64,000 nt of DNA. Origin: Aurantiochytrium sp. KH105 (Eukaryota > Sar > Bigyra > Thraustochytrida > Thraustochytriidae). Each line of letters opens with the position of its first letter. Within the stretch, counting starts at the first letter, position 1. Below the pieces are notes generated by a model. The model made no database searches. It had not been told where the DNA came from and saw only the letters and a list, made by a program, of their open reading frames with translations. The translations under genes were made by a program, and so were the position numbers. The stretch is taken from assembly GCA_003116975.1 (NCBI GenBank), contig BGKB01000075.1, positions 64,780 to 128,779 of the forward strand. Reading direction: 5' to 3'. Shown piece after piece: positions 1 to 64,000 of the stretch.

Positions 1-2
1 AC

Positions 3-3000
3 GAAAACGTTCTCGAATTCCTCGAAAACGCAATGGCCTGTCTACGACTTGCGCACAAGGACGAGCAAGCCATCGGGACCGTGGCGGTGGCGGAGCGCGC
101 TGTGAATCGTCTCTGCCGCATCATAAGCCGCCGGGCTACCATTTTGGCATTGCCTGACGAGTCTCTACCGCGCAGGCGCTTTGCAGACCTTCACGAGGTT
201 ATTCGTTGGCTCTTTGCTCGCATTTCGCGTCGCGAACTTGCCTTTCGCCGCAAGTGCCGCGAGCTCTTTTCCATCTTTGTTCGCGTCATTGATCATGACC
301 GCAAACACGCGGTGCAGGCCTGGCTCGCCGACTTCAAGGCTGGTGAGCCGCCTGCAGTGCCAAAGCCCACCGATGCAGACTTTGACCTTCTTCTTCTGGA
401 CGAGACCAAAGCTCGTGCGTTGCCTTTTGCCATCGATTCTGTTGCTGATATTCCTGCCACCGTCGATAACGCCCGGTCCGTCGGCGCTTCTCGCGGCGTC
501 TGGATTGAGGATCTCACGGGCCGCATTGATGCCACGCATTGGCTCATCCGCCAGCATGCACTCGACATCTTTCATGATGCTCGTCCGCTCCTTGCGTCAC
601 TCGACGCAGCTGCGGCGCATCTCCTCCAGGACCGCGACAATGCAGCCGAGTACTCGCGCTCCATCGTTTCTTCCTTTGTGTTGTCGACGCTCGCGCTTTT
701 GAGCGAGCTCATCCAAAGCATGCCCAACCAGGTCGACTTGGCCGCTTGCGTACCGAGTGCCATAATTCTCGTCTTCCGTCTCGCCCTGCACACACGGTCC
801 CCGCAGCGCGCTTTTGATCGCGAAAACGTCACCATTCAACAGACATTTTTTCCTGCACTTGAACGCTTCGTGTCTGCCGTTGCCAATGTTCCCGCCGTCG
901 CGACACAGATAAAGGCCATGCAGCCCTTAATTCTCGAGCAAGACGCTGGCGAGTCCTCCTTGCTTGCCAGCCCTGGAAGCAGCCTCGCAGATGCGGAAAT
1001 TGGTTTCCGGACCAAGCTACGAGGCCATCGCATTCTCCACCGTGCCAATCTTTCCTTCATCGAAAACCCGGCGCATACTCTCAGCTACCTTCAACGAGCG
1101 GTGATGGGACTGGGAGAAGATCCGCCACCCATGGAGCTCAAGTCTGGGGCCGCAGCCCTCGACCTGGCACTTGATCTGGGATGGGATCCCGCGGATCTCG
1201 TGCGCGACGCCTTGGGCAAACTGACATTTTACACCAACTTTCAAGAGACCGTACTCCATGTCCTCCTCGCGCGCGACTCCTGGAATGCAGCCTCGTCTCC
1301 TGTTCTCGATGCGCTTTGCGGTCCGGAAGACCTCGTGCGCGAACGCGCGTTCGAGATGCTCACTGCCGCAGCTGACGAGCTCGCGATTCGCGCCAACCTT
1401 CTCGGTAACCAGGCTCTGGCGTTTGTCTCGTCGGAAATCTTTACAAAGCATCTCGTCGGCAGCTTGCACAACCTCTTGACGGGTCCCCATACCAAATTAC
1501 ACGCCCACATCGACAGCTTTTGGCACAAGCTAGGCATTCTTCTCGGCAGACTGCTTCGACTCGATCCGCTCGCATTTCATAAAGAAGAAGGATCCGATCC
1601 GGAGGCCTTGCATCTCAAGGTCGCGACCATGATCATGCAAAGGCTTCTTGCCCCGGAGGCCGCCGTCACCGCCAAAGTCGACGCTTGCACCATGCTGCCT
1701 CTTCTCTTTCGAGGACTCACTTCCAATGCGCCCCTCAAGTGGCACCGATGGGCCGCACATCAACAAGACAACCAAAAGGAAGCAAAGTCCACTGCTACGT
1801 CCTTGATGGCAACTCCTCTTGAAGCGAGCGCGCTCGAACTCGTGCGCGAGTCCATTGTCTCACGCCATTTCCCCGTCGGTACGCACGATTCACTGTCAAG
1901 TTTGGAGCGCGATGACTTTGTACTCTTGTTGAAAGCGCTCTTCCTCGCTTTGGAAAAGTGCGGATCAATCTTTCTCCTTCGTACCTTGCATCGTCAGCTG
2001 CGCGATGGCAAGGAGCACGTCTACGCAACACATATTGCTGATCACTTGACAAACCTTGTGGCTGCGCTGGATGTCTTTTCTGGCGCCCCTGGCGACGAAC
2101 CGGCCTTGATCATGTGTCGCGAGTGCACCGATACCATATTTGCCACATCAGAACGAACTGCGACACTTCGTAGCACCTTCATGTCAATGTTGCTGCTTCC
2201 GTTAGTGCAGCGTATCCGCGCAAGCACATGGACCGCATGGCTCGCCGAAGATGACCACGCGCTTCTCCTTCGCCTCACGCACCCGGTGCTGACCCACATA
2301 TCGTCTCCGCGCTTCGACAAGGCGTCTCTTTCCATTCGTGAAAGCGCGCTCGACATTCTTCAAGTCATGTACACCTGCCTGACGAAAAACCAGCTCGATC
2401 AAATCTTTGCTGCAAAGTACGCAGGCCGCAATATTACGCGCGAGCTTTGCATCTTTGGCAAACAGGAATTGACCCGTCTCGGACGCGAAGGCCGCGCTGC
2501 GGCCAAGACCGCTGCGCACCAGCCGTCACCACCACCGCCAGGTGGTGAGAAGCCACCAGGCGCCGCGGACTCTGCAGTCCTCTTGCGCGCAATGCGCGCA
2601 CAGGGTGGCTCCTACGCGAATGCCGTCTTTCAATTTATGTGTGTGGCACTTGCGCGCACGCAGTCTAAAGCCTCAGTCCTTGAGCGTTTGGTTTTTCAAA
2701 TCGGCAGAGATGGCATGTGGGACGCCCTCGTTCCATTGCGTAAAAGCGTTGAAGACGAACCTACCTTTGCGGTCCAGTCAAACTTTGGCAATAGCATGCT
2801 CAGCGTCGAGGGCCTCTTGGACAATACAGAGCACCAGGGACTTCCAGTCAAGGCATTTCGGACGGCCGCGACCTTTTCAAGCACCCACGTCACGCAATAC
2901 TCCTTTGCACCGCCAGAGAACCTCGCTGGCGCCAAGCTCAATAGCATGGTCATCGGCGACAGCGCGTCTCCCCCAATTCCGGCGGAGACCAGCGCTGACA

Positions 3001-6000
3001 TGGAAATTGAGCTTGATGCGTCGGGTCAGATCACATCGTCCTCAAAAGCAAAAAATCCTGAGAGCGATCCTGAAAGGCCAAGTACCAAAACCAACGACGA
3101 CAAGAAGGAATCAATCAAGATGGATGACGATGACAACAACAAAGCGGAGAGCGCTATTGCGTTAGAGTGCGCTGCAGACGAAGCTGAATCTTTGGAACTT
3201 GACCCACTCAATCGGCTTCCCTGCATGACGGGAGTCCTGGCCATATTAGACGTCATGCGCAAAAAAGATCTCTTTGCGTGGACAAATGCAGAGGAAATCG
3301 ATGCATCCATCGTCTCCACAACGCCGGTATGGGTCGATTCGGTCATTGCAGCTCTCACATCGGGGACAGACACGATGGGTCTCGAGCTTGGAATTGGCGA
3401 CAGCGCCGAGGCACAGGCACGACGCCGCTGCACCATCAATGTTCGTCTCTTTGGCCTGAAAATCATTCTCAATCGACCGACGCTCTTCGCACCGTTTGCA
3501 GGCTCGTTGCTGCGACCTGCGCTTCAGGTTTTGCTTGATCTCGAAGCGCCGTTTGCGTCAGACGAAGAGGCTTCCGCGCGTCGCGGCTTTCATTATCTCT
3601 TGCGCGACTTTTGTGTGTTGATAGGTCGTTGGGAGCGCGCAGTGCAAGGCAGTACCCGGTTCGCCGCTGGCGACGAGCAAGCTTGGGCAAATGCGAGCAA
3701 GTTTATCGAAATCTTGATGACGCGGGTAGCGAGCTCTTCCAAGGCTATAATGACGGCTAATCTGCAGCTGGTCAGCATGATGATTGGGTTTTGGAAGAAA
3801 CCAAAGGCCCAAACACAAGATGCAGGTGGCCTTGGCGTGCGAATTGAGCGAAAGATCATTGTCAAGCAGTTTCTTGCCGGCTCCAAAATGAATGAGCGAA
3901 CGCGAACCGCAGTTTTCAAAGCCCGTACAATTCAACGACATGCCGGTCTTAATCTTTTGGGCATCATCATTGCTCATGGTTACGATCCGCTTGGAGACCC
4001 AAACTTTACCGACGACCATAAACGCAAGTTCCTCTTGGGACTTGCAAAGAGCCTTCGTTGGAGGGACAAGCGCTTGAATCTCGTGGCTGCCGAAGTTTGT
4101 GGCCAGGTCCTCAATGTGCTTGACGACAAGAACCAAACCGACGAACTCGTCGACCTCTTCACGCAAGAGATTTGCAAGCTAGCCGGGCTTTGGATCGGTC
4201 AGTCTCGCAGCGATCTGTGGCTCTCCATTATGGCAACGCTTGTCGCCCCTGCAGAAGCTGATGCAGAAGCCAGATTCGCAAAAGTTTTGAACCGTCACAC
4301 CCTCGACACCTTGCTCAAACTGTTTTGCAATCAACTCGGTACTGATGCTCAAGATATGGCCCTACGACTTCTCGAACGATTCTTGGCTCAGGATGACATC
4401 TATTATGTGCGTCCGCCTGCAACGGCAGAGCAACAGCTGGACGGCGAAGCTTATGAGACTCAACAAAACATCGAGCGAGAGCGCGATGCCAAAGTACAGC
4501 GCGCAGAAGTTGCTGCGCAGTCAGATCGGGTCGCCGGTTTGTCTCCCCGAGAGCTCTTTTCTGCATTCCGCCCTGCCATTGCACGGTCTTTGGCTGTGCG
4601 CCCGGAATCTGCTGTCTCGATAATGTGCGCGCTGCGCATCTTACGAGGCCTGGTCGCTGGCATGGATCGAGCAGCGGAACCTTTTTCCGTGATTGATTGG
4701 TCTGACCAATTCGCACCCAACATTATCAACGTCGCCCGAGGTCACGTTTCCCCCGCCGCACGGAGACAGGCGTACCGCTTGCTCATGTGGTTGTATCAAA
4801 GATTCGAGCCTCTTCGCGGCCATCGCGCCATCGTAGCTGCACTTGCCACGGGGCTGGGTGACCCAGATGCTGCAACGCGCACGGAGCTCTTTGCGTTTTG
4901 GGACCATGAAGATCGTCTTCCAGACAGTTCCCCCTTTGATCGCTTCGTGCATTGTCTAAGTGCGCTCGACCCCGAGTACAGCTCGAAATCGGCAGCAGCA
5001 TCAGCAGCGAGCAGCGATGGTGATGGCGAGCGTCAGACGTCAGCGCGGGCAATAACGGGCCTCGCAAATAAGTCTTCCTGGGTCGGTCATGTGGCCGGTC
5101 TCATGCTCGCAAGCATACGCAAGATGAGTCGGTACAATGCGGAGTTTGGCGACGAGCCAGAAAAGATGGTCACACAGGGCCTCGAAGAGAGTGCGCAGTT
5201 CAGACCGCTACGTGTAGATGCCTCGTGGCAACACTCGCAGGCAGGTGGTCGTGCGGGTGCTGGCATGAGCGGATCGCAGCCGATGGCGCCTTTGTTTTCG
5301 CAATCAGCGCTGGCTGCATCTCAGGATGGAACACAAGGCTACATGGGCGGCCTCGCGCCGGCTGGAATGGTTCGTGCTACGCAGGACGCAGCTGATCTTC
5401 TCTTTACCCCGACAATGGCGCCTTCCACGCAGTTTACGGATGCCGGTAACATGGGTACGCAGGCAGATCTCGCCACGACGCTCCTTCCCGGGACGCAAAG
5501 AGCGACGAAGCGGCGCCGAAGGGTTCTTCGAGGCACGCTTGAAGCAAGCAAGCGACAGACCGTGTCTGCGTTTACAGACGATGTTTTCTCCAAGGCGTTT
5601 CCCATGCCAGCGTCGCGCGCTCAAAACAGCACCGGTCTTGTCGACCATGCCAATTCCTCCAATCAAAACTCTTCGAGCGGGGCACTTGGTCGTGCGCGTG
5701 CGGATGATGGTGAGGAGGAAGACGACGAAGACAACCTCAGCGAAGGCGAGACGGCAGAGCTCGAGGCAGGCGAGGGTCCTCGTCCGGACGCGTCAACAAG
5801 CGATCTGTCTCGAGTCGGGAAACACAGTCGAAAGACCCCTGTTGGGGCCAATGTAACAAGAGCGACGCAAAGCTCGGAAACCAAGCCTCGTGGGACCCTT
5901 GCCATGGGCGGCGCGCTGCCAAGCTGGCTCGAGCGGAGACGATTCGACCCCAAGCGCTACGGTCTTTCCTCTGCGGACCCTTCAGCACGACAGATTGCCA

Positions 6001-9000
6001 CCGATTTTACGCCCAAAGCCAAAGCAGATAACGCCGACGTCTTTCGTACCGACGCATATCGGGAAAGACGGCGGCGCGAAGCTCAAAGGCGTAAAGATCG
6101 TCGGAGACGAGCAGGCAAGGTTCGTCTTTACCGCAAGTATCGAGCCGGAGAGATCCCTGATGTGGAGATTCCCATCCGGGATATGGTCGAGCCCATGATT
6201 GCCGTGTGTACAATGGATGCGCGGTCTGCGCAACACATTCTCGTGAGTATATTGCGCGGTATCTGCGACCGCCTCATTGGAACAGAAGCTCAATTCCGCG
6301 CTCTTGTCCCTGCTGGCACAAATAAGAAGCGCATGGACTGCCTGCAGGAGCTCCTCCAAGCCATGCAAATGCTCTTGCGCAAGGCGCGTGCTCAGCCCGA
6401 TGTAGTAAATTGTGTCGAGGCTCTTATAGTCGTTGTCAACGAGGCGATCGACCGCGCTGGACCCATGACCTCTTTGCAAGACAGCGAGCAGAGTCCCGTG
6501 AACCTTGTGCCCCGCACGATGGCGGACGCAGCGATCGAGGCGCGTTGTGTCGCGTCTGGTATTCTTGCAATGGAGAGCACGATTCTTCGCACGCGGCGTC
6601 GCGCCAAGCAAATGTCAATGTCCAAGACCATGCAGGAAAGCCTCGTGGCAGACTATTGGCTGGAGCTTTTGCGTCTTTATGATGCATTAGGCGAGCAGGA
6701 CGTCCTCACGAGTATTCTGTCCAATGCAATCCAAGACGAGCGGGCCCTCCACGCGCTAGAATTGCAAGAGTCTTTGAACTACAAAGCTGCAGCGGAACTC
6801 TATATGAATCTCATCGAGGATGAGCACGGTACAGCTGACAGCGAGAGTGAAGCTGCAGCCAAGGAGCAAAAGCTTCGGTGTCTCTGGCGTGGTCGGCTCG
6901 ACTGTCTACTGTACGACCGCCGATGGACCAGTCTGCTCGAAGACCTCCTGCTCGAGTCTCATACTGCTCTCAATGGCTGGGAGAGCGACAGAGACAAGCG
7001 CGCACAGCTTGTGCGCGAACAGCGTTTGCCAGAAAAGTATCCGGCTCTTCCCACGGCGCTCTGGGATCAAGGTCGCTTCGCAACGCACGTGCTACCGTAC
7101 ATGCGTGTTGGCTTGCACGAAGAGACGGAGTCCGAGCGTGCGGTTCGCTTCGTGCGCGAAGCACTGCGGGGCGAACGCACAGCATTTGAGACGAACGAAC
7201 TGCCTCAGGTCGCAGAACGGATGCTCGCTCCAGAGGAACGCAGCGAGTGGCTCACCCGCTGGGCCCCTGTGGACCTTGTACTATACGACTTGGAGCAGAG
7301 CAACTATGTTGCTGCGCGTGCGCGCGTTGAAGCGCGTCTCGGGGAATTTGCAAACACGTGGTCAAGTATTGGAGAATTCGGGCGCTCTTCGAAAAGAGCG
7401 CTCCTCAAGCCTCTCATGTCGCTCATGGATCTGCGCTCGTACTTTGAAGCGCGTGAAACGCTAGTGAAGAATGGCTTTGATGCGACGCGAAGTCTCGCGG
7501 TCTTTCAAGACCTAATTGACCAGTGGCAGCGGGCCACCCCGGCCAAGACCTTTGACTCGGCGGATGTCTGGGAATCAGTCAAGTTTACGCGCCTCAAGGC
7601 GCTTTCGGCGCTGGGACGAGAGATTGTCTCGCGGTTGCCCGAGCTTCGCACTGATGTAAATCTCAGGATGCAAGCGTTTGGCTGCGCTTCTATCCTTCAA
7701 GATGCAGTTGCGCTCACCGCCCAGCGACACTTTACCCTTGCTCGAGAGGATATACGCCGCGTGAAGAAGCAGCTGCGCGCCAACGCTCACGGCGGTGAAC
7801 CCGATGAAAAGCTCGCCATCGCCGTCTACGAGACGGAGGTGGAGCACTTGTTGGAAAAAACCATTTCCCGTCGTGTTCCACTGGATGAGCGTGTCAAAGA
7901 CGTCATGACGTCGATCAAGCTTGTCGATGGCGTCAGCAGCAGAGCCAACTCGCTCTCTGCGGACGCTCTCGCGGTGCAGGGGCGCATGGCGGCATCCGTG
8001 CACGCACGCGCAACCGATATTCTTTTGCAGATCCGTGATCACGGCGAGCCAGTTGCAACCCACGAAGAGATTCAGAAACATGCGGCCAAGGCTTTCATGG
8101 CTTTCACAAAGCTACCTCCTGCGTCGGCAGGGCGGCTCGCCTTGTCGGAATTTCTCAGCCGAATGCTTCGTGAGTATGCTGGCGCAAGCCTTAATGACGC
8201 TGTCACCTTTCTTGGCGAGGAGCGAACCGTGGAGGATCTCGCTGTTGTCTTCGTTAATGAGGTCATGACCGGCGCGCGCGCAGGCGCTTTGGAAGCCCTT
8301 GACCTTTTGCCGCGTGTGCTTTCGCTGTTGACCCGTCTCGGACACGTGCAGGCGTTGGCGGAGGCCTTTTCAACACAGGCTGAAGAGGTTCCTTCGTGGA
8401 CATTCTTGCGCTGGGTGCCTCAGATCCTGGCGCTCTTGTCCAAGCCTGGTGTAGGCGCCTTGGTCCTCCCGGTGCTCATTCGGCTGGCCCATGATTATCC
8501 CCAGGCTCTCTCGGCAAGCTTCAACGTAAGCCGACAGTGCATGCAGGCGCAGCTTGACGCTAACACTGTCGAGGATGATCCCGTCGACGTTCGGGATCGC
8601 ATCGATCAGCTCGAGACAGCGCTGCGAAGTCAGCTTTTTACTTCGTTCTTGACCGCATTCCATGGATTACATCACCCCGAGCTGCGCATGAAGGCGGCCT
8701 TGAGCAAGCTTAAGAACAGAATGGTCCAGGGCGGACCCAAGCCACAGATGGAAGCCGATCTTGCGAGAATTTGGCGACGGGACGTACTCGAAGACGTCCT
8801 AGCCGTCTCCAAGAGTGGCGTGGGTAAAAGGGTAGGGCGTTACAACAAGCAGTATGCGCAGCAACACCGACGTCTGTTCGACTACTTTGGGAAGCACGGA
8901 GAGACGATTTCCGCGGAAAAGGTGAAAAAGTTCTTGACAAAATCGGCGCGAGGAGTTGGCGCGACCACGCAAGTACCTAGCAACGTGCCTCCTCTGATGG

Positions 9001-10580
9001 ATCTCTCACAGTTTTCCGAGTGGCTGGCGGATTTTGACATGAGCAATTTTGCAGAAGGAATTGAGATTCCTGGACAGTACGAGAATTTGGGCATGCAAGC
9101 ACCACCGCGGGTCAATCAGCACGCACTCATTGCAAGCTTTTCACAAAGACTCAAGGTGATGGGGTCCAAGGAAAAGCCAAAATGTCTCGTCATGCGAGGA
9201 GACGATGAGCGCGAGTACAAATTTCTTGTCAAGGGAGGCGACGACCTGCGCATGGACTCGCGCATCCAGCAGCTGTTCGGGGTGATGAACAAAATCTTCC
9301 AACAAGACGCGGCTTGTGCGCAGCGCGGCTTGCAGCTAAAGACGTACCGTGTGATTCCTCTGTCGCTGGACATTGGGTTGCTTGAGTGGGTGGAAAATAC
9401 CAAGACATTTCGTTCTGTGCTCGAAGAGCAGTACACGAGCCATCCTGATTTTTCTCTGATCGAGCGAGGCAAGTCCGCTTCAAGTGTCTCGAGCGCGAGT
9501 GCGCAATCTACAGGGTCAACACGCAAGCGCAAGCGCGGTTCGTCTGGGGGCGCCCAGAGCGATGATCGTAGCGAAGGCGGGCCCTCGTCAGAGGCCCCGG
9601 CCTCAATGTCTCATCAATCGTGGAAAGCATTTAAGGCGCTACAGTCGTGTTTCCGCAAGGTAAGCGCATCTGTGGGCTCCTCTGCAGACTACGCCAAGGT
9701 GTACGATCCTTCGAACAATGCTCTCGTGATTGAGAATTTTGCCAAGGTGCCTGAGCTCGTTCCGGAAGACTTGATTCGTCGGCACCTATTGCACCTTGCG
9801 AGCAGCGCGGAAGGCTTTATTTCGATTCGCCAAAATTTGGCACGCTCGATCGGGACTGCCTGCATAGGCACTTACTTGCTTGGCATCGGAGATAGGCATC
9901 TCGACAACATCCTCCTGAGTGAACGAGACGGGGCAGTCGTCCACATTGACTTTGGATATTCTTTTGGATTTAGCGTGACGCACTTGCCGATTCCAGAACT
10001 CGCGCCATTCCGACTGACGCGGCAGTTTGTTGGGGTCCTGCAGCCGCTACGTTCCGAGACGGTCCTCTTTCACAGTATGGTGCACAGCTTGCGCGCGCTT
10101 CGGGAGCAGCGCCAGATGATTACGCACGTGATGGAAGTCTTCCTCAACGAGCCCATGATTGACTGGACCCAGCGTATGCGTAAAGACGCTGGACAAATGG
10201 CGCAGCAAGCCGAGGCTGCTGTGGAGGGCGCGGAAGTTGTGTTGGAGGAGCAGGCCGGCACGCGAGACCATCGGATTGACCGTGCACGCCTCAAATTGGA
10301 GGGTGCTAATCCGGTATCGGTCATGGCCTCAGAAGTCAATGAGCGCCGATCCAAGACGGTGCCGCGCGACAACATTCTTCGTGTTCTTCAGGCATCTATC
10401 AGGAACGGGCCATCTGACGCCACAGGATCCGCGCGCACCGACCTCGCCATTGATGGGTCTCAAAAGGAGTGGGAGACGCAAATGCTCTCAGAAGTGGACC
10501 AAGTTAACACGTTGATTGCCATGGCGACGGACCCAGGCATTCTTGCGCGTCAATGGGTTGGCTGGGCTTCGTATTTGTGA
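3..10580 (+). CDS. PRKDC: DNA-dependent protein kinase catalytic subunit (DNA-PKcs), 5' partial
   Basis: Giant PI3K-related kinase that acts with Ku at DNA double-strand breaks in non-homologous end joining. The frame is already open at base 3 and the first ATG is at 33, so the N-terminus lies upstream; 3515 residues are visible from that ATG against about 4100 in animals. Most of the protein is helical-repeat solenoid. The kinase domain occupies roughly residues 3040-3400, with catalytic loop GIGDRHLDN (about 3283) and metal-binding HIDFGYSFG (about 3302). The following PIPELAPFRLTRQF is diagnostic for DNA-PKcs rather than ATM, ATR or mTOR. The last ~35 residues are a FATC domain ending GWASYL. 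A run of SQ/TQ sites (residues about 1743-1823) followed by basic and acidic tracts resembles the autophosphorylation cluster. No intron is apparent. A Ser/Arg/Lys-rich insert splits the kinase N-lobe from the C-lobe. Family call very secure. Confidence 0.95.
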   Translation, partial: ENVLEFLENAMACLRLAHKDEQAIGTVAVAERAVNRLCRIISRRATILALPDESLPRRRFADLHEVIRWLFARISRRELAFRRKCRELFSIFVRVIDHDRKHAVQAWLADFKAGEPPAVPKPTDADFDLLLLDETKARALPFAIDSVADIPATVDNARSVGASRGVWIEDLTGRIDATHWLIRQHALDIFHDARPLLASLDAAAAHLLQDRDNAAEYSRSIVSSFVLSTLALLSELIQSMPNQVDLAACVPSAIILVFRLALHTRSPQRAFDRENVTIQQTFFPALERFVSAVANVPAVATQIKAMQPLILEQDAGESSLLASPGSSLADAEIGFRTKLRGHRILHRANLSFIENPAHTLSYLQRAVMGLGEDPPPMELKSGAAALDLALDLGWDPADLVRDALGKLTFYTNFQETVLHVLLARDSWNAASSPVLDALCGPEDLVRERAFEMLTAAADELAIRANLLGNQALAFVSSEIFTKHLVGSLHNLLTGPHTKLHAHIDSFWHKLGILLGRLLRLDPLAFHKEEGSDPEALHLKVATMIMQRLLAPEAAVTAKVDACTMLPLLFRGLTSNAPLKWHRWAAHQQDNQKEAKSTATSLMATPLEASALELVRESIVSRHFPVGTHDSLSSLERDDFVLLLKALFLALEKCGSIFLLRTLHRQLRDGKEHVYATHIADHLTNLVAALDVFSGAPGDEPALIMCRECTDTIFATSERTATLRSTFMSMLLLPLVQRIRASTWTAWLAEDDHALLLRLTHPVLTHISSPRFDKASLSIRESALDILQVMYTCLTKNQLDQIFAAKYAGRNITRELCIFGKQELTRLGREGRAAAKTAAHQPSPPPPGGEKPPGAADSAVLLRAMRAQGGSYANAVFQFMCVALARTQSKASVLERLVFQIGRDGMWDALVPLRKSVEDEPTFAVQSNFGNSMLSVEGLLDNTEHQGLPVKAFRTAATFSSTHVTQYSFAPPENLAGAKLNSMVIGDSASPPIPAETSADMEIELDASGQITSSSKAKNPESDPERPSTKTNDDKKESIKMDDDDNNKAESAIALECAADEAESLELDPLNRLPCMTGVLAILDVMRKKDLFAWTNAEEIDASIVSTTPVWVDSVIAALTSGTDTMGLELGIGDSAEAQARRRCTINVRLFGLKIILNRPTLFAPFAGSLLRPALQVLLDLEAPFASDEEASARRGFHYLLRDFCVLIGRWERAVQGSTRFAAGDEQAWANASKFIEILMTRVASSSKAIMTANLQLVSMMIGFWKKPKAQTQDAGGLGVRIERKIIVKQFLAGSKMNERTRTAVFKARTIQRHAGLNLLGIIIAHGYDPLGDPNFTDDHKRKFLLGLAKSLRWRDKRLNLVAAEVCGQVLNVLDDKNQTDELVDLFTQEICKLAGLWIGQSRSDLWLSIMATLVAPAEADAEARFAKVLNRHTLDTLLKLFCNQLGTDAQDMALRLLERFLAQDDIYYVRPPATAEQQLDGEAYETQQNIERERDAKVQRAEVAAQSDRVAGLSPRELFSAFRPAIARSLAVRPESAVSIMCALRILRGLVAGMDRAAEPFSVIDWSDQFAPNIINVARGHVSPAARRQAYRLLMWLYQRFEPLRGHRAIVAALATGLGDPDAATRTELFAFWDHEDRLPDSSPFDRFVHCLSALDPEYSSKSAAASAASSDGDGERQTSARAITGLANKSSWVGHVAGLMLASIRKMSRYNAEFGDEPEKMVTQGLEESAQFRPLRVDASWQHSQAGGRAGAGMSGSQPMAPLFSQSALAASQDGTQGYMGGLAPAGMVRATQDAADLLFTPTMAPSTQFTDAGNMGTQADLATTLLPGTQRATKRRRRVLRGTLEASKRQTVSAFTDDVFSKAFPMPASRAQNSTGLVDHANSSNQNSSSGALGRARADDGEEEDDEDNLSEGETAELEAGEGPRPDASTSDLSRVGKHSRKTPVGANVTRATQSSETKPRGTLAMGGALPSWLERRRFDPKRYGLSSADPSARQIATDFTPKAKADNADVFRTDAYRERRRREAQRRKDRRRRAGKVRLYRKYRAGEIPDVEIPIRDMVEPMIAVCTMDARSAQHILVSILRGICDRLIGTEAQFRALVPAGTNKKRMDCLQELLQAMQMLLRKARAQPDVVNCVEALIVVVNEAIDRAGPMTSLQDSEQSPVNLVPRTMADAAIEARCVASGILAMESTILRTRRRAKQMSMSKTMQESLVADYWLELLRLYDALGEQDVLTSILSNAIQDERALHALELQESLNYKAAAELYMNLIEDEHGTADSESEAAAKEQKLRCLWRGRLDCLLYDRRWTSLLEDLLLESHTALNGWESDRDKRAQLVREQRLPEKYPALPTALWDQGRFATHVLPYMRVGLHEETESERAVRFVREALRGERTAFETNELPQVAERMLAPEERSEWLTRWAPVDLVLYDLEQSNYVAARARVEARLGEFANTWSSIGEFGRSSKRALLKPLMSLMDLRSYFEARETLVKNGFDATRSLAVFQDLIDQWQRATPAKTFDSADVWESVKFTRLKALSALGREIVSRLPELRTDVNLRMQAFGCASILQDAVALTAQRHFTLAREDIRRVKKQLRANAHGGEPDEKLAIAVYETEVEHLLEKTISRRVPLDERVKDVMTSIKLVDGVSSRANSLSADALAVQGRMAASVHARATDILLQIRDHGEPVATHEEIQKHAAKAFMAFTKLPPASAGRLALSEFLSRMLREYAGASLNDAVTFLGEERTVEDLAVVFVNEVMTGARAGALEALDLLPRVLSLLTRLGHVQALAEAFSTQAEEVPSWTFLRWVPQILALLSKPGVGALVLPVLIRLAHDYPQALSASFNVSRQCMQAQLDANTVEDDPVDVRDRIDQLETALRSQLFTSFLTAFHGLHHPELRMKAALSKLKNRMVQGGPKPQMEADLARIWRRDVLEDVLAVSKSGVGKRVGRYNKQYAQQHRRLFDYFGKHGETISAEKVKKFLTKSARGVGATTQVPSNVPPLMDLSQFSEWLADFDMSNFAEGIEIPGQYENLGMQAPPRVNQHALIASFSQRLKVMGSKEKPKCLVMRGDDEREYKFLVKGGDDLRMDSRIQQLFGVMNKIFQQDAACAQRGLQLKTYRVIPLSLDIGLLEWVENTKTFRSVLEEQYTSHPDFSLIERGKSASSVSSASAQSTGSTRKRKRGSSGGAQSDDRSEGGPSSEAPASMSHQSWKAFKALQSCFRKVSASVGSSADYAKVYDPSNNALVIENFAKVPELVPEDLIRRHLLHLASSAEGFISIRQNLARSIGTACIGTYLLGIGDRHLDNILLSERDGAVVHIDFGYSFGFSVTHLPIPELAPFRLTRQFVGVLQPLRSETVLFHSMVHSLRALREQRQMITHVMEVFLNEPMIDWTQRMRKDAGQMAQQAEAAVEGAEVVLEEQAGTRDHRIDRARLKLEGANPVSVMASEVNERRSKTVPRDNILRVLQASIRNGPSDATGSARTDLAIDGSQKEWETQMLSEVDQVNTLIAMATDPGILARQWVGWASYL

Positions 10581-10829
10581 TGGTACACTTTTTTTGGGGG
10601 GGGGGGGGGGGAAGGGGGGATGCTGTCACGAAATTTTGATTTTCTTTGTGTTCAGATCTTGGCCAGAGCGTTCAAGCCTTTGGTCACTATGATTTCGCAA
10701 AAAGAGTGTGACGATTCTTCAAATTTCCTACTTCAATTATCAGGATGAATTGATTGCTTGTTTGATTCATGGATTGATTCATTCTGTGGGAACCTTGAGT
10801 GACAGAAGAATTACAAGGGATTGATGGAG
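10581..10829. other. 3' intergenic gap with T7-G16 homopolymer
   Basis: Space between convergent DNA-PKcs and the RraA-like gene. Ten bases after the DNA-PKcs stop come seven T and sixteen G in a row (10589-10611), then another G run. The remainder is AT-richer and holds no supportable ORF. The homopolymer length is probably uncertain in the assembly. Confidence 0.6.
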
Positions 10830-11348
10830 TTACAGCTTGGCGTCGAGATCGCCGTTGCTGCTGACAACGATGCCATCCTCATCCGCGACGAGGACATCGC
10901 CAGGTCTGAAGAGAACTCCGGCGAAACTGACGGGCACGTCGCGAACTCCGGAGCCACGTTTCTCCGTTTTACGCGGAATTGTGCTAATCGCTTTGACGCC
11001 AATGTCGACCTTGGCAATCGCGGCGCTGTCACGAATGCACCCATTTACAACAATACCTTGCCAGCCGTTCTTGGCAGCCTTGATTGCAATTTGGTCTCCT
11101 ACAAGAGCGCGCTGCATGGAGGCGCCGCCATCGATCACAAGCACTCGGCCCTTGCCATTTTCTGCAACGGCCTCTTTCACCTTGGAATTGTCCTCGAGGC
11201 ACTGCACCGTGCTGATGCGCCCACCAAAGGCGACGTGGCCGCCAAAGTCGCGCAGCAGGCCGCCCTGAGCGTACTGCAGTGCATCTTCAAGCTCGTCGCA
11301 GAGGTCTGCCGTCGCAGGAAGCGTGCCGCGTGTATCTGACCCTGCCAT
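10830..11348 (-). CDS. RraA-like / HMG-aldolase family protein
   Basis: A 172-residue protein of the RraA fold. This family includes regulators of RNase E, 4-hydroxy-4-methyl-2-oxoglutarate aldolases and oxaloacetate decarboxylases. The family motif G-D-x20-R-D is exact: GDQIAIKAAKNG..., twenty residues, then RD in VNGCIRD. VLVIDGGASMQRALVGD and PGDVLVADEDGIVV are also typical. Plants and algae carry such proteins. Bacterial RNase E regulation cannot be assumed here; a divalent-metal aldolase or decarboxylase role is more likely. The start at MAGSDTRGTL gives the usual family length. The frame stays open upstream, and an earlier ATG at 11432 would add 28 Arg-rich residues resembling a mitochondrial presequence. 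The gene is divergent from the PH protein that starts at 11718. Confidence 0.88.
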   Translation of the reverse strand: MAGSDTRGTLPATADLCDELEDALQYAQGGLLRDFGGHVAFGGRISTVQCLEDNSKVKEAVAENGKGRVLVIDGGASMQRALVGDQIAIKAAKNGWQGIVVNGCIRDSAAIAKVDIGVKAISTIPRKTEKRGSGVRDVPVSFAGVLFRPGDVLVADEDGIVVSSNGDLDAKL

Positions 11349-11717
11349 TGTGCGAGCGTGTCGGGGCCACCGCAGACGGGGCGCCGGCCAGCTGAGCGGG
11401 AGACTTTTCGCTCGCGTCGCGCCGCGAAGCATCAGCGTCGTGGGTCTGTCATTCTCGGACTCTTGCGCTTTACTTTTGCCGGGCCGTGCGCAGGATAACC
11501 GTAGTCTATTTTGGGGGCCTTCAAATGCACGCGATGCGATGCGATGTGATGCGCACGAAAACCAAAACTCCAGGCGGCCGGAGGCAGCGCGTGCAGAAGG
11601 CGCTCGCGAGGGCGGCCAGCGGAAAGGACGAGAGCACGTTCGCGAAGGCTCAGGAGCAGCGGCGACCCGCCAGGCTGCTCGCCTGCTTTGGCGTGACGCC
11701 GGCGCACGAGCGGCGAG
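11349..11717. promoter_or_regulatory. Divergent promoter region, RraA-like / PH protein
   Basis: 369 bases between two head-to-head starts. It contains imperfect GATGC direct repeats at about 11529-11551 and is otherwise GC-rich. No separate gene is supported. Part could encode an N-terminal targeting extension of the RraA-like gene. Confidence 0.45.
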
Positions 11718-13328
11718 ATGGAGGCAGTTGCGTGGCATCTCGCGGGCGACGAGAAGTGGACCTCGGTGTACCTTGTCTGCGGCGACGGCGTCCTGAGCGC
11801 GTTTGAGGAAGAGTCCGGGGAGCCCTCAATTCCGCTCAAGCTTGCAGGTCTCTCGTCGAATGAACTCGAGCTCGGGGGGACCGGAGAGGAAGGCTCTTGC
11901 GCAAGTGCCAGTCTTGGCCCCAACGATTCGGGAGCACCGACCAACTTTGGATTCTCGGTAACTAAAGGTGACGACGTTCGCCTCCGCTTTTGCGCTGCGA
12001 CCAAGCAGGATCTCATCAAATGGCGTAAGTCCATCAACGCCGAAGCTGCTAGCGCGAATACCGAGGAGTCAACCCCAGCACAAGCCAGCGCGTCGGAAAC
12101 TTCTGCTGCTGCGCCAGCACCGGCGCCGTTGCCTATGCCGGCGCCTGCTCCATCTGCAGAGTCTTTACAAGCAGAAGCAGGGGGCGTAGACGCCAAACCA
12201 GGCCTTCATCGAAGCGACGATGAAGCTGACAGCCATCGATCTGCGCAAGACGAAGACTCGCAAGGGATCGAGGGCGATCGTAGCGAGGACGACGAGAAAG
12301 AGGAGGAATCAGAAAATGCTGATGAACAACGTCCGAGCGGAAAGGACCTTGACCCTTTTTACAATGCAGACGCGGCAGGAGATAAAACCGAGACGAAGCA
12401 TGGAATCGAGGATGAAGCCATTCGAGCTGCTCCTGGCGAGGTTCCGATGAGTGAAAAGGGAGTCCAAGGGTCTGGCGAGAGACCGCAGTTGGAGGCTGAT
12501 GATGAGGGCATCGACAGCCGCACAAATTCTGTGAAACTTGCGAAGGATGACAAGGGTTCTCATTCTGCCAGTATTCCCCCATATGTGGAACCTGTTTCGA
12601 TTGGGAGTCAGGATCCGAACGGTATTCAGACGATTGTGATCCACTTTGAGGACACAGAGGTACACATTTCATTTCGCAACCAGCGCGATGTAGACCGCGT
12701 CACGGTGACAGAGCTCAAGGGGAGTCTCTGTATGAAGCTTAACGCCGAGCCAGACTGCGAGCAGTTCTTGCGACCCAGCGAGCTCGACCTTTTGCTTGGA
12801 GCTGCTGTCCTGCGGGAATACTGGAGCGGGCGCGATTTTGGGCTGCGAGGAGGCTTGCATCTCGATGCGAAGGAACGAAGTAAAATCGGGATGGGTGCGG
12901 TGCCAGGCCCCATGAGTAATGCGCGCCTTGTCGCCCAGCTCAAGATCGGGGCACGAGTCGTTCCTGTGCACTTGAGGGACGGTGAAAAGCCCGAGGATGT
13001 TGCCGAGGGCCTCGCGGAGAGGCTTGGTCTCGACGCTAGTCGGCAATCGTCTCTTCTTTTGGAAATTTACCGGCAAATGAGTGAGCGTGTGTCTTCGGAA
13101 AATGCAAGCTTACGCAATCAGGTTGGAGAACTCTTGCATCGAGCCAAGGCGCGGCGCGCTGGTGGTCTGAGCGGGCAAGTATCGCAAAGCTCGCAGGAGT
13201 CTTACGAGGCATTACTGGATCGCGCTGCGCAGCGAATTGAAGCTCTTGAAAAGGACAAGAAACAGCTCTCGGATCAAGTTTTTGAATTACGCCTGGTTAA
13301 CGCGGAGCGTCTTGCAAGTCTTCATTAG
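11718..13328 (+). CDS. PH-domain-like protein with acidic linker and C-terminal coiled coil
   Basis: A 536-residue protein I cannot name. Residues 1-110 read as a PH domain: an initial W..VYLVCGDGVLSAF strand pair, later VRLRFCAATKQDLIKWRKSI as the last strand and helix. There follows an Ala/Pro then strongly acidic low-complexity linker (about 110-290). A second folded region runs from about 300 to 430. Its end, VPVHLRDGEKPEDVAEGLAE, resembles the short beta-grasp-like PFU-type segment seen in protist cytoskeletal proteins. The last ~80 residues are coiled coil. Likely a membrane- or cytoskeleton-associated adaptor, which is inference. It converges with the coiled-coil gene ending at 13508. 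Confidence 0.8.
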   Translation: MEAVAWHLAGDEKWTSVYLVCGDGVLSAFEEESGEPSIPLKLAGLSSNELELGGTGEEGSCASASLGPNDSGAPTNFGFSVTKGDDVRLRFCAATKQDLIKWRKSINAEAASANTEESTPAQASASETSAAAPAPAPLPMPAPAPSAESLQAEAGGVDAKPGLHRSDDEADSHRSAQDEDSQGIEGDRSEDDEKEEESENADEQRPSGKDLDPFYNADAAGDKTETKHGIEDEAIRAAPGEVPMSEKGVQGSGERPQLEADDEGIDSRTNSVKLAKDDKGSHSASIPPYVEPVSIGSQDPNGIQTIVIHFEDTEVHISFRNQRDVDRVTVTELKGSLCMKLNAEPDCEQFLRPSELDLLLGAAVLREYWSGRDFGLRGGLHLDAKERSKIGMGAVPGPMSNARLVAQLKIGARVVPVHLRDGEKPEDVAEGLAERLGLDASRQSSLLLEIYRQMSERVSSENASLRNQVGELLHRAKARRAGGLSGQVSQSSQESYEALLDRAAQRIEALEKDKKQLSDQVFELRLVNAERLASLH

Positions 13329-13507
13329 CAAATCCTCAAACCGAATTTCCAAAATTTGTAGTAAAGTTGCGTGTCCCTTGACAACTCCGTGTCTCAGTTC
13401 GTGCTAACGCCTTTTCGGCTCCCATTTTACAAGTGTAGTTGGAAGTAAACACAAACAAACATGAAATCATCCGGTTGCGCTGCACGGTCGTGCGTGCAGA
13501 GTATCTT

Positions 13508-15007
13508 TTACATGGATTCCAGGAGGAAGGAGAGGCCAAAGTCGTTCCCTTTGTTTGAACCAGCAAGGCCTGAAGGGTTTTTATCAGGATTTAGTGGCGA
13601 TGTAGCTTGGGGGCTTGACGGTGACAAGCCTGCTGCGATAGGGCTAGCCCCTTCCGTTCCGCTTTGGCCTATTCGTGCACCCAAAGGCTGTTCTGATGCT
13701 GTCTGTGGAAAGAGCTGATCTTGGAGCACCGCAAAAACTTGATCCTGCTCAAGAAGGCGTTCGAGCACCTTGCGGCGGTCAAGAGCCGTGAACTGGGCGT
13801 GTTGGATGATATGAGCTTCCCGCGCCTGAAGGTCGAGCGACTGCTCGGTGTGGGTCGCTGGGGAATCCGGGATGGCCTTTTTCGACTGCGCGCGCTTGGC
13901 GCGATCTCTGCGTCGCAATATATCTTTTTTGACATCCTCGACACACTTGGCAAAAAGAACCTGGAGGTCCGAACGCTCTGTGCGCTCAAGGACAATCTGC
14001 GCGCGCAGATCTCGAAGCTGCTCTTTCTCACGGCCAAGTTGCTCCCGGAGCTGTCGGATTTGGCGCTTGGCCTGCCCGCTCGCCGCAAGTGCTTCTACGC
14101 TTGGCTTCGACCTATTGTCGAGATGCCCGTGCGAATTATTGCTGTTGTTATTGTTATTGTCGCTCATGACCAGCTCTTCAGTGCCAAAGATGCCCTTTTC
14201 TTCATCAAAGAGACTCTTTTGTGAACCAGACCGCTCGTAGGAAGGCGTATTGTAGAACCCTGCGCTTGACTTCGAATGCGTGTTGGTGCGGTCCCCGGGT
14301 CCCGAGGAGCGCGCAAGATGGTCCTGCGATTGGCTATTACGAATGGGCGGAGCAAGCTGAGAACGCGCAGGTGACGGCCCAGCCTCGATGGCGAGCATTT
14401 GCGTTGAAACACGGTTGCCTGAAGCGTCGACGCCAAGGTGCATTTCGAGCTCTGTTCGCAGCAGCTTGTTTTGTCTTTTCGCAGACTTGAGCTGGTTCTC
14501 GAGCCATACGCGGTCTTCATCGACAGAATCGAGTTTTTCCTCCATGAATTTGATTTCCTTCTTCATGGAAGTAGCATAGGCATCGAGGCGAAGGGCTTCT
14601 TTGCGAAACCAGTCGCGTTCCTGCGTGAGTTGCTTAATTTTTTCATCGCGCTGAAGCTCTAGCTCTGCATTTTGTACCTTTGTGCGCAATTCTTGGAGCT
14701 CCTTTTGCACATTGTACATGTGGGCACGATAGGCGGATAAGAACTCGGTCTCTTGTTTCTTGAGAACGTCCGATACCTTGTCTGAAAGTGAGCCGACGAC
14801 GCTGCTGAGCTGATGGTGAAGGTCCTGCACTCTGCCCATGCCACCGACGGTGGCAACAAGAGCTTGTCGCGCCTCTGTTGCAGCCATGTTGATGGTGGTG
14901 TCATCGCCGTCATTGCCTCGCAAAGAGGTGATAAAGGTGTCTTTGTTGAGATCCAAATTGCTCCCGGACGAGGCCATGACCGCGTTATTTTCCTCACCTT
15001 CTCCCAT
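13508..15007 (-). CDS. Coiled-coil protein of unknown function
   Basis: 499 residues, predominantly coiled coil. After a polar N-terminus, residues 60-200 form a continuous helix. Within it lies a distinctive block at about 130-189 with anchors ERDWFRKEALRLDAY, DEDRVWLENQLKSAKRQNK and LLRTELE. The Trp/Phe positions suggest a conserved functional segment rather than generic coil. A Ser/Asn-rich linker (NNNNNSNNSHG) precedes a second coiled coil (about 310-380). The C-terminus is Ser/Pro-rich. Such blocks occur in centriolar and ciliary coiled-coil proteins, but I do not recognise the family securely. The gene is head-to-head with the ARF-like GTPase gene, across 145 bases. Confidence 0.8.
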   Translation of the reverse strand: MGEGEENNAVMASSGSNLDLNKDTFITSLRGNDGDDTTINMAATEARQALVATVGGMGRVQDLHHQLSSVVGSLSDKVSDVLKKQETEFLSAYRAHMYNVQKELQELRTKVQNAELELQRDEKIKQLTQERDWFRKEALRLDAYATSMKKEIKFMEEKLDSVDEDRVWLENQLKSAKRQNKLLRTELEMHLGVDASGNRVSTQMLAIEAGPSPARSQLAPPIRNSQSQDHLARSSGPGDRTNTHSKSSAGFYNTPSYERSGSQKSLFDEEKGIFGTEELVMSDNNNNNSNNSHGHLDNRSKPSVEALAASGQAKRQIRQLREQLGREKEQLRDLRAQIVLERTERSDLQVLFAKCVEDVKKDILRRRDRAKRAQSKKAIPDSPATHTEQSLDLQAREAHIIQHAQFTALDRRKVLERLLEQDQVFAVLQDQLFPQTASEQPLGARIGQSGTEGASPIAAGLSPSSPQATSPLNPDKNPSGLAGSNKGNDFGLSFLLESM

Positions 15008-15044
15008 TTTGAGCTGTCGCTCGTTCGCGAATCGGCCAAGCAGA

Positions 15045-15101
15045 TAGCTAGCTAGTTAGCTAGCCAGCCAGCCAGCGAGCGAGCCAGCCAGCCAGCGAGC
15101 C
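15045..15101. repeat. Tetranucleotide repeat (TAGC/CAGC/GAGC)n
   Basis: A run of related four-base units, first TAGC, then CCAG/CGAG, in the short gap between divergent starts at 15007 and 15153. It is microsatellite-like and may vary in length between strains. Confidence 0.8.
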
Positions 15102-15152
15102 TGTCTCGACGCGCGCCCTTTTCTCGTTCAGATCGTCTCACGCGCTGCGATA

Positions 15153-17065
15153 ATGACAGGAGCCGCCAGCCCTTTGTTTTCCTGCTTTGGCCGGGCGAAC
15201 GATCCGTCCCTTGCGGACGACCTTGTGCGCGTTGTTGATGGCGAGCACGTCTATGAGGAGGAGCACAAGAGCAAGTGGTCACCTCGCCGGTGCGTACCCA
15301 TTCACGACGCCCATTGTAGAAATAGGGTAGAATGTCATTAGTCATTCTTTAGGCTCAGAGAGGTAGGTCACCTGTGTGATCGTGAGGCAAGTTTTCAGAG
15401 ATCCGTTGGACCCATTGATAGACCTGTTATGTACGTAGTAGTAGTATTGGGCGCTCTCGATGGGACGAACGCAAGGCAGCCAAGTCACAGACAGTCTATA
15501 ATTGGGCTTGCGGGCGTGTTTTGCTCGCACGCAACCGGACCGCGTTTGCGTGTATCGCCCAGCGGACAGCGGTGTACGGCACAGCACGCTCGTGAGGCAC
15601 GGTGAGACGAGGTCTCTGCAAATGGTGCGCCAAGCATCATCTTTTCGTACGAAGCGGGCGTCCACCACATCAACGGCGGCTAGCGTGCAGTTCGCTGACG
15701 AAGAGGATGGGCCTGCAGAGGAAGACGTTTCTTCGCGCATGGAAAAGGGTCTTTTGAGCCACGAGGAGTCGCGCAAGGCAAGGGGTCAGCAGGGTTATAC
15801 AAAGGAAGAAACGAGGATTGCCGGGCTCTCCGGACGCTGCAGTGAGTCCGCGTACGCAGCAAGACTTCACTGCGAGAGTCTTTGCGATGTGACGGCATGG
15901 CGTTCTCTTGACAGACTTGTCTTTGCATTTCGTTCGACGCAGTATCAGGACCTTGTTATTTCTCTCGTGTCGCTTGTCATGACGTGGAGGCTCGGTAATC
16001 AGTACGAACGAAAGGATGTCCAGATCCCCGTTGTTTCGATGCTCATTAGCTGTAAGTTGGCGCAATGAACTTGTTTCCGAGTAGGAGGCGAAGAGAAAGG
16101 AGGTAGAAGAAAGAGGGGAAACCTCCTATCGTTTTCCTCTTTATTTTCTTCTTTTCCTTCTTCATCTTCTCCGTCTTCTTTATGTTCGTAAACTGACTTG
16201 GGTTTAATTTAAATACATGTGTGTAGTACTGAGCGTACCCGTGCCTCTGGCGGGAATTTCAGCGAGTTTCGGTCTTCGACAGTTGACTATTCAAGCTGTT
16301 GCGATCTTTGCAGTGTTTACCAAGCTCGTATACTCGAGTCTTTTGCTTTGGTATCTGCAAGAGAACACGAGCGTAGGCCCAGAGGTGATTTTTCCAGAAA
16401 CGGTGCTTGCAGCGCTGCGAATTGCAATCGGGCTTCTCATCGTTCTGTTTGGGACTCTTGCAAGCAACAAGATTGCGCGCATGAAGCGACAACGTAAAAC
16501 GGTGTTGCTCATCGGTCTCGATGGGCATGGCAAGTCTCTTTTGGTAGATACTGCGCTGTCGAGCAAGGCAAGTCGTGGGGGGCGCAAGGGTGCGCTGTCG
16601 CGAGGCGAATGGGAGATCAACCCAACCGCAGGACTGCGCATGCACGAGCTACGCAAGTTTGACTCGTTTTGGAGAATATGGGACATGTCCGGGAACGGCC
16701 GTGGACGTGCGCTTTGGCCCTTTTATTATGGAAGCGTGGACGCGATCTTTTTCGTGATTGACGCCTCGGACCTCACGCGCTTGGGTGTGGCGAAGCGGGA
16801 GTTTTTGCGCATGGCGGAGCACGCCGATGTTCGTCGTAAGGCGCCGGCGCTTGTTATTATTCTCAACAAGACGGACTTGCCCGAGACGGGACGCAGCGGA
16901 GAGCCGTCGCGAATCACGAGTTCGCAGATCCGGGAGCTCTTGCGTTTCGATACCCTTTCTAAACACTTTAAGCTGCACGTGCAGTCTGCCTCCGCGCTGC
17001 AAGGCTTCGGTATGGACGACGCTCTTCAGTGGCTCACGAATCACCTCGTCCCGATGGGCCACTAA
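15153..17065 (+). CDS. ARF-like small GTPase with N-terminal membrane segments (three exons)
   Basis: Proposed exons are 15153-15289, 15612-16051 and 16227-17065, giving 471 residues. The second intron (GTAAGT...GTGTAG, 175 nt, pyrimidine-rich end) keeps frame exactly and is well supported. The first intron (GTGCGT donor) is less certain: acceptors at 15569, 15584, 15596 and 15611 all keep frame. The C-terminal half is an ARF-family G domain: P-loop GLDGHGKS (about 285), WDMSGNG as G3, NKTD as G4, then SASAL. The stretch DMSGNGRGRALWPFYY recalls ARL6/BBS3, but the usual Q of the G3 motif is N. Upstream are about four hydrophobic stretches (for example LTIQAVAIFAVFTKLVYSSL and LRIAIGLLIVLFGTLAS). 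ARLs normally have only an amphipathic helix. SRP receptor beta has one membrane segment, but its G3 differs. AATAAA follows at 17098. Confidence 0.75.
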
Positions 17066-18490
17066 CCAACTCGAACCAAGAAAGCCTTGCCTGAACCAAT
17101 AAAATCTTCCCTGTCCTTTTAGAATGTAGTAGACTAGACGCGGACCAGACTTTGTGACAACTTCGAGTCTGGCTGGCAGCTCTTCTCTGCTCAGCTTTTG
17201 ATTTTTTGCCTTGGGTATAGATAGCAGTAGGCCTATGCAAAAGAAAAGGGTGTGTGTTTGTTTGCGTGTGCGTGTGCGTTTGCGTGTGCGTAGAGGGGTG
17301 GGGGCGGGCAGAATGTAGATGACGTGATTTGAGCGCACACCCACGTGCACAATCAATCAACAAGCATCCAGCAAGTGCTATGGGACGGAATTTCGAGTGG
17401 CGACGACAAAATGGCAGAGACTTCCTTTGCACTCACCATCGGCTCCAGCCGCGCGTCGCCGGCATGTCGTCAGTCGATCAACAGAAAGGGAAAACGAAGA
17501 AAAGGCCACCCATCCATCCACCCACCCTCCCGCCCACGGCAATCGACCAACGCAGCGTGCAGTGACGAACTGCACACAAAGGCGAGCCTCTCCCACTCCG
17601 CAGACCCACGCAGAGCCAGCGTTCTCACGTCAAAATACCACCGTTTGAGCTCACTCGCTCACCCGCTCACACAAGCACCGTCACTCAAATCAAAATCTAC
17701 TGCGTCCCACGCAAACAAACAAACAAACTCGCCCGACAAGCGAAGCGAGGCGAGGCGCATCCCGTCTCCTCTCCCCGCTCGACTCGGCTCGACTCGGACC
17801 GAAGGCCGCGAGAGGCCATCCGCGAGACCTGGCAGCTGCAGGCAGACCAGGACCGCGCGGCCCCGCCATGCTCCCGCGCGGCCTGCGCCGCCGCCGCTGC
17901 GACCGAGGCGGACCTCGCCGCGCGCGCACACGCCCCGCACACACCCCTCCCGCAGCACACACCCCCTCCGTCATCGGCGCGCGCGCGTCGCCCGGGGGGC
18001 CCTCGGTGACGGCCGTCTGGAGGTGGCCAGCTCAGGGAGCTGCGGTTCCGCTGCCCCTCGCGCCTCTGGGGAGCGCGCGGGTGCGGGTCGGTATGGTTGC
18101 TCAGTGGAAGAGACCCCGCAGCGTATCTGTATCTTTGAGCATTGTATCGAACAGGTCATAAGAATGATCCCGCAGCCGCCTCAACTGCGATATCGACAAC
18201 CTAAATTTCGACGTTACGAGCTCAGTGGAGGAATTAGACAGTGGAGTGCCACCGGGCGTGTCGCTGCGGGAGAGTGCAGGCGGTACAGCCCGTCCAAAGC
18301 GTTGGCTTGAGTACACTAAAAAGCACAGTGGAGGAAAGTGGTGCGGGCTCCTTCGCTGCGGAGGATTGCTCTCTGGCCTCCACTGAGAGCAAATCATTCT
18401 CCCGCGTCCACGTCGGGCAGACCCACTTCGATCTACTTGTAAAGACCGCCGACTTCAAGTACTTCGCCGCCGTCTACTTTTCTCGCCACC
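17066..18490. other. Intergenic region and cofilin upstream sequence
   Basis: About 1.4 kb without a convincing gene. It holds the ARL poly(A) signal AATAAA (17098-17103), a GT/GCGTGT-rich purine-pyrimidine stretch (17251-17291) and a very GC-rich segment (17750-18100). The last ~60 bases are probably the cofilin 5' leader, ending in a good start context (CGCCACCATGG). Open frames through 17345-18310 are low-complexity and carry no recognisable domain. Confidence 0.5.
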
Positions 18491-19548
18491 ATGGTACGTT
18501 GTCCTCGGCCTTGTGCTGTCACGCTCTGCCGGCCCCGGGCGAGCGCCCGCCGCTCGTGCGCGAGCCCAGGTCTGCGCCGGAGCGAGCGAGGGAGCTCGCG
18601 AGCGCGGGTGTGCGATGCAGGCACGCTTACCAGGTGAATGAATATCCAGGCGGGCAGGCTGGCAGCGCGGCAGCGCCAGCCGGCTTCTCTCTCGCCCTCT
18701 TGTGCAGAGCGCGCGTGAAGTGCTGTTGGTTTACCCTCTGCATACTCGGGCCCGCCTCTGGATCACGCTCTTTTGCGTGCGTCGCGCTGCGCGCGGGCTC
18801 GGTCTCGCTCCCTTCTGTCTCGCTCAGTCGGAGCAGAATAATCCGTCCCTGAGACTCGATGTGCATTCGCCTCCTATGACTATAGGCTGCGGAAGCTTCG
18901 TTCGTCATGTATGTTGTCTGTGGCTCGTTCGCACGTTGACAGGCGGACGACGACGACGCCGGCGACAAGAAAAGAAAAGAGGGTCGGGAGCGAGACGTGC
19001 ATGGAGAGCGGGAAATCTGGGTTGCCTTGCGTTGGACGTGTTTCGATGGACTGACAAACTTACCTTTTTGTTTTATCGCTTATTGTCTGTGATTGACTTT
19101 CGCGATCACTGCGCAGTCGGGCATCACCGCTGAGGAGAATTGCGTTACGGAGTTCAACAAGTTCAAGCTCCAGAACAGCCACAAGGACGCGAAGCGCCGC
19201 TACCTTGTCTTCCGCATCGTCGGCGAGAAGATCGAGCTCACCGAGGAAGGCCCGGAGGACAAGACGTGGGAGGACTTTATCGAGGAGCTTTCTAAAGATG
19301 AGAAGGACGGCGCCTACGGTCTCTTTGACTTCCACACCGAGGGCCCGGACGGCCGCATTCTGCAGAAGATTATTTTCGTTGCGTGGACCCCCGACTCCCT
19401 CCCCATTAAGGCCAAGATGCTTTACGGCTCCTCGCGTGAGTCTTTCAAGTCCGAGCTTGGCTCAGGCATTGCCTACGTGATCCAGGCTACCGACGTGTCT
19501 GATGTCGACGAGGGCGAAGTCACGGAGATGGTTGTCAAGGGCCGCTAA
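18491..19548 (+). CDS. ADF/cofilin, actin-depolymerising factor (two exons)
   Basis: A 144-residue single ADF-H domain protein that severs and depolymerises actin filaments. The first coding exon is only the ATG (18491-18493, context CCACCATGG). Donor GTACGT follows at once and a 623-nt phase-0 intron ends at GCGCAG (19116). Exon 2 is 19117-19548. Splicing yields MSGITAEENCVTEF, the standard cofilin start with Ser at position 2, the residue inhibited by LIM-kinase-type phosphorylation in animals. Reading exon 2 alone from the ATG at 19093 would give an aberrant MTFAITAQ start. Family marks are KRRYLVFRI, YGLFDF, KIIFVAWTPD and the actin-binding helix KAKMLYGSSRESFKSEL. The length is exactly as expected. 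Confidence 0.93.
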
Positions 19549-21115
19549 ATCTGAACACGAGCATATGCCCTTCCTGTCGACCGAGCGAGGCTCGCGTCAC
19601 TTTCCTTGCTAGCGTTGATGAACAGATTGTGATAAAAAGATTTAATCTCTAATAACAAAACACGAGCCATTTGGACTCCTCAAGCGCATTGCGCTGGGCG
19701 CGCTTCACCTTCTTGATGGATCGTACCATAGTATTGCCACGACGTACGCTCGCGCGCGAAAACAGCGCTCCAAGTATGAGTTAACAACGAAAAGGTCCCG
19801 GATAAGACATGCCAAGCCATACACAGCCTTTTCACTCTTGCTGTGGAACAAAACCGTGCGCTTTTTGACATGTCGTCGCTGGCCACTCGTTCTTGCAGAA
19901 ATCCAATACGACCTCCGTAATCGATCACGACCAGGGGCGTCTCAATTACTTTTTATGGAACTCACCCCACGATTTTATTTTTCACTTTGTGCCGGTTCAA
20001 AGCCCTTGTTCCTCTCATATACCTTGAGAATGGAGACCAAATTATACCCTTATACGAATCTGGCATCAATCTAATATTTTCCGCAATCTGCTCAAGCAAG
20101 CGTTTGGGGAGTAAGGAGATAAATGGCACGGACAAAGCTGGCTCTTGCCAGAAGAAGAAAAACAGTCATGACATTTCCAAAGAGTACCCAGTAGCACAGG
20201 GATGGATCCAGCGATTCATTCGCGGGCGTTTCAGCCTTCCAAAAAACAAACAAAAAGAACAACAGAAAAGAATCCTGCGCGTTGAGTTCTTGCTTCTTCG
20301 AACACGATTCTGGCGACCAATTGTCATAAAGTAAAAGAGACAAATGATTTAGAATAGGCTTAAGCTGCTGCTTCTAGCCAGCGTCATCACCAAATGCGTA
20401 AAACTCACACACTCACATCTCCCTCCTCTTCTATTTTCGCCTTTTTTCGTGCCGCTCAGTGTTTTGCGTATAACTCAAAGTAGTATACACTACAGAGGAG
20501 AAGGCTTCTCATGGTATACTACTACAGTAATCACTAGAAATACTACTACACAAGTCATAATCAACCATGACCAAGTCGAGCAAGTGGATCGCATCTCGCA
20601 CTGCGCAGAATTCTCGGATGCAAGCAAACGAAGAAACCACACGCGCGAAGCAAGCTCAAGCGGAGCGTGCGCGCGGTCGCAGTAAGCGCGGGATCCTACA
20701 GAATCGCCGGGATTCACCGGCTCGCCCTCAAGGTGGCGTCGCAGAGTCGGCGGCAATTCGTGATAAAGAAAGCCCGCCAGCACCGCGCAGTGAAGAATGT
20801 CGTCCGCGCAGGCCTGTCCGACTGGTCGCGCGACATTAGGCCTACCTATTGGTGAAGCATCCAGTTCGCGCCGGCCTGCCAATCGAAGCTGACTCTGAAG
20901 CATCAGCGTCCGAAGCGCGCTCGAGGACCAAGAAGCACAAGACAAATTGTTATTGGCGCGAGTGGTGGAGAAGAGCTGCGACCGCGTTGAGAGCGCGTTG
21001 AGAGCGCCTCATATCTTCCTTGCGCGCACGCGCTTGCGAGCTTGCTTCCAAGCATACGAGATACAGAAACTAAACTTGTCGAGGCAAAGGAGCAGTTAGG
21101 GTCTTCGCCATCAAT
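19549..21115. other. Long intergenic region with a short basic ORF and an inverted repeat
   Basis: 1.57 kb. The first 900 bases are AT-richer and hold nothing I can support. At 20479-20523 there is a perfect 10-base inverted repeat (AGTAGTATAC / GTATACTACT). At 20567 an ATG (ATCAACCATGACC) opens a 90-codon Arg/Lys/Ala-rich frame to TAG at 20837. The same frame is open again to TGA near 21001. The composition is gene-like, but I recognise no family. Confidence 0.4.
20479..20523. promoter_or_regulatory. Perfect 10-bp inverted repeat, candidate promoter element
   Basis: Left arm AGTAGTATAC at 20479-20488 and right arm GTATACTACT at 20514-20523 are exact reverse complements separated by 25 bases. 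They lie 44 bases before the ATG at 20567 and about 0.6 kb upstream of the J-protein gene. Related TATACTA/GTAGTA sequence occurs near 38317 and 48019. Confidence 0.4.
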
Positions 21116-23965
21116 ATGAGTCACAATGCCGGCAGTACTTCGAGCCGCAAGCACGCTGCCCGAGGGCAGTCAACGAACAAGTGTCCCTACTCGAATGAAG
21201 ATGTGCACATCGTGCAGGAAGGCATGCAGAGCAAAAATTATTACGACATGCTTGGTATCTCGCGTTTCGCCTCGGAGGCTGATGTGACAAGGGCGTTCCG
21301 TAAAAGGGCGCTCAAACTCCATCCAGACAAAAATCGCGCCCCTGGTGCGGAAAACGCCTTCAAACTTATGAATAATGCCTACAACACTCTCAAAAGCGTC
21401 GTAAAGCGAGGACAGTACGACGATTCCATCAAATCTTCAACCAAGGCAGACGGCAAAAATCAGCAAGACACGCGCGGCGAGCCAACTTCCTATGCAGATA
21501 ACTCGAAAAGCAAGCCGCATGCCTCTACGGGGAACCCCAAAAGTAAACCGAGTGCCTCTTACCGCGGTTGCCGTGGAAGTCCATTTGGCTCTGCTGGAGA
21601 TCCCAATAATTCTGCTGGTCGACCGGAAAGCAAGACGGATTCCCCTCCCGTCGGCCGCAAGAATAGACCATATGGTTTTGCGGGAGACCCAAATGGGTCT
21701 TCAAGGGATCCGAGAGGTTCTACAGAAAGCTCCAATGGTTTCGCAGGTAGCCCGAAGGGCGAACCATCGGGCCCCAACAGTGGTCGCACGGGTAGACCTT
21801 ATGGTTTTGCTGGGGATCCTTTTGGGTTTGCTGGTGGATCGAATAGCGCTTCTGGTAAAGAGACTGGCTCTACTGGAGGCCCAAAGAGTACCTCCAGGGC
21901 CCCTCCCGGTAGACGCACGAGTAGACCGTATGGCTTTGCTGGGGATCCAAGTCGTTTTCCTGCTGGACCGAATAGCTCTTCCAATGGACCGGATGGCTTC
22001 CGTGGTAGCCCGAAGAGTCAGACGACTTCTCCTCCCGGCGGACGCACGAGTAGACCCTATGGTTTTGCTGGGGATCCTTTTGGGTTTGCTGGTGGATCGA
22101 ATAGCGCTTCTGGTAAAGAGACTGGCTCTACTGGAGGCCCAAAGAGTACCTCCAGGGCCCCTCCCGGTAGACCCACGAGTAGACCGTATGGCTTTGCTGG
22201 GGACTCAAATGGTTTCCCTGCTGGACCGAATAGCTCTTCCAATGGACCGCATGACTTCAGTGGTGACCCGAAGAGTCAGACGACTTCTCCTCCCGGCGGA
22301 TGCAGGAGCAGACCATATGGCTTTGCTGGAGATCCTTATGGGTTTGCTGGCGGATCGAAAAGATCTTCGTATAAAGCGAATGGCTCTACTGGTGGCCGAA
22401 GGAGCGAAAATAAGGCCCCTCCCGATAGCAATACAAGTGAACCTTATGGTTATGCTGGGGACTCAAATGGTTTCCCTGCTGGTTCGAGTAGCTCTTCCAA
22501 TGGACCGCATGACTTCAGTGGTGACCCAAAGAGTCAGACGACTTCTCCTCCCGGTGGACGCACGAGTAGACCGTATGGCTTTGCTTGGGATTCTTTTAGG
22601 TTTGCTGGTGGATCGAATAGCGCTTCTGGTAAAGAGACTGGCTCTACTGGAGGCCCAAAGAGTTTCTCCAGGGCCCCTCCCGGTAGACCCACGAGTAGAC
22701 CGTATGGCTTTGCTGGGGATCCAAATGACTTTGCGACAAGCTCAAGTGGCTCTACAAGAAGCTCCAAGAGTTTCGCGGGTAGCCCGAACGGCGAACCAAA
22801 GACCCCCAACAGTGGCAGCAGGAGCAGACCATATGGCTTTGCTGGGAACCCGAATGGTGTTGCTGGCGGATCGAAAAGATCTTCGTATAAAGCGAATGGC
22901 TCTACTGGTGGCCCAAAGAGCGAAAATAAGACCCCTCCCGATGGCCATACGAGTGGACCACATGGTTTTGCTGGCCATCCAAATGTTTCCACCGGAGAGC
23001 CGCGCGACTTTACCCGTGGTCCAGACGACTCGGCCGGTAACCCTAACAGGTCAAGACCTAGGTCTGGGCCTACCTGTAGCCCAAATAGCTCGGCTAGTGT
23101 ACACAGGAGCCGGCTCGGTATCTCCTCTGGGTTCAGAGCCTGGAAGGGTTTTCTTCCCCTGCTTCATATCATCCTCATAATATTTCTCGCGCGACCCATG
23201 CAGCTAAAAGGAACTGCATTTTCTTGTCGGCCCTCTCAACCCGAGCAACCGAGTAGAGCCACATTTTCTTCGCACGTCACTCCATCAAGGGAGCAAGAGG
23301 AGGAAAGAGTGTTCTCTCTTCAATCAGCATCGAAATTTCCACAGGAATTTCTGACGCAAGCATTTGATATCTACCTTGGCGTTCCCTATTACGTCTTCCA
23401 AACCTTCGCGCATGACCTCAGCGAAAGTCCAATATCCAGGCGCATAATTGAGCAAGATGTCCAAAAGGCCTTCGTTGCGGACCAAAGTCAAAAATGCGAC
23501 ACGGACAAGAAAATGCCCCGCAGGAATCGGAACGGTGGCAAACACCTCCCACAAAGCTGCATCGATCTTCAGATGTGCAAAGATTTTATTGCGCATCAAG
23601 AAAAGCTACAGGCTCAGTTTTCCTTGCAGAAGACTTCAAGATTCTATATCCTGCAGAAAACCCGTGAACCCGACGTCTACAAGCATATTGAGTGCTTTGT
23701 GCCGCTCGATGTGCACAAATCAATGAAAAAAAATCCGGAAACGCGCAAGAACATCGAACACCGCGTCCAACAGGTATTCGAACGAAATCTCGAGGAAATG
23801 TGCTTGGGCGACTCAAAGAAAAATATTCCAGCTGACCCAAGCAGCTGCGATCAGCTGCGAAAGGTTCGCAAGTTCATTGAAGAACAGCCAATGGAATTTT
23901 TCTTGCAGTCGACAGTCTTCGTCAGTTTGTCAATGGTGGGCAGCGCTTTTGCCTTGCTGTTATAA
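21116..23965 (+). CDS. DNAJB12-type ER membrane J-protein with large repeat insertion
   Basis: 949 residues. A J-domain (about 41-103; YYDMLGISRFASEADVTRAF, invariant HPD in KLHPDKNRAPGAE) would stimulate Hsp70 at the cytosolic face of the ER. Residues ~125-650 are a Gly/Ser/Pro/Thr-rich repeat array built on YGFAGDP units. A membrane segment follows (about 676-694, LLHIILIIFLARPMQL). After it comes a DUF1977-like region, the hallmark of DNAJB12/B14/HLJ1 relatives. This region is duplicated within the protein: FSLQSASKFPQEFL... and FSLQKTSRFYILQ... both lead to a Cys-containing L.KxxxFI end. A hydrophobic tail closes the protein. It is the tandem paralogue of the gene at 24917 but lacks that gene's N-terminal A-x-FLEKSQ segment. 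AATAAA lies 11 bases after the stop. The repeats probably arose by expansion. Confidence 0.9.
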   Translation: MSHNAGSTSSRKHAARGQSTNKCPYSNEDVHIVQEGMQSKNYYDMLGISRFASEADVTRAFRKRALKLHPDKNRAPGAENAFKLMNNAYNTLKSVVKRGQYDDSIKSSTKADGKNQQDTRGEPTSYADNSKSKPHASTGNPKSKPSASYRGCRGSPFGSAGDPNNSAGRPESKTDSPPVGRKNRPYGFAGDPNGSSRDPRGSTESSNGFAGSPKGEPSGPNSGRTGRPYGFAGDPFGFAGGSNSASGKETGSTGGPKSTSRAPPGRRTSRPYGFAGDPSRFPAGPNSSSNGPDGFRGSPKSQTTSPPGGRTSRPYGFAGDPFGFAGGSNSASGKETGSTGGPKSTSRAPPGRPTSRPYGFAGDSNGFPAGPNSSSNGPHDFSGDPKSQTTSPPGGCRSRPYGFAGDPYGFAGGSKRSSYKANGSTGGRRSENKAPPDSNTSEPYGYAGDSNGFPAGSSSSSNGPHDFSGDPKSQTTSPPGGRTSRPYGFAWDSFRFAGGSNSASGKETGSTGGPKSFSRAPPGRPTSRPYGFAGDPNDFATSSSGSTRSSKSFAGSPNGEPKTPNSGSRSRPYGFAGNPNGVAGGSKRSSYKANGSTGGPKSENKTPPDGHTSGPHGFAGHPNVSTGEPRDFTRGPDDSAGNPNRSRPRSGPTCSPNSSASVHRSRLGISSGFRAWKGFLPLLHIILIIFLARPMQLKGTAFSCRPSQPEQPSRATFSSHVTPSREQEEERVFSLQSASKFPQEFLTQAFDIYLGVPYYVFQTFAHDLSESPISRRIIEQDVQKAFVADQSQKCDTDKKMPRRNRNGGKHLPQSCIDLQMCKDFIAHQEKLQAQFSLQKTSRFYILQKTREPDVYKHIECFVPLDVHKSMKKNPETRKNIEHRVQQVFERNLEEMCLGDSKKNIPADPSSCDQLRKVRKFIEEQPMEFFLQSTVFVSLSMVGSAFALLL
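21650..23000 (+). repeat. Coding tandem repeats, ~129-nt units and a 258-nt higher-order period
   Basis: About 1.35 kb of tandem units, each around 43 codons and starting RPYGFAGDP. Alternating unit types give a 258-nt higher-order repeat: TAGACCTTATGG at 21793 recurs as TAGACCCTATGG at 22051 with near-identical following sequence. Later copies are more diverged. Long frames are also open in a second plus-strand frame and in several shorter minus-strand frames, a usual by-product of repeat expansion without stop codons. Confidence 0.85.
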
Positions 23966-24916
23966 TTGGACAGGCAATAAAGTCTTCAAGTCGGGATGGC
24001 GAACCTGGCGATTAAGAACATTTGCCTTCGATCTTTGGGGGAAGCATGTAGCGTGCCCCTTGAGGACTTTGAGGGTTCGCATATGAGTAAATACTTTCTC
24101 AACAACGGAACAGCATTTTTGTCTGTTCCCACGTGCATGAGGGCTGCTTGTTGTAGAACGTCAGCTTTTAGGTCTGCATGACCTGCATCTTTCACAACAA
24201 AGCAAGCGTCACCCTTCTTTTCTTGCGCCGGTGTGCGAGCGAGCGATCAATCAGTGTTCATTCATGCCCGCTCGTTACATTACTAGCCTCCCCGCGCACA
24301 TGGCGCCCAAAGTCGACTTGCCGGCGCCTTTCCCGCATTCGCGGGAGGTTCGCGCAAGTCGAACAAACGAGGCGGAAGAAGGAGAGGAGGAAAATGCGCA
24401 GCAGCGGCGCGCCATTCCGAAACAACCCAACAACCTGCTCGCGAGCGCTCGCGGCGCGCGAAAACAGCTTCCCGCGCGACGCAGCGAGGCGCGGCGAGGC
24501 GCGGCGCGGCGCGGCGCAGCGAGGCGAGGCGGCAGACCGGCCGCAGCCCGCTCCCCTCGCGCGGCGGGAGGCAGCGAGCAGGCCGCAGAGGCGCGGTGCC
24601 CGACGGCCTGCCGCACAAGGAAAGCAGATCGACCCGCGCCGACGCCGCGACCGAGGGTGACGTGGAGGGAGGGAGCGAGCGAGAGAAGGGAGGCGCCAGA
24701 GCCCGAAGCGCGGCAGGAAACCTGCGCGCGGACCCCGAGGCCGCGGCCGCGACGCGCGCGGAGCAGGAGCGGACCGCCCGAGAGCTCGAAAGCTGCAAAG
24801 GTCCCCGCCGTTTCGCTCGCTTCGAGGCGGTCGGGGAAGAGGAGCTCGCTCGAGCCTAGGTTGCTCAAGGATAAACCAAGCGAGCGAGCGAGCCAGCGGA
24901 CAAGTGGGCTGCCACC
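23966..24916. other. Intergenic region between tandem J-protein genes
   Basis: Begins with AATAAA at 23976. The middle has no recognisable gene. The 3' half is extremely GC-rich with GGCGC/GAGGC repeats around 24480-24535. It ends in GCTGCCACCATGATG, the start context of the next gene. Long frames here reflect GC content. Confidence 0.5.
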
Positions 24917-26122
24917 ATGATGAACCGCGACGAGGCGCTTCGCGCCCAGCAAATTGGGCAGAGGCACATGCAGCAAGGGAACTATGCCAAGGCCGTCAAG
25001 TTTCTGGAAAAGAGTCAGAGCATGTTCGACTCTGCGCAGACACGTGAGCTCTTGGCGAAAGCCAAACGCGGGCCCGAACCAGCCGCTGCCAATGCGACGG
25101 GCGCTCGACGACGGCCTGCTGCTGCAGCACCAGCATCGGCCAGTAGCACGGCAAGTCGTAAACCCGCTGTTACCGAGCCACCAAAGGACACACGTCCTTA
25201 CACGGCTGAACAGCTCCGCATCGTACAGGAAATCACGCGCTGCAAGGAGCTGTACGCGATGCTTGGCGTCTCGCGTGGTGCCTCGGCTGCCGAACTGAAA
25301 AAGGCATACCGCAAGAAGGCCGTCAAAGTCCACCCAGACAAGAACAGCGCCCCTGGCGCGGACGAAGCCTTTAAAAGCATAAACAGGGCCTTTAGCATCC
25401 TCAGCGACGACCAAAAGCGAGCCGAGTACGACCAGTACGGCGAAACCTCGGACAACCCAGCGCAGTACGCGAGGAGGTATCACCACGATGACTTTGACCC
25501 GACTGACATCTTTCGCGAGGTGTTTGGCGCACAATTTGGCGCGAGTATGGGCGGCCCCGGCGTCCGTATGTACAACTTTGGCCCCGGTGGCATGCATCGG
25601 CATGGCCCGCGGGGCGGACCAGGCGGCGGCCCTGCTGGTGGCAACAGCCTGATGCAGTTCTTGCCTCTACTGCTTCTCTTCCTCATGAGTTTTGTCACTC
25701 TACCCATGCAACAAGAGAGCGTGTTTTCGCTGCGTCCCACACAAAAATTTCCGCGGGTTCTTTCCACGCACGAATTTGATATTTACCCGGACATTTCCTT
25801 TTACGTCTCGCAAAGCACGGCGCGTGAATGGGCCAGGAACCCCACGCTGCGGCGCGAAACCGAGAAAGAAGTCCAAACCGCCTATGTCGCAGACCTGAGT
25901 CAAAAGTGCGACACGGATAAAAAGAAGTATCGTAGTAACCGCAACCGTGGCAATGGCGACCCCAAAAGCTGTATCGACCTTCAAAAGTGCGAGGAATTTG
26001 TTGCGCACCAGCGGAGCCTGCGGGCCCTCTTCTCCTTCCACCAGTCCTNAAATTGCGCCGAGCTTGAGCGTTACCGCGCATTCATCGCATCGTCTGCATC
26101 GCGGCGTCGCCCTTCTTCGTAA
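24917..26122 (+). CDS. DNAJB12: DNAJB12-like ER membrane J-protein; probable assembly gap near C-terminus
   Basis: 401 residues as read. The N-terminus [20 protein letters not shown] followed by KFLEKSQ matches the TPR-like start of DNAJB12. The J-domain (about 112-180) is canonical: [53 protein letters not shown] and a Gly/His-rich linker follow, then a membrane segment ([17 protein letters not shown]) and the DUF1977 region. Codon 26048-26050 is TNA. Sequence before the N aligns with the start of the second DUF1977 copy of the paralogue at 21116, while sequence after it ([12 protein letters not shown]) aligns with that copy's last part. About 68 residues in between are absent. The N is therefore probably a collapsed gap rather than one doubtful base, and the true protein is longer. 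N as A or G would instead read as a stop. Confidence 0.9.
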
Positions 26123-26883
26123 ACTTTAAAGAATTTTCTTTACTCGAAAGATCGCGAGCAAAGCTTGCAAACAAGTTCAATCTCGCCACACTGCGTGTGG
26201 AATTGACCTCACTTTTTGTCTACCCGCACCGCTCGAATAACGTGGGCCGTAAGCTGCGCGCGCACGCGCGCTCTCTCTCTCTCTCCCGCTCTTCCTCTTC
26301 TCCTTCTTCTTCCGTTTTCTTCTTCTATCGTAGGTCGCGCTCCGCTCGCGTGCGAACAGAGTACGAATCCATCCTCCCAGCCTCACCATAATCCCGGGAT
26401 TGCAAACTTAAGATCCGAGGGCCGGGTTCTCGCAGCCACAACACAGGCACGTCGGCGGCGGCGGCGTCGGCGGCGTTCAACGTCTTGCATCATCCATCAC
26501 CTAGGCCAAGCTAGGCCAGCCTTGGCCTAGCTAGACCTAACCAGGTGCTCCCGCGGCGTCCGGACGAAATCTGCGGTCTTTGCTGATGGACACTTGGCGA
26601 TGGAAATGTACGAGGCCCGGCAGGCCTAGCCTGAAGTGGATGATACAGCCTGAACTTCCCCTGCACTGGAAGGCGAGGACTAACCCGAGTCGCCCTTCTT
26701 CAATCTCACGTGGTGGTGGCTTGGCCTTCTGTTCATGGCGCACCACGAACTCGAAGAAAGAAGCCTAGGTCATCCCATCCAGCCTCCATCACCGCTCCTT
26801 TTCCCTTTCGCTGTTGGCCCAGAGGACGTACAGTAGCAGCGGCAGTTCCTCGCTGGGCGCGCGCGTGCAGGGCGCCGGGCGCC
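26123..26883. other. Intergenic/promoter region upstream of the adenylyl cyclase gene
   Basis: 760 bases. Contains a (CT)n-to-pyrimidine tract (26274-26330), CGG-type triplet repeats (26455-26475) and a cluster of CTAGGCC motifs (26501-26530). The reading frame of the downstream gene is open back to 26710. The ATG at 26884 (GCGCCATGG) is preferred, since the sequence before it has no domain and differs in composition. Confidence 0.45.
26501..26530. promoter_or_regulatory. CTAGGCC inverted-repeat cluster
   Basis: CTAGGCCAAG (26501-26510) and CTTGGCCTAG (26521-26530) are perfect reverse complements, and the 10-base spacer contains a third CTAGGCC. The 12-mer CCAAGCTAGGCC at 26507-26518 recurs exactly at 32382-32393 in front of the acyltransferase gene. 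Candidate transcription-factor site. Confidence 0.4.
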
Positions 26884-29800
26884 ATGGCGTCGCGCGCGTC
26901 GCGGGCCGCGGACGACCTGAGCGACCTGGAGGACCTCGTCGCGCGGCGCGAGAGCCTCGGGGGCGGCCGCGGCGGGCGGCTCCGCACGTACACCGAGGAT
27001 GCCGGCGGCGGCGGTGCCTCGACCCGGCGCGCGGGCGAGGAGGGCGCCGCGGGCGGCAGCGGCACCAGCCGCGAGGGCGGCTCGCGCGGCGGCGGAGAGA
27101 CGCCCCCGCGCGGCTACGCGGCTCTGCGCCGCGTGAGCGGCCGGAGGAGACGCGCGAAGGAACGCAGACGCAGCGACGGGGCCATGATTTCGGCCGCGCT
27201 CGCACAAGTCGCCACGAGCGTGCGCAGAGCTGCGACCCATTCGCGCGGAAGAAGCCACGGAAGCGACGTGTACCATACAAGACAAGGATCTCACGAGGAC
27301 GAGGCTACGAGCGCAGACCTTTATTGCTCCGATGAGGATCTCACGCATGATGGGTCATCCTCGTATCGCTATTCTGACGATGACGTCAATGATCGTACAG
27401 ACCATGACTTCATTCCTGACAGCGAAATATTCGTGAACAATGCTGGAGAGTCGAGCAACGGAGATGATGGTGGTGCATACGGGCTCGACGACGCCCTTGC
27501 CCCGCGGCAGACATCTTGCCGACGACACCGTGGACGCGCCTCCCGCCGCTCCTCTGGCCATGCTTCAACGTTTTCTTCTGGGTCGGTCCCATCTTTGCCT
27601 CGTCGCCGGGGCCAATTTGACGCCACAGAAAGCGTGTCATCTGCAGCAGCACGGCATTCTCGTGATGGAGGCTCCGCTGCCTCTGCATACTCGCACGCCT
27701 CAACGCCCACATCGCAACTATCATCTCGCGGCTCGCTGTCATCCCGACGCACGGCCCCATCGCGTAATCCGCTCGCATTGCTCGACTTTCTACCGACAAG
27801 CCTCGATATCTGGCACGGTAGCACACGGTCGCGCTCTCGCGCGCTTTCGGACACCAGTGAGGTAGATTCCGAGGCAAGAGACCTCAATCCGTACGCGCAG
27901 GAAATGCAGGGCGCAGCCATGTTCGTAGATATTTCCAACTTCTCCGCTTTGGGCGATAAATTGTGCGCTGACGATGTGCGCGGGCCTGAGCAGCTAGTCA
28001 AGTTTCTCAACGGATGGCTTGCCCTAGTCGTGCGTCTCGTGAACAAAGCTGGAGGTGATATTGTCAGTTTTGCTGGCGATGCCGTCATCGTGCTCTGGCC
28101 AGTCATGAGCGCTTCCTCCCCGGACACGGCGGGACCCGAGAGCTCTAGCCTCACGGTAGCTGTGCAAAGGGCTGTACAGAGTGCGCTTGACATCCAGACA
28201 ACTATTTTTTCGCGCACTTTCGAAGAAATCGATCTCGAGTGTGGCCTCAAAGTTGGCATTGGGGCTGGTCACGTTTCGCTGCTTCACGTTGGCGGCACGC
28301 GCCAATATCGTGTACGCAACTACACCGCCGTGGGAGCGGCCGTCAGACAGGCTTTCTGCGCTGAAAAGCTTGCTCGGCCAAAAGGAGATGTCATTTGCTC
28401 TGCGGCCGCCTTGCGATCGGGCATTGACAATTATTTCGCCTGGGATGACCTCGATGGCGGCGAATTCGCCCGTATCAAGGACCAAACTGTACGCATTCGC
28501 ATGCGCAAGCAGACTCGTCTGCAGCTCCCCCAACGTCGACGTCTCAGTCGTCCCGAGGTTCTTGCAACACTGGACCCGCGGCAGATTCGACGTGCGGCCC
28601 GGCTGTACTTGCCGCCCTCTCTCTTTGCGTACGATGAGCCACTGAGTCGCGTGTCTGCCAAGGATTGGATCAGCGAACTGCGCCAAGTGACAATTCTTTT
28701 CGTTCATCTTGGTTTCAAGGCGCAAGACTTTGACCAAGGGCTCTCGGACCGCCAGCTCGAGTGGCTCAACGAAGCAGTCTATGAGCTACAAGAGGCCATC
28801 ATGGATTATGAGGGTAGTCTGAACAAGCTCAACTTGGATGACAAAGGCCTCACTGCCATGGCTGTCTTTGGATTGGCGCCACTCGCTCACGAGAATGACG
28901 CGACGCGTGCTGTACTCACCGCGCTGCGCATCGTCAGCGTCCTCGAGGCCGAATTCCGTCTCAAACCGAGCATCGGCATTACCAGTAGCCTCTGCTACTG
29001 TGGCGTGGTAGGGCATACTGCAAGTAGGCGCGAATTTTCCGTCATTGGTGACGGTGTTAATCTCGCAGCGCGCCTCATGCAGTCTGCGAAAACAAACAGT
29101 CGCGTGCGAGTCCTCACCGACGCCGGAACACGCACGCTGGTCCGAGACGAAGTCGAATTTTCCACCAATGAGCGCGACATTCGTGTCAAGGGCAAAATGA
29201 AAAAGATCAGAGTTTACTCGCCCAGCCGAGCTGGTCGTATTAATGTCGTGTCTCGATGGTCTGCCATTAGTGTTCGCATCTCGACGACCGTGGCTAACTC
29301 GACGACGACGACGGGCGTAGGGCCTCCGCCGCGTCGAGTTCGTCGCGACCGTGGACAAGAAGATGCCGAGGACTCAGCGCCGTGGGACGACCCCTCGTCC
29401 GTAGGACATGGGCCGCCCGCTGCTTCGTGGCAGCAAGAGTGGAGGTCCCAAGTTGCTCGCTACGGCACCCGCGTCGTCGAGGACTTGCGTAGCCTCCGTA
29501 TTAAGCTCATTCATGCCGGCGCAGTCGACACAACGGGGGAAGATAGCTTGGGCGACTTTCTGTCGGAAAGCTCGCGCACCGCGCATGCCGTCATGGTCAT
29601 TACTGGGGAGATTGGCATGGGAAAGTCCCACATGCTCGCACGCATTCATCGCGCACGCACGAGCTCCCGCGGGGCGTCGAGCTGCTTGGTCCTAAGCACC
29701 GCCGGCAACCCATTCGAACGAGGCGCCCTTGTACGCAGATTTGCCATTTGGATCGACCTCATTCACCCAATGCTTGATGCCGCGGATAGACGCGGATGCA

Positions 29801-32274
29801 TACACCGCTGGCTACGATTGGCTGGCTCGCGGCTCACGGACCACGAAGCTCTCGTCGCAGACCTTTTTCTTGGCCCCACAGATCGCTTGCCCTTTCAACG
29901 TAGGGGTGATCGCGACACGGACGACGAAGACGACGAGCATGCTGACGACGAAAGTGACTCGGACTCGGTGGTTCACATGCCCGGACAAAGCGAAGGCGCG
30001 AGCGATCTAATTGCCGAGCTGCTCGTGGACGTCCTTCGGGGCGTTCTCATGAGTCGTCAAAACGGCAAGGCTGCATCGCTCGTGTGTCTGGTGGACGATG
30101 CTCACCACATGGACGACGATTCCTGGATGGTCGTGGAACACATCGTTCGGCATCAACCACGTGCGATTTTCCTTGTCATGGCAATGACGGCCATGCACAC
30201 CTCGGTACCAACGCCGACGCGCCTGATTTCTCCGCGCGGGCTGCCAAGTGCCCTGCGTCGCTCCTCAATGCGCGCCAAGCTTTTGGAGAATCCGCGCGTT
30301 CACGTCGTACGTCTGGCACCGCTCGGTTATGCTGCAGTCGCAACCATGCTTCGCGCCCGACTCAATGTTCTCTCCGTGCCCGACAATCTTGTCGATATTT
30401 TGACGCTAGCGTCTCTGGGCAACCCTCTTTTTGTCGAAGAAATTTTGCAGGAAATGCTAGACTCCAAGGCCATTGACGTCGATGAGGCTTCTCGAACGTG
30501 CCAATGGCGTCGCCGGCCGCCCAAGTCTGTTACAGACTTATTTGCGGTCGAGTCCAGGCCTACAGCGCGCGCGACCCAATCGAACAAGCACATGAACAAT
30601 ACCATCCCGGGGAGCGCATTTGGGTTTTCTCCGGCTCGATCCTCTTCTTCTGTGGCGTCGTCGGCGGCTTCGTCATCGTCGTCGTCATCATCGTCGCAAG
30701 TCGGATCGGGCACCTCGGTCGCGGGTGGTGCTGCTCCTACAAGCTCTACGTCTGTGATATCAAGGCCATTGGCCGTTCTTTCGCCGTCGACACGGTCCCT
30801 CCTGCTGCACCCCGCGCGAGTGGTCATTCGCCTCGAACGTTTGATTGCTGAGCGGTATGAGCGTTTTGTTCGGCACGAATTCGTGACGCGTGACTCTGCT
30901 CACAGCCACCGTCAGCAGCGTAGCGCTGCTGTTGTCGCGGGTCTCAAGCTCGACCCACCGGCCTCCCTCGTGTGCGTCGTCGGTGCCTGGCTCAATGGCC
31001 TGACACTCCGGCAACAGGTCTTGCTTAAGATCGCCAGTCACGCCGTGGAGGCCAACAAATACTTGCATTTCCACCGCAAGCTTGTCATTGGCGCCATGCT
31101 TTTGATCGACACCTCGGCGAGCATCGACGATGTCGTCGAGGATTTTGAGCTTTTAGAAAAGGCTGGCTTTGTAGAGCTTGCGGGCGACGATTCGCTGCAC
31201 ATGTTCTCCTTTGTCCACTGGCTCATGCCGCACGCCATGCGTCTGCGCACCCTAGCCTCGCAGCGGCAAGAGATTGCCAGCAAGTTTGCTCTTGCAGAGG
31301 AGAATCACGATGCGCATATTCGACAGCGGTTTCTCACACATGCTCTTGACTCCCTTGATGGCAACACGACCATCAAAAGTGGCTTCATCATGGTGCAAAA
31401 GCACGCAGCAAGCTTGTCAAAGAACAACGCTGGCGGTTTTGTCTCATCCTCATCACGAAACTTGAACACCAGTGGTGCTAGTGCTAGTGCTGGTTTCGCG
31501 GGTACATTTCCACAGTCAACCAAGAGCCACGGACACCATCCGCGTATTCATCGCCGTCGCAGTTCGTATGGAAGCGTGTGGAAGCGACGTTTTGCCAAGC
31601 TGTACACGAACCGGCTTGACCTTTTTTACGACGAGTCTCGCTCGCGACGCATCGGTTCCATTGGACTTGACGCCAACGCTCGCTGTATGGACGCCCCTGT
31701 CGTGGGGCGGCGATCTGCCGTCTTGCGGGTTCTTTGCTACAACTGGGAGAAGCATGACATGCAGCACATTGGCGAGGAGCGATCGTTTTTCCTTTCGCCC
31801 TGCGACGAGGACCCTGCGAGTCGTGATGACTGGATTTACAAGATCAAGTTTGCCATCCAGGCAAGCACGGCGCGCCGAGCGGCGCCGCGGCGGTCTTCGG
31901 CTCTCTTACAGAGCAGCAGCAGCAGCAGCAGCAGCAATATGCATGCTCCGCGCCACAACGATGCCTCGATCGCTCCACCTAGCGAGATTCCACCGCCTCC
32001 TGACGATCCGCCACTCTTCGACCTTCCAACGAATCTGTCCCGCCATCGCACCCTGCCGGTGGAGGACCACGGCCCATTTTACGAAGACGAAGACGAGGAG
32101 GATAGCGACCGCGTAGACCTCGGACCGGAGTGGATGCACATCGAGCTTCCGCCACCGCCTCCCTCGCGCGCGTCCAAGCGCAGCCCTTCCACGATGTTGC
32201 TCCCGCCACCGCCGCCGCCTCCCGACGACCCGCCTCCCCCGCAGCCGCTCTCGCACCTCTTCGTCTCGCGATGA
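26884..32274 (+). CDS. Soluble adenylyl cyclase-like protein (two class III cyclase domains, NTPase, PH)
   Basis: 1796 residues. An Arg/Ser-rich N-terminus precedes a first class III cyclase domain at about 340-560. Its FVDISNF (about 347) and GGDIVSFAGDAV (about 398) supply the two metal-binding Asp residues, so it is probably catalytic. A second cyclase domain (about 600-780) has VHLGF in place of the first Asp but keeps LDDKGL and SVIGDGVNLAARLM, giving the usual degenerate partner of a sAC heterodimer. Next is a STAND/AAA-type NTPase: Walker A GEIGMGKS (about 907) and Walker B-like LVCLVDDAHHMDD. This order matches ADCY10/sAC, the bicarbonate-responsive cAMP source. Unlike ADCY10, the C-terminus has a PH domain (about 1560-1660; WKRRFAKLYTNRLDLFYD through DDWIYKIKFAI) and a poly-Pro tail. 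The Ser-rich inserts include a CAG-coded run. No intron is visible. AATAAA at 32324. Confidence 0.9.
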   Translation: MASRASRAADDLSDLEDLVARRESLGGGRGGRLRTYTEDAGGGGASTRRAGEEGAAGGSGTSREGGSRGGGETPPRGYAALRRVSGRRRRAKERRRSDGAMISAALAQVATSVRRAATHSRGRSHGSDVYHTRQGSHEDEATSADLYCSDEDLTHDGSSSYRYSDDDVNDRTDHDFIPDSEIFVNNAGESSNGDDGGAYGLDDALAPRQTSCRRHRGRASRRSSGHASTFSSGSVPSLPRRRGQFDATESVSSAAARHSRDGGSAASAYSHASTPTSQLSSRGSLSSRRTAPSRNPLALLDFLPTSLDIWHGSTRSRSRALSDTSEVDSEARDLNPYAQEMQGAAMFVDISNFSALGDKLCADDVRGPEQLVKFLNGWLALVVRLVNKAGGDIVSFAGDAVIVLWPVMSASSPDTAGPESSSLTVAVQRAVQSALDIQTTIFSRTFEEIDLECGLKVGIGAGHVSLLHVGGTRQYRVRNYTAVGAAVRQAFCAEKLARPKGDVICSAAALRSGIDNYFAWDDLDGGEFARIKDQTVRIRMRKQTRLQLPQRRRLSRPEVLATLDPRQIRRAARLYLPPSLFAYDEPLSRVSAKDWISELRQVTILFVHLGFKAQDFDQGLSDRQLEWLNEAVYELQEAIMDYEGSLNKLNLDDKGLTAMAVFGLAPLAHENDATRAVLTALRIVSVLEAEFRLKPSIGITSSLCYCGVVGHTASRREFSVIGDGVNLAARLMQSAKTNSRVRVLTDAGTRTLVRDEVEFSTNERDIRVKGKMKKIRVYSPSRAGRINVVSRWSAISVRISTTVANSTTTTGVGPPPRRVRRDRGQEDAEDSAPWDDPSSVGHGPPAASWQQEWRSQVARYGTRVVEDLRSLRIKLIHAGAVDTTGEDSLGDFLSESSRTAHAVMVITGEIGMGKSHMLARIHRARTSSRGASSCLVLSTAGNPFERGALVRRFAIWIDLIHPMLDAADRRGCIHRWLRLAGSRLTDHEALVADLFLGPTDRLPFQRRGDRDTDDEDDEHADDESDSDSVVHMPGQSEGASDLIAELLVDVLRGVLMSRQNGKAASLVCLVDDAHHMDDDSWMVVEHIVRHQPRAIFLVMAMTAMHTSVPTPTRLISPRGLPSALRRSSMRAKLLENPRVHVVRLAPLGYAAVATMLRARLNVLSVPDNLVDILTLASLGNPLFVEEILQEMLDSKAIDVDEASRTCQWRRRPPKSVTDLFAVESRPTARATQSNKHMNNTIPGSAFGFSPARSSSSVASSAASSSSSSSSSQVGSGTSVAGGAAPTSSTSVISRPLAVLSPSTRSLLLHPARVVIRLERLIAERYERFVRHEFVTRDSAHSHRQQRSAAVVAGLKLDPPASLVCVVGAWLNGLTLRQQVLLKIASHAVEANKYLHFHRKLVIGAMLLIDTSASIDDVVEDFELLEKAGFVELAGDDSLHMFSFVHWLMPHAMRLRTLASQRQEIASKFALAEENHDAHIRQRFLTHALDSLDGNTTIKSGFIMVQKHAASLSKNNAGGFVSSSSRNLNTSGASASAGFAGTFPQSTKSHGHHPRIHRRRSSYGSVWKRRFAKLYTNRLDLFYDESRSRRIGSIGLDANARCMDAPVVGRRSAVLRVLCYNWEKHDMQHIGEERSFFLSPCDEDPASRDDWIYKIKFAIQASTARRAAPRRSSALLQSSSSSSSSNMHAPRHNDASIAPPSEIPPPPDDPPLFDLPTNLSRHRTLPVEDHGPFYEDEDEEDSDRVDLGPEWMHIELPPPPPSRASKRSPSTMLLPPPPPPPDDPPPPQPLSHLFVSR

Positions 32275-33047
32275 GCCAACCGCCACCCACCCGCCCATCC
32301 TCCTCATCTCTCACCTGCCTGTGAATAAAAAATAACCCAACCTCTTGGCAAATTCTACCGCCGCGGCCGCATCAACCGCCCCCAAGCTAGGCCTCGTACC
32401 CGTGCACCTGCTGCACGGCCCCGGCCCCGGCCACCTACACCGTGCGTGCGCGTCCCCAAGCAAGCTAGATTCGCCCGCGCCGCCATTGGCCGGGCGCATC
32501 TCGCGCCCGGAATTCCGGGCCGGCGCCCGTATTTCCTCCCCTCCGGTCGGCCGTGAGGCAGAGCGAGGGAGCCGGCCGAACGCGGAGGGGCAGAGGGGGA
32601 GAGAGAGGGAGAGAAAGCCACGAGGAGCAAAGAGAAATAAAGAGGCGGCAGGTCGCCAAGCAGCGCGAGCAGAGCCAGCCGGCCGCGGGAGCAGAGCCGC
32701 GAGCGGGCGCGGAAGAGCGCGGCGGAGCGCGGCGGGCAGAGCGCGAAGGGAGCGGAGCGGAGCGCGGCGCGGCGCGGCGAGGCGCGGCGAGGTGAGGCGA
32801 GGCGAGGGCGCCGATCGGTCGGTCGATCGTTGCGGGGTGCACGGCGGAGAGCGGGCGAACGAACGAACGAACGTTTCGGACGCGGGGGACGCGCGCGGGA
32901 GGCCGCGCGGACGCGCGTCGTGGGCGTGCGCGCGCAGCGTGCGCGCGCTAGGATCTGGAGGGGAGAGAGCGGGAGCGGGCGCGAGAGCCGAGGGCGCGGT
33001 CGATCGACAGACAGACAGACAGGCCCGCAGAGGAAACAAGGACACAT
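32275..33047. other. Intergenic region with GC-rich leader of acyltransferase gene
   Basis: Poly(A) signal AATAAA of the cyclase gene at 32324. A CCAAGCTAGGCC element at 32382-32393. Then a purine/GC-rich segment (32550-32830) with GGAGC/GGCGC repeats, GAACGAACGAAC at about 32859-32870 and GACAGACAGACAG near 33009. Probably promoter plus 5' leader. Long frames on both strands here are compositional. Confidence 0.5.
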
Positions 33048-34409
33048 ATGCCTCCCGCCCGTGAGGACACCCGGCTGGACGCCGGGCTCGCCGTCCCGTT
33101 CAACGCCCACAACGTCGCGCCTGGCGCCACGGCCGCAGCAGCGGGGCCGAGGATGATCTCGCACAAGCGCAGGATGCTCGCCAAGGGGTTCCCGCAGCAA
33201 ACCTCGTCCTCCACGGCCTCGCACGGGTTCGGTCTGCCCACGACGCCCACGGGCGCCAGCGCGAAGCTGGGCAAGGCCGCAGCGCAGGAGGTCAGTAGTG
33301 GGAAAAGCGACCTGCAGGCAACGTCGCGGCTCGAATTCCTCGCCTTTTATGCGCGCATCGCCGGTCTCCTGCTCATCAGCATCATGATCATCCTCGTTGG
33401 CCTGTCTGCCTGGCCAATGATTGCCCCCTTTCACCGGGGCAAGTGGCGCACCTTCATCGACCAACTCGAGTGTCTGTGGGTGAATGCGCTTCTGTGGCTG
33501 CTACCCGCCACCACGCTCGAGATGCACGGCGACTTTCCGACCGCATCGTCGACGCCCAAGTTGCTCATTTGCAACCACGCTACCGACGTCGACTGGATCT
33601 ACCAGCTCATGCCCATGACCGTCGTCAACTTTGGTACGACCGATCTCAGTGGTTCCGTGAAGATTTTCCTCAAACAAGAGGTCAAGAACATCCCCATTGT
33701 CGGCTGGGGCTGCGCCCTCTTCGAATTTGTTTTTCTCAAGCGTGACTGGGCCGTAGATAGACTGCGTATCGAGAATTCGCTCACGCGCTTTTGCAAAGAC
33801 GGCGGCCCGATTACGGTGATTCTCTACCCGGAAGGATCCACCGTCAACACGCGCACTCTCGACAAGTGCCGCACCTTTGCCCGCGTGCAGGGCCGGCCCG
33901 AGTTTGACCTCACCTTGCTGCCACGTGTGCGCGGGTTCGCACACATTTGCGAAACTCTCGCCAAGCACTCTCCCACGGGCGACGTCGACGTCTTTGACCA
34001 GACCATGGCGTTCGACACATACTCGGGCGAGGTACCTGACTGGGAGATGGGCTTTAAGCGTAACGTGGACACGGGCGTGCCGAACTTCCAGACCATGTTC
34101 CTCGGGCGCGCGTCTCGCCGCTGCCACATTGACTCGCGCCGCTTTTCGTACCGCCAGCTCAAGCAAGAGTACCAGGACTCGCTCGAGAATTGGCTCGACG
34201 AGCGCTGGGCCCGCAAGGAGAGCCTTCTTCGCGAGTTCATTGAGCACCAGCAGTTCGATTCGCTCGGCGCGGAACCGCGATTGTCGGTTCCGGTAAACGG
34301 TTCCATCCGTCGCTCTCTCATGGCCGTCACCTTTTACATTGCCATGTGGGTTGGTATGGCGTTCACATATTCGCGCTACTCGGCCGACTTTTCCGCATTC
34401 AATCTGTAA
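33048..34409 (+). CDS. 1-acyl-sn-glycerol-3-phosphate / lysophospholipid acyltransferase (AGPAT family)
   Basis: 453-residue membrane acyltransferase that transfers acyl-CoA to a lysophospholipid in glycerolipid synthesis. Acceptors in this subfamily include lysophosphatidic acid and lysocardiolipin; which one applies here cannot be told. Motif I is NHATDVD (about 174, the NHx4D catalytic pair) and motif III is YPEGS (about 259). FLKQEVKNIPIVGWG and LTLLPRVRGF are typical of the AGPAT3/4/5-LCLAT1 branch. Membrane segments lie at about 103-128 (IAGLLLISIMIILVGLSAWP) and near the C-terminus (VTFYIAMWVGMAF). The first ~95 residues are polar and Ala/Ser-rich. Such enzymes would bear on phospholipid remodelling in an oil-rich protist. 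It converges on the coiled-coil/PH gene, 131 bases away, across a pyrimidine-rich gap. Confidence 0.92.
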   Translation: MPPAREDTRLDAGLAVPFNAHNVAPGATAAAAGPRMISHKRRMLAKGFPQQTSSSTASHGFGLPTTPTGASAKLGKAAAQEVSSGKSDLQATSRLEFLAFYARIAGLLLISIMIILVGLSAWPMIAPFHRGKWRTFIDQLECLWVNALLWLLPATTLEMHGDFPTASSTPKLLICNHATDVDWIYQLMPMTVVNFGTTDLSGSVKIFLKQEVKNIPIVGWGCALFEFVFLKRDWAVDRLRIENSLTRFCKDGGPITVILYPEGSTVNTRTLDKCRTFARVQGRPEFDLTLLPRVRGFAHICETLAKHSPTGDVDVFDQTMAFDTYSGEVPDWEMGFKRNVDTGVPNFQTMFLGRASRRCHIDSRRFSYRQLKQEYQDSLENWLDERWARKESLLREFIEHQQFDSLGAEPRLSVPVNGSIRRSLMAVTFYIAMWVGMAFTYSRYSADFSAFNL

Positions 34410-34540
34410 CTTATTTATAACATTCTCTTTTTTTCTTCGTGTTCTTCTTCTTCTTCTTCTACTTCTTCTTGTCGTCTTTGATTTCTTTTCTCGTTTTGAC
34501 CTTGACGAGATCCTCTCACTCTCGACCAAAGGCCGGCCAA

Positions 34541-37099
34541 CTACGCGGCTTCGGGCGCCCTGCCCATGGGCTCGCGCACGACGGACCTTGTTCTGTCCAA
34601 AGGCCCGTCCTGACTCTGACCTGACCCATTTCGACCGTGCGAACCCGCGTTCGCGCTTCCTTTGCGCGGACAGCAAGACCGCAGCGCGGCAATCCACCAA
34701 TTGCGCTCCGTCCCATCGTACGCGCGAAGCGTAATGAGCTGTTTCTGGTGCTGCTTGTGCGAAAGGAAAATGTGCGCCGTATAAGCTGGCTCCACCTTGA
34801 CAGACATCAAAGACACGGACTCGCGCAGACTTTCTGACTCGTAGTCATGCAGATCGAGCCTTCCAGGCCGCACGACGGCATAACGTTTGATCCATTCACC
34901 ATCCCGCTTTCGACCCACAGACTTGAGCCAAAGCGAACCGGCCTCGACCTGGACAGCTTGTGACGTCCGTGTAAACTCCTCCACCCAGCTTGTACGCTCC
35001 GCCTCGATTGGAAGGGCCAGATAAACGTGATGCTTTAAACGGGCGTGCGAGATGGACGTGGAAAACGTCGAAACGCTTGTGCCCGATGTGGAGCTGCCGG
35101 CCTCCGACGTCAAGTCTGAAATGCCCGACCCGCCGAGGTTCCCACTGCTGCTCGTCGTGCTACTATTGCAGTCAAAGCTCGCAGCGGTCTCGAGCGAGCT
35201 CAATGCATGATGGTCGTGCTCTACAAGGTGCAACTTGAAAATAGGCTTGCCATGCTTGCTGTGGGCCGCGTGCGCATCGGCTGTCTCCACATTGTAGTTG
35301 CGCTTGCGCAGCCAAACCATCATCGAGGACCGCGCGTCGCCATCGAGCTCATTTTGGGCGCTCGGGCGACGAATGACCCGCAGTTCCGTCTGATCAAGAA
35401 ATACCGAGCGCAGCGGACGATACGGGAGCTTTTTCGACCCCGACCCGACGGCAGGACAGTCGCCAGCCAGCACGCGGGCGAGATACATGGAGTACTTTTT
35501 GGCGTCTATTTCGGATCGAAAAATGTGCAGCCTCTTGTCTACGTAAACGCAAAACCGCGCCGACCATTTCTCGGACTTGCGCGCAGAGGCAAGTTTGACG
35601 AGCAGCGTTCCCATGCGCGCCTCGGCCCAGAGCGGAGTAAAGCTGGGCGGCGCTTTCCGGACACGCCGCGTTCTGCTGCGACCGCGCCGTCTCGTTTTGA
35701 AGCTGTCCGCACTTCCTTCTGACGCGGAGCCGTCCTTGTCATCCTCCTCACCCTCGCTCACATCGTCGTCGCTCTGCGTGGTTTTGTTTTCGTCGACAGT
35801 TGCATCCAAGCTCGCCGGAGCCTCCTTGTGCTTTGTCGCAGACTCGTTGTTCTCGTCCTCGAGACAGCAAAATGCGCCTTGCACGACAGCTCGAAGCGGA
35901 ACAGGCGGCGGCGGGGCTGCTTTCTTATGGGAAGCCATTGATACCTTGGGAGGTGGTAGCCCGTCGACATTTGCGAATGTAGGCTGGGACAAAGTTACCG
36001 CCTCTGCCACTTTCGCCGACTCAGAGGGCTTGGAGTCCACATTGAGCCTCGACGATTGGCGCTTCGGTCGCATAGGGACAGGCGGCGGTGGGCCTCGACC
36101 ATTCTTTTGTAGCGCCGCAGCCGCTGCTGCGCGGGCCACTGCCACCGATGGCCCCCCATTCGAGGCAGCAGCTCTCATGGCTGGCTTCGTGGCTTGTTGC
36201 GTCTCTGGTGGCGCGCCAATCGGCTCTGCAAGTGAATTCTCGAGCAATTCGTCACGCGCGACCTCGTTGAGATCGAGCTCGAGCGTTTCTGTGGAAAAGT
36301 TAGAAGCAAACGACATCGAGCTTGACTCGGGTTTCCGCCGCACGTCGACTGCGTCGCACGTGTCTGTAAGGAACTGAGCCACCAACTGCTGAGAGATTGT
36401 TTGCTGCGTCTCTCGTGGATGGTTAAAGGAAGAACGCCGGCTCAATGAAGGCGAATTCCCTTGGCTAAAGCTCAAGGACGGAAGCGAAGATGCCACAGAG
36501 CTTCGTCGGGAGCTGCGATCGGTATCGTCAGGTGCAGCGTCTCGAAGTCGTTCAAGGCGTTCTACGAGTCGAATTGATTCGCGCGCCGATGCAGTAATGA
36601 GACGTTCAATCTTCTTGTCGCTGCCTCTCTGGAAATCGTGCATCTCCTCAGCATGCATCTGTTTCCAGGCCAGCAGGTCGTTCCCGTTTCCGAGGTCACG
36701 TAGAGCGGCCTTGAATCTTTCGATTTCGTCCTCCCTATACTCACCTTGATCAAGCCCGGCGGTGCCAGGTTTGGCATGGTCGAGTTTGAACTGGACGCGT
36801 TTGAGCTCGTATCTCAGCTCATCGTTTTCCTTTTCCAGTGTCTTAATCGTAGCGAAAGGGTCATTGATGTCGCTGTGCACGGACGGTTGATGCATGCGTC
36901 GCAACAGCACTTCCTTGTCCCTCCTCAGGCATTCGACGACTTGCTCAAGGTATTTTATCCTTGCCTCCGATCGTTCGAGCTGAGCGCTTTGTTTTGTTTC
37001 CTTGCGTACAAGAGCCTGACCGAGTTGCGCGGCCAGCTCCAGCTCCTCATCTTTGAGGCGGAGCTGGCGCTCAAGAGCCCGCACTCTTGCTTCTGCCAT
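34541..37099 (-). CDS. Coiled-coil, proline-rich, tandem PH-domain protein
   Basis: 852 residues, unnamed. The N-terminal ~190 residues form a coiled coil (MAEARVRALERQLRLKDEEL...). The middle is Ser-rich with two SH3-ligand-like segments (GPPPPVPMRP and APPPPVPLRA). The C-terminal half holds a first PH-like domain (GTLLVKLASARKSEKWSARF..., with a large Ser/Thr-rich insert before its last strand, YLALPIEAERTSWVEEF). A second, compact PH domain follows (GSLWLKSVGRKRDGEWIKRY to NWWIAALRSC). Ends Lys/Gly/Ser-rich. Probably a phosphoinositide-binding scaffold or adaptor, by inference. The start ATG at 37097-37099 opens directly into the helix, so it is likely correct. Confidence 0.85.
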   Translation of the reverse strand: MAEARVRALERQLRLKDEELELAAQLGQALVRKETKQSAQLERSEARIKYLEQVVECLRRDKEVLLRRMHQPSVHSDINDPFATIKTLEKENDELRYELKRVQFKLDHAKPGTAGLDQGEYREDEIERFKAALRDLGNGNDLLAWKQMHAEEMHDFQRGSDKKIERLITASARESIRLVERLERLRDAAPDDTDRSSRRSSVASSLPSLSFSQGNSPSLSRRSSFNHPRETQQTISQQLVAQFLTDTCDAVDVRRKPESSSMSFASNFSTETLELDLNEVARDELLENSLAEPIGAPPETQQATKPAMRAAASNGGPSVAVARAAAAAALQKNGRGPPPPVPMRPKRQSSRLNVDSKPSESAKVAEAVTLSQPTFANVDGLPPPKVSMASHKKAAPPPPVPLRAVVQGAFCCLEDENNESATKHKEAPASLDATVDENKTTQSDDDVSEGEEDDKDGSASEGSADSFKTRRRGRSRTRRVRKAPPSFTPLWAEARMGTLLVKLASARKSEKWSARFCVYVDKRLHIFRSEIDAKKYSMYLARVLAGDCPAVGSGSKKLPYRPLRSVFLDQTELRVIRRPSAQNELDGDARSSMMVWLRKRNYNVETADAHAAHSKHGKPIFKLHLVEHDHHALSSLETAASFDCNSSTTSSSGNLGGSGISDLTSEAGSSTSGTSVSTFSTSISHARLKHHVYLALPIEAERTSWVEEFTRTSQAVQVEAGSLWLKSVGRKRDGEWIKRYAVVRPGRLDLHDYESESLRESVSLMSVKVEPAYTAHIFLSHKQHQKQLITLRAYDGTERNWWIAALRSCCPRKGSANAGSHGRNGSGQSQDGPLDRTRSVVREPMGRAPEAA

Positions 37100-38403
37100 G
37101 CTACTTTCTTCTTGTTTTCTAGCTTCCTAGCGGCCACGACAAGAACGATTTCTTCCCTGCGCAGCCCGCCCTCCTTTCCGAGCCGCCCGAGGTGCAGAAT
37201 GCTCGGCAAGCGTTCTGCACGTGTATTTGGACGTCTGTAGCGAAAGTCGACCTAGCTCACGTCTAGGAAGGTCGGCTTGCCAGCATTTCCTGGTGAGACG
37301 ACCCTTGGTAGGATGGTGATTGGGCTCTGCGAAGCCTAAGCTGTGCTGTTGTCTGATGCGGGAGCATCGGCGTTTGGGACCAGTCGTACGGGACAATATT
37401 TGCAGCAAGCTCATCGCTCTAACTGGCGGCGGACGAGCTTTCCAAAGGACGCCATCACGATCTTCACCGAGGGGCCGGCCTCGCTGGCTGTCGGGAAAGC
37501 TTTCTGCGTGCAGTGGCGTTCTCCTCGCGTCCCGCAAGTCCTCCAGTTTTAGGTAGATGAGCTTCTACTGAAGCCTCCAAAAATCAGCCGCCGCCAGGCG
37601 GACCGGAGCCGACAAGTGATTAAAGTGGCGAGGAGGCTCACAGATCTCCGCGCAGACTAAACTCAAGGCCCCGCCGTCGATAGTGCTCGTGTGCTCTTTA
37701 TGCCCACCGCCTCGACGCATCGGACGAACCGTACTTTGTGAAAATCAGCGTGCATGTATGTGTGTGCGTCTTGCGAACTAGGTTGAACTACGAGGGAAAG
37801 TTGTCCCACCTCGGCGGATTGCACCGAGCCGCAGAATTGTTTGTAAATGCTCTTCGTGCGCGCGCGCGCGTCCGGGCCGTGCATTTTGGGGCATGCGTTT
37901 CCGACAATCCCCTCAAGGGCTGCGTCGGCTTTCAAGACGATCCAGGCTCCGCTCGTACATCAAAAATCGATTCATCCGCCAAACTCCAAGTCCCCAACAA
38001 GGACACGTCTGCCGCGCACAGTCCCACACGTGTCATCGGGTCTGCAAATTTGACCGGACCATGTCGACAAACGGTACCCGGACATGGACGTCTCGCCTTT
38101 TGCAAGCAAGTCCCCAAGGCTGCGCCATTTGGAAAAAAGGGGTTCTTGATCCATGAAATATTCCATCACAGATGCGTGCAAGTGCCGCCATAGATGCAGA
38201 GCCCTCGTTTGCCATTTAAAGAGTAGCAGGGAGCTTGCAAGAAAGCTTGCTCGCATTGCAGGTTGTAGGGATGACAAAGTTTGCTAGAGCGCACTGATCA
38301 AGCCTCATATCAACTCACTATACGTATAGTACTACGAGTGTGCCTTGTGCGGGTGGCAGCAAAAAGTTGTCCGCAATTGCTTTGCGTGGTGTTGCCTGCC
38401 GCG
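37100..38403. other. 1.3-kb intergenic region between divergent genes
   Basis: Lies between the head-to-head coiled-coil/PH gene and FAM50. No recognised gene. Small frames (for example 37738-38193) lack domains and show inconsistent codon use. Contains a GCGCGCGC run near 37860 and a 14-base palindrome at 38317. Long enough to hide a non-coding RNA, which I cannot show. Confidence 0.4.
38317..38330. promoter_or_regulatory. Perfect palindrome ACTATACGTATAGT, FAM50 upstream
   Basis: A 14-base exact palindrome 73 bases before the FAM50 ATG, followed at once by ACTACGAG. It shares the TATACTA-type core with elements at 20479 and 48019. Position suits a promoter-proximal dimeric factor site. Confidence 0.4.
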
Positions 38404-38930
38404 ATGGGCGAAGGGAAGAAGGATGAGGCTGCCGGCGGCACGGCGGCAGGGTCGTCGGCCGCAGGAGGTCCAGGATCTGCGTCCGCGTCCGCGTCGCGGG
38501 CGGCTAGTTTAGCGGCGGCGGCAGCCGCATCAATCTACACCACCGAAGGCAATCTTTCCGGACCGCGCGCCGCGCAGCTCGCCAAGGAGCGCCAACACCT
38601 GCTCGAGCAGTACCAACGACAACGCGAAGAGCTCACGATTCGGTCCGCCGTTCCAGACGCCGACACGCTTCGAGACGTGGGCAGGCGCTTTCAGAAGGAA
38701 GTCTTGCACAGCGAGGCCAGCGACCGCCCGTATGGTCTTCAAACCCGCGAGGAGTACCGCGAGTCGCAGCGCAAGGCCGCCGCGATCGAGGCGGGCCTAG
38801 GATCCGGCACCTTGACTTCCAACGCAGAGCACGCCAAAGCCGATGATCGAGCCAAGAAGCGTGCCAAACGAGCACGTCGCGATCACGCCCTCCTCTCCTT
38901 CGCTGCCGATGAGGAAGGCGACGATGACCT

Positions 38931-38961
<31 letters not shown>

Positions 38962-39684
38962 AAAGATACGTACGCAGCGTCCAAAAAGCCCAAGAAGCGC
39001 AAAAAGGACAAGAAAGGCAAAAAGAGTAAGAAAGAGAAGAAACGCAAGCGCAGCGGCGACGAAAACGATGGGCGGGACGGAAGCGACGATGGAGAGCAAG
39101 AGAAGGAGCTTCGGGTCATCAAAAATCCCGACGTAGAAACAAGCTTTTTGCCCGATCGAGAACGTGATGAGAAGCTGCGCAAAGAAGAGGAGCGCAAACA
39201 CGCGATCAAGGAAGCGGAAAAGGCGAAAATCAAGGCCGAGCCGCTCACGATCACCTACAGTTACTGGACGGGCGAAGGCAATCGTGATCGCATCGTCGTC
39301 ACTAAGGGCACTACCGTTTCCGACTTTTTGGAAAAGGTGCGACTAAAAATGATGAAGATCTTTCCGAGTTTGCGCGCCGCTTCCGCAGATACTCTCATGT
39401 ACATCAAGGAGGACATGATCATTCCGAACTTTCTTACCTTTTACGATCTCATCATGAGCAACGCGCGAGGAAGGACAGGTCCGCTCAACAAATTCAGTGT
39501 CGAGGAAGATGTCCGTCTGCAAGGCGACATTCGTGTGGCAGGACGAGAGTCTCACGCTGGCAAGGTTTGTGACCGTCATTGGTACAATAAGAACAAGCAC
39601 ATTTATCCTGCGAGTCAATGGGAGGTGTTTGATCCTATTAAAGTCGCTAACTCACAGGACAAAGAGGCCGTGCCTCGAACCTGA
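38404..39684 (+). CDS. FAM50: FAM50/XAP5 family nuclear protein
   Basis: 426 residues. The C-terminal XAP5 domain (about 279-416) is unmistakable: ITYSYWTGEGNRDRIVVTKG, LMYIKEDMIIPNFLTFYDLI, GPLNKFSVEEDVRL, ESHAGKVCDRHWYNKNKHIY and WEVFDP. FAM50 proteins associate with the spliceosome in animals, and the plant homologue XCT affects splicing, small RNAs and the circadian clock. The N-terminus is Ala/Ser-rich. The middle carries a GAC-coded poly-Asp run (about 178-187) and a Lys-rich nuclear-localisation-like block (KKPKKRKKDKKGKKSKKEKK). The frame is open upstream of the chosen ATG, but GCCGCGATGGGCG is the first ATG with a good context and no ATG lies earlier in the open stretch. Confidence 0.93.
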
Positions 39685-40090
39685 CTTTTTTTTTTCACTC
39701 CAAAGAATGTATTATCGTGCGCTCCATCTTTCTTTTCAAGCGTAAGCCCTTTTTTCCGCGTGTCGCCAGCCGCAGCTGCTTGTCCCTTGAATTCAGAGAA
39801 TAGCGACGCAGTATGAGTCCGCACGAAGCACGTTCCGCAATAGTGATATAGAACGGAATGTTGATTGATTTTCGAGTGTGGTCAAATATGCAAACGAGAT
39901 CATAGAAAGCAGGAAAGGACAAAGTAACACAACAGCGAACAACCAAGAAAAAAAAAATCGATTCGAATCGAAAAACGAAACGAAACAAAACGTAAAACGA
40001 AGTGCAACAGTCACGCGCAGGTCTGCTCCAGGAATGTTTCGCCTTGACCTATCCCCGAGCAATGTAAGGTCTATATGTGTTAAGTTTTAT
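39685..40090. other. Intergenic, convergent 3' ends, AT-rich
   Basis: About 400 bases between FAM50 and the minus-strand gene at 40091. Lower GC than the surroundings, with a poly-A run near 39947 and an exact 14-base palindrome TCGATTCGAATCGA at 39958-39971. No gene seen. Confidence 0.5.
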
Positions 40091-40681
40091 TCATTGAAGA
40101 TTCGCCGCAGCCATCGCATCAGCAAAAAGACTCTCCGGGCTCGCTGTTTTGGGAAATCGTTTCGTACACTTGGCGTCAAGCTTGGCGAACTCAGTCTCGC
40201 CAACGTTCCAGCCTACAGAGTGACTTGAGACGACCGGATTCAAGAATTTGTCACGCGGGTTGTGCGCAAGGCGTACATTTCGCTTCGTAGCATCTTTGAA
40301 TTCACTCATGGACCTGTACTCGACTGCCTTGTACGGCCGACCTTCATGAAAAGACGGGTGCATGGTAGCCTCGCGCGCCTTGCGGCAGGCTTCAAGGAAG
40401 ACATCCCGTGCCACATCCTGGGCGCCGTCCTCCATTCCAAGCGCGGTCAACTGCTCCCGAATCAAATCATCATCCCACTTTGGTACAAGCGGACCCTTGT
40501 ACAGCACCACCAGGTAGTCAGGGATCTTGCTCAGCTCCACGGTCGTGGCGTTCTTGCCCACTGTTCGATCGAGCGCTCGTTCAAGGTCATCCTCGGAAAA
40601 GAGCGCCAGGTCGAGTCCGTGCTCCGAGCTATCGCGAAAGTATGCCTGCTCCCCCAGGTACGTCAGTCCAAAGAAAGCCAT
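40091..40681 (-). CDS. Conserved-looking small protein, function unknown
   Basis: 196 residues starting MAFFGLTYLGEQAYF, a short N-terminal block of the kind seen in small flagellar or axonemal proteins, though I cannot assign a family. It is soluble and mixed alpha with no membrane segment. There are recognisable ordered stretches (EDDLERALDRTV, PKWDDDLIREQLTALGM, VGWNVGETEF) and little low complexity, so it is likely to be real and folded. The stop TGA is directly followed by ATAAAA on the coding strand, so the poly(A) signal overlaps the end of the frame. Head-to-head with the membrane-protein gene at 41145. Confidence 0.75.
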   Translation of the reverse strand: MAFFGLTYLGEQAYFRDSSEHGLDLALFSEDDLERALDRTVGKNATTVELSKIPDYLVVLYKGPLVPKWDDDLIREQLTALGMEDGAQDVARDVFLEACRKAREATMHPSFHEGRPYKAVEYRSMSEFKDATKRNVRLAHNPRDKFLNPVVSSHSVGWNVGETEFAKLDAKCTKRFPKTASPESLFADAMAAANLQ

Positions 40682-41144
40682 TGTTTACGTTTGCCCTACT
40701 CGCTCGCCCGCTCGCACGCACGCGCGTGCAAGTAGCAAGACCCTTCGTCGAAAAGAGTCTACTTTTGTTCTGGTCTTCGCGTGGAACCTGAGCAAGAAAA
40801 GCTATGGACTCGACTCTGAGGTCAAATTTGATCAAGCGTCCTGTCAGAAGCGTTCAACGACCGTGGGCGACGGGTTCTTTTGTCTTTTGCTCGCTTGATT
40901 ACCAAGTCGACTTTTTGCAAACTCGCAATCTGTTTTCGCCCCTTTTTGACTTTGACTCTCTTTGTTGGAGACACAAGCTCACATTCCAGGGTAAAAAGGT
41001 AGGCCATACCTCTTTTCTTGCGTCGCAACGGATCGTTTGATAGAACAAATTGGGAACGAAAACAGAACCACGCCCTAATCGCAGAAAATGAGAATGGGCT
41101 CCTTGTAAAGCTCTCCTGTCGCGTTGCGTGAAGCTCTTGCGTAG
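40682..41144. promoter_or_regulatory. Divergent promoter region
   Basis: 463 bases between the starts at 40681 and 41145. Contains an alternating CTCGCCCGCTCGCACGCACG stretch close to the minus-strand start. No gene is supported. Confidence 0.4.
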
Positions 41145-42500
41145 ATGGGGAGGAGGGCTGCCTCGTGGAAGCGCACGGTGGCGTCTGCGCTGGCGTCATG
41201 GCCCGGAATTGTCGCGGCCGTCGCGGCAAGTAATGGCGGACTCGTTGTCGGCGCCCGAAGACTCGCAGTTGCCTTGTTTGTGGCAATGTTGCGACTCCGC
41301 AAGACCGTCCTTTCACGCACGCAAGGCATCGTGCTCGGATCAGTGACCTCGTATGCGGGCAAACACTTTGCACAATACGTCGAGCTGCTCCGATGGCGTC
41401 GTCGCGTCTTTTACCATCGCGTGCACGTGGTCCTTTTGTCTTGGGATCCCGTCGCCGATGCCTCCTTTCGTATCGAAAAGCGGACGCTGCTCGAGGGATC
41501 GCTCGAAGACAGCATCCTCAACGGGAACCACGCTGCAGCAAAGCTTTGCTCAGGTGCTGCAGCGCGATGTTCTGCTGCGCGACCCTTTGTCACGCAACAT
41601 CTCCCATCTGAAGAAAGGTATCAGCTGCTCAATAATGCCCTCAATCTCATTTCGTCGCTCACACCCGCAGGCCATATTGCCGAAGACATTTACCCTGCGT
41701 CAACGGTTGGCTGCTGGTACGTGTTTGGGCTCACGGTGGACAAGTACGCGTCCCCGGATCGCCCGGAGACCCCCGACTCGAAAATCCGCCTCACGCTCGT
41801 CAAGGAGCAAGTCCTCCTCTGGATCTGCGATCCGTGCCATACTGCTGCTGTCGAGTTTGCCGACCAGGTGTTCCGGTCCGCGGCAAGCAAGCGCCATCTT
41901 AGCCGCTGGCGCTGCCTGCGAAGCATGGCTGATATGTATCGAAAGCAAGAAGAGTGGGCCCTAGACAAGCGGGGAGGCCGAGTTATGCACATTCTCCGCG
42001 TCCACCTTTCGGTGCCAATGTCCCTTAAAAGCACCCCTCAAACCCCGTCAGGTACGCAATCAAACTCAACGCCACGCCTCTCTACAACGCGTCGCAAATC
42101 TCTCCAGGCTGCCTTCCAAGCGCAAGCGAGCAGTCGTCAGGAGCATGCCGAGGACGCCTCGTCCGAGGCACTGGGCAAGAGGAAAAAGCTCTTACGCAAA
42201 AACTCGTCGTCCCCACTTTCGACGTCTCCACTTCCAAATCCCCGAACGCCAACGATGGCGGCGGAGGCGACGTCATCTTCCGGAATATCTTGCACTTCTC
42301 CAGCAATGTTTTCGCCTTGGGCGACCTCGGGGCCACATACTTCTTCGCGGTCCCTACAACGAGCATCGTCCGCACCGTCGTCGGATCCTTTTCTTGACGA
42401 TTCTGAAGGTGTCCTTTGTACCGACGATGATGCTCAGGATCGCTCTTCCCTGTCATCGCTTAATCTAGGAAACATTGGTAATTACATCCCTGACTTTTGA
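41145..42500 (+). CDS. Unknown protein with N-terminal hydrophobic segments
   Basis: 451 residues with no family I recognise. Residues 15-50 are hydrophobic and Ala-rich (WPGIVAAVAASNGGLVVGAR, then LAVALFVAML). A probable globular domain follows at about 55-290, with YQLLNNALNLISSLTPAGHI, TVGCWYVFGLTVDKYASPD and KIRLTLVKEQVLLWICDPCH. The segment WALDKRGGRVMHILRVHLSV ends it. The last 150 residues are Ser/Thr/Pro-rich and presumably disordered. The context TGCGTAGATGGGG is only fair, but coding composition begins here. Possibly a lineage-specific membrane-linked protein. Confidence 0.7.
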   Translation: MGRRAASWKRTVASALASWPGIVAAVAASNGGLVVGARRLAVALFVAMLRLRKTVLSRTQGIVLGSVTSYAGKHFAQYVELLRWRRRVFYHRVHVVLLSWDPVADASFRIEKRTLLEGSLEDSILNGNHAAAKLCSGAAARCSAARPFVTQHLPSEERYQLLNNALNLISSLTPAGHIAEDIYPASTVGCWYVFGLTVDKYASPDRPETPDSKIRLTLVKEQVLLWICDPCHTAAVEFADQVFRSAASKRHLSRWRCLRSMADMYRKQEEWALDKRGGRVMHILRVHLSVPMSLKSTPQTPSGTQSNSTPRLSTTRRKSLQAAFQAQASSRQEHAEDASSEALGKRKKLLRKNSSSPLSTSPLPNPRTPTMAAEATSSSGISCTSPAMFSPWATSGPHTSSRSLQRASSAPSSDPFLDDSEGVLCTDDDAQDRSSLSSLNLGNIGNYIPDF

Positions 42501-42883
42501 ACCTTTTTCTGGTGTCCGTCCTCTATTTCTATCCGAAGTGAGCATCTCTTCAGACCCTCTTTTTTTTCTTTTTTTTCTGCTCTTCCCTTCCCGTCTTCTC
42601 CCACCTCGCGCGCGCGCGATACACTACGTGCAGACTTTTTGATTCATCTCCAAACTCCCCATTTGCTCCTTCCACGCGGCGTGGCAACTTCGGCTACAGC
42701 GCACAATCGAGCGCTCTCAAAAAGGTGATTTTTTTTAATTTACGAGGGACATTCTTGGAGTGTCCCGCCCGTTACACATTCGAGGGCTCACTGCAAATCC
42801 GCCCCGGTGATTGAGACGGCAGTACTCACTGCGCGCCGTGCGCGCGGCGGACAGGTCGTGCGCGCAGGTCTCTCGCTGGCACA
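42501..42883. other. Intergenic, upstream of DGQHR gene
   Basis: Pyrimidine and poly-T rich at 42558-42600, then CGCGCGCGCG at 42608-42618 and a T-rich segment near 42728. No gene is visible. It ends in CACAATGATGTC, the start of the next gene. Confidence 0.45.
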
Positions 42884-44383
42884 ATGATGTCATGGTTCGC
42901 GCAGTCTGCAAGGAAGGCTACGCCCGCCAAGACGCGCTCGGCAGCTGCCGCGGAAAGGGAAAGGGCAAGACCTTCCTCAGCTGCAAAGCCTTTCGTGGTC
43001 GAAAACCAATTCGGAGAAGAAGATGAGCACGCCAGATTGGAGAAGGAGGTGGGTGACACCCACCGTGTTCACTTCAACCTAAAGGGAAATGAAGGCTTGC
43101 CGAAACAATACGAAAACGACGAGGAAAACGTGTGTCCTGAAAATGCCGAGGGATTGCCTTCGGTTCGTGGTGCAGAAAAGATAATTACCCGTTCTGCTGC
43201 TGCTGCTACAGCAAAAAAGGCCGTCTTGCACAATAGCACCAATGCCAACAACGTCATCCCAAAGACTCCGAGTTTGGACAAGGGCATCACGCCCCATCGT
43301 ACGCTTGCATTGGAGAAAATTCACGCGAATCGTGCACGTGGCGCCGCGCTCAAAGCCAAAGAAATGGCTACGATGCCTTCTCCGACAAGTGAGCCTTCGC
43401 CGTCTGCTTCTGTCTCGCCTGCAGCATCGCGTAGAAGCGAGTCATTTGCGTCCATAGATGAGTTTGATGCCGAAAGTGACACTGACCGGACGCTTATCTC
43501 CGAGACACGGCGAAGCGCGTCTGGAAGCGAAGTTCACTCTCCTTCGACTGCCAACAAGCACCCTTGGTTCGGGAAGCATCTCTATGACATGAAGAATGGC
43601 CAGCAAGAAGTGTACAAACGAGTATACGTGGCGTCGTCCCGCGAGCTGTTCAAGCACGTGAGAAGATGGTACGCGCAGAGACGTGTCGATGAGACGCGCG
43701 TGCAGCAGATCGTTGACGCCAAACGAAACGATCCATCCTTTCTTGGCACCATATCCATTTTCCAATTTGCTGAAGATGTCAGTCGCACGCCCGATGAAAT
43801 TCAAGCATGTGCCATCATTGATGGTCAGCATCGCTCGCATGCGATCGCAAAACTCCTAAAGGAGATGCCAGAAGATCAGGACATCGAGATCCTCATCGAG
43901 GTTTATAATGTGCGGAGTGAAATCGAAGTGAAGAATCTCTTTGTCGAGATCAACAAGGGCGAGAGCGTGCAGGATATTGACCTGCCCAAGCACCTGGAAT
44001 CGGCTTTTAAGAGAAACGTCGACGAGGTTTGTGAGCGTCTTCAGAAGGAATTTCCCGACATGTTCAAAGGCGAAAGATGCCGCGCGCCAAACCTTCATCG
44101 TGACAGACTTCGCAATGAACTCTTTCATTCAAACCGTTTGGAGGCCTCCGAACAGGGCGCGTCTGCTAATGCGCTCTATGATGCCATCATCACCTGCAAC
44201 AGCATATTGAGTAAACGCCCCAAGGAGAAGTGGCCCGAGTCCGTACATAGGAATCTCCCCAAAGCGAAAACGCATGGACTTTATCTCGGTCTACAAAGGG
44301 ACTGGATCGAAAAGGTACTTGAAGAGCAAGTGCTTACATTTCTCGAAGACGGCGTCGCGGACGAGTCTTTGCATACGCCATGA
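42884..44383 (+). CDS. DGQHR-domain (ParB/Srx-fold, DndB-like) protein
   Basis: 499 residues. The N-terminal ~215 are disordered (Ala/Ser/Glu-rich). The C-terminal ~280 form a domain with the signature IIDGQHRSHAI (Asp at about 314), preceded by RRVDETRVQQIVDAKRNDPS and followed by IEILIEVYNV and LFVEINKGESVQDIDLP. This order (R-x-V-D...I, DGQHR, then N-x-G) is that of the DGQHR group of the ParB/sulfiredoxin fold. The group includes bacterial DndB-type regulators of DNA phosphorothioation and proteins of phages and large DNA viruses. In this fold DGQHR sits in the nucleotide/substrate pocket. No Dnd partners lie nearby and the neighbours are ordinary host genes. Ancient horizontal acquisition is plausible but unproven. 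Two adjacent ATG-containing starts are possible, and the first is used here. Confidence 0.85.
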   Translation: MMSWFAQSARKATPAKTRSAAAAERERARPSSAAKPFVVENQFGEEDEHARLEKEVGDTHRVHFNLKGNEGLPKQYENDEENVCPENAEGLPSVRGAEKIITRSAAAATAKKAVLHNSTNANNVIPKTPSLDKGITPHRTLALEKIHANRARGAALKAKEMATMPSPTSEPSPSASVSPAASRRSESFASIDEFDAESDTDRTLISETRRSASGSEVHSPSTANKHPWFGKHLYDMKNGQQEVYKRVYVASSRELFKHVRRWYAQRRVDETRVQQIVDAKRNDPSFLGTISIFQFAEDVSRTPDEIQACAIIDGQHRSHAIAKLLKEMPEDQDIEILIEVYNVRSEIEVKNLFVEINKGESVQDIDLPKHLESAFKRNVDEVCERLQKEFPDMFKGERCRAPNLHRDRLRNELFHSNRLEASEQGASANALYDAIITCNSILSKRPKEKWPESVHRNLPKAKTHGLYLGLQRDWIEKVLEEQVLTFLEDGVADESLHTP

Positions 44384-44540
44384 GACCGTCCTCAGACGAC
44401 TTGCATGGTACAGGCGCTGCATCGCAGAGCCCCCCCTCCTTACGATTCAAAAACAGATCTTTAAAAAAAAAAGAGAAAATCTTCAAAATCATGTACGCAG
44501 ACGAGTTCATTGTCTACAAAGTTTGCGAGCACGTGCAATC

Positions 44541-44586
44541 GAAGGTAGGCAGGCATATATTTGGCGTGAGGTATCGACCTACCTTC
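44541..44586. terminator. Inverted repeat between convergent genes
   Basis: GAAGGTAGG (44541-44549) and CCTACCTTC (44578-44586) are exact reverse complements around a 28-base loop. They lie in the 242-base gap between the converging DGQHR and HEATR6 genes. A 3'-end hairpin role is inference only. Confidence 0.3.
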
Positions 44587-44625
44587 CTTTGGACCAAATA
44601 GGTGCAAAAGTTGCATTTCTTGCTC

Positions 44626-47600
44626 CTATTCTTTCCGGAGCATCTCTTGGCTACCGATGAGACTCGCAAGGTCCCCGCCCTGCTCAGGCCACTCGGAATC
44701 GGCAACACCTCGCAAGAGAGCCCGCAGAGCATCATCAAGCTTGGCAGCAAAACGAGCTTGAGAGACGTCGACCATGCCGCGTGCATTAACGAGCGAAAGA
44801 AGCGCGGGCCCGAGGGTCTCTCGCACGACGGCACGCAGATCGCTTCGTGCGTGCAAGGCACGAATTCCCTCATGCAATGCGGTCACTGCGGCAATGCGAA
44901 CTTTAAAGTTATCGTTCTGGGCAGCTTGATCCGCCAGCACCTCGACAAAGTCTCGTTGTCTCGTACTATCGGTTCCACGACTCAACACCAGACCTATGGA
45001 AGCGCACGCGCTCCATCGCACCTTTGCCGAAGCCTCGCCCTTGCCGTTTGCTCCTTCGAGCAGAGCATGTGCGACGCGTGCGCCAAGGTTACCTTGTTGG
45101 CTTCCATTACCGTCTTCATTGTCGGATAGCGAGGTTGCGAAGCCCGCGTAGAGCGCCCCCAAGGCTCGCAGACACGGAGCAGCCACCTTGTCGTGGTCTG
45201 GCACATGAGTGATACATGCCTCGGTGAGAGCGCAGCGAGTATCGGGAGCAATAAGCTGATCGAGGTGCGAGGCCCGATCTGGTTCATAGACAAAATTTGC
45301 AAGTGCAAGCGCCCCTCGCGCGCGTACCTGAAGATTTGATGCTTCGAGTGCGACAAGAAGAAGAGGCACAGCATCTCGCATGAAAACGGGTGTTCGAAAT
45401 TCAAGAACGAGAGCCATGGCGCCGAGTGCCGTTAGCGTAGCGCGCTGTGTCTCCTCTTTACCTCCGTACGCTGAGAGAATGCCGCCCACGCATTCGCGAC
45501 GCTGTGCGTCCGACACGAGTGCCCACCCCTCGGTGCGGATCTCTGAAACGCAAACTGCCGCGCAGCTGCGAACATCGTGATCTGGGTCCCGCAATGCGCG
45601 AGGCAAGTGCACCGAGAGAACCTCGTTCCATCCAGCTAGCGCCGAAGTGATTGGCGGCTCGCTCACCTTGTCTCGGCGCAAAATGCGCTCGACTAACCCT
45701 ACGGCCGCGCGTCGACTTGAAGGGAGACGGGAAGCAAAACACTGAAGCAGAACGCGGTGCGTCGCATCCCATAGCGTGCCACGACTTACTTCTCGAGCGT
45801 ACTGCTCGCACATAGCACCCACCAGGGGCATGGACCACTCATTTGCAGCGAGATCGACTTGCTCGAGCGCTGGAATCAGATGCGTGGTCGTGAATGCTGC
45901 AACACTCTCGAGCCGGGCCTTTGGCGCGCTGACAAGGGCCGCGCATGTTGCAGCAGCAGCTAATCTGACCTTTTCGGGCACTTTTGCGTCTGCAAGTCGA
46001 GCAGTGAGCGGGCCAGCACAGCCCTGCAGAAATGGAGTCAAGAAAAAGCCTTCGTTACCTCGGACCTCAAAGGGGACGGCACGAAGCACCGTCACTGCGC
46101 ACTGATGGGCCTGCTCGAGAGCTGTTGGATTGCTTTCCTGGCCACCAAGCACGCGGCCAAGCGCATAGAAGACTTCTTCGACAATGCGCGAAATTTTCAC
46201 GCTCATGGGCACAAAGGCACTCGCTTTGCCAGCAGGCCGAGGCTGCGAGAGCCAGACGCGCACGGGCGAGTTTGCAAATAGAGCAGAGACGACCCGGAAG
46301 GTAGCGCAGCGTACGCGAGGCTGCGCGTCGAAAAGCAGGACTGTAAGTAGATGTGGGGCCTTGAGGTTGAGAACGCTTCCGTTTCGCTGCGGTAAAAGGC
46401 GCTCCCACTGCGTCTGCATGAGTTTTCGATCAAACTTGCAAAGTGCATCAAGGAGATCAAGAGCGGCCAGACGAATCTTTTCCAGCTGCTTGAGAACTCT
46501 TGAGGAGCTTGATTTTCGCTCCAAATCCGAGTCTGACATTTCCGATTCCGACGCTGACGCCTCACCTTGTCGGAGGCGTTTCTCTGTCTTGCATACCTGC
46601 ATGGTTTCGCAAACGACCCGTGTGAGAGCGCCTGCAAACCAGTGGAGTTTGGTCTGCAAGGAGTCTGCGCCAAAAGCGAGAAGGCATCCGTGTACGACGC
46701 GTAATGCTGCCTGCAGCACTTTTAGTTTCTGCAATCGACTATCTCCTGTGTTCTCTATTGCTGAAGGAGGCTGCCCGACTGCTACTGTCGCGGGCGTATC
46801 CCAGGCCTCTTCGAGCAGCAACGAAATGGACCGCAAGGCCAGCTGAGCGACTTCTGGAGCTTGCGCATTCAAAAGAGCTTTTCGTTGCAATAAGTTCCCC
46901 AAACACCCAAAGGCAGCTCCAGAACAGGCGAGATCCGCATTGTCTGCACGGAGAACATGATCAATGAGCGTGCGTACAATCTCTTCCTCGAATGCTGAGC
47001 ATCTCGCACCGTCAGAAAAGAGAACATACGAGAGAGCCTGCAACGCATCCAGGCATTGGTCAGACGACACGAGACTGGCGCGCACCTCTCTCAACAAAGA
47101 GGGCACTACAACTGCGAGTGCGTCTACATTAAATTCGACGTGCTTTCGCTGCGAGAAGTAGCTTACAAGCCGCGCTGAAGCGCCACCACCGGTCTCTGTG
47201 TCTTCAAGGTCGACTACCCGTCGGACGAGCTCCCCGCAATCGCGTCGCGAGATCACCGAGCTTGGAAACGTGAGGCGTGCGTCAATGACCTCGCGAACGA
47301 GCGTCGCCGGTTCAATGTGTCGCTCTCGAGCAGCACGTACCCAGACGTTCCACTTGGCGCGCTCCCGCTGGAGCGCAGCGTTGCCGGAGCCTGCCCGAAG
47401 ACTCGACGAAAAGGAGAATTTGCGCGTTGTCAGCGGCGGACCTGACTGCGAAGGCGTTCCCATCGCTTGTCTCGCGCGCACGCGTCCCTGCGTGGGCGTT
47501 GTTGGCGGGAGCGGCGGGACTCGGTCTCCTGCCGCAGCAGGCAAAGACGAAGACGACGGCCTCCGCGACCTTGGAGCCGCCGGTGAGCCGCCACGGTCGC

Positions 47601-47736
47601 CATTTTGCGTTTCGAAGGCTCTCTCGCCGCGTCGGGGGGATGAGAATGCCTTGGCACCGCTGGCAGAGGCCTTGGCTGAGGCGGCACCCCGCCACGACCC
47701 GTCCACGCTGGCCGCCGCGCTTGCCTCGCTTGTCAT
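44626..47736 (-). CDS. HEATR6: HEAT repeat-containing protein 6-like
   Basis: 1036 residues of HEAT/ARM solenoid. Two stretches match HEATR6 closely. One is KVRWSACASIGLVLSRG followed by DNFKVRIAAVTAL near residue 915-955, where the human protein has KVRWNACYAMGNMF and NFKVRIRSAAAL. The other is the Ser/Asp-rich linker SESEMSDSDLE followed by KIRLAALDLLDAL. The latter begins the DUF4042 part. The first ~130 residues are Ala/Ser/Pro-rich and disordered. Cellular role is poorly known; in animals it is linked to amplified regions in breast cancer. The start ATG at 47734-47736 is the first in the frame. Single exon. The gene lies just downstream of the kinesin on the same strand, 321 bases from its stop. 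Confidence 0.85.
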   Translation of the reverse strand: MTSEASAAASVDGSWRGAASAKASASGAKAFSSPRRGERAFETQNGDRGGSPAAPRSRRPSSSSLPAAAGDRVPPLPPTTPTQGRVRARQAMGTPSQSGPPLTTRKFSFSSSLRAGSGNAALQRERAKWNVWVRAARERHIEPATLVREVIDARLTFPSSVISRRDCGELVRRVVDLEDTETGGGASARLVSYFSQRKHVEFNVDALAVVVPSLLREVRASLVSSDQCLDALQALSYVLFSDGARCSAFEEEIVRTLIDHVLRADNADLACSGAAFGCLGNLLQRKALLNAQAPEVAQLALRSISLLLEEAWDTPATVAVGQPPSAIENTGDSRLQKLKVLQAALRVVHGCLLAFGADSLQTKLHWFAGALTRVVCETMQVCKTEKRLRQGEASASESEMSDSDLERKSSSSRVLKQLEKIRLAALDLLDALCKFDRKLMQTQWERLLPQRNGSVLNLKAPHLLTVLLFDAQPRVRCATFRVVSALFANSPVRVWLSQPRPAGKASAFVPMSVKISRIVEEVFYALGRVLGGQESNPTALEQAHQCAVTVLRAVPFEVRGNEGFFLTPFLQGCAGPLTARLADAKVPEKVRLAAAATCAALVSAPKARLESVAAFTTTHLIPALEQVDLAANEWSMPLVGAMCEQYAREVSRGTLWDATHRVLLQCFASRLPSSRRAAVGLVERILRRDKVSEPPITSALAGWNEVLSVHLPRALRDPDHDVRSCAAVCVSEIRTEGWALVSDAQRRECVGGILSAYGGKEETQRATLTALGAMALVLEFRTPVFMRDAVPLLLVALEASNLQVRARGALALANFVYEPDRASHLDQLIAPDTRCALTEACITHVPDHDKVAAPCLRALGALYAGFATSLSDNEDGNGSQQGNLGARVAHALLEGANGKGEASAKVRWSACASIGLVLSRGTDSTRQRDFVEVLADQAAQNDNFKVRIAAVTALHEGIRALHARSDLRAVVRETLGPALLSLVNARGMVDVSQARFAAKLDDALRALLRGVADSEWPEQGGDLASLIGSQEMLRKE

Positions 47737-48057
47737 TGTGTCGGCAGTGCGTGCGAAGAGGTTCTGGATGGTAACAATGATAACCGTTTTGGCTTTTGGA
47801 CCTCAGCTCTCACCAGGTTGCCATGTATCCTTCAAGAACTTGACCTGGACAGCCGATGCGCGCGCACAGCACTTGCAAGTCCTCGACACGGCACAGAGCT
47901 CTTTGCGATGCAGTGCTGGACGCGAGCGCGAAGGAAAAGGGAAGAAGCCAGATATAAGTCAGTCATTGAATGACTACGTGGTACGATGTTTACTTCAGTT
48001 CGTTGGTTGAGTGGGTGATATACTATACTACTCCTACTCCTACTACTATCGTGTCAG
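47737..48057. promoter_or_regulatory. HEATR6 promoter region
   Basis: 321 bases between the HEATR6 start and the kinesin stop, both on the minus strand. At 48017-48050 is a TATACTATACTACTCC sequence leading into ACTACTCCTACT repeats. Its core resembles the elements at 20479 and 38317, all close to probable promoters. Confidence 0.4.
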
Positions 48058-51000
48058 CTAGTTTGTGACCTTTTTACGGCGCGCTCGCTCTTGCGCGAGC
48101 CTCTTGCGCAGCTGGGCCGCCGTGGCGTTCGCCTGGGCGCTCGCCTGGGCGCTGCTGGCCGTGAAGGCCTGGCCCACAGCTGTACTGGCGCCCGGAGAGG
48201 AGAGTACCCCACCGGGTCCAGCGTCAGATCCGAGAGCTTTTTGTTTCTGGACGCCAGTGTAGTATTTTGGATCGGCGAGTCGTTCGTGAATGGGTTTCGC
48301 GCTCGCAAGAATAGCCCCGCCTGCAATTACGGCATCGTCCGACGTGTTCTCCTTTTCAGGATTGTCCTCGGGTGTGCCTGGGGATCCGCTACGAGTATTT
48401 CCGCTGCCTGGCTTGGCACTTGCGTCAGCTGAGCCGGGCTTGGCCTTTTGCGATTCCCAGGCAAGCTGGCGAGCGCGACCATTGCTTCGAGACCCCGTGC
48501 CCGAAGTGGCGTTGTTTCTGTACAGGCCGCCAACCTCCGCACGATAAGTGCCGCTTCCATTCTTGATCTCCCCCCCGCTGGTACCCATTCCAGAAGCAGA
48601 TGCCAAAGCTGGGGCTGGGAGAGCGACAACTCCTGCGACAGCGGCGTTAGCTGACTTGGGGTTCGAGGTGCTCATCGCGGATGAGGCGCTACCAACTGAT
48701 CCCGTTGACTCCCGAGACCGCGCGGCGCGCAACTTGGATTCTTGCGCGCACCGATTCGAGTACGACTCAGTCATCCGGGTGAACGATGGTGAACCCGAAC
48801 CGGATTCGTTCGAGCTGCGTCGTCCTGCGCGCGGGCTACCCACCCTATTGGACCCAGACCCAGACCCAGACCCGGACCCAGTGCCCTCGAGACTTGCACG
48901 AGGACTAGTGCTGCGCCCATTGGTCTTGCGTTGTATCTCGGCCAGCGCAGCCGGGTTGAGGGTCATGCCATCTACTGTGGACTCGGGATGTGCGTCTGTG
49001 AGCTGGAGGGAGTCCACTTCGAGCTCGGTGATGGGCTTGATCACAAGCTCGTCCAAGGTGTTTTCGCGAGTTTGTTGGTCAATGATCTTGCGTTTGTGGA
49101 TTCCCGTAAAATTTTGCGTGTTGGAGAGGCGATCAAAGACCCCCGGGGTGCGTTGCTGGTTCAACGCAGTTTGCTCTTCGTGAAGAATGTCTGCTCGCTC
49201 TGCTGCCCGGCGGGCCGCAGCGAATTCGGCATCGTTCGGAGTCTGGGCCAGCATCTGCGATTGCGCTTGCTGCGATTGCGGGGTCGCAAGCATCGCACTA
49301 GCCATACTGGCAAAGTTTGCCCCAAGGCTTGACCTGCGGCCTGTATCCCGAGCAGAAAAGAGCGCCGACGACGAGCCCGAAACCTGCAGCTGGCGGACTT
49401 GGTCCTCGAGAGCACGCAGCTTGGCTTCGTTGAGGTTTTCCTCAAGGCCCGGGTCTACGCGAATGCCATTCTCCTTGATGATGCCCAAAAGCTTTTGATT
49501 TTCCTTGAGCAGGACATTGCAAAGCTCGCTGGACTCGCCGAGTTTATCCTGCAGTACGCGCGCGGTGATGGGCGTTGCTGCAGCGGCCATGGGCGAGCCT
49601 GCATGGCCCATGGAATGCCGTGTAAACGCCGGGGTGCCCGCAATGGATGAGGCCGGCGAAGAGACGGTACCGGAGGCAGAAGCCGAGGACGGCATGAGAG
49701 ACTTGCGACGCTGTTGAAGATCCCGGCGAGAACGCGACTCGTCGACATACGCCTGCTGTTTGAGACGCTCGATGGTTTGCTTGAGCTGAGACTTGGATCG
49801 CTTCGCATCGACGTACATTTGCAAAAGCTCCTGGAAGACCGACTTGGCCTCTTCGAGCGAAGTGAGCTCGACAGGAAAGATGTTCGCGAAGGAGTCGTCC
49901 TTGTTACCAAGCTTGGAAGCCGATTCGCGCTGCTGCCCGGCCTGTGCAGCATCCCGCTTGGCCCCGGCGGCGGCTGGCGTCCCTGCTGCAGATTCGGCAT
50001 CCGCGCCGGCGTCCTTGCCCACATCGCCTATTTTTGCGGCCGCGGCTTCGCACTGCTTTTTGTGAAAGATGATTTCGTACTCTGCAGCTTCAAGGCGCTG
50101 CTCAAGTTCTTCGACAGCTTCCATTTCCTCGGGTGTCATTTTCGCAGCACTGGCAGAACCAGAGGCTGATGCGGCGGCAGATGCCGACCTCGACCGCAGA
50201 GGACCGCCGCTACTGCTTACACTATCCTTGGTGCTGACAAAGAAGGAGCGAAGGCTTTGCTTTTCGGCCGGGCCCGTTGGCGTCGACGAAGCCGCCAACG
50301 GTGTCGCCGCAGACGTTTGGGGCGGTTGAGCTACCACGGCAGACGTCGAACCGCTCCGACCACGAGCGGCAGCAGGGCTTGGATCAGGCGTGGACCCGAC
50401 AGCGTTGAGCGCTTGAGCGGCGCTTTTCTCTGCCACATTTGCGCGCTGCTCGGCGGCACGCTTGCGGTCCTCGAGTTCGCGGCAAAGCTGTTCTTTGCGC
50501 TCGATCGCGGCTTGCTTTTTGGAAAGAGAGCGCTGCAGACGCTCGAGTTCCTCGTCGTGCTTGATGCGCTCGCGGGCCCATTTGTCGAGAAGCTTGCGCT
50601 GCTTGCGCTCCTTTTCGGTGAGTTGCTTGTTGAAGGACGTGAGTCGCTGCGCCTGGCGCAACTTGCGCTGCATGGCCGTAACCTGCTCGGTCTTTTGACG
50701 GAGAAGACGCTCGTCGCGTGTGCTTCGCATCTGGAGCTTTTGCTTGTCCTGCGCGAGGACGCGCTGCTGCTTGCGGAGGCGAGCAATCTCTTGCTTGCGT
50801 TGCTGCGCCTCTTCGCGGTACTTTTTGGCGTTCTCCTCCATGCGGCGCTGGTATTCGACCTTTTGCTTTTTCATGCTGTCGATTTCACGCTGGATCTTTT
50901 GCTCCTTGACTTGCCACTTGCTGGCCATGCGCTTGGCGTCTGCAAGCTGCTTGCCCTGTTTTTCCAGATTTTTGAGGCGCTCCATCTTGTCCTTGAGCTG

Positions 51001-53274
51001 AAGGCGGAGCTTGGTGATTTGGGTCTTGTTCGCCTCGCTGGATTTTTTGGTCTCAAGTTCTTTGATTTTACAATCGAGAGCGTCGCGTTGCTGCTGCGTG
51101 ACCAGGACCTCGGCATTCATCTCTGCCATTTTCGCCTCGTAGTGAGCCTTCATGGCCTCAAACTTTTTGCGTTCCTCGACGACCTTTTTCATGATCATCT
51201 GCTTGGAGCGAAGGGTCACGTCGTAGCTCTGTACCATGCTGCGATAGCTATCCTGGGTTTTCTGGAACTTTTCCTTGAGCTCCCGGGTTGCCTCGTCGTC
51301 GTCCTCGTTCACCTCGAGCAGCGAGGGATCCGCCGCAAGGTCTTCGGCGCTGAGGGCGTGGGGATCAAAGTCGTCTGCATGGCCATCTTCGTCGTCGTCG
51401 AGGTCATCGTCGTCTTCGTCGTCGTCCATATCGGTCGTTTCATCAAGACCCGAGCCGGCGACGGCGACGCCGCCCTTGCCGGCGCCGTGAAAGCCCTCGA
51501 GGCTCCGACGAATGCGCGCGTTGCGTACGATTTCCTTTTCGACCTCGTCGAGAGAGTCTGCAAAGGTGAACTCGCTCTGAAGGCTTTTGAGCTCTTTGCG
51601 TGCCTGGGAGAGCTGGCCGTCGCTGGTCTCGAGCTGTCTCTGGAGCTCTTCGATTTTACGCAAGTATTGCGCATTGCTCTTGATGGCCTCTTCGTCAAGC
51701 TCGATGTCCTTGGCCTCGCCGGTCTCGCCGCCGAACTTGCTTTTGTAAAAATCGACCTGGGCAGCGGCCATAATGTACTTTTCCTGAACTTCGGAGCGCG
51801 ACCGTTTTTCGCGCTCGAGCGCGTCGGTGAGTTTGAGAACTTGCGCGTCGGCGCCGTCGGCTCGCATGCGCGCCATCTCGAGCTCTTGGCGAGCGTGCGA
51901 GAGTTCCTCGCCGTTGCCGAAAGCCCCAAAGCCCATGCCCGCGCCAAAACCTTGCTGCTGTTGCTGCTGGAAGTTTTGCATTGAGTGCTGATCTTGTGGC
52001 TGTTGTTGAGGCCCGCCGTTCCCGTAGAGTTGCAGTTTGAGTTGCTGGATCTGTGCCTTGAGCGTCGCAATCTGTGACGAGTTTGGATCGCGGTTGACGA
52101 TCGGTTTGTTCTTGATGTTACGAGCACGATTTGCGTAGCGCAGGGCGTTGAGGGTTTCTTCAAAATTAGCATCAGCAGGTGATACGCAGGCGATCATCAG
52201 GGTGCGACTGTTGCCACCGAGGGAGTCCTGCAACATGCGCGTGAGCTTGGAATCACGGTATGGCACGTGCGTGCCCTTTGGCTTGGTTTCGTCGCCGAGG
52301 GCAGAAATTACGTTGCCTAGGGCCAGGAGACCCTTGTTGATGTTGATTCCTTCCTTGAGACGGGTCCCCGTGGCGCCGGTTCGTTTGGCGCGCTCAGAGC
52401 CGGCGAGGTCCACGAAATGGAATTTGGCAATTCGGTATTCGACATCGTCGCCGGCGGCCGACTCGCCATTGCTAGCAGCGGCCTCGCCCTCGGTGCTCTC
52501 GCCGCTTTTCGTGGCGGCATTTTCTTTCTTTTGCTGGTTTGGGTCCGCGGAACTGTTATCTTCCCCAGCCGATGTGGAGTCCGCGGCCACGGGCAAGTGC
52601 TGCTCGATGATGATGGTGAAGATTGCGTGCGAGCGCGAGGAGTGAACGTTCATCTCCGTGCTGCCCGTGGTGCGACAGAGGGATCCGCGTTCGAGTGCTT
52701 CGTACATGGCAGCCGTAGACTTGACGGACTCCTCCACGGCGCCGCAGACCTCCATGCCCTTTTCGCTTTCGCGCACGCTGACCACCTTGCCCTCAGAGGA
52801 CCCTGCCGGGTCAAGCAAGTCGCGAATGTCCTCGCCGTAGATTTCCAGAAACTGCACCCGGAGGTAGAACTCTGCGCCTGGGTTCGCGGCCTTTTTTTCT
52901 TCGATGATGTCAAAGATTTCCGACATGGCGCGCGGAATGACGCCGAGCTTACTGTCGTCGTCATCGACGAGCGAGTCTGTGGATGTGCCCATGGTGTAAG
53001 TTTTGCCGCTCCCGGTCTGGCCGTATGCCAGGACGGTAGCGTTGTAGCCGTCAAAGAGTGTTCTGACGAGGGGCGACACGTTTTTCGCATAGATCTCGTG
53101 CTGGTGCGAGGTCTGGCCAAAGACTTGGTCGAAGGTGAACTGTTTCTCCTTGCCCATCATGACGAGCTCCGACTCGCTCAGCGGGCGCACGCACTCGCTG
53201 CATCGCTCCAGCTTCTCCTTGGACAGGAGCGGCCTGATCCGCACCGCCACGCGGATGTTCGTCGACTCGCTCAT
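48058..53274 (-). CDS. Kinesin-4 family motor (KIF4/KIF21-like) with TPPP-like C-terminal motifs
   Basis: 1738 residues. The motor is N-terminal: NIRVAVRIRPL, P-loop GQTGSGKT (about 86), switch I NVHSSRSHAIF, switch II VDLAGSERAKRTGATG. GININKGLLALGNVISALGD and RARNIKNKPIVNRD identify kinesin-4, plus-end motors that limit microtubule growth on mitotic midzones or in cilia. An unusual Ser/Glu/Lys-rich insert of about 50 residues sits in the motor between IEQHLP and VEYRIAKF. A long coiled coil (about 560-1000) and Ser-rich tail follow. The tail has two motifs like the p25-alpha/TPPP core: FDRLSNTQNFTGIHKR (about 1378) and HERLADPKYYTGVQKQ (about 1661). The start MSESTNIRVAV is chosen because the upstream open frame is GC-rich, Arg/Ala-rich and unlike a motor. 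A GSGSGSGS run is coded by GGTCTG-type hexamers. Confidence 0.93.
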   Translation of the reverse strand: MSESTNIRVAVRIRPLLSKEKLERCSECVRPLSESELVMMGKEKQFTFDQVFGQTSHQHEIYAKNVSPLVRTLFDGYNATVLAYGQTGSGKTYTMGTSTDSLVDDDDSKLGVIPRAMSEIFDIIEEKKAANPGAEFYLRVQFLEIYGEDIRDLLDPAGSSEGKVVSVRESEKGMEVCGAVEESVKSTAAMYEALERGSLCRTTGSTEMNVHSSRSHAIFTIIIEQHLPVAADSTSAGEDNSSADPNQQKKENAATKSGESTEGEAAASNGESAAGDDVEYRIAKFHFVDLAGSERAKRTGATGTRLKEGININKGLLALGNVISALGDETKPKGTHVPYRDSKLTRMLQDSLGGNSRTLMIACVSPADANFEETLNALRYANRARNIKNKPIVNRDPNSSQIATLKAQIQQLKLQLYGNGGPQQQPQDQHSMQNFQQQQQQGFGAGMGFGAFGNGEELSHARQELEMARMRADGADAQVLKLTDALEREKRSRSEVQEKYIMAAAQVDFYKSKFGGETGEAKDIELDEEAIKSNAQYLRKIEELQRQLETSDGQLSQARKELKSLQSEFTFADSLDEVEKEIVRNARIRRSLEGFHGAGKGGVAVAGSGLDETTDMDDDEDDDDLDDDEDGHADDFDPHALSAEDLAADPSLLEVNEDDDEATRELKEKFQKTQDSYRSMVQSYDVTLRSKQMIMKKVVEERKKFEAMKAHYEAKMAEMNAEVLVTQQQRDALDCKIKELETKKSSEANKTQITKLRLQLKDKMERLKNLEKQGKQLADAKRMASKWQVKEQKIQREIDSMKKQKVEYQRRMEENAKKYREEAQQRKQEIARLRKQQRVLAQDKQKLQMRSTRDERLLRQKTEQVTAMQRKLRQAQRLTSFNKQLTEKERKQRKLLDKWARERIKHDEELERLQRSLSKKQAAIERKEQLCRELEDRKRAAEQRANVAEKSAAQALNAVGSTPDPSPAAARGRSGSTSAVVAQPPQTSAATPLAASSTPTGPAEKQSLRSFFVSTKDSVSSSGGPLRSRSASAAASASGSASAAKMTPEEMEAVEELEQRLEAAEYEIIFHKKQCEAAAAKIGDVGKDAGADAESAAGTPAAAGAKRDAAQAGQQRESASKLGNKDDSFANIFPVELTSLEEAKSVFQELLQMYVDAKRSKSQLKQTIERLKQQAYVDESRSRRDLQQRRKSLMPSSASASGTVSSPASSIAGTPAFTRHSMGHAGSPMAAAATPITARVLQDKLGESSELCNVLLKENQKLLGIIKENGIRVDPGLEENLNEAKLRALEDQVRQLQVSGSSSALFSARDTGRRSSLGANFASMASAMLATPQSQQAQSQMLAQTPNDAEFAAARRAAERADILHEEQTALNQQRTPGVFDRLSNTQNFTGIHKRKIIDQQTRENTLDELVIKPITELEVDSLQLTDAHPESTVDGMTLNPAALAEIQRKTNGRSTSPRASLEGTGSGSGSGSGSNRVGSPRAGRRSSNESGSGSPSFTRMTESYSNRCAQESKLRAARSRESTGSVGSASSAMSTSNPKSANAAVAGVVALPAPALASASGMGTSGGEIKNGSGTYRAEVGGLYRNNATSGTGSRSNGRARQLAWESQKAKPGSADASAKPGSGNTRSGSPGTPEDNPEKENTSDDAVIAGGAILASAKPIHERLADPKYYTGVQKQKALGSDAGPGGVLSSPGASTAVGQAFTASSAQASAQANATAAQLRKRLAQERARRKKVTN

Positions 53275-53504
53275 CCTGCTCTCTGCCGTCGCCGCCGCTG
53301 CTCCTGCCAGGCCTGCTGCAGCTACGTCCGTCGCCGGGGGCGCCGCCTCCCTCCTCCTCCCTCCGCGCGCAGGCCGGGCGCAGGCCGGGCGCACGCCGAG
53401 CTCGCTCGGGCTCCGCCGCGCGCAGGCGTCGCGAGCGGGTCTGCCGCGCCCTCCCTCGCTGCCTCTGCGAGCCCCGCCTGGCCGTTGCACGCGAGCCCTC
53501 TTCT

Positions 53505-53573
53505 CCCTGCTCTGCTCTGCCTACTCTGCTCTGCTCTGCTTGCTCTGCTCTGCTTGCTCTGCTCCCTGGGCGG
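53505..53573. repeat. TCTGC pentanucleotide repeat
   Basis: Roughly a dozen TCTGC units with a few variants (TACTC, TTGC), in the GC-rich leader or promoter of the kinesin gene. Confidence 0.8.
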
Positions 53574-53929
53574 CGAGCTGCTCCAGGAACCGCGGCCGCG
53601 CTCTGCTCTGCTCTGCTCCGCGCCGCGCCGCTGCTGGAGAGGAGAAGATGGCGGCGGAGAGGAAGAGGCCGCGGGCGGGGGCCGCGGGCGCGGAGACCGC
53701 GCGGCCCGGGCGGCGGCGAGCGAGGAGGGCTGCGACTGCAGCTGCAGCTGCGTCTGCGGCGGGCGGCGCGCAGGGTGGGCCACGCGGCCGCTAAAAGTGC
53801 AGGGCTTGCTTGCTCTGGACGGAACTTGGAGGAGCGGCGCCGTGCTCGGCGAGGGCGCGAAACGGGCGAGGTCAGGAAGGGGAGGGTCAGGGTGAAAGAA
53901 ATGATCGGCCGGGGGAGGGTTTGCACGTA

Positions 53930-53951
53930 CTAACAGTAAGATTACTGTTAG
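53930..53951. promoter_or_regulatory. Near-palindrome with two MYB-type cores upstream of kinesin
   Basis: CTAACAGTAA (53930-53939) and TTACTGTTAG (53942-53951) are perfect reverse complements with only GA between. Each arm carries TAACAG, a match to the MYB core YAACNG. Located about 650 bases upstream of the kinesin start. MYB control of mitotic kinesins is known in plants; transfer of that idea here is inference. Confidence 0.45.
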
Positions 53952-54304
53952 GTGGAGTCCGTGCATGCTCCATGCTGAGGACTGTAGGGGTGAAAGCGGA
54001 TATGACGAAGAAGGACGAAGACGATAGCAGCTTCCCCCATCGAGGTCTATTCATTTACATACATGGACGCCACGCTTGGTCTCGCTTCTTACTTTCTGAT
54101 CGAAAAATTGCGTTTTGTGGCTTTTCCTGTGTCAAAACAGCCGTGGCCACGCGACATTGGACCGGGCTGCAATTTGATGAACGCATTGATTCTACCTGAT
54201 GCTTATGAAATGACAACCAATTTTTATTTCGTTTTCCTAACCGTCGATAATTCCATTTCGGGGTTTCCGAAGTGATAAGCAAGAAAGAGAACGGCAAACT
54301 AGGC

Positions 54305-55117
54305 CTATTTGGTCTTTTTAGCTTCCGGTACAGCGGCTTCCTTTTCGGCTGTGGCTTCGTTCTTAATGTCCATCTTTGTTGCACCTCGCCTGCCTCTCTT
54401 GGCAGCAGGCACCTCTGAATTCGTGTCGCGCTGCCTGAAGACAGCATAGACGGCTCCAGCGCCAACCAGAACGCCGGCAAGGGCTGCCAACGCAGCCTTG
54501 AGGGGCTCATCGCGCAATGTCGTGATCATGTGCTCGTATACAGCAGCATTCGGGGCAAGAAAAGAGGCTTCGGCAGGAACAGGGACGCCTTCGACGTCTT
54601 CGGGACCCGTGCGGTGCTCGCCAATGTATCTGGCGAACTCGGCCATGGTCTCCACGTCGCGCTTGCCCCGAAATTTGTACATTGTGCCCTGATGAAAGTA
54701 CAGGAGGGTCGGGAATCCCTTAATCTCAAAACGGCGCGCCAAGGCTTTATTATTCTCAGCATTCACCTCTGCCACGTTGATCTCGCCCAGGAGCTCTTCG
54801 CCCAAGATTTGCCATGCTGACGCCATGCGCTTGCAGTGGCCGCACCATGGGGCATAAAACTTAACAAACCTGCGCGCCTCGCATTCGTTCACGAAAAAGT
54901 AAGCGTGCCGCTCGCACGAGGCCCCCTTCGGCTCCCTTCACACGTACCAGTCACCCGTCGTCGCGCCCGTCGCGGCTTGCGTCAAGTGCTCAAAGTTCTC
55001 CTCTCCGAGCTCGATTACACGTCCTTCCGCGCCGTTCGGCGCCACGAAAAGCACGCAAAGGGCCAGAGCCAGAATCACCGCGCGCGCCGCGCCACCGAGC
55101 ACGCTCTTCGCCTGCAT
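54305..55117 (-). CDS. TMX-type thioredoxin-related transmembrane protein, ER (two exons)
   Basis: 244 residues by joining exon 54948-55117 to exon 54305-54869. The 78-nt intron (GTACGT...GCGCAG) splits a Trp codon and restores GDW-FVKFYAPWCGHCKRM, a standard PDI-family active site with CGHC. Signal peptide MQAKSVLGGAARAVILALAL... comes first. The thioredoxin domain keeps the cis-Pro loop KGFPTLLYF. A membrane segment (AALAALAGVLVGAGAVYAVF) and a Lys/Ala-rich cytosolic tail ending KKTK, a dilysine KKxx ER-retrieval signal, complete the layout. It should oxidise or isomerise disulfides in the ER lumen. An upstream in-frame ATG at 55153 would add 12 basic residues before the signal peptide; the inner ATG fits better. 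The stop codon overlaps TAGGCCTA (54300-54307). Confidence 0.9.
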
Positions 55118-55590
55118 CGTCGCTCGCGCTTTGTTCGAGTTCTGCCTGCGCACCGCGTCGAAGCCACGCGCACCAGGAGATAAGAAAAGATCGCCAGGCC
55201 AAGTTCGTCTTCGAAGCGCTTCGCAGGGGGAAAAATGAAGAGGCCTATTTACAAAAATAGGCCGCGTCTGCCTAACCGCGGCGACGGCAACGCGAGGCGC
55301 CCGGCAGCAGTAGCAGATCGCGACCAGAGCGCGAGGGACGCGGACGAGGCGAGCTCCGCCGCGCTCGCGACCACCTGCCGCGCACGCATATCGACCGTCC
55401 TTGAGGCCTTACCGTGCTGCCTGCACTCGAGCGCAGAGGCTTCCATCGCGCGGCGAGCAAGCACTTTGGACACGCGAGGACAACCTAACGAACGCAAGAC
55501 GAGCGCAGGCTCTGTCTGCTTGCTCGCTTGCTCGCTTGCGCATACGCACGCACGCACGGACGGACGCGTGCGTACGTACGACTGAAGACA
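55118..55590. promoter_or_regulatory. Divergent promoter, TMX / SCC3
   Basis: 473 bases between head-to-head genes. A perfect hairpin sequence at 55242-55263 has arms GGCCTATTT and AAATAGGCC around ACAA. The SCC3 side has CGCACGCACG repeats directly before the start. No separate gene. Confidence 0.45.
55242..55263. promoter_or_regulatory. Perfect 9-bp-arm hairpin GGCCTATTT/AAATAGGCC
   Basis: Exact inverted repeat with 4-base loop (ACAA) in the divergent promoter, 125 bases upstream of the TMX start. The GGCCTA core recurs at 17228, 20837 and 54300 as TAGGCCTA, and as CTAGGCC at 26501. Confidence 0.45.
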
Positions 55591-58500
55591 ATGACCGCAT
55601 CGGAGAGAAGATCTGCGCGCAAACGCACTGCGACCACGTGGTTTGTGGCAGGCCCTTCAAAGCGCGTGGCAGCTGAAGGGGACGAGGGAGAAAGCTCCGA
55701 GGACGACGATTTTGCAAACGATAGTGAGCAAGAGACGACAAAGACCTCGCAAAAGTCTCGCAGCAAAAGTAGCGCCAAGACAAAAACGACAAAGTCGACG
55801 TCCAAGTCCAGGGGCAAAAAAAGCAAGAATGGCGCCCAAACAATGGAGTATGGCGAGATCCTCGCCGCTCTCGCAGATGACGGCGTCTCCATCACTCAAC
55901 TTGTGCGCGAAATCGTCCAGGACGAGTCATCGACGCCAGAAAGTATCTCCGTCAGACTCGTAGGCTTTTTGCTCGAGTGCGCCGGAACCCCCGCCGACAC
56001 GGTGCGCTCGGCCCTTCGCGACCAAGACGAGGCTCCCGATGAGAACGATATTGTTGAAATCGAAAAGGATGAAGTCGACGACATCGCAAGCGACATTGCT
56101 TCTGATCGCAAGAGCTTCTTCGACAAGTACCCCTTGCAACATTGGAAGCAATTTTCCAGCAAATTTGCGCGATTCTGGGAAGCACTCATCGCAGAGAGCG
56201 ACACGACGCTCTCCCTCATCGACGACTCAAGCGCCTTCTATCAAGTGCTTCCCGCGCTTGTACGCTCAGTCGTTGCTCTCTCCGTGGGTCCAATGCTTTC
56301 TTTTCGCCACACGGCTGTGGAAACTGCGGCCCACCTCGGCAAAGCCCTTCTCAGTCTCTTCAATGCCGAACTCGTCAAACTCTTCAAAGTGGTCAAGCAG
56401 CTTGCCAGCAAGGTGAAGCGTGCCTCTCCGATGGAAAAGCTCGTCAAAGACTTGAAACGGACCCTTGCTGGGCTTCTCGAGCCCACAAGCAAGTTCTTGT
56501 CCACCGCGCCCATCGACAAGGCACTTGAGGCGATCGCTTCCGCTGCAAGTAAGTCGCAGAAGCCGGTGGCCGACTTGGCAACCTCATGCCTGCGCATGAC
56601 CGCCTCCCTCAAGCGTCTCAATGGCATGGCGCAACAGCTTTTCAATGGCATGTTTCACAGCAAGGTGAACAACAGGTGCAAGGATATTCACGATGAAGTT
56701 CGCCTCGCGTCTTTGCACGTCATCGAGGCTTTCATGCAGCAGGACCCTGTTCATTTTATTTGGATTGCTCGCGTTCATGTGGACCGTCTTTTAAGCGACC
56801 GTAGCCCTGCAGTCCGCAAGAAGGCGTGCGAGGTGTGGAGGGTGTGCATGCTTTCCGCAGGTCCGGCGCAGGACCTTGAGCTCGATGCGGCGGATCGGAA
56901 GCGCTCCGACCAAAGCCTCTTGAAGAAGAAGAGTGACTGGGCCTCCAGAGCCCTAGCCGACGAGCTTGGGGGACCTCTCCTGTCTGATGTAAACGCGGGC
57001 GTTATCGAGTCCGCGATTCGGGCGGTCTCTGCCATTTTCGAAGTCAACCGGAAAAGCGTCGAAATGTCGACGGAGCAGGCCGTCGAGCGCTGTCTCTGCT
57101 ACATGGATACCGCCGAGGAGAGCCTTGCTGGGGTGAGACTAGCTGCTGCGGAATTTGCGCTCAAGAGCCGGCCCGAGCTTGTTGGTGATGCCCGCGCGAG
57201 CGGGTCGGCACGAACGGGGGCTGCCGGCCTCGCGCAGGCGCGTCTGCAGCTTGCGAGCTTGCTCGAGCTTCTCGCAAACCTCGCAGGGTCGCGTCAAGGT
57301 AGCAAACGCGCTTCAACCGACAAAGACAACAATGATGACGGGAACATGGAGGAAGACGATGATGAACTCGACGACGACGACGACGACGACGATGAATATG
57401 ACGACGACATTGACAGCGAAATTGGGTATGAGGAATTGAGGGAAATGGCTGCCAAGCCACGCATTTTGCCGTTCGAGATTCTTGCCAAAGTTGTGCAAGC
57501 CTTTTGGGCGCTACCCGAGTGCGATTTTTTGCGTAACTGGGAGGCGCAGTGCAACATGCTGCAAAGCTACGGCGAGAACAACGTGTCGGGAAATCTTGGC
57601 GCGCTCCGTGCTCAGACGCTGGCAGGAATCATTCGCGCGGCCTCGGACTGCATTCCGGAGCAGTCTGGAGCTTCAGGCAAGTCAGCGCGCGGCGGGAACC
57701 GACGCAAGAGTCTGTCTGCTGCTGCCAAAAAGGACGCGACTACTATGGCGCGCGCTCTTCACGAGGCTGTTGAGCGATCCCTCACGGACCTCGTCGTAAC
57801 GTTTCGGGCAGAGCCGGCCGTGTTGCGCAACCTCATCCCGCTTTGCGCCAAGCTCGATCTTGCTCTGTACACTCGCGATTCGCAGCGCAAGAAACTCGCC
57901 AAACTCACCAAGTCGCTCTCGCAAGTCTTCTTACAGCACATGGATCCTGTCTTGCTGTTCGAGACTGGCCGCATCCTCGCTGGAGTGCTCGCATCGAGCG
58001 AGACGAGCCCCGTGGGCAAGGAAGCCAAAACGATTCTGGCCGAGATGCGCACAGGCGTGCACGCAAGCATCGCCAAAGCCGGAGAGCAGTTCAAGGACGG
58101 GGCGGCCGACGAGGAAACCTGGACGGCGCTTGCGAATGGCGTGCGGCGGATTGGAATGCTACTTCGGGTCGATGCGGAAACGGAGCCGCTGGAGATTGAG
58201 ACGCAAAACAATGTTTGCAATGCCCTCTGCACGTGCGGGCGCAAGGAGGCCGTGCTCCTCGCAGATGGACTCGTGGCGCTTCAGCTGGACCTTGTCGCGG
58301 CCTTTCGCGCAGCCGCTTCTGCCTGTGAAGACAAGGAGAAGCTCGAAAGTGCTTGTGCGGATGTTGTGCGACGTCGCGACGCACTTGCGCGTGTCCTGGA
58401 GCACGTTTTCGACACGTACGATAGCCCGCGCAAGTTGCAGCAAGCAGCAATTGCAACCTTGATGGACATGCGCGTCCTTTGCGCGCGACGTCTGGAGTCC

Positions 58501-59769
58501 ACTGCGCTGCACGCACTTGCGTGGCGACCATCCAAGCCTCTCGTTGCGGCCGCAGATGCAGCCACGCGGAGCTTTGTGGATCGTGCTGCCAAGGCGGGAA
58601 GCCGGCAGCAACCAAGCATGGAGATGCAGCGACTGCTCGTCGCCCCAGCCGTGCGAAGCGCTATCTATTCTGGCAGTGCCCTCGCCGGCTACTTGGTCGC
58701 CCAAGCAGGACACGGAAACCAGGACCTTGATGATGCCGCTGACGTTCTTCAAAACACTGCCCGCAAGTCTGACACCGAGTCTCTCATGGTGATGCAGCAC
58801 GAGGCTCTTCGCGTTTCTTTCGTGGCCCAAGACAAGGATGGAAACGGTCGCGCCGAGGAGGACGAAAATGACGAGGGCGATGAAAAGGGACTCTTTGCGA
58901 GAGCTGCCTCTCTAGCCAGGGATATTTCCGCTCGTGCGCACAACTGCCCCGAACGCATGGCGCCGCCGCTCATTGCCGCGCTGGAGGAGGACTTTGCCTT
59001 TGCCCTCGCTGCAACCGACGACAATGCCTCGCTCCGTCGCGTGGGCTTTCTCGCACTGCTTGTGCCATTTGTGCGCATTCTCAAGCCACATCAGCTCCAT
59101 GACGTTCGTCAAGTTTGGTCAGCGCAGATCAATGAGAGCACCTCGCAGGCTAGTGCAATCATGAAACTCCTCTTGAGCGAAGACGAGCCCAACGGAGATC
59201 TCGACGAGAATCTCGTGAGACGTGGACGTGCTGCGTTCCGTGATCTCGAGGCGGCACTGGGCGTCCGGACGCAGACTGGCGCAAAGAGTGACAAGGATGG
59301 GGACGTCGTTGTCGATGATGACGATGATGATGACGACGAAGAAGAAGAAAGTGACATGGAGGAAAAGAACGAGTCCAAGTCCTCTTCAGCTTCTCGTCGT
59401 CGCTCTGCAGCCTCGTCGCAAAGCTCCAAACGCCGAACGCCAAAATCTCGCCAGTCTTCCACATCGACTTCTTCTGCGCGCAAACGCCGCAAGGTCGTGA
59501 ATGATGGCAAAGACGGAAATGAAGAAGAAGAAGATGATGATGATGTCAGCGCTCGCGAGATTGAAAAGAATCTCTTTGCCGCAAGTGACTCCGAGACAGG
59601 TCGAACGGCCTCTCGTATGGGGCCGCAAGAAGACGCCTTATTTTCCGAGAGCGGTGTAGGAGCCCACGAGTCTGCACATCCCGGCGACGAAGATGAAGAC
59701 GATGTCAGCAACGACGAGGCCGTCAAAGGTGTGCGGCCGCGTCGCCGCTCCGGCCGCATGGCTGCCTAA
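55591..59769 (+). CDS. SCC3: Cohesin subunit Scc3/STAG
   Basis: 1392 residues. Scc3/STAG binds the kleisin Scc1 and DNA and is needed for sister-chromatid cohesion. Recognised by the N-terminal STAG block FFDKYPLQHWKQFSSKFARF (about 177-200), LSFRHTAVETA (animals: RAFRHTST) and the stromalin conservative domain (about 350-420): MFHSKVNNRCKDIHDEVRLA, then RLLSDRSPAVRKKACEVW. HEAT repeats continue to about 1220. Ends are charged: an N-terminal Ser/Lys/Asp-rich segment, an internal GAC-coded poly-Asp run (about 588-606) and a C-terminal acidic/basic tail (KRRTPKSRQ, RRRSGRMAA) suited to DNA and nuclear import. The start is MTASERRSAR at 55591. The frame extends 21 codons upstream through repetitive CGCACG sequence, which is less likely coding. 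Single exon. Confidence 0.87.
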   Translation: MTASERRSARKRTATTWFVAGPSKRVAAEGDEGESSEDDDFANDSEQETTKTSQKSRSKSSAKTKTTKSTSKSRGKKSKNGAQTMEYGEILAALADDGVSITQLVREIVQDESSTPESISVRLVGFLLECAGTPADTVRSALRDQDEAPDENDIVEIEKDEVDDIASDIASDRKSFFDKYPLQHWKQFSSKFARFWEALIAESDTTLSLIDDSSAFYQVLPALVRSVVALSVGPMLSFRHTAVETAAHLGKALLSLFNAELVKLFKVVKQLASKVKRASPMEKLVKDLKRTLAGLLEPTSKFLSTAPIDKALEAIASAASKSQKPVADLATSCLRMTASLKRLNGMAQQLFNGMFHSKVNNRCKDIHDEVRLASLHVIEAFMQQDPVHFIWIARVHVDRLLSDRSPAVRKKACEVWRVCMLSAGPAQDLELDAADRKRSDQSLLKKKSDWASRALADELGGPLLSDVNAGVIESAIRAVSAIFEVNRKSVEMSTEQAVERCLCYMDTAEESLAGVRLAAAEFALKSRPELVGDARASGSARTGAAGLAQARLQLASLLELLANLAGSRQGSKRASTDKDNNDDGNMEEDDDELDDDDDDDDEYDDDIDSEIGYEELREMAAKPRILPFEILAKVVQAFWALPECDFLRNWEAQCNMLQSYGENNVSGNLGALRAQTLAGIIRAASDCIPEQSGASGKSARGGNRRKSLSAAAKKDATTMARALHEAVERSLTDLVVTFRAEPAVLRNLIPLCAKLDLALYTRDSQRKKLAKLTKSLSQVFLQHMDPVLLFETGRILAGVLASSETSPVGKEAKTILAEMRTGVHASIAKAGEQFKDGAADEETWTALANGVRRIGMLLRVDAETEPLEIETQNNVCNALCTCGRKEAVLLADGLVALQLDLVAAFRAAASACEDKEKLESACADVVRRRDALARVLEHVFDTYDSPRKLQQAAIATLMDMRVLCARRLESTALHALAWRPSKPLVAAADAATRSFVDRAAKAGSRQQPSMEMQRLLVAPAVRSAIYSGSALAGYLVAQAGHGNQDLDDAADVLQNTARKSDTESLMVMQHEALRVSFVAQDKDGNGRAEEDENDEGDEKGLFARAASLARDISARAHNCPERMAPPLIAALEEDFAFALAATDDNASLRRVGFLALLVPFVRILKPHQLHDVRQVWSAQINESTSQASAIMKLLLSEDEPNGDLDENLVRRGRAAFRDLEAALGVRTQTGAKSDKDGDVVVDDDDDDDDEEEESDMEEKNESKSSSASRRRSAASSQSSKRRTPKSRQSSTSTSSARKRRKVVNDGKDGNEEEEDDDDVSAREIEKNLFAASDSETGRTASRMGPQEDALFSESGVGAHESAHPGDEDEDDVSNDEAVKGVRPRRRSGRMAA

Positions 59770-60202
59770 ACTCAAAAAAAGAAAGAAAAAAGGCAGCCAA
59801 ACCCTTCTGCGTTACCTTTGCGAGCACCCGCCGCCGGTCTCAGTTGTCCTCCCGCTGTAAAATCATGAAATATCACTCTCTTTTCTCCCTGAGACCCGGG
59901 TCCGAACCGATGTCGGGGTCATCTCGCTCGCTCTTCAATCTCCTCGCCACTCGCTTTCACTTTGTTCATCACCGGCTCACCTAAATCAAGTAGCTCGTGA
60001 CCCTCCCTCACGCAGAAGTTTGTTCGGCGCGTGGGCAAGCGCATGGGTGCAGGCAAAGATGTGTGCGGCAGCGTCATCGATTCGTCAAACCAATCCTTGA
60101 TCAAACCATTCATTCATTCATACATTCATTCATTCATCCATACATCGTCAATCAGATCAGACCAGGTCGATCGATCGGCCTCGGTTCGTTCCGGCTGGGA
60201 AG
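59770..60202. other. Intergenic with CATT repeat
   Basis: 433 bases. A-rich just after the SCC3 stop, then unremarkable. An imperfect (CATT)n tract at 60109-60147 and CGATCGATCGG near 60168 lie directly before the PDK start. No gene seen. Confidence 0.5.
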
Positions 60203-61597
60203 ATGCTCACGGGGAAGCAGGCGACCGCTAGAGCTGCGGAACGCGCGCGAGCACGGCTGGCGCGAACGTGGCAGCCTCGACGATGGATGAGCGCTGGTGA
60301 GAATGACGCAGGAGCACCGCCGCCTTACGTGACGTACCTGCGCAAGATGGCGCGGCTCAAGGCGACGCCGGTGAGCCTGGAGAACCTCTTTCGCTTTGGC
60401 AAGGCCTCGTATGGCGACAAGACGCAGCGCTTGCGAAACGCACAGTTTCTTCACAACGAACTCCAGATTCGTATCGCGCAGCGCGTCGTCGAGCTCGAGC
60501 AGCTGCCGCTAGGACTGCCGTACACAACGCCCATTAAGAGCGTCATCGGGTGGTACCAGGACTATTTCGACCGCGTTGCAGAATCCCCCTTTCCGCAGTC
60601 CGAGGAGGACGAGGAAGACTTCTCGGACATGCTCCGCTTCATACTGCAAGATCATAACGAGGTTATTGAGACGACCTCGCGAGGCGTGCTCGAAGTTCGT
60701 GCAAACCTCAAGGGCTTTTCGCTTGACGACCAACGTGTCGTGGACACTGTGCTCAACCGTTTCTATCTTGCTCGCATTGGCCTCCGCTTCCTCATCGAGC
60801 ATCACATTACCAGCCGCGAAACCCAGCCAGGTTATGCGGGAATTATTCAAAGTCGCTGCAAGCCAGTCGAGATCCTTCAGGACGCGGCCCTCGACGCGGC
60901 CATGCTCTGCGAGCGGATACACGGCGTGGCCCCGCGCATAGAATGCCGTCAGCTCCATCGAAAAAGAATGCGCAAGTCCGTTGAGATGGAGTGCAACGGC
61001 GACCTCGACACGGACGAGGACATCACCTTTACATATGTTCCAGGCCATCTTCGCTACATGCTGGGTGAAGTCTTAAAGAACGCTTTTCGTGCTGTCGCCG
61101 AATTCGAAGGTCCCGTTGACGACGAGGATCACTTGTCGCCCATCGAGGTGACCATTGTAGAGGGCCCGCATGACGTGGCCATTCGCGTAAGCGATCGTGG
61201 AGGTGGCATTGCGCGACCCAAACTTCCTCTGATTTGGAGCTACCTGCACTCCACGGCCAAAGATCCCCGAATCCAGGACGAGCTTCTCGCGGATGGTCGA
61301 ACTTCGCCCATTCTTGCTGGATACGGTGTCGGTCTACCACTCAGCAGACTTTACGCTCGTTATTTCGGTGGAGACCTTGACATCAAGTCCCTCGAAGGGT
61401 ATGGCACGGACACTTATTTGCACCTCAGTCGTCTGGGCGACAATTGCGAAAATCTGCCACCGAGCGTCATGCGTTCGCCTGCCGAGGGCGACTCGAGCTT
61501 GCCTCGAGGGGCTTCCAACCTTTTCTTTTTTGGCGACCGTCGATCCTGGAAAGAAAACGTTCTCGTCGGCAACGCCGATCCATATTACGAGGCATGA
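60203..61597 (+). CDS. PDK: Pyruvate dehydrogenase kinase (mitochondrial)
   Basis: 464 residues. PDK phosphorylates and switches off the pyruvate dehydrogenase E1-alpha subunit in the mitochondrial matrix. The all-helical BCDHK/PDK N-domain (about 45-220) contains RNAQFLHNELQIRIAQRVVE and NRFYLARIGLRFLIEHHI. The GHKL ATPase part has the N-box EVLKNAFRA (about 288), G1 DRGGG (about 331), G2 GYGVGLPLSRLYARYFGG (about 372) and EGYGTD. RLYARYFGGDL followed by YLHLSRLGD is nearly the plant PDK sequence and separates it from BCKDK. The first ~28 residues are Arg/Ala-rich without acidic residues, a good matrix-targeting presequence, which also supports the start at MLTGKQATARAA. Upstream control point for the carnitine acyltransferase next door only in metabolic terms. 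Confidence 0.95.
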   Translation: MLTGKQATARAAERARARLARTWQPRRWMSAGENDAGAPPPYVTYLRKMARLKATPVSLENLFRFGKASYGDKTQRLRNAQFLHNELQIRIAQRVVELEQLPLGLPYTTPIKSVIGWYQDYFDRVAESPFPQSEEDEEDFSDMLRFILQDHNEVIETTSRGVLEVRANLKGFSLDDQRVVDTVLNRFYLARIGLRFLIEHHITSRETQPGYAGIIQSRCKPVEILQDAALDAAMLCERIHGVAPRIECRQLHRKRMRKSVEMECNGDLDTDEDITFTYVPGHLRYMLGEVLKNAFRAVAEFEGPVDDEDHLSPIEVTIVEGPHDVAIRVSDRGGGIARPKLPLIWSYLHSTAKDPRIQDELLADGRTSPILAGYGVGLPLSRLYARYFGGDLDIKSLEGYGTDTYLHLSRLGDNCENLPPSVMRSPAEGDSSLPRGASNLFFFGDRRSWKENVLVGNADPYYEA

Positions 61598-62178
61598 TCT
61601 CCGCGAAACTACAATGCTTCGATCGCAGTCGTCATCAGCATCACCAAGCTATCGAGAACATACCACGAGTTGACTCATGTCGCTCATTTCATTCATCACA
61701 ACCTTCATTCCTCTCTCCCTCCCTCTCTCCATCTCTCCATCCTTCCGTCCATCAATGTCTCTCTCTCTCTCGCGCGCGCGCGCGGGTCCGCTCTTGGCTT
61801 CTTCTGGCCCCGCGAACGTAAGAACCTGAGCCAAAGTAAAAGTTGCGAGCTTGGTCGCGATCACCGGGCGGGCGGAGACAAGTGGACTTGCTGCCGCACT
61901 CGCGCCATCCCGCCAGTCGCGAGGCCCAGCGCGGGCGAGTCTCTATCGCCTGCTCACTTGCTTGCTAAACAGCTCCAGCTCGCCCGTGGTTGTGGCAGTG
62001 GCTGCTACCATCCTGGATGTCGCACACCCCCTTCTCTTCTCCTTCCTTTCTCGAGCGTGCAGTGCGAGTCCCGTCCCAACAACTCGAAGTTCTGTACCTT
62101 CCCGGCCGTCCACAATGGGCCGCGGGAGAAAGCAGCTGCTGCAGACACCAATTCTCCGGATCGCCGGCGACCAGCAGC
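61598..62178. other. Intergenic with pyrimidine and CG repeats
   Basis: 580 bases. A long pyrimidine tract (61710-61770), (TC)n, then (CG)n at 61771-61784. No recognisable gene. An upstream non-coding or short coding exon of the carnitine acyltransferase could lie here, as the pyrimidine tract would suit an acceptor, but I cannot pick one. Confidence 0.45.
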
Positions 62179-64000
62179 ATGGGCAACGCGAACAACACGC
62201 GCCTCGGGCGCGCCGGCAAGAGCAGCAGCCGAGCAGGACCCCCGGTGGCGGCGGCGACGGCGGCGGCTCGGGCTCGAGATGCTGCGGGACCAGCGATGGC
62301 GGCGACCAAGGCGACCGCTGCTGCTGCCGCGCCTGCCGCACAGACGCGTGGGGATGCACACGTCGCGCGGAAGCCCGAAGTGGCCTCAGAAGGGACATTT
62401 CGCTACCAGGAGGAGCTCCCCAAACTGCCCGTGCCGGCGCTCGAGGCCACATGCGAGCGCTTTCTTGCCACGGTAAGACCGCTGCTGTCGAGCGAGGACA
62501 TGGCGGAAACCGAGCAAGCTGTGCAAGCCTTTCTGGACGACCAAGGCCCGGGCATCCAGGAGGAACTCCTTGCCTACGCGGAGACCCAGGATAACTACGT
62601 GGATGCCTTTTGGGACGATGCCTACCTCAAGTATCTCGTACCTGTCGTGGTGAACGTGAATCCGTTCTTTGTGCTGGAGGACGATCCGTCGTCTGCTCGC
62701 AACGACCAGATCCAGCGCGCCGCGCATCTCACGCTCTCGATGCTCAAATTCGTCAAGGCCGTGCGCAACGAGACAATGGCTGTCGATATGGCGCGCAAGA
62801 CACCGCTCTGCATGTCGCAGTATCGTAAAGTCCTGGGCAGTGCCCGCATTCCAGGTCGTGGAGACGAGGGGGATCGCATCGAGACGTTCACAGACTCTAC
62901 GCACATTGTCGTCATGTGCCATGGTCAGCTCTACTACTTTGACGTCGTCACCGCGAGCGGAGACCTTTTGGGCTCTGTCGAGAGCCTAGCAAGCACCTTT
63001 GAGCGGATTCGAGCGAATGCGGCGTGTGTGGACGCTCGCAAGGCTCAGGCGTCCTCGGTCGGAGCCCTTACTGGTGAAGAACGAGCGGTGTGGGGCGAAG
63101 TTCGCGCAGAACTGGAGGCTCAGGATGAAAATAATGCCTCTTCGCTGGCTCTCATCGACGCTGCGCTCTTCGTCGTCTGCCTCGACAACTGCTCGCCTAC
63201 GACGGCGCAAGAGACATCGGCAAACGGTCTTCGCGGCCTCAGCGTTGTTGACGCTGCCGGCGTCCAGCGCGGAACGGTATTCAATCGCTGGTACGACAAG
63301 CTCTGCGTGATTGTCTGCGAGAATGGGTCTGCCCAAATCAACTTCGAGCACACACCTGCAGACGGACATTCTGTTCTGCGTATGGTCAGTGATGTCTTTA
63401 GCGACAACATCATTCGATACGCACAAACGATTAGTGGCAAGCTGGCTGTGCCGAGTGTGCTCAAGAGTGTCCGTTTCGATGCCAAGAAAAGCACGAGTGC
63501 CACAACGCAAGGTGCCCAAGACGACACCGAATACACAACGTTGCCCCGCAAACTCGACTTTGTGCTCGACGACGCTCTTTCGCAAAGCGTTGCGAGCGCG
63601 CAGGAGCGACTTGTGCGTTATGTGGAGCCTTTCAAGATTGCCTGCCTTGAGTACAAGGACTACGGGAAGCGTTTCATCGTTTCGCAAAAGCTAAGTCCTG
63701 ACGCTTTTGTGCAAATGAGCATGATGGCAGCGCTGTATGCAGTGACGGGCGAGCTATCGAATGCGTATGAGTCAGTCATGACCAAGGCTTTTCTCCTTGG
63801 ACGGACAGAAGCAGGGCGACCGGTCACGCCTGAGGCCAAGCGCTTTGTCGAGATGTTCTACAGCATTGAGGTCTCTCCAGAGGAGAAGTTGCAAGCCTTG
63901 GAGCAGGCAACCAAGGCTCACTCGGCAATGACCCGTCGCTGCAGCCAGGGCGAAGGCGTCGATCGCCATCTCTACGCGCTCAAGTGTCTCTGGGCGCTCC
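62179..64000 (+). CDS. Carnitine O-acyltransferase (CPT2-like), 3' partial
   Basis: About 607 residues visible; the frame is open at the window end. It exchanges acyl groups between CoA and carnitine. Family landmarks in order: YVDAFWDDAYLKYLVPVVVN and NPFF, RKTPLCMSQYRKVLGSARIP, IVVMCHGQLYYFDVV, the catalytic His in INFEHTPADGHSVL (about 387), KRFIVSQKLSPDAFVQM and YESVMTKAFLLGRTEAGRP. FEHTPADGHSVLRMVSDVF and the KLSPDA segment are closest to CPT2, the inner mitochondrial enzyme. The N-terminus before EGTFRYQEELP is Ala/Arg-rich low complexity. The start at 62179 (MGNANNTRLG) or at 62296 (MAATKATAAA) is uncertain. Either gives a basic/Ala-rich leader that could be a presequence. An acyltransferase fits with PDK as neighbours in fat versus sugar use, though adjacency proves nothing. 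Confidence 0.9.
   Translation, partial: MGNANNTRLGRAGKSSSRAGPPVAAATAAARARDAAGPAMAATKATAAAAAPAAQTRGDAHVARKPEVASEGTFRYQEELPKLPVPALEATCERFLATVRPLLSSEDMAETEQAVQAFLDDQGPGIQEELLAYAETQDNYVDAFWDDAYLKYLVPVVVNVNPFFVLEDDPSSARNDQIQRAAHLTLSMLKFVKAVRNETMAVDMARKTPLCMSQYRKVLGSARIPGRGDEGDRIETFTDSTHIVVMCHGQLYYFDVVTASGDLLGSVESLASTFERIRANAACVDARKAQASSVGALTGEERAVWGEVRAELEAQDENNASSLALIDAALFVVCLDNCSPTTAQETSANGLRGLSVVDAAGVQRGTVFNRWYDKLCVIVCENGSAQINFEHTPADGHSVLRMVSDVFSDNIIRYAQTISGKLAVPSVLKSVRFDAKKSTSATTQGAQDDTEYTTLPRKLDFVLDDALSQSVASAQERLVRYVEPFKIACLEYKDYGKRFIVSQKLSPDAFVQMSMMAALYAVTGELSNAYESVMTKAFLLGRTEAGRPVTPEAKRFVEMFYSIEVSPEEKLQALEQATKAHSAMTRRCSQGEGVDRHLYALKCLWAL

Follow-up and report, generated by a model that had tools for sequence, protein, structure and literature searches.

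DGQHR-type nucleotide-binding proteins have been found chiefly in bacteria, phages and giant viruses, and the cysteine in the GCHR signature of sulfiredoxin (Srx) is catalytic. PMC4619093 describes this GCHR signature as well as the motifs of the DGQHR domain (QR, DGQHR and FxxxN); of the 613 organisms with complete genome sequences that it counts as having GmrSD homologues, three are eukaryotes. DndB acts as a DNA-binding regulator in Salmonella (PMC4507180), and nucleotide-degrading or nuclease roles have been suggested for it in PMC10853773. A survey of ParB-fold proteins, searched with PF02195, TIGR00180 and K03496 (PMC12704722), reports ATP and GTP binding by a bacterial DndB-like protein, loss of binding upon an R-to-A exchange in the GxxR motif of the tested NTP binders, and no NTP binding for 17 of the 28 ParB-fold proteins purified. 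Algal transposons carry ParB-like domains fused to methyltransferases (PMC12477816), an architecture unlike that of the two proteins described below, and a ParB match in PMC11512752 was rejected as false. Titles and abstract openings of the open-licence literature yielded no eukaryotic DGQHR/ParB-fold protein like the present one.

The locus under study, termed gene A, lies in a stretch of 64,000 nucleotides of the thraustochytrid Aurantiochytrium sp. KH105 (contig BGKB01000075.1, positions 64,780 to 128,779; here the window), which contains 19 ORFs of at least 300 codons. Its features are as follows.

42884..44383, plus strand: gene A, whole ORF of 499 codons (499 amino acids) plus stop, with the limits given in the first-pass annotation
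42884..43543, plus strand: leader, residues 1-220, of low-order composition, with a between-copy dN/dS of 0.15
43559..44305, plus strand: DGQHR / ParB-Srx-like domain, about residues 226-474, common to gene A and its paralogue, gene B
43676..43681, plus strand: QR pair, residues 265-266, a DGQHR-family motif described in PMC4619093
43820..43834, plus strand: DGQHR pentapeptide, residues 313-317, at the same time a match to the GxxR phosphate motif of the ParB-CTPase fold
43940..43954, plus strand: FxxxN motif (FVEIN), residues 353-357, likewise described in PMC4619093
44075..44089, plus strand: RCRxP motif, residues 398-402, present in both A and B

The ORF sits in an open frame of 522 codons, and since its copy on contig C153 retains only the second methionine, 42887 is the likelier start. 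A chance ORF was rejected on account of two open copies with dN/dS below 1, and the family matches of the encoded protein are beyond chance (E=6.9e-10 with TIGR03187); the gene and its DGQHR domain proposed from the bare sequence are thus real. The long leader joined to the domain was likewise found as described: its approximately 220 residues consist to 64% of AEGKPQRS and to 16% of CFILVWY, disorder being judged here from composition only. Its supposed nuclear character was not borne out by a pattern scan of the leader: stretches of at least three consecutive K/R were absent, as was a simple bipartite signal. A glance at mitochondrial targeting gave a net charge of +4 and a hydrophobic moment of 0.38 over 22 residues.

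All three family models with a curated cut-off for protein A score below it: TIGR03187 (39.1 bits, cut-off 58.85), PF14072 (DndB; E=1.7e-4, 21.2 bits, cut-off 29.1) and PF03235 (E=7.5e-4). Protein B reaches 24 bits with TIGR03187 (E 8e-4), so both proteins rank as divergent relatives rather than trusted members of this family. Further matches of A were to PHROG 1033 'ParB-like partition protein' (E=5e-6) and, weakly, to the PADLOC DndB model (E=0.033), while two DndB-type models remained far under their cut-offs (TIGR03233 with 15.8 of 328 bits, another with 20.3 of 450). Up to E 1, B alone had no Pfam match to a DGQHR or ParB family, neither protein matched GmrSD_C/HNH (PF07510) in the Pfam scan, and no PDB chain matched A by sequence; PF02195 matched neither A nor B. 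The QR pair (Q265-R266), DGQHR and FxxxN (F353-N357) of A are all kept in B, forming the same motif set, and they follow one another in the same order as in the DGQHR family of bacteria and phages. Residues 226 to 474 (approximately) of A are a divergent DGQHR-family domain of the ParB/sulfiredoxin fold; the family assignment made from sequence holds on the strength of the three motifs and a modelled ParB/Srx-like core, at a TIGR03187 score below the cut-off. Placement of the domain in a well-studied eukaryotic family of other function, named beforehand as the refuting outcome, was not seen in the Pfam scan.

The distance of A from its relatives is considerable. Apart from the low TIGR03187 score and the leader, it differs from that family by only 14-23% identity of its domain to 36 DGQHR examples and by a C-terminal half bearing RCRxP, which among the sequences compared is common only to B, save for one weak in-frame viral pattern case. 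The alignment of 37 rows comprises the domain of A and 36 others (35 viral loci and one bacterial locus), the viral rows being hand-picked among 60 listed of 66 non-redundant loci. As 216 phage ORFs, from at least 234 viral loci, were selected by DGQHR and F..[IV]N, the invariance of DGQHR, F and N in this alignment is there by construction. The QR pair, conserved in 90% or more of the 37 rows, lies outside the DNA patterns used to find relatives, in rows that were ranked with the A/B profile. Once DGQHR was masked, little of the resemblance between the A/B profile and the 216 phage ORFs remained (best E 0.0069), and similarity outside the motif is therefore thin. Phylogenetic analysis of 39 rows grouped A1, A2 and B as one clade against the 36 others (support 100/98) on a long stem, at which, according to a warning of the tool, long branches meet.

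Searches for closer relatives gave little: tblastn of A and of B against 50,697 phage records found no relative, and none was confirmed with back-translated peptides in viral contigs or prokaryote genomes. Scans for DGQHR combined with CRxPxL returned 13 plus 14, i.e. 27, viral stretches, with the motif in frame in one (6.5 bits); DGQHR with LFxEIN, using one of two Asp codons, hit three prokaryote loci and no viral one, and a three-part pattern hit one locus already among those found. By sequence, A and B could not be placed among the viruses, and the set of at least 234 viral loci listed may lack some viral relatives.

The domain (280 residues) modelled together with 36 DGQHR relatives attained a mean pLDDT of 69 and a pTM of 0.53, with pLDDT 80-94 in nine of the 11 ten-residue blocks of model residues 31-140 and mostly low confidence in the C-terminal half. 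Folded alone, the domain reached a pLDDT of 37, i.e. the model depends on its relatives. When the model was compared with PDB structures, ranks 1-21 were all sulfiredoxin, ParB, PadC or SbnI (best E 4.7e-3, probability 0.99), with 92 matches at E up to 10 and none at E up to 0.001; the core of the domain is accordingly described as a modelled ParB/Srx-like fold, with none of the PDB matches below E 0.001. It resembles in this respect the modelled core of the DGQHR family. The alignment profile, run against PDB sequences, produced five weak matches and no ParB-fold chain. Compared with sulfiredoxin, the modelled core appears alike and the HR of the GCHR signature corresponds to the HR of DGQHR, but A carries Gln in place of Cys, is much longer and does not match PF02195; because of this Gln, it would not work as a sulfiredoxin.

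In the BFVD collection of viral models 24 matches passed E 0.001 (best E 4.4e-10), nine of them giant-virus proteins by name and five unnamed. The first seven all bear giant-virus names, among them Marseillevirus LCMAC202, Pithovirus LCPAC304 and CroV within the overall set, and two of the seven are called HNH. Two of the names were checked as Nucleocytoviricota, and the remaining names of this type are presumed to denote giant viruses as well. These best viral matches resemble A by model, with TM-scores over the query that are low (0.29-0.41 overall, 0.35-0.41 for the first seven); the first two span 277 and 274 alignment columns including gaps, at 20-22% identity.

A protein search of the 76 Mb assembly (367 contigs) with A led to four places: gene A itself, its copy on C153 (93% identical, syntenic and with the same eukaryotic neighbours), and the paralogue B on C15 and C6; TIGR03187 retrieved the same four and no other. 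The paired contigs are presumed to be haplotypes because they are syntenic. A and B share 34% identity over 219-453 (E=3e-19); B has 359 amino acids with an N-terminal stretch that by eye is coiled-coil-like, and its neighbours resemble, also by eye, RPF2, ribokinase and an abhydrolase. The designation of A as stand-alone is apt for its domain make-up but not for the genome, where a second gene exists and both genes occur in duplicate. The four scanned neighbours of A comprise XAP5, SPMIP11, a DUF4042/HEAT match and a 451-aa ORF without match, followed by a kinesin, which agrees with a position among eukaryotic host genes. Contamination or viral insertion was rejected as the same eukaryotic neighbours flank A on both contigs. 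The control of a genome search for NCLDV capsid proteins matched nowhere, so that this search has no bearing on the question. A and B make up a two-gene family carried on the chromosomes of a single-celled eukaryote. A search of the genome for PUFA synthase yielded similar sequences of up to 930 bits, below the cut-off of 1010, which hint at a thraustochytrid; it also matched, below its cut-off, in 11 of 14 control genomes. Of eight further window ORFs, six had matches (DnaJ, cyclase plus AAA, acyltransferase, PH protein, the kinesin just named and BCKDH-kinase-like) and two had none. The cyclase ORF (26884-32274, 1796 aa) combines a nucleotide cyclase catalytic domain with an AAA ATPase domain, an arrangement taken here to be reminiscent of soluble adenylyl cyclases.

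Sensing of DNA modification, as initially suggested, would make A a DndB-like sensor or regulator, i.e. a phosphorothioate-linked repressor. DndB (PF14072 / TIGR03233) has the same DGQHR core and superfamily, DndB and DGQHR_dnd_1 are the weak matches among named functional families, and the two best BFVD matches are named 'DNA-sulfur modification-associated protein', presumably an annotation by domain. A differs, however, by scores far below the DndB cut-offs and by its surroundings: no modification gene occurs among the scanned neighbours. PF14072 had no match in the whole genome. Dnd-like enzymes elsewhere in the genome, which the first-pass annotation proposed to look for, were sought as dndC and dndE. 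DndC had no match, with a control that matched in five of 14 genomes and exceeded the cut-off in none, and DndE had none either, with a control that matched nowhere. With no DndC match, a role of A in phosphorothioation is without support; positive evidence for modification sensing did not emerge, and such a sensor is considered highly unlikely. PF02195 also had no match in the whole genome, so that not even sulfiredoxin was detected; its gene may be interrupted by introns, have diverged too far or be missing.

The GmrSD N-terminal domain (PF03235) has a related DGQ(Q/H)R motif and fold. This model hit four places in the genome, two of them over the cut-off. One ORF on C58 (L288:1251-4628, minus strand; second place on C17; 1126 codons, listed from TTG) combines GmrSD_N (E 2.2e-14) with GmrSD_C (E 1.8e-9) and an acidic repeat tail, and is predicted from these domains to be a type IV restriction-like enzyme. 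Another on C6 (L289:2755-7617, plus strand; second place on C15; 1621 codons, listed from GTG) has a long low-complexity tail and a GmrS-like domain with DGQHR that scores under the cut-off; paralogue B is located on this contig as well, at a distance of about 55 kb. A and B show no GmrSD_C (HNH) match; the GmrSD-like proteins are separate from them.

Selection was estimated from the two copies of each gene by NG86, and by YN00 where given. For A, dN/dS amounted to 0.35 for the whole gene and 0.54 (YN00 0.71) for the domain, as against the low value of the leader, and the QR, DGQHR and FxxxN motifs were unchanged between the copies. B was nearly unchanged (0.013; YN00 0.028), and the neighbours of A gave 0.06 (XAP5), 0.10 (SPMIP11), 0.14 (451-aa ORF), 0.19 (HEAT protein) and 0.09 (kinesin). 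Amino-acid to silent codon changes were 29:13 in the domain versus 7:14 in the leader with its first two codons omitted (p=0.014), 32:55 in the HEAT protein (p=0.0007) and 77:203 in the five pooled neighbours (Fisher p=3e-7). Contrary to expectation, the leader is constrained and the folded DGQHR domain is the fast part.

The excess of amino-acid changes over the pooled neighbours would suit a putative antiviral or anti-element effector, a fast-evolving ParB-fold nuclease or nucleotide-degrading protein directed against giant-virus DNA and a counterpart of the GmrSD-like proteins. The GmrSD_N plus GmrSD_C protein of the same genome and the giant-virus and HNH names heading the BFVD matches point the same way. 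Yet relaxed and diversifying selection on the domain are indistinguishable from one pair of copies, its dN/dS is about 0.5-0.7 and not above 1, A and B are devoid of any HNH/GmrSD_C match up to E 1, and the near standstill of B is not what an arms-race gene would show; the effector role is judged unlikely. The same figures, high dN only in the domain of A next to the low dN/dS of B, could mean that the domain decays under relaxed selection after duplication while B keeps the ancestral role. Both copies of A are nevertheless open over 499 codons with all three motifs unchanged and the leader constrained, and decay is regarded as quite improbable.

Somewhat favoured is a reading of A as a divergent relative from the DGQHR branch of ParB/Srx-like proteins, one of two chromosomal paralogues, acquired and then duplicated, which may serve as an NTP-binding switch or NTPase. 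Prokaryotes or giant viruses would be the source of the domain, with the duplication following its arrival in the lineage. Because A keeps GQHR, and the binders tested require GxxR to bind an NTP, a switch or NTPase is inferred; NTP binding would fit the kept GxxR (G314-R317) within DGQHR and the modelled fold. By analogy with the bacterial DndB-like protein, the GQHR loop may grip the phosphates of an NTP, most likely ATP or GTP. Binding or hydrolysis might then reshape the domain and change how it holds DNA or a partner, the latter being bound by the leader in A or by the coiled-coil-like stretch in B, with output conveyed through these parts. On this reading, the protein would have the function of an NTP switch or NTPase and take no part in DNA phosphorothioation.

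As PF02195 finds nothing in this genome, the ParB-fold survey cited above would probably have missed both A and B. A wider view, held to be rather improbable, takes the two proteins as the first examples found of a eukaryotic ParB-fold family of NTP switches, with exchange between this family and giant viruses. A, with its fast domain and conserved leader, would then be engaged in host-virus conflict and B fixed in housekeeping; together with the GmrSD-like genes they might constitute a restriction-like immunity of protists. Should A and B bind NTPs, they would represent a further eukaryotic use of the ParB fold; with A evolving fast and B frozen, conflict versus housekeeping lends itself to a direct test.
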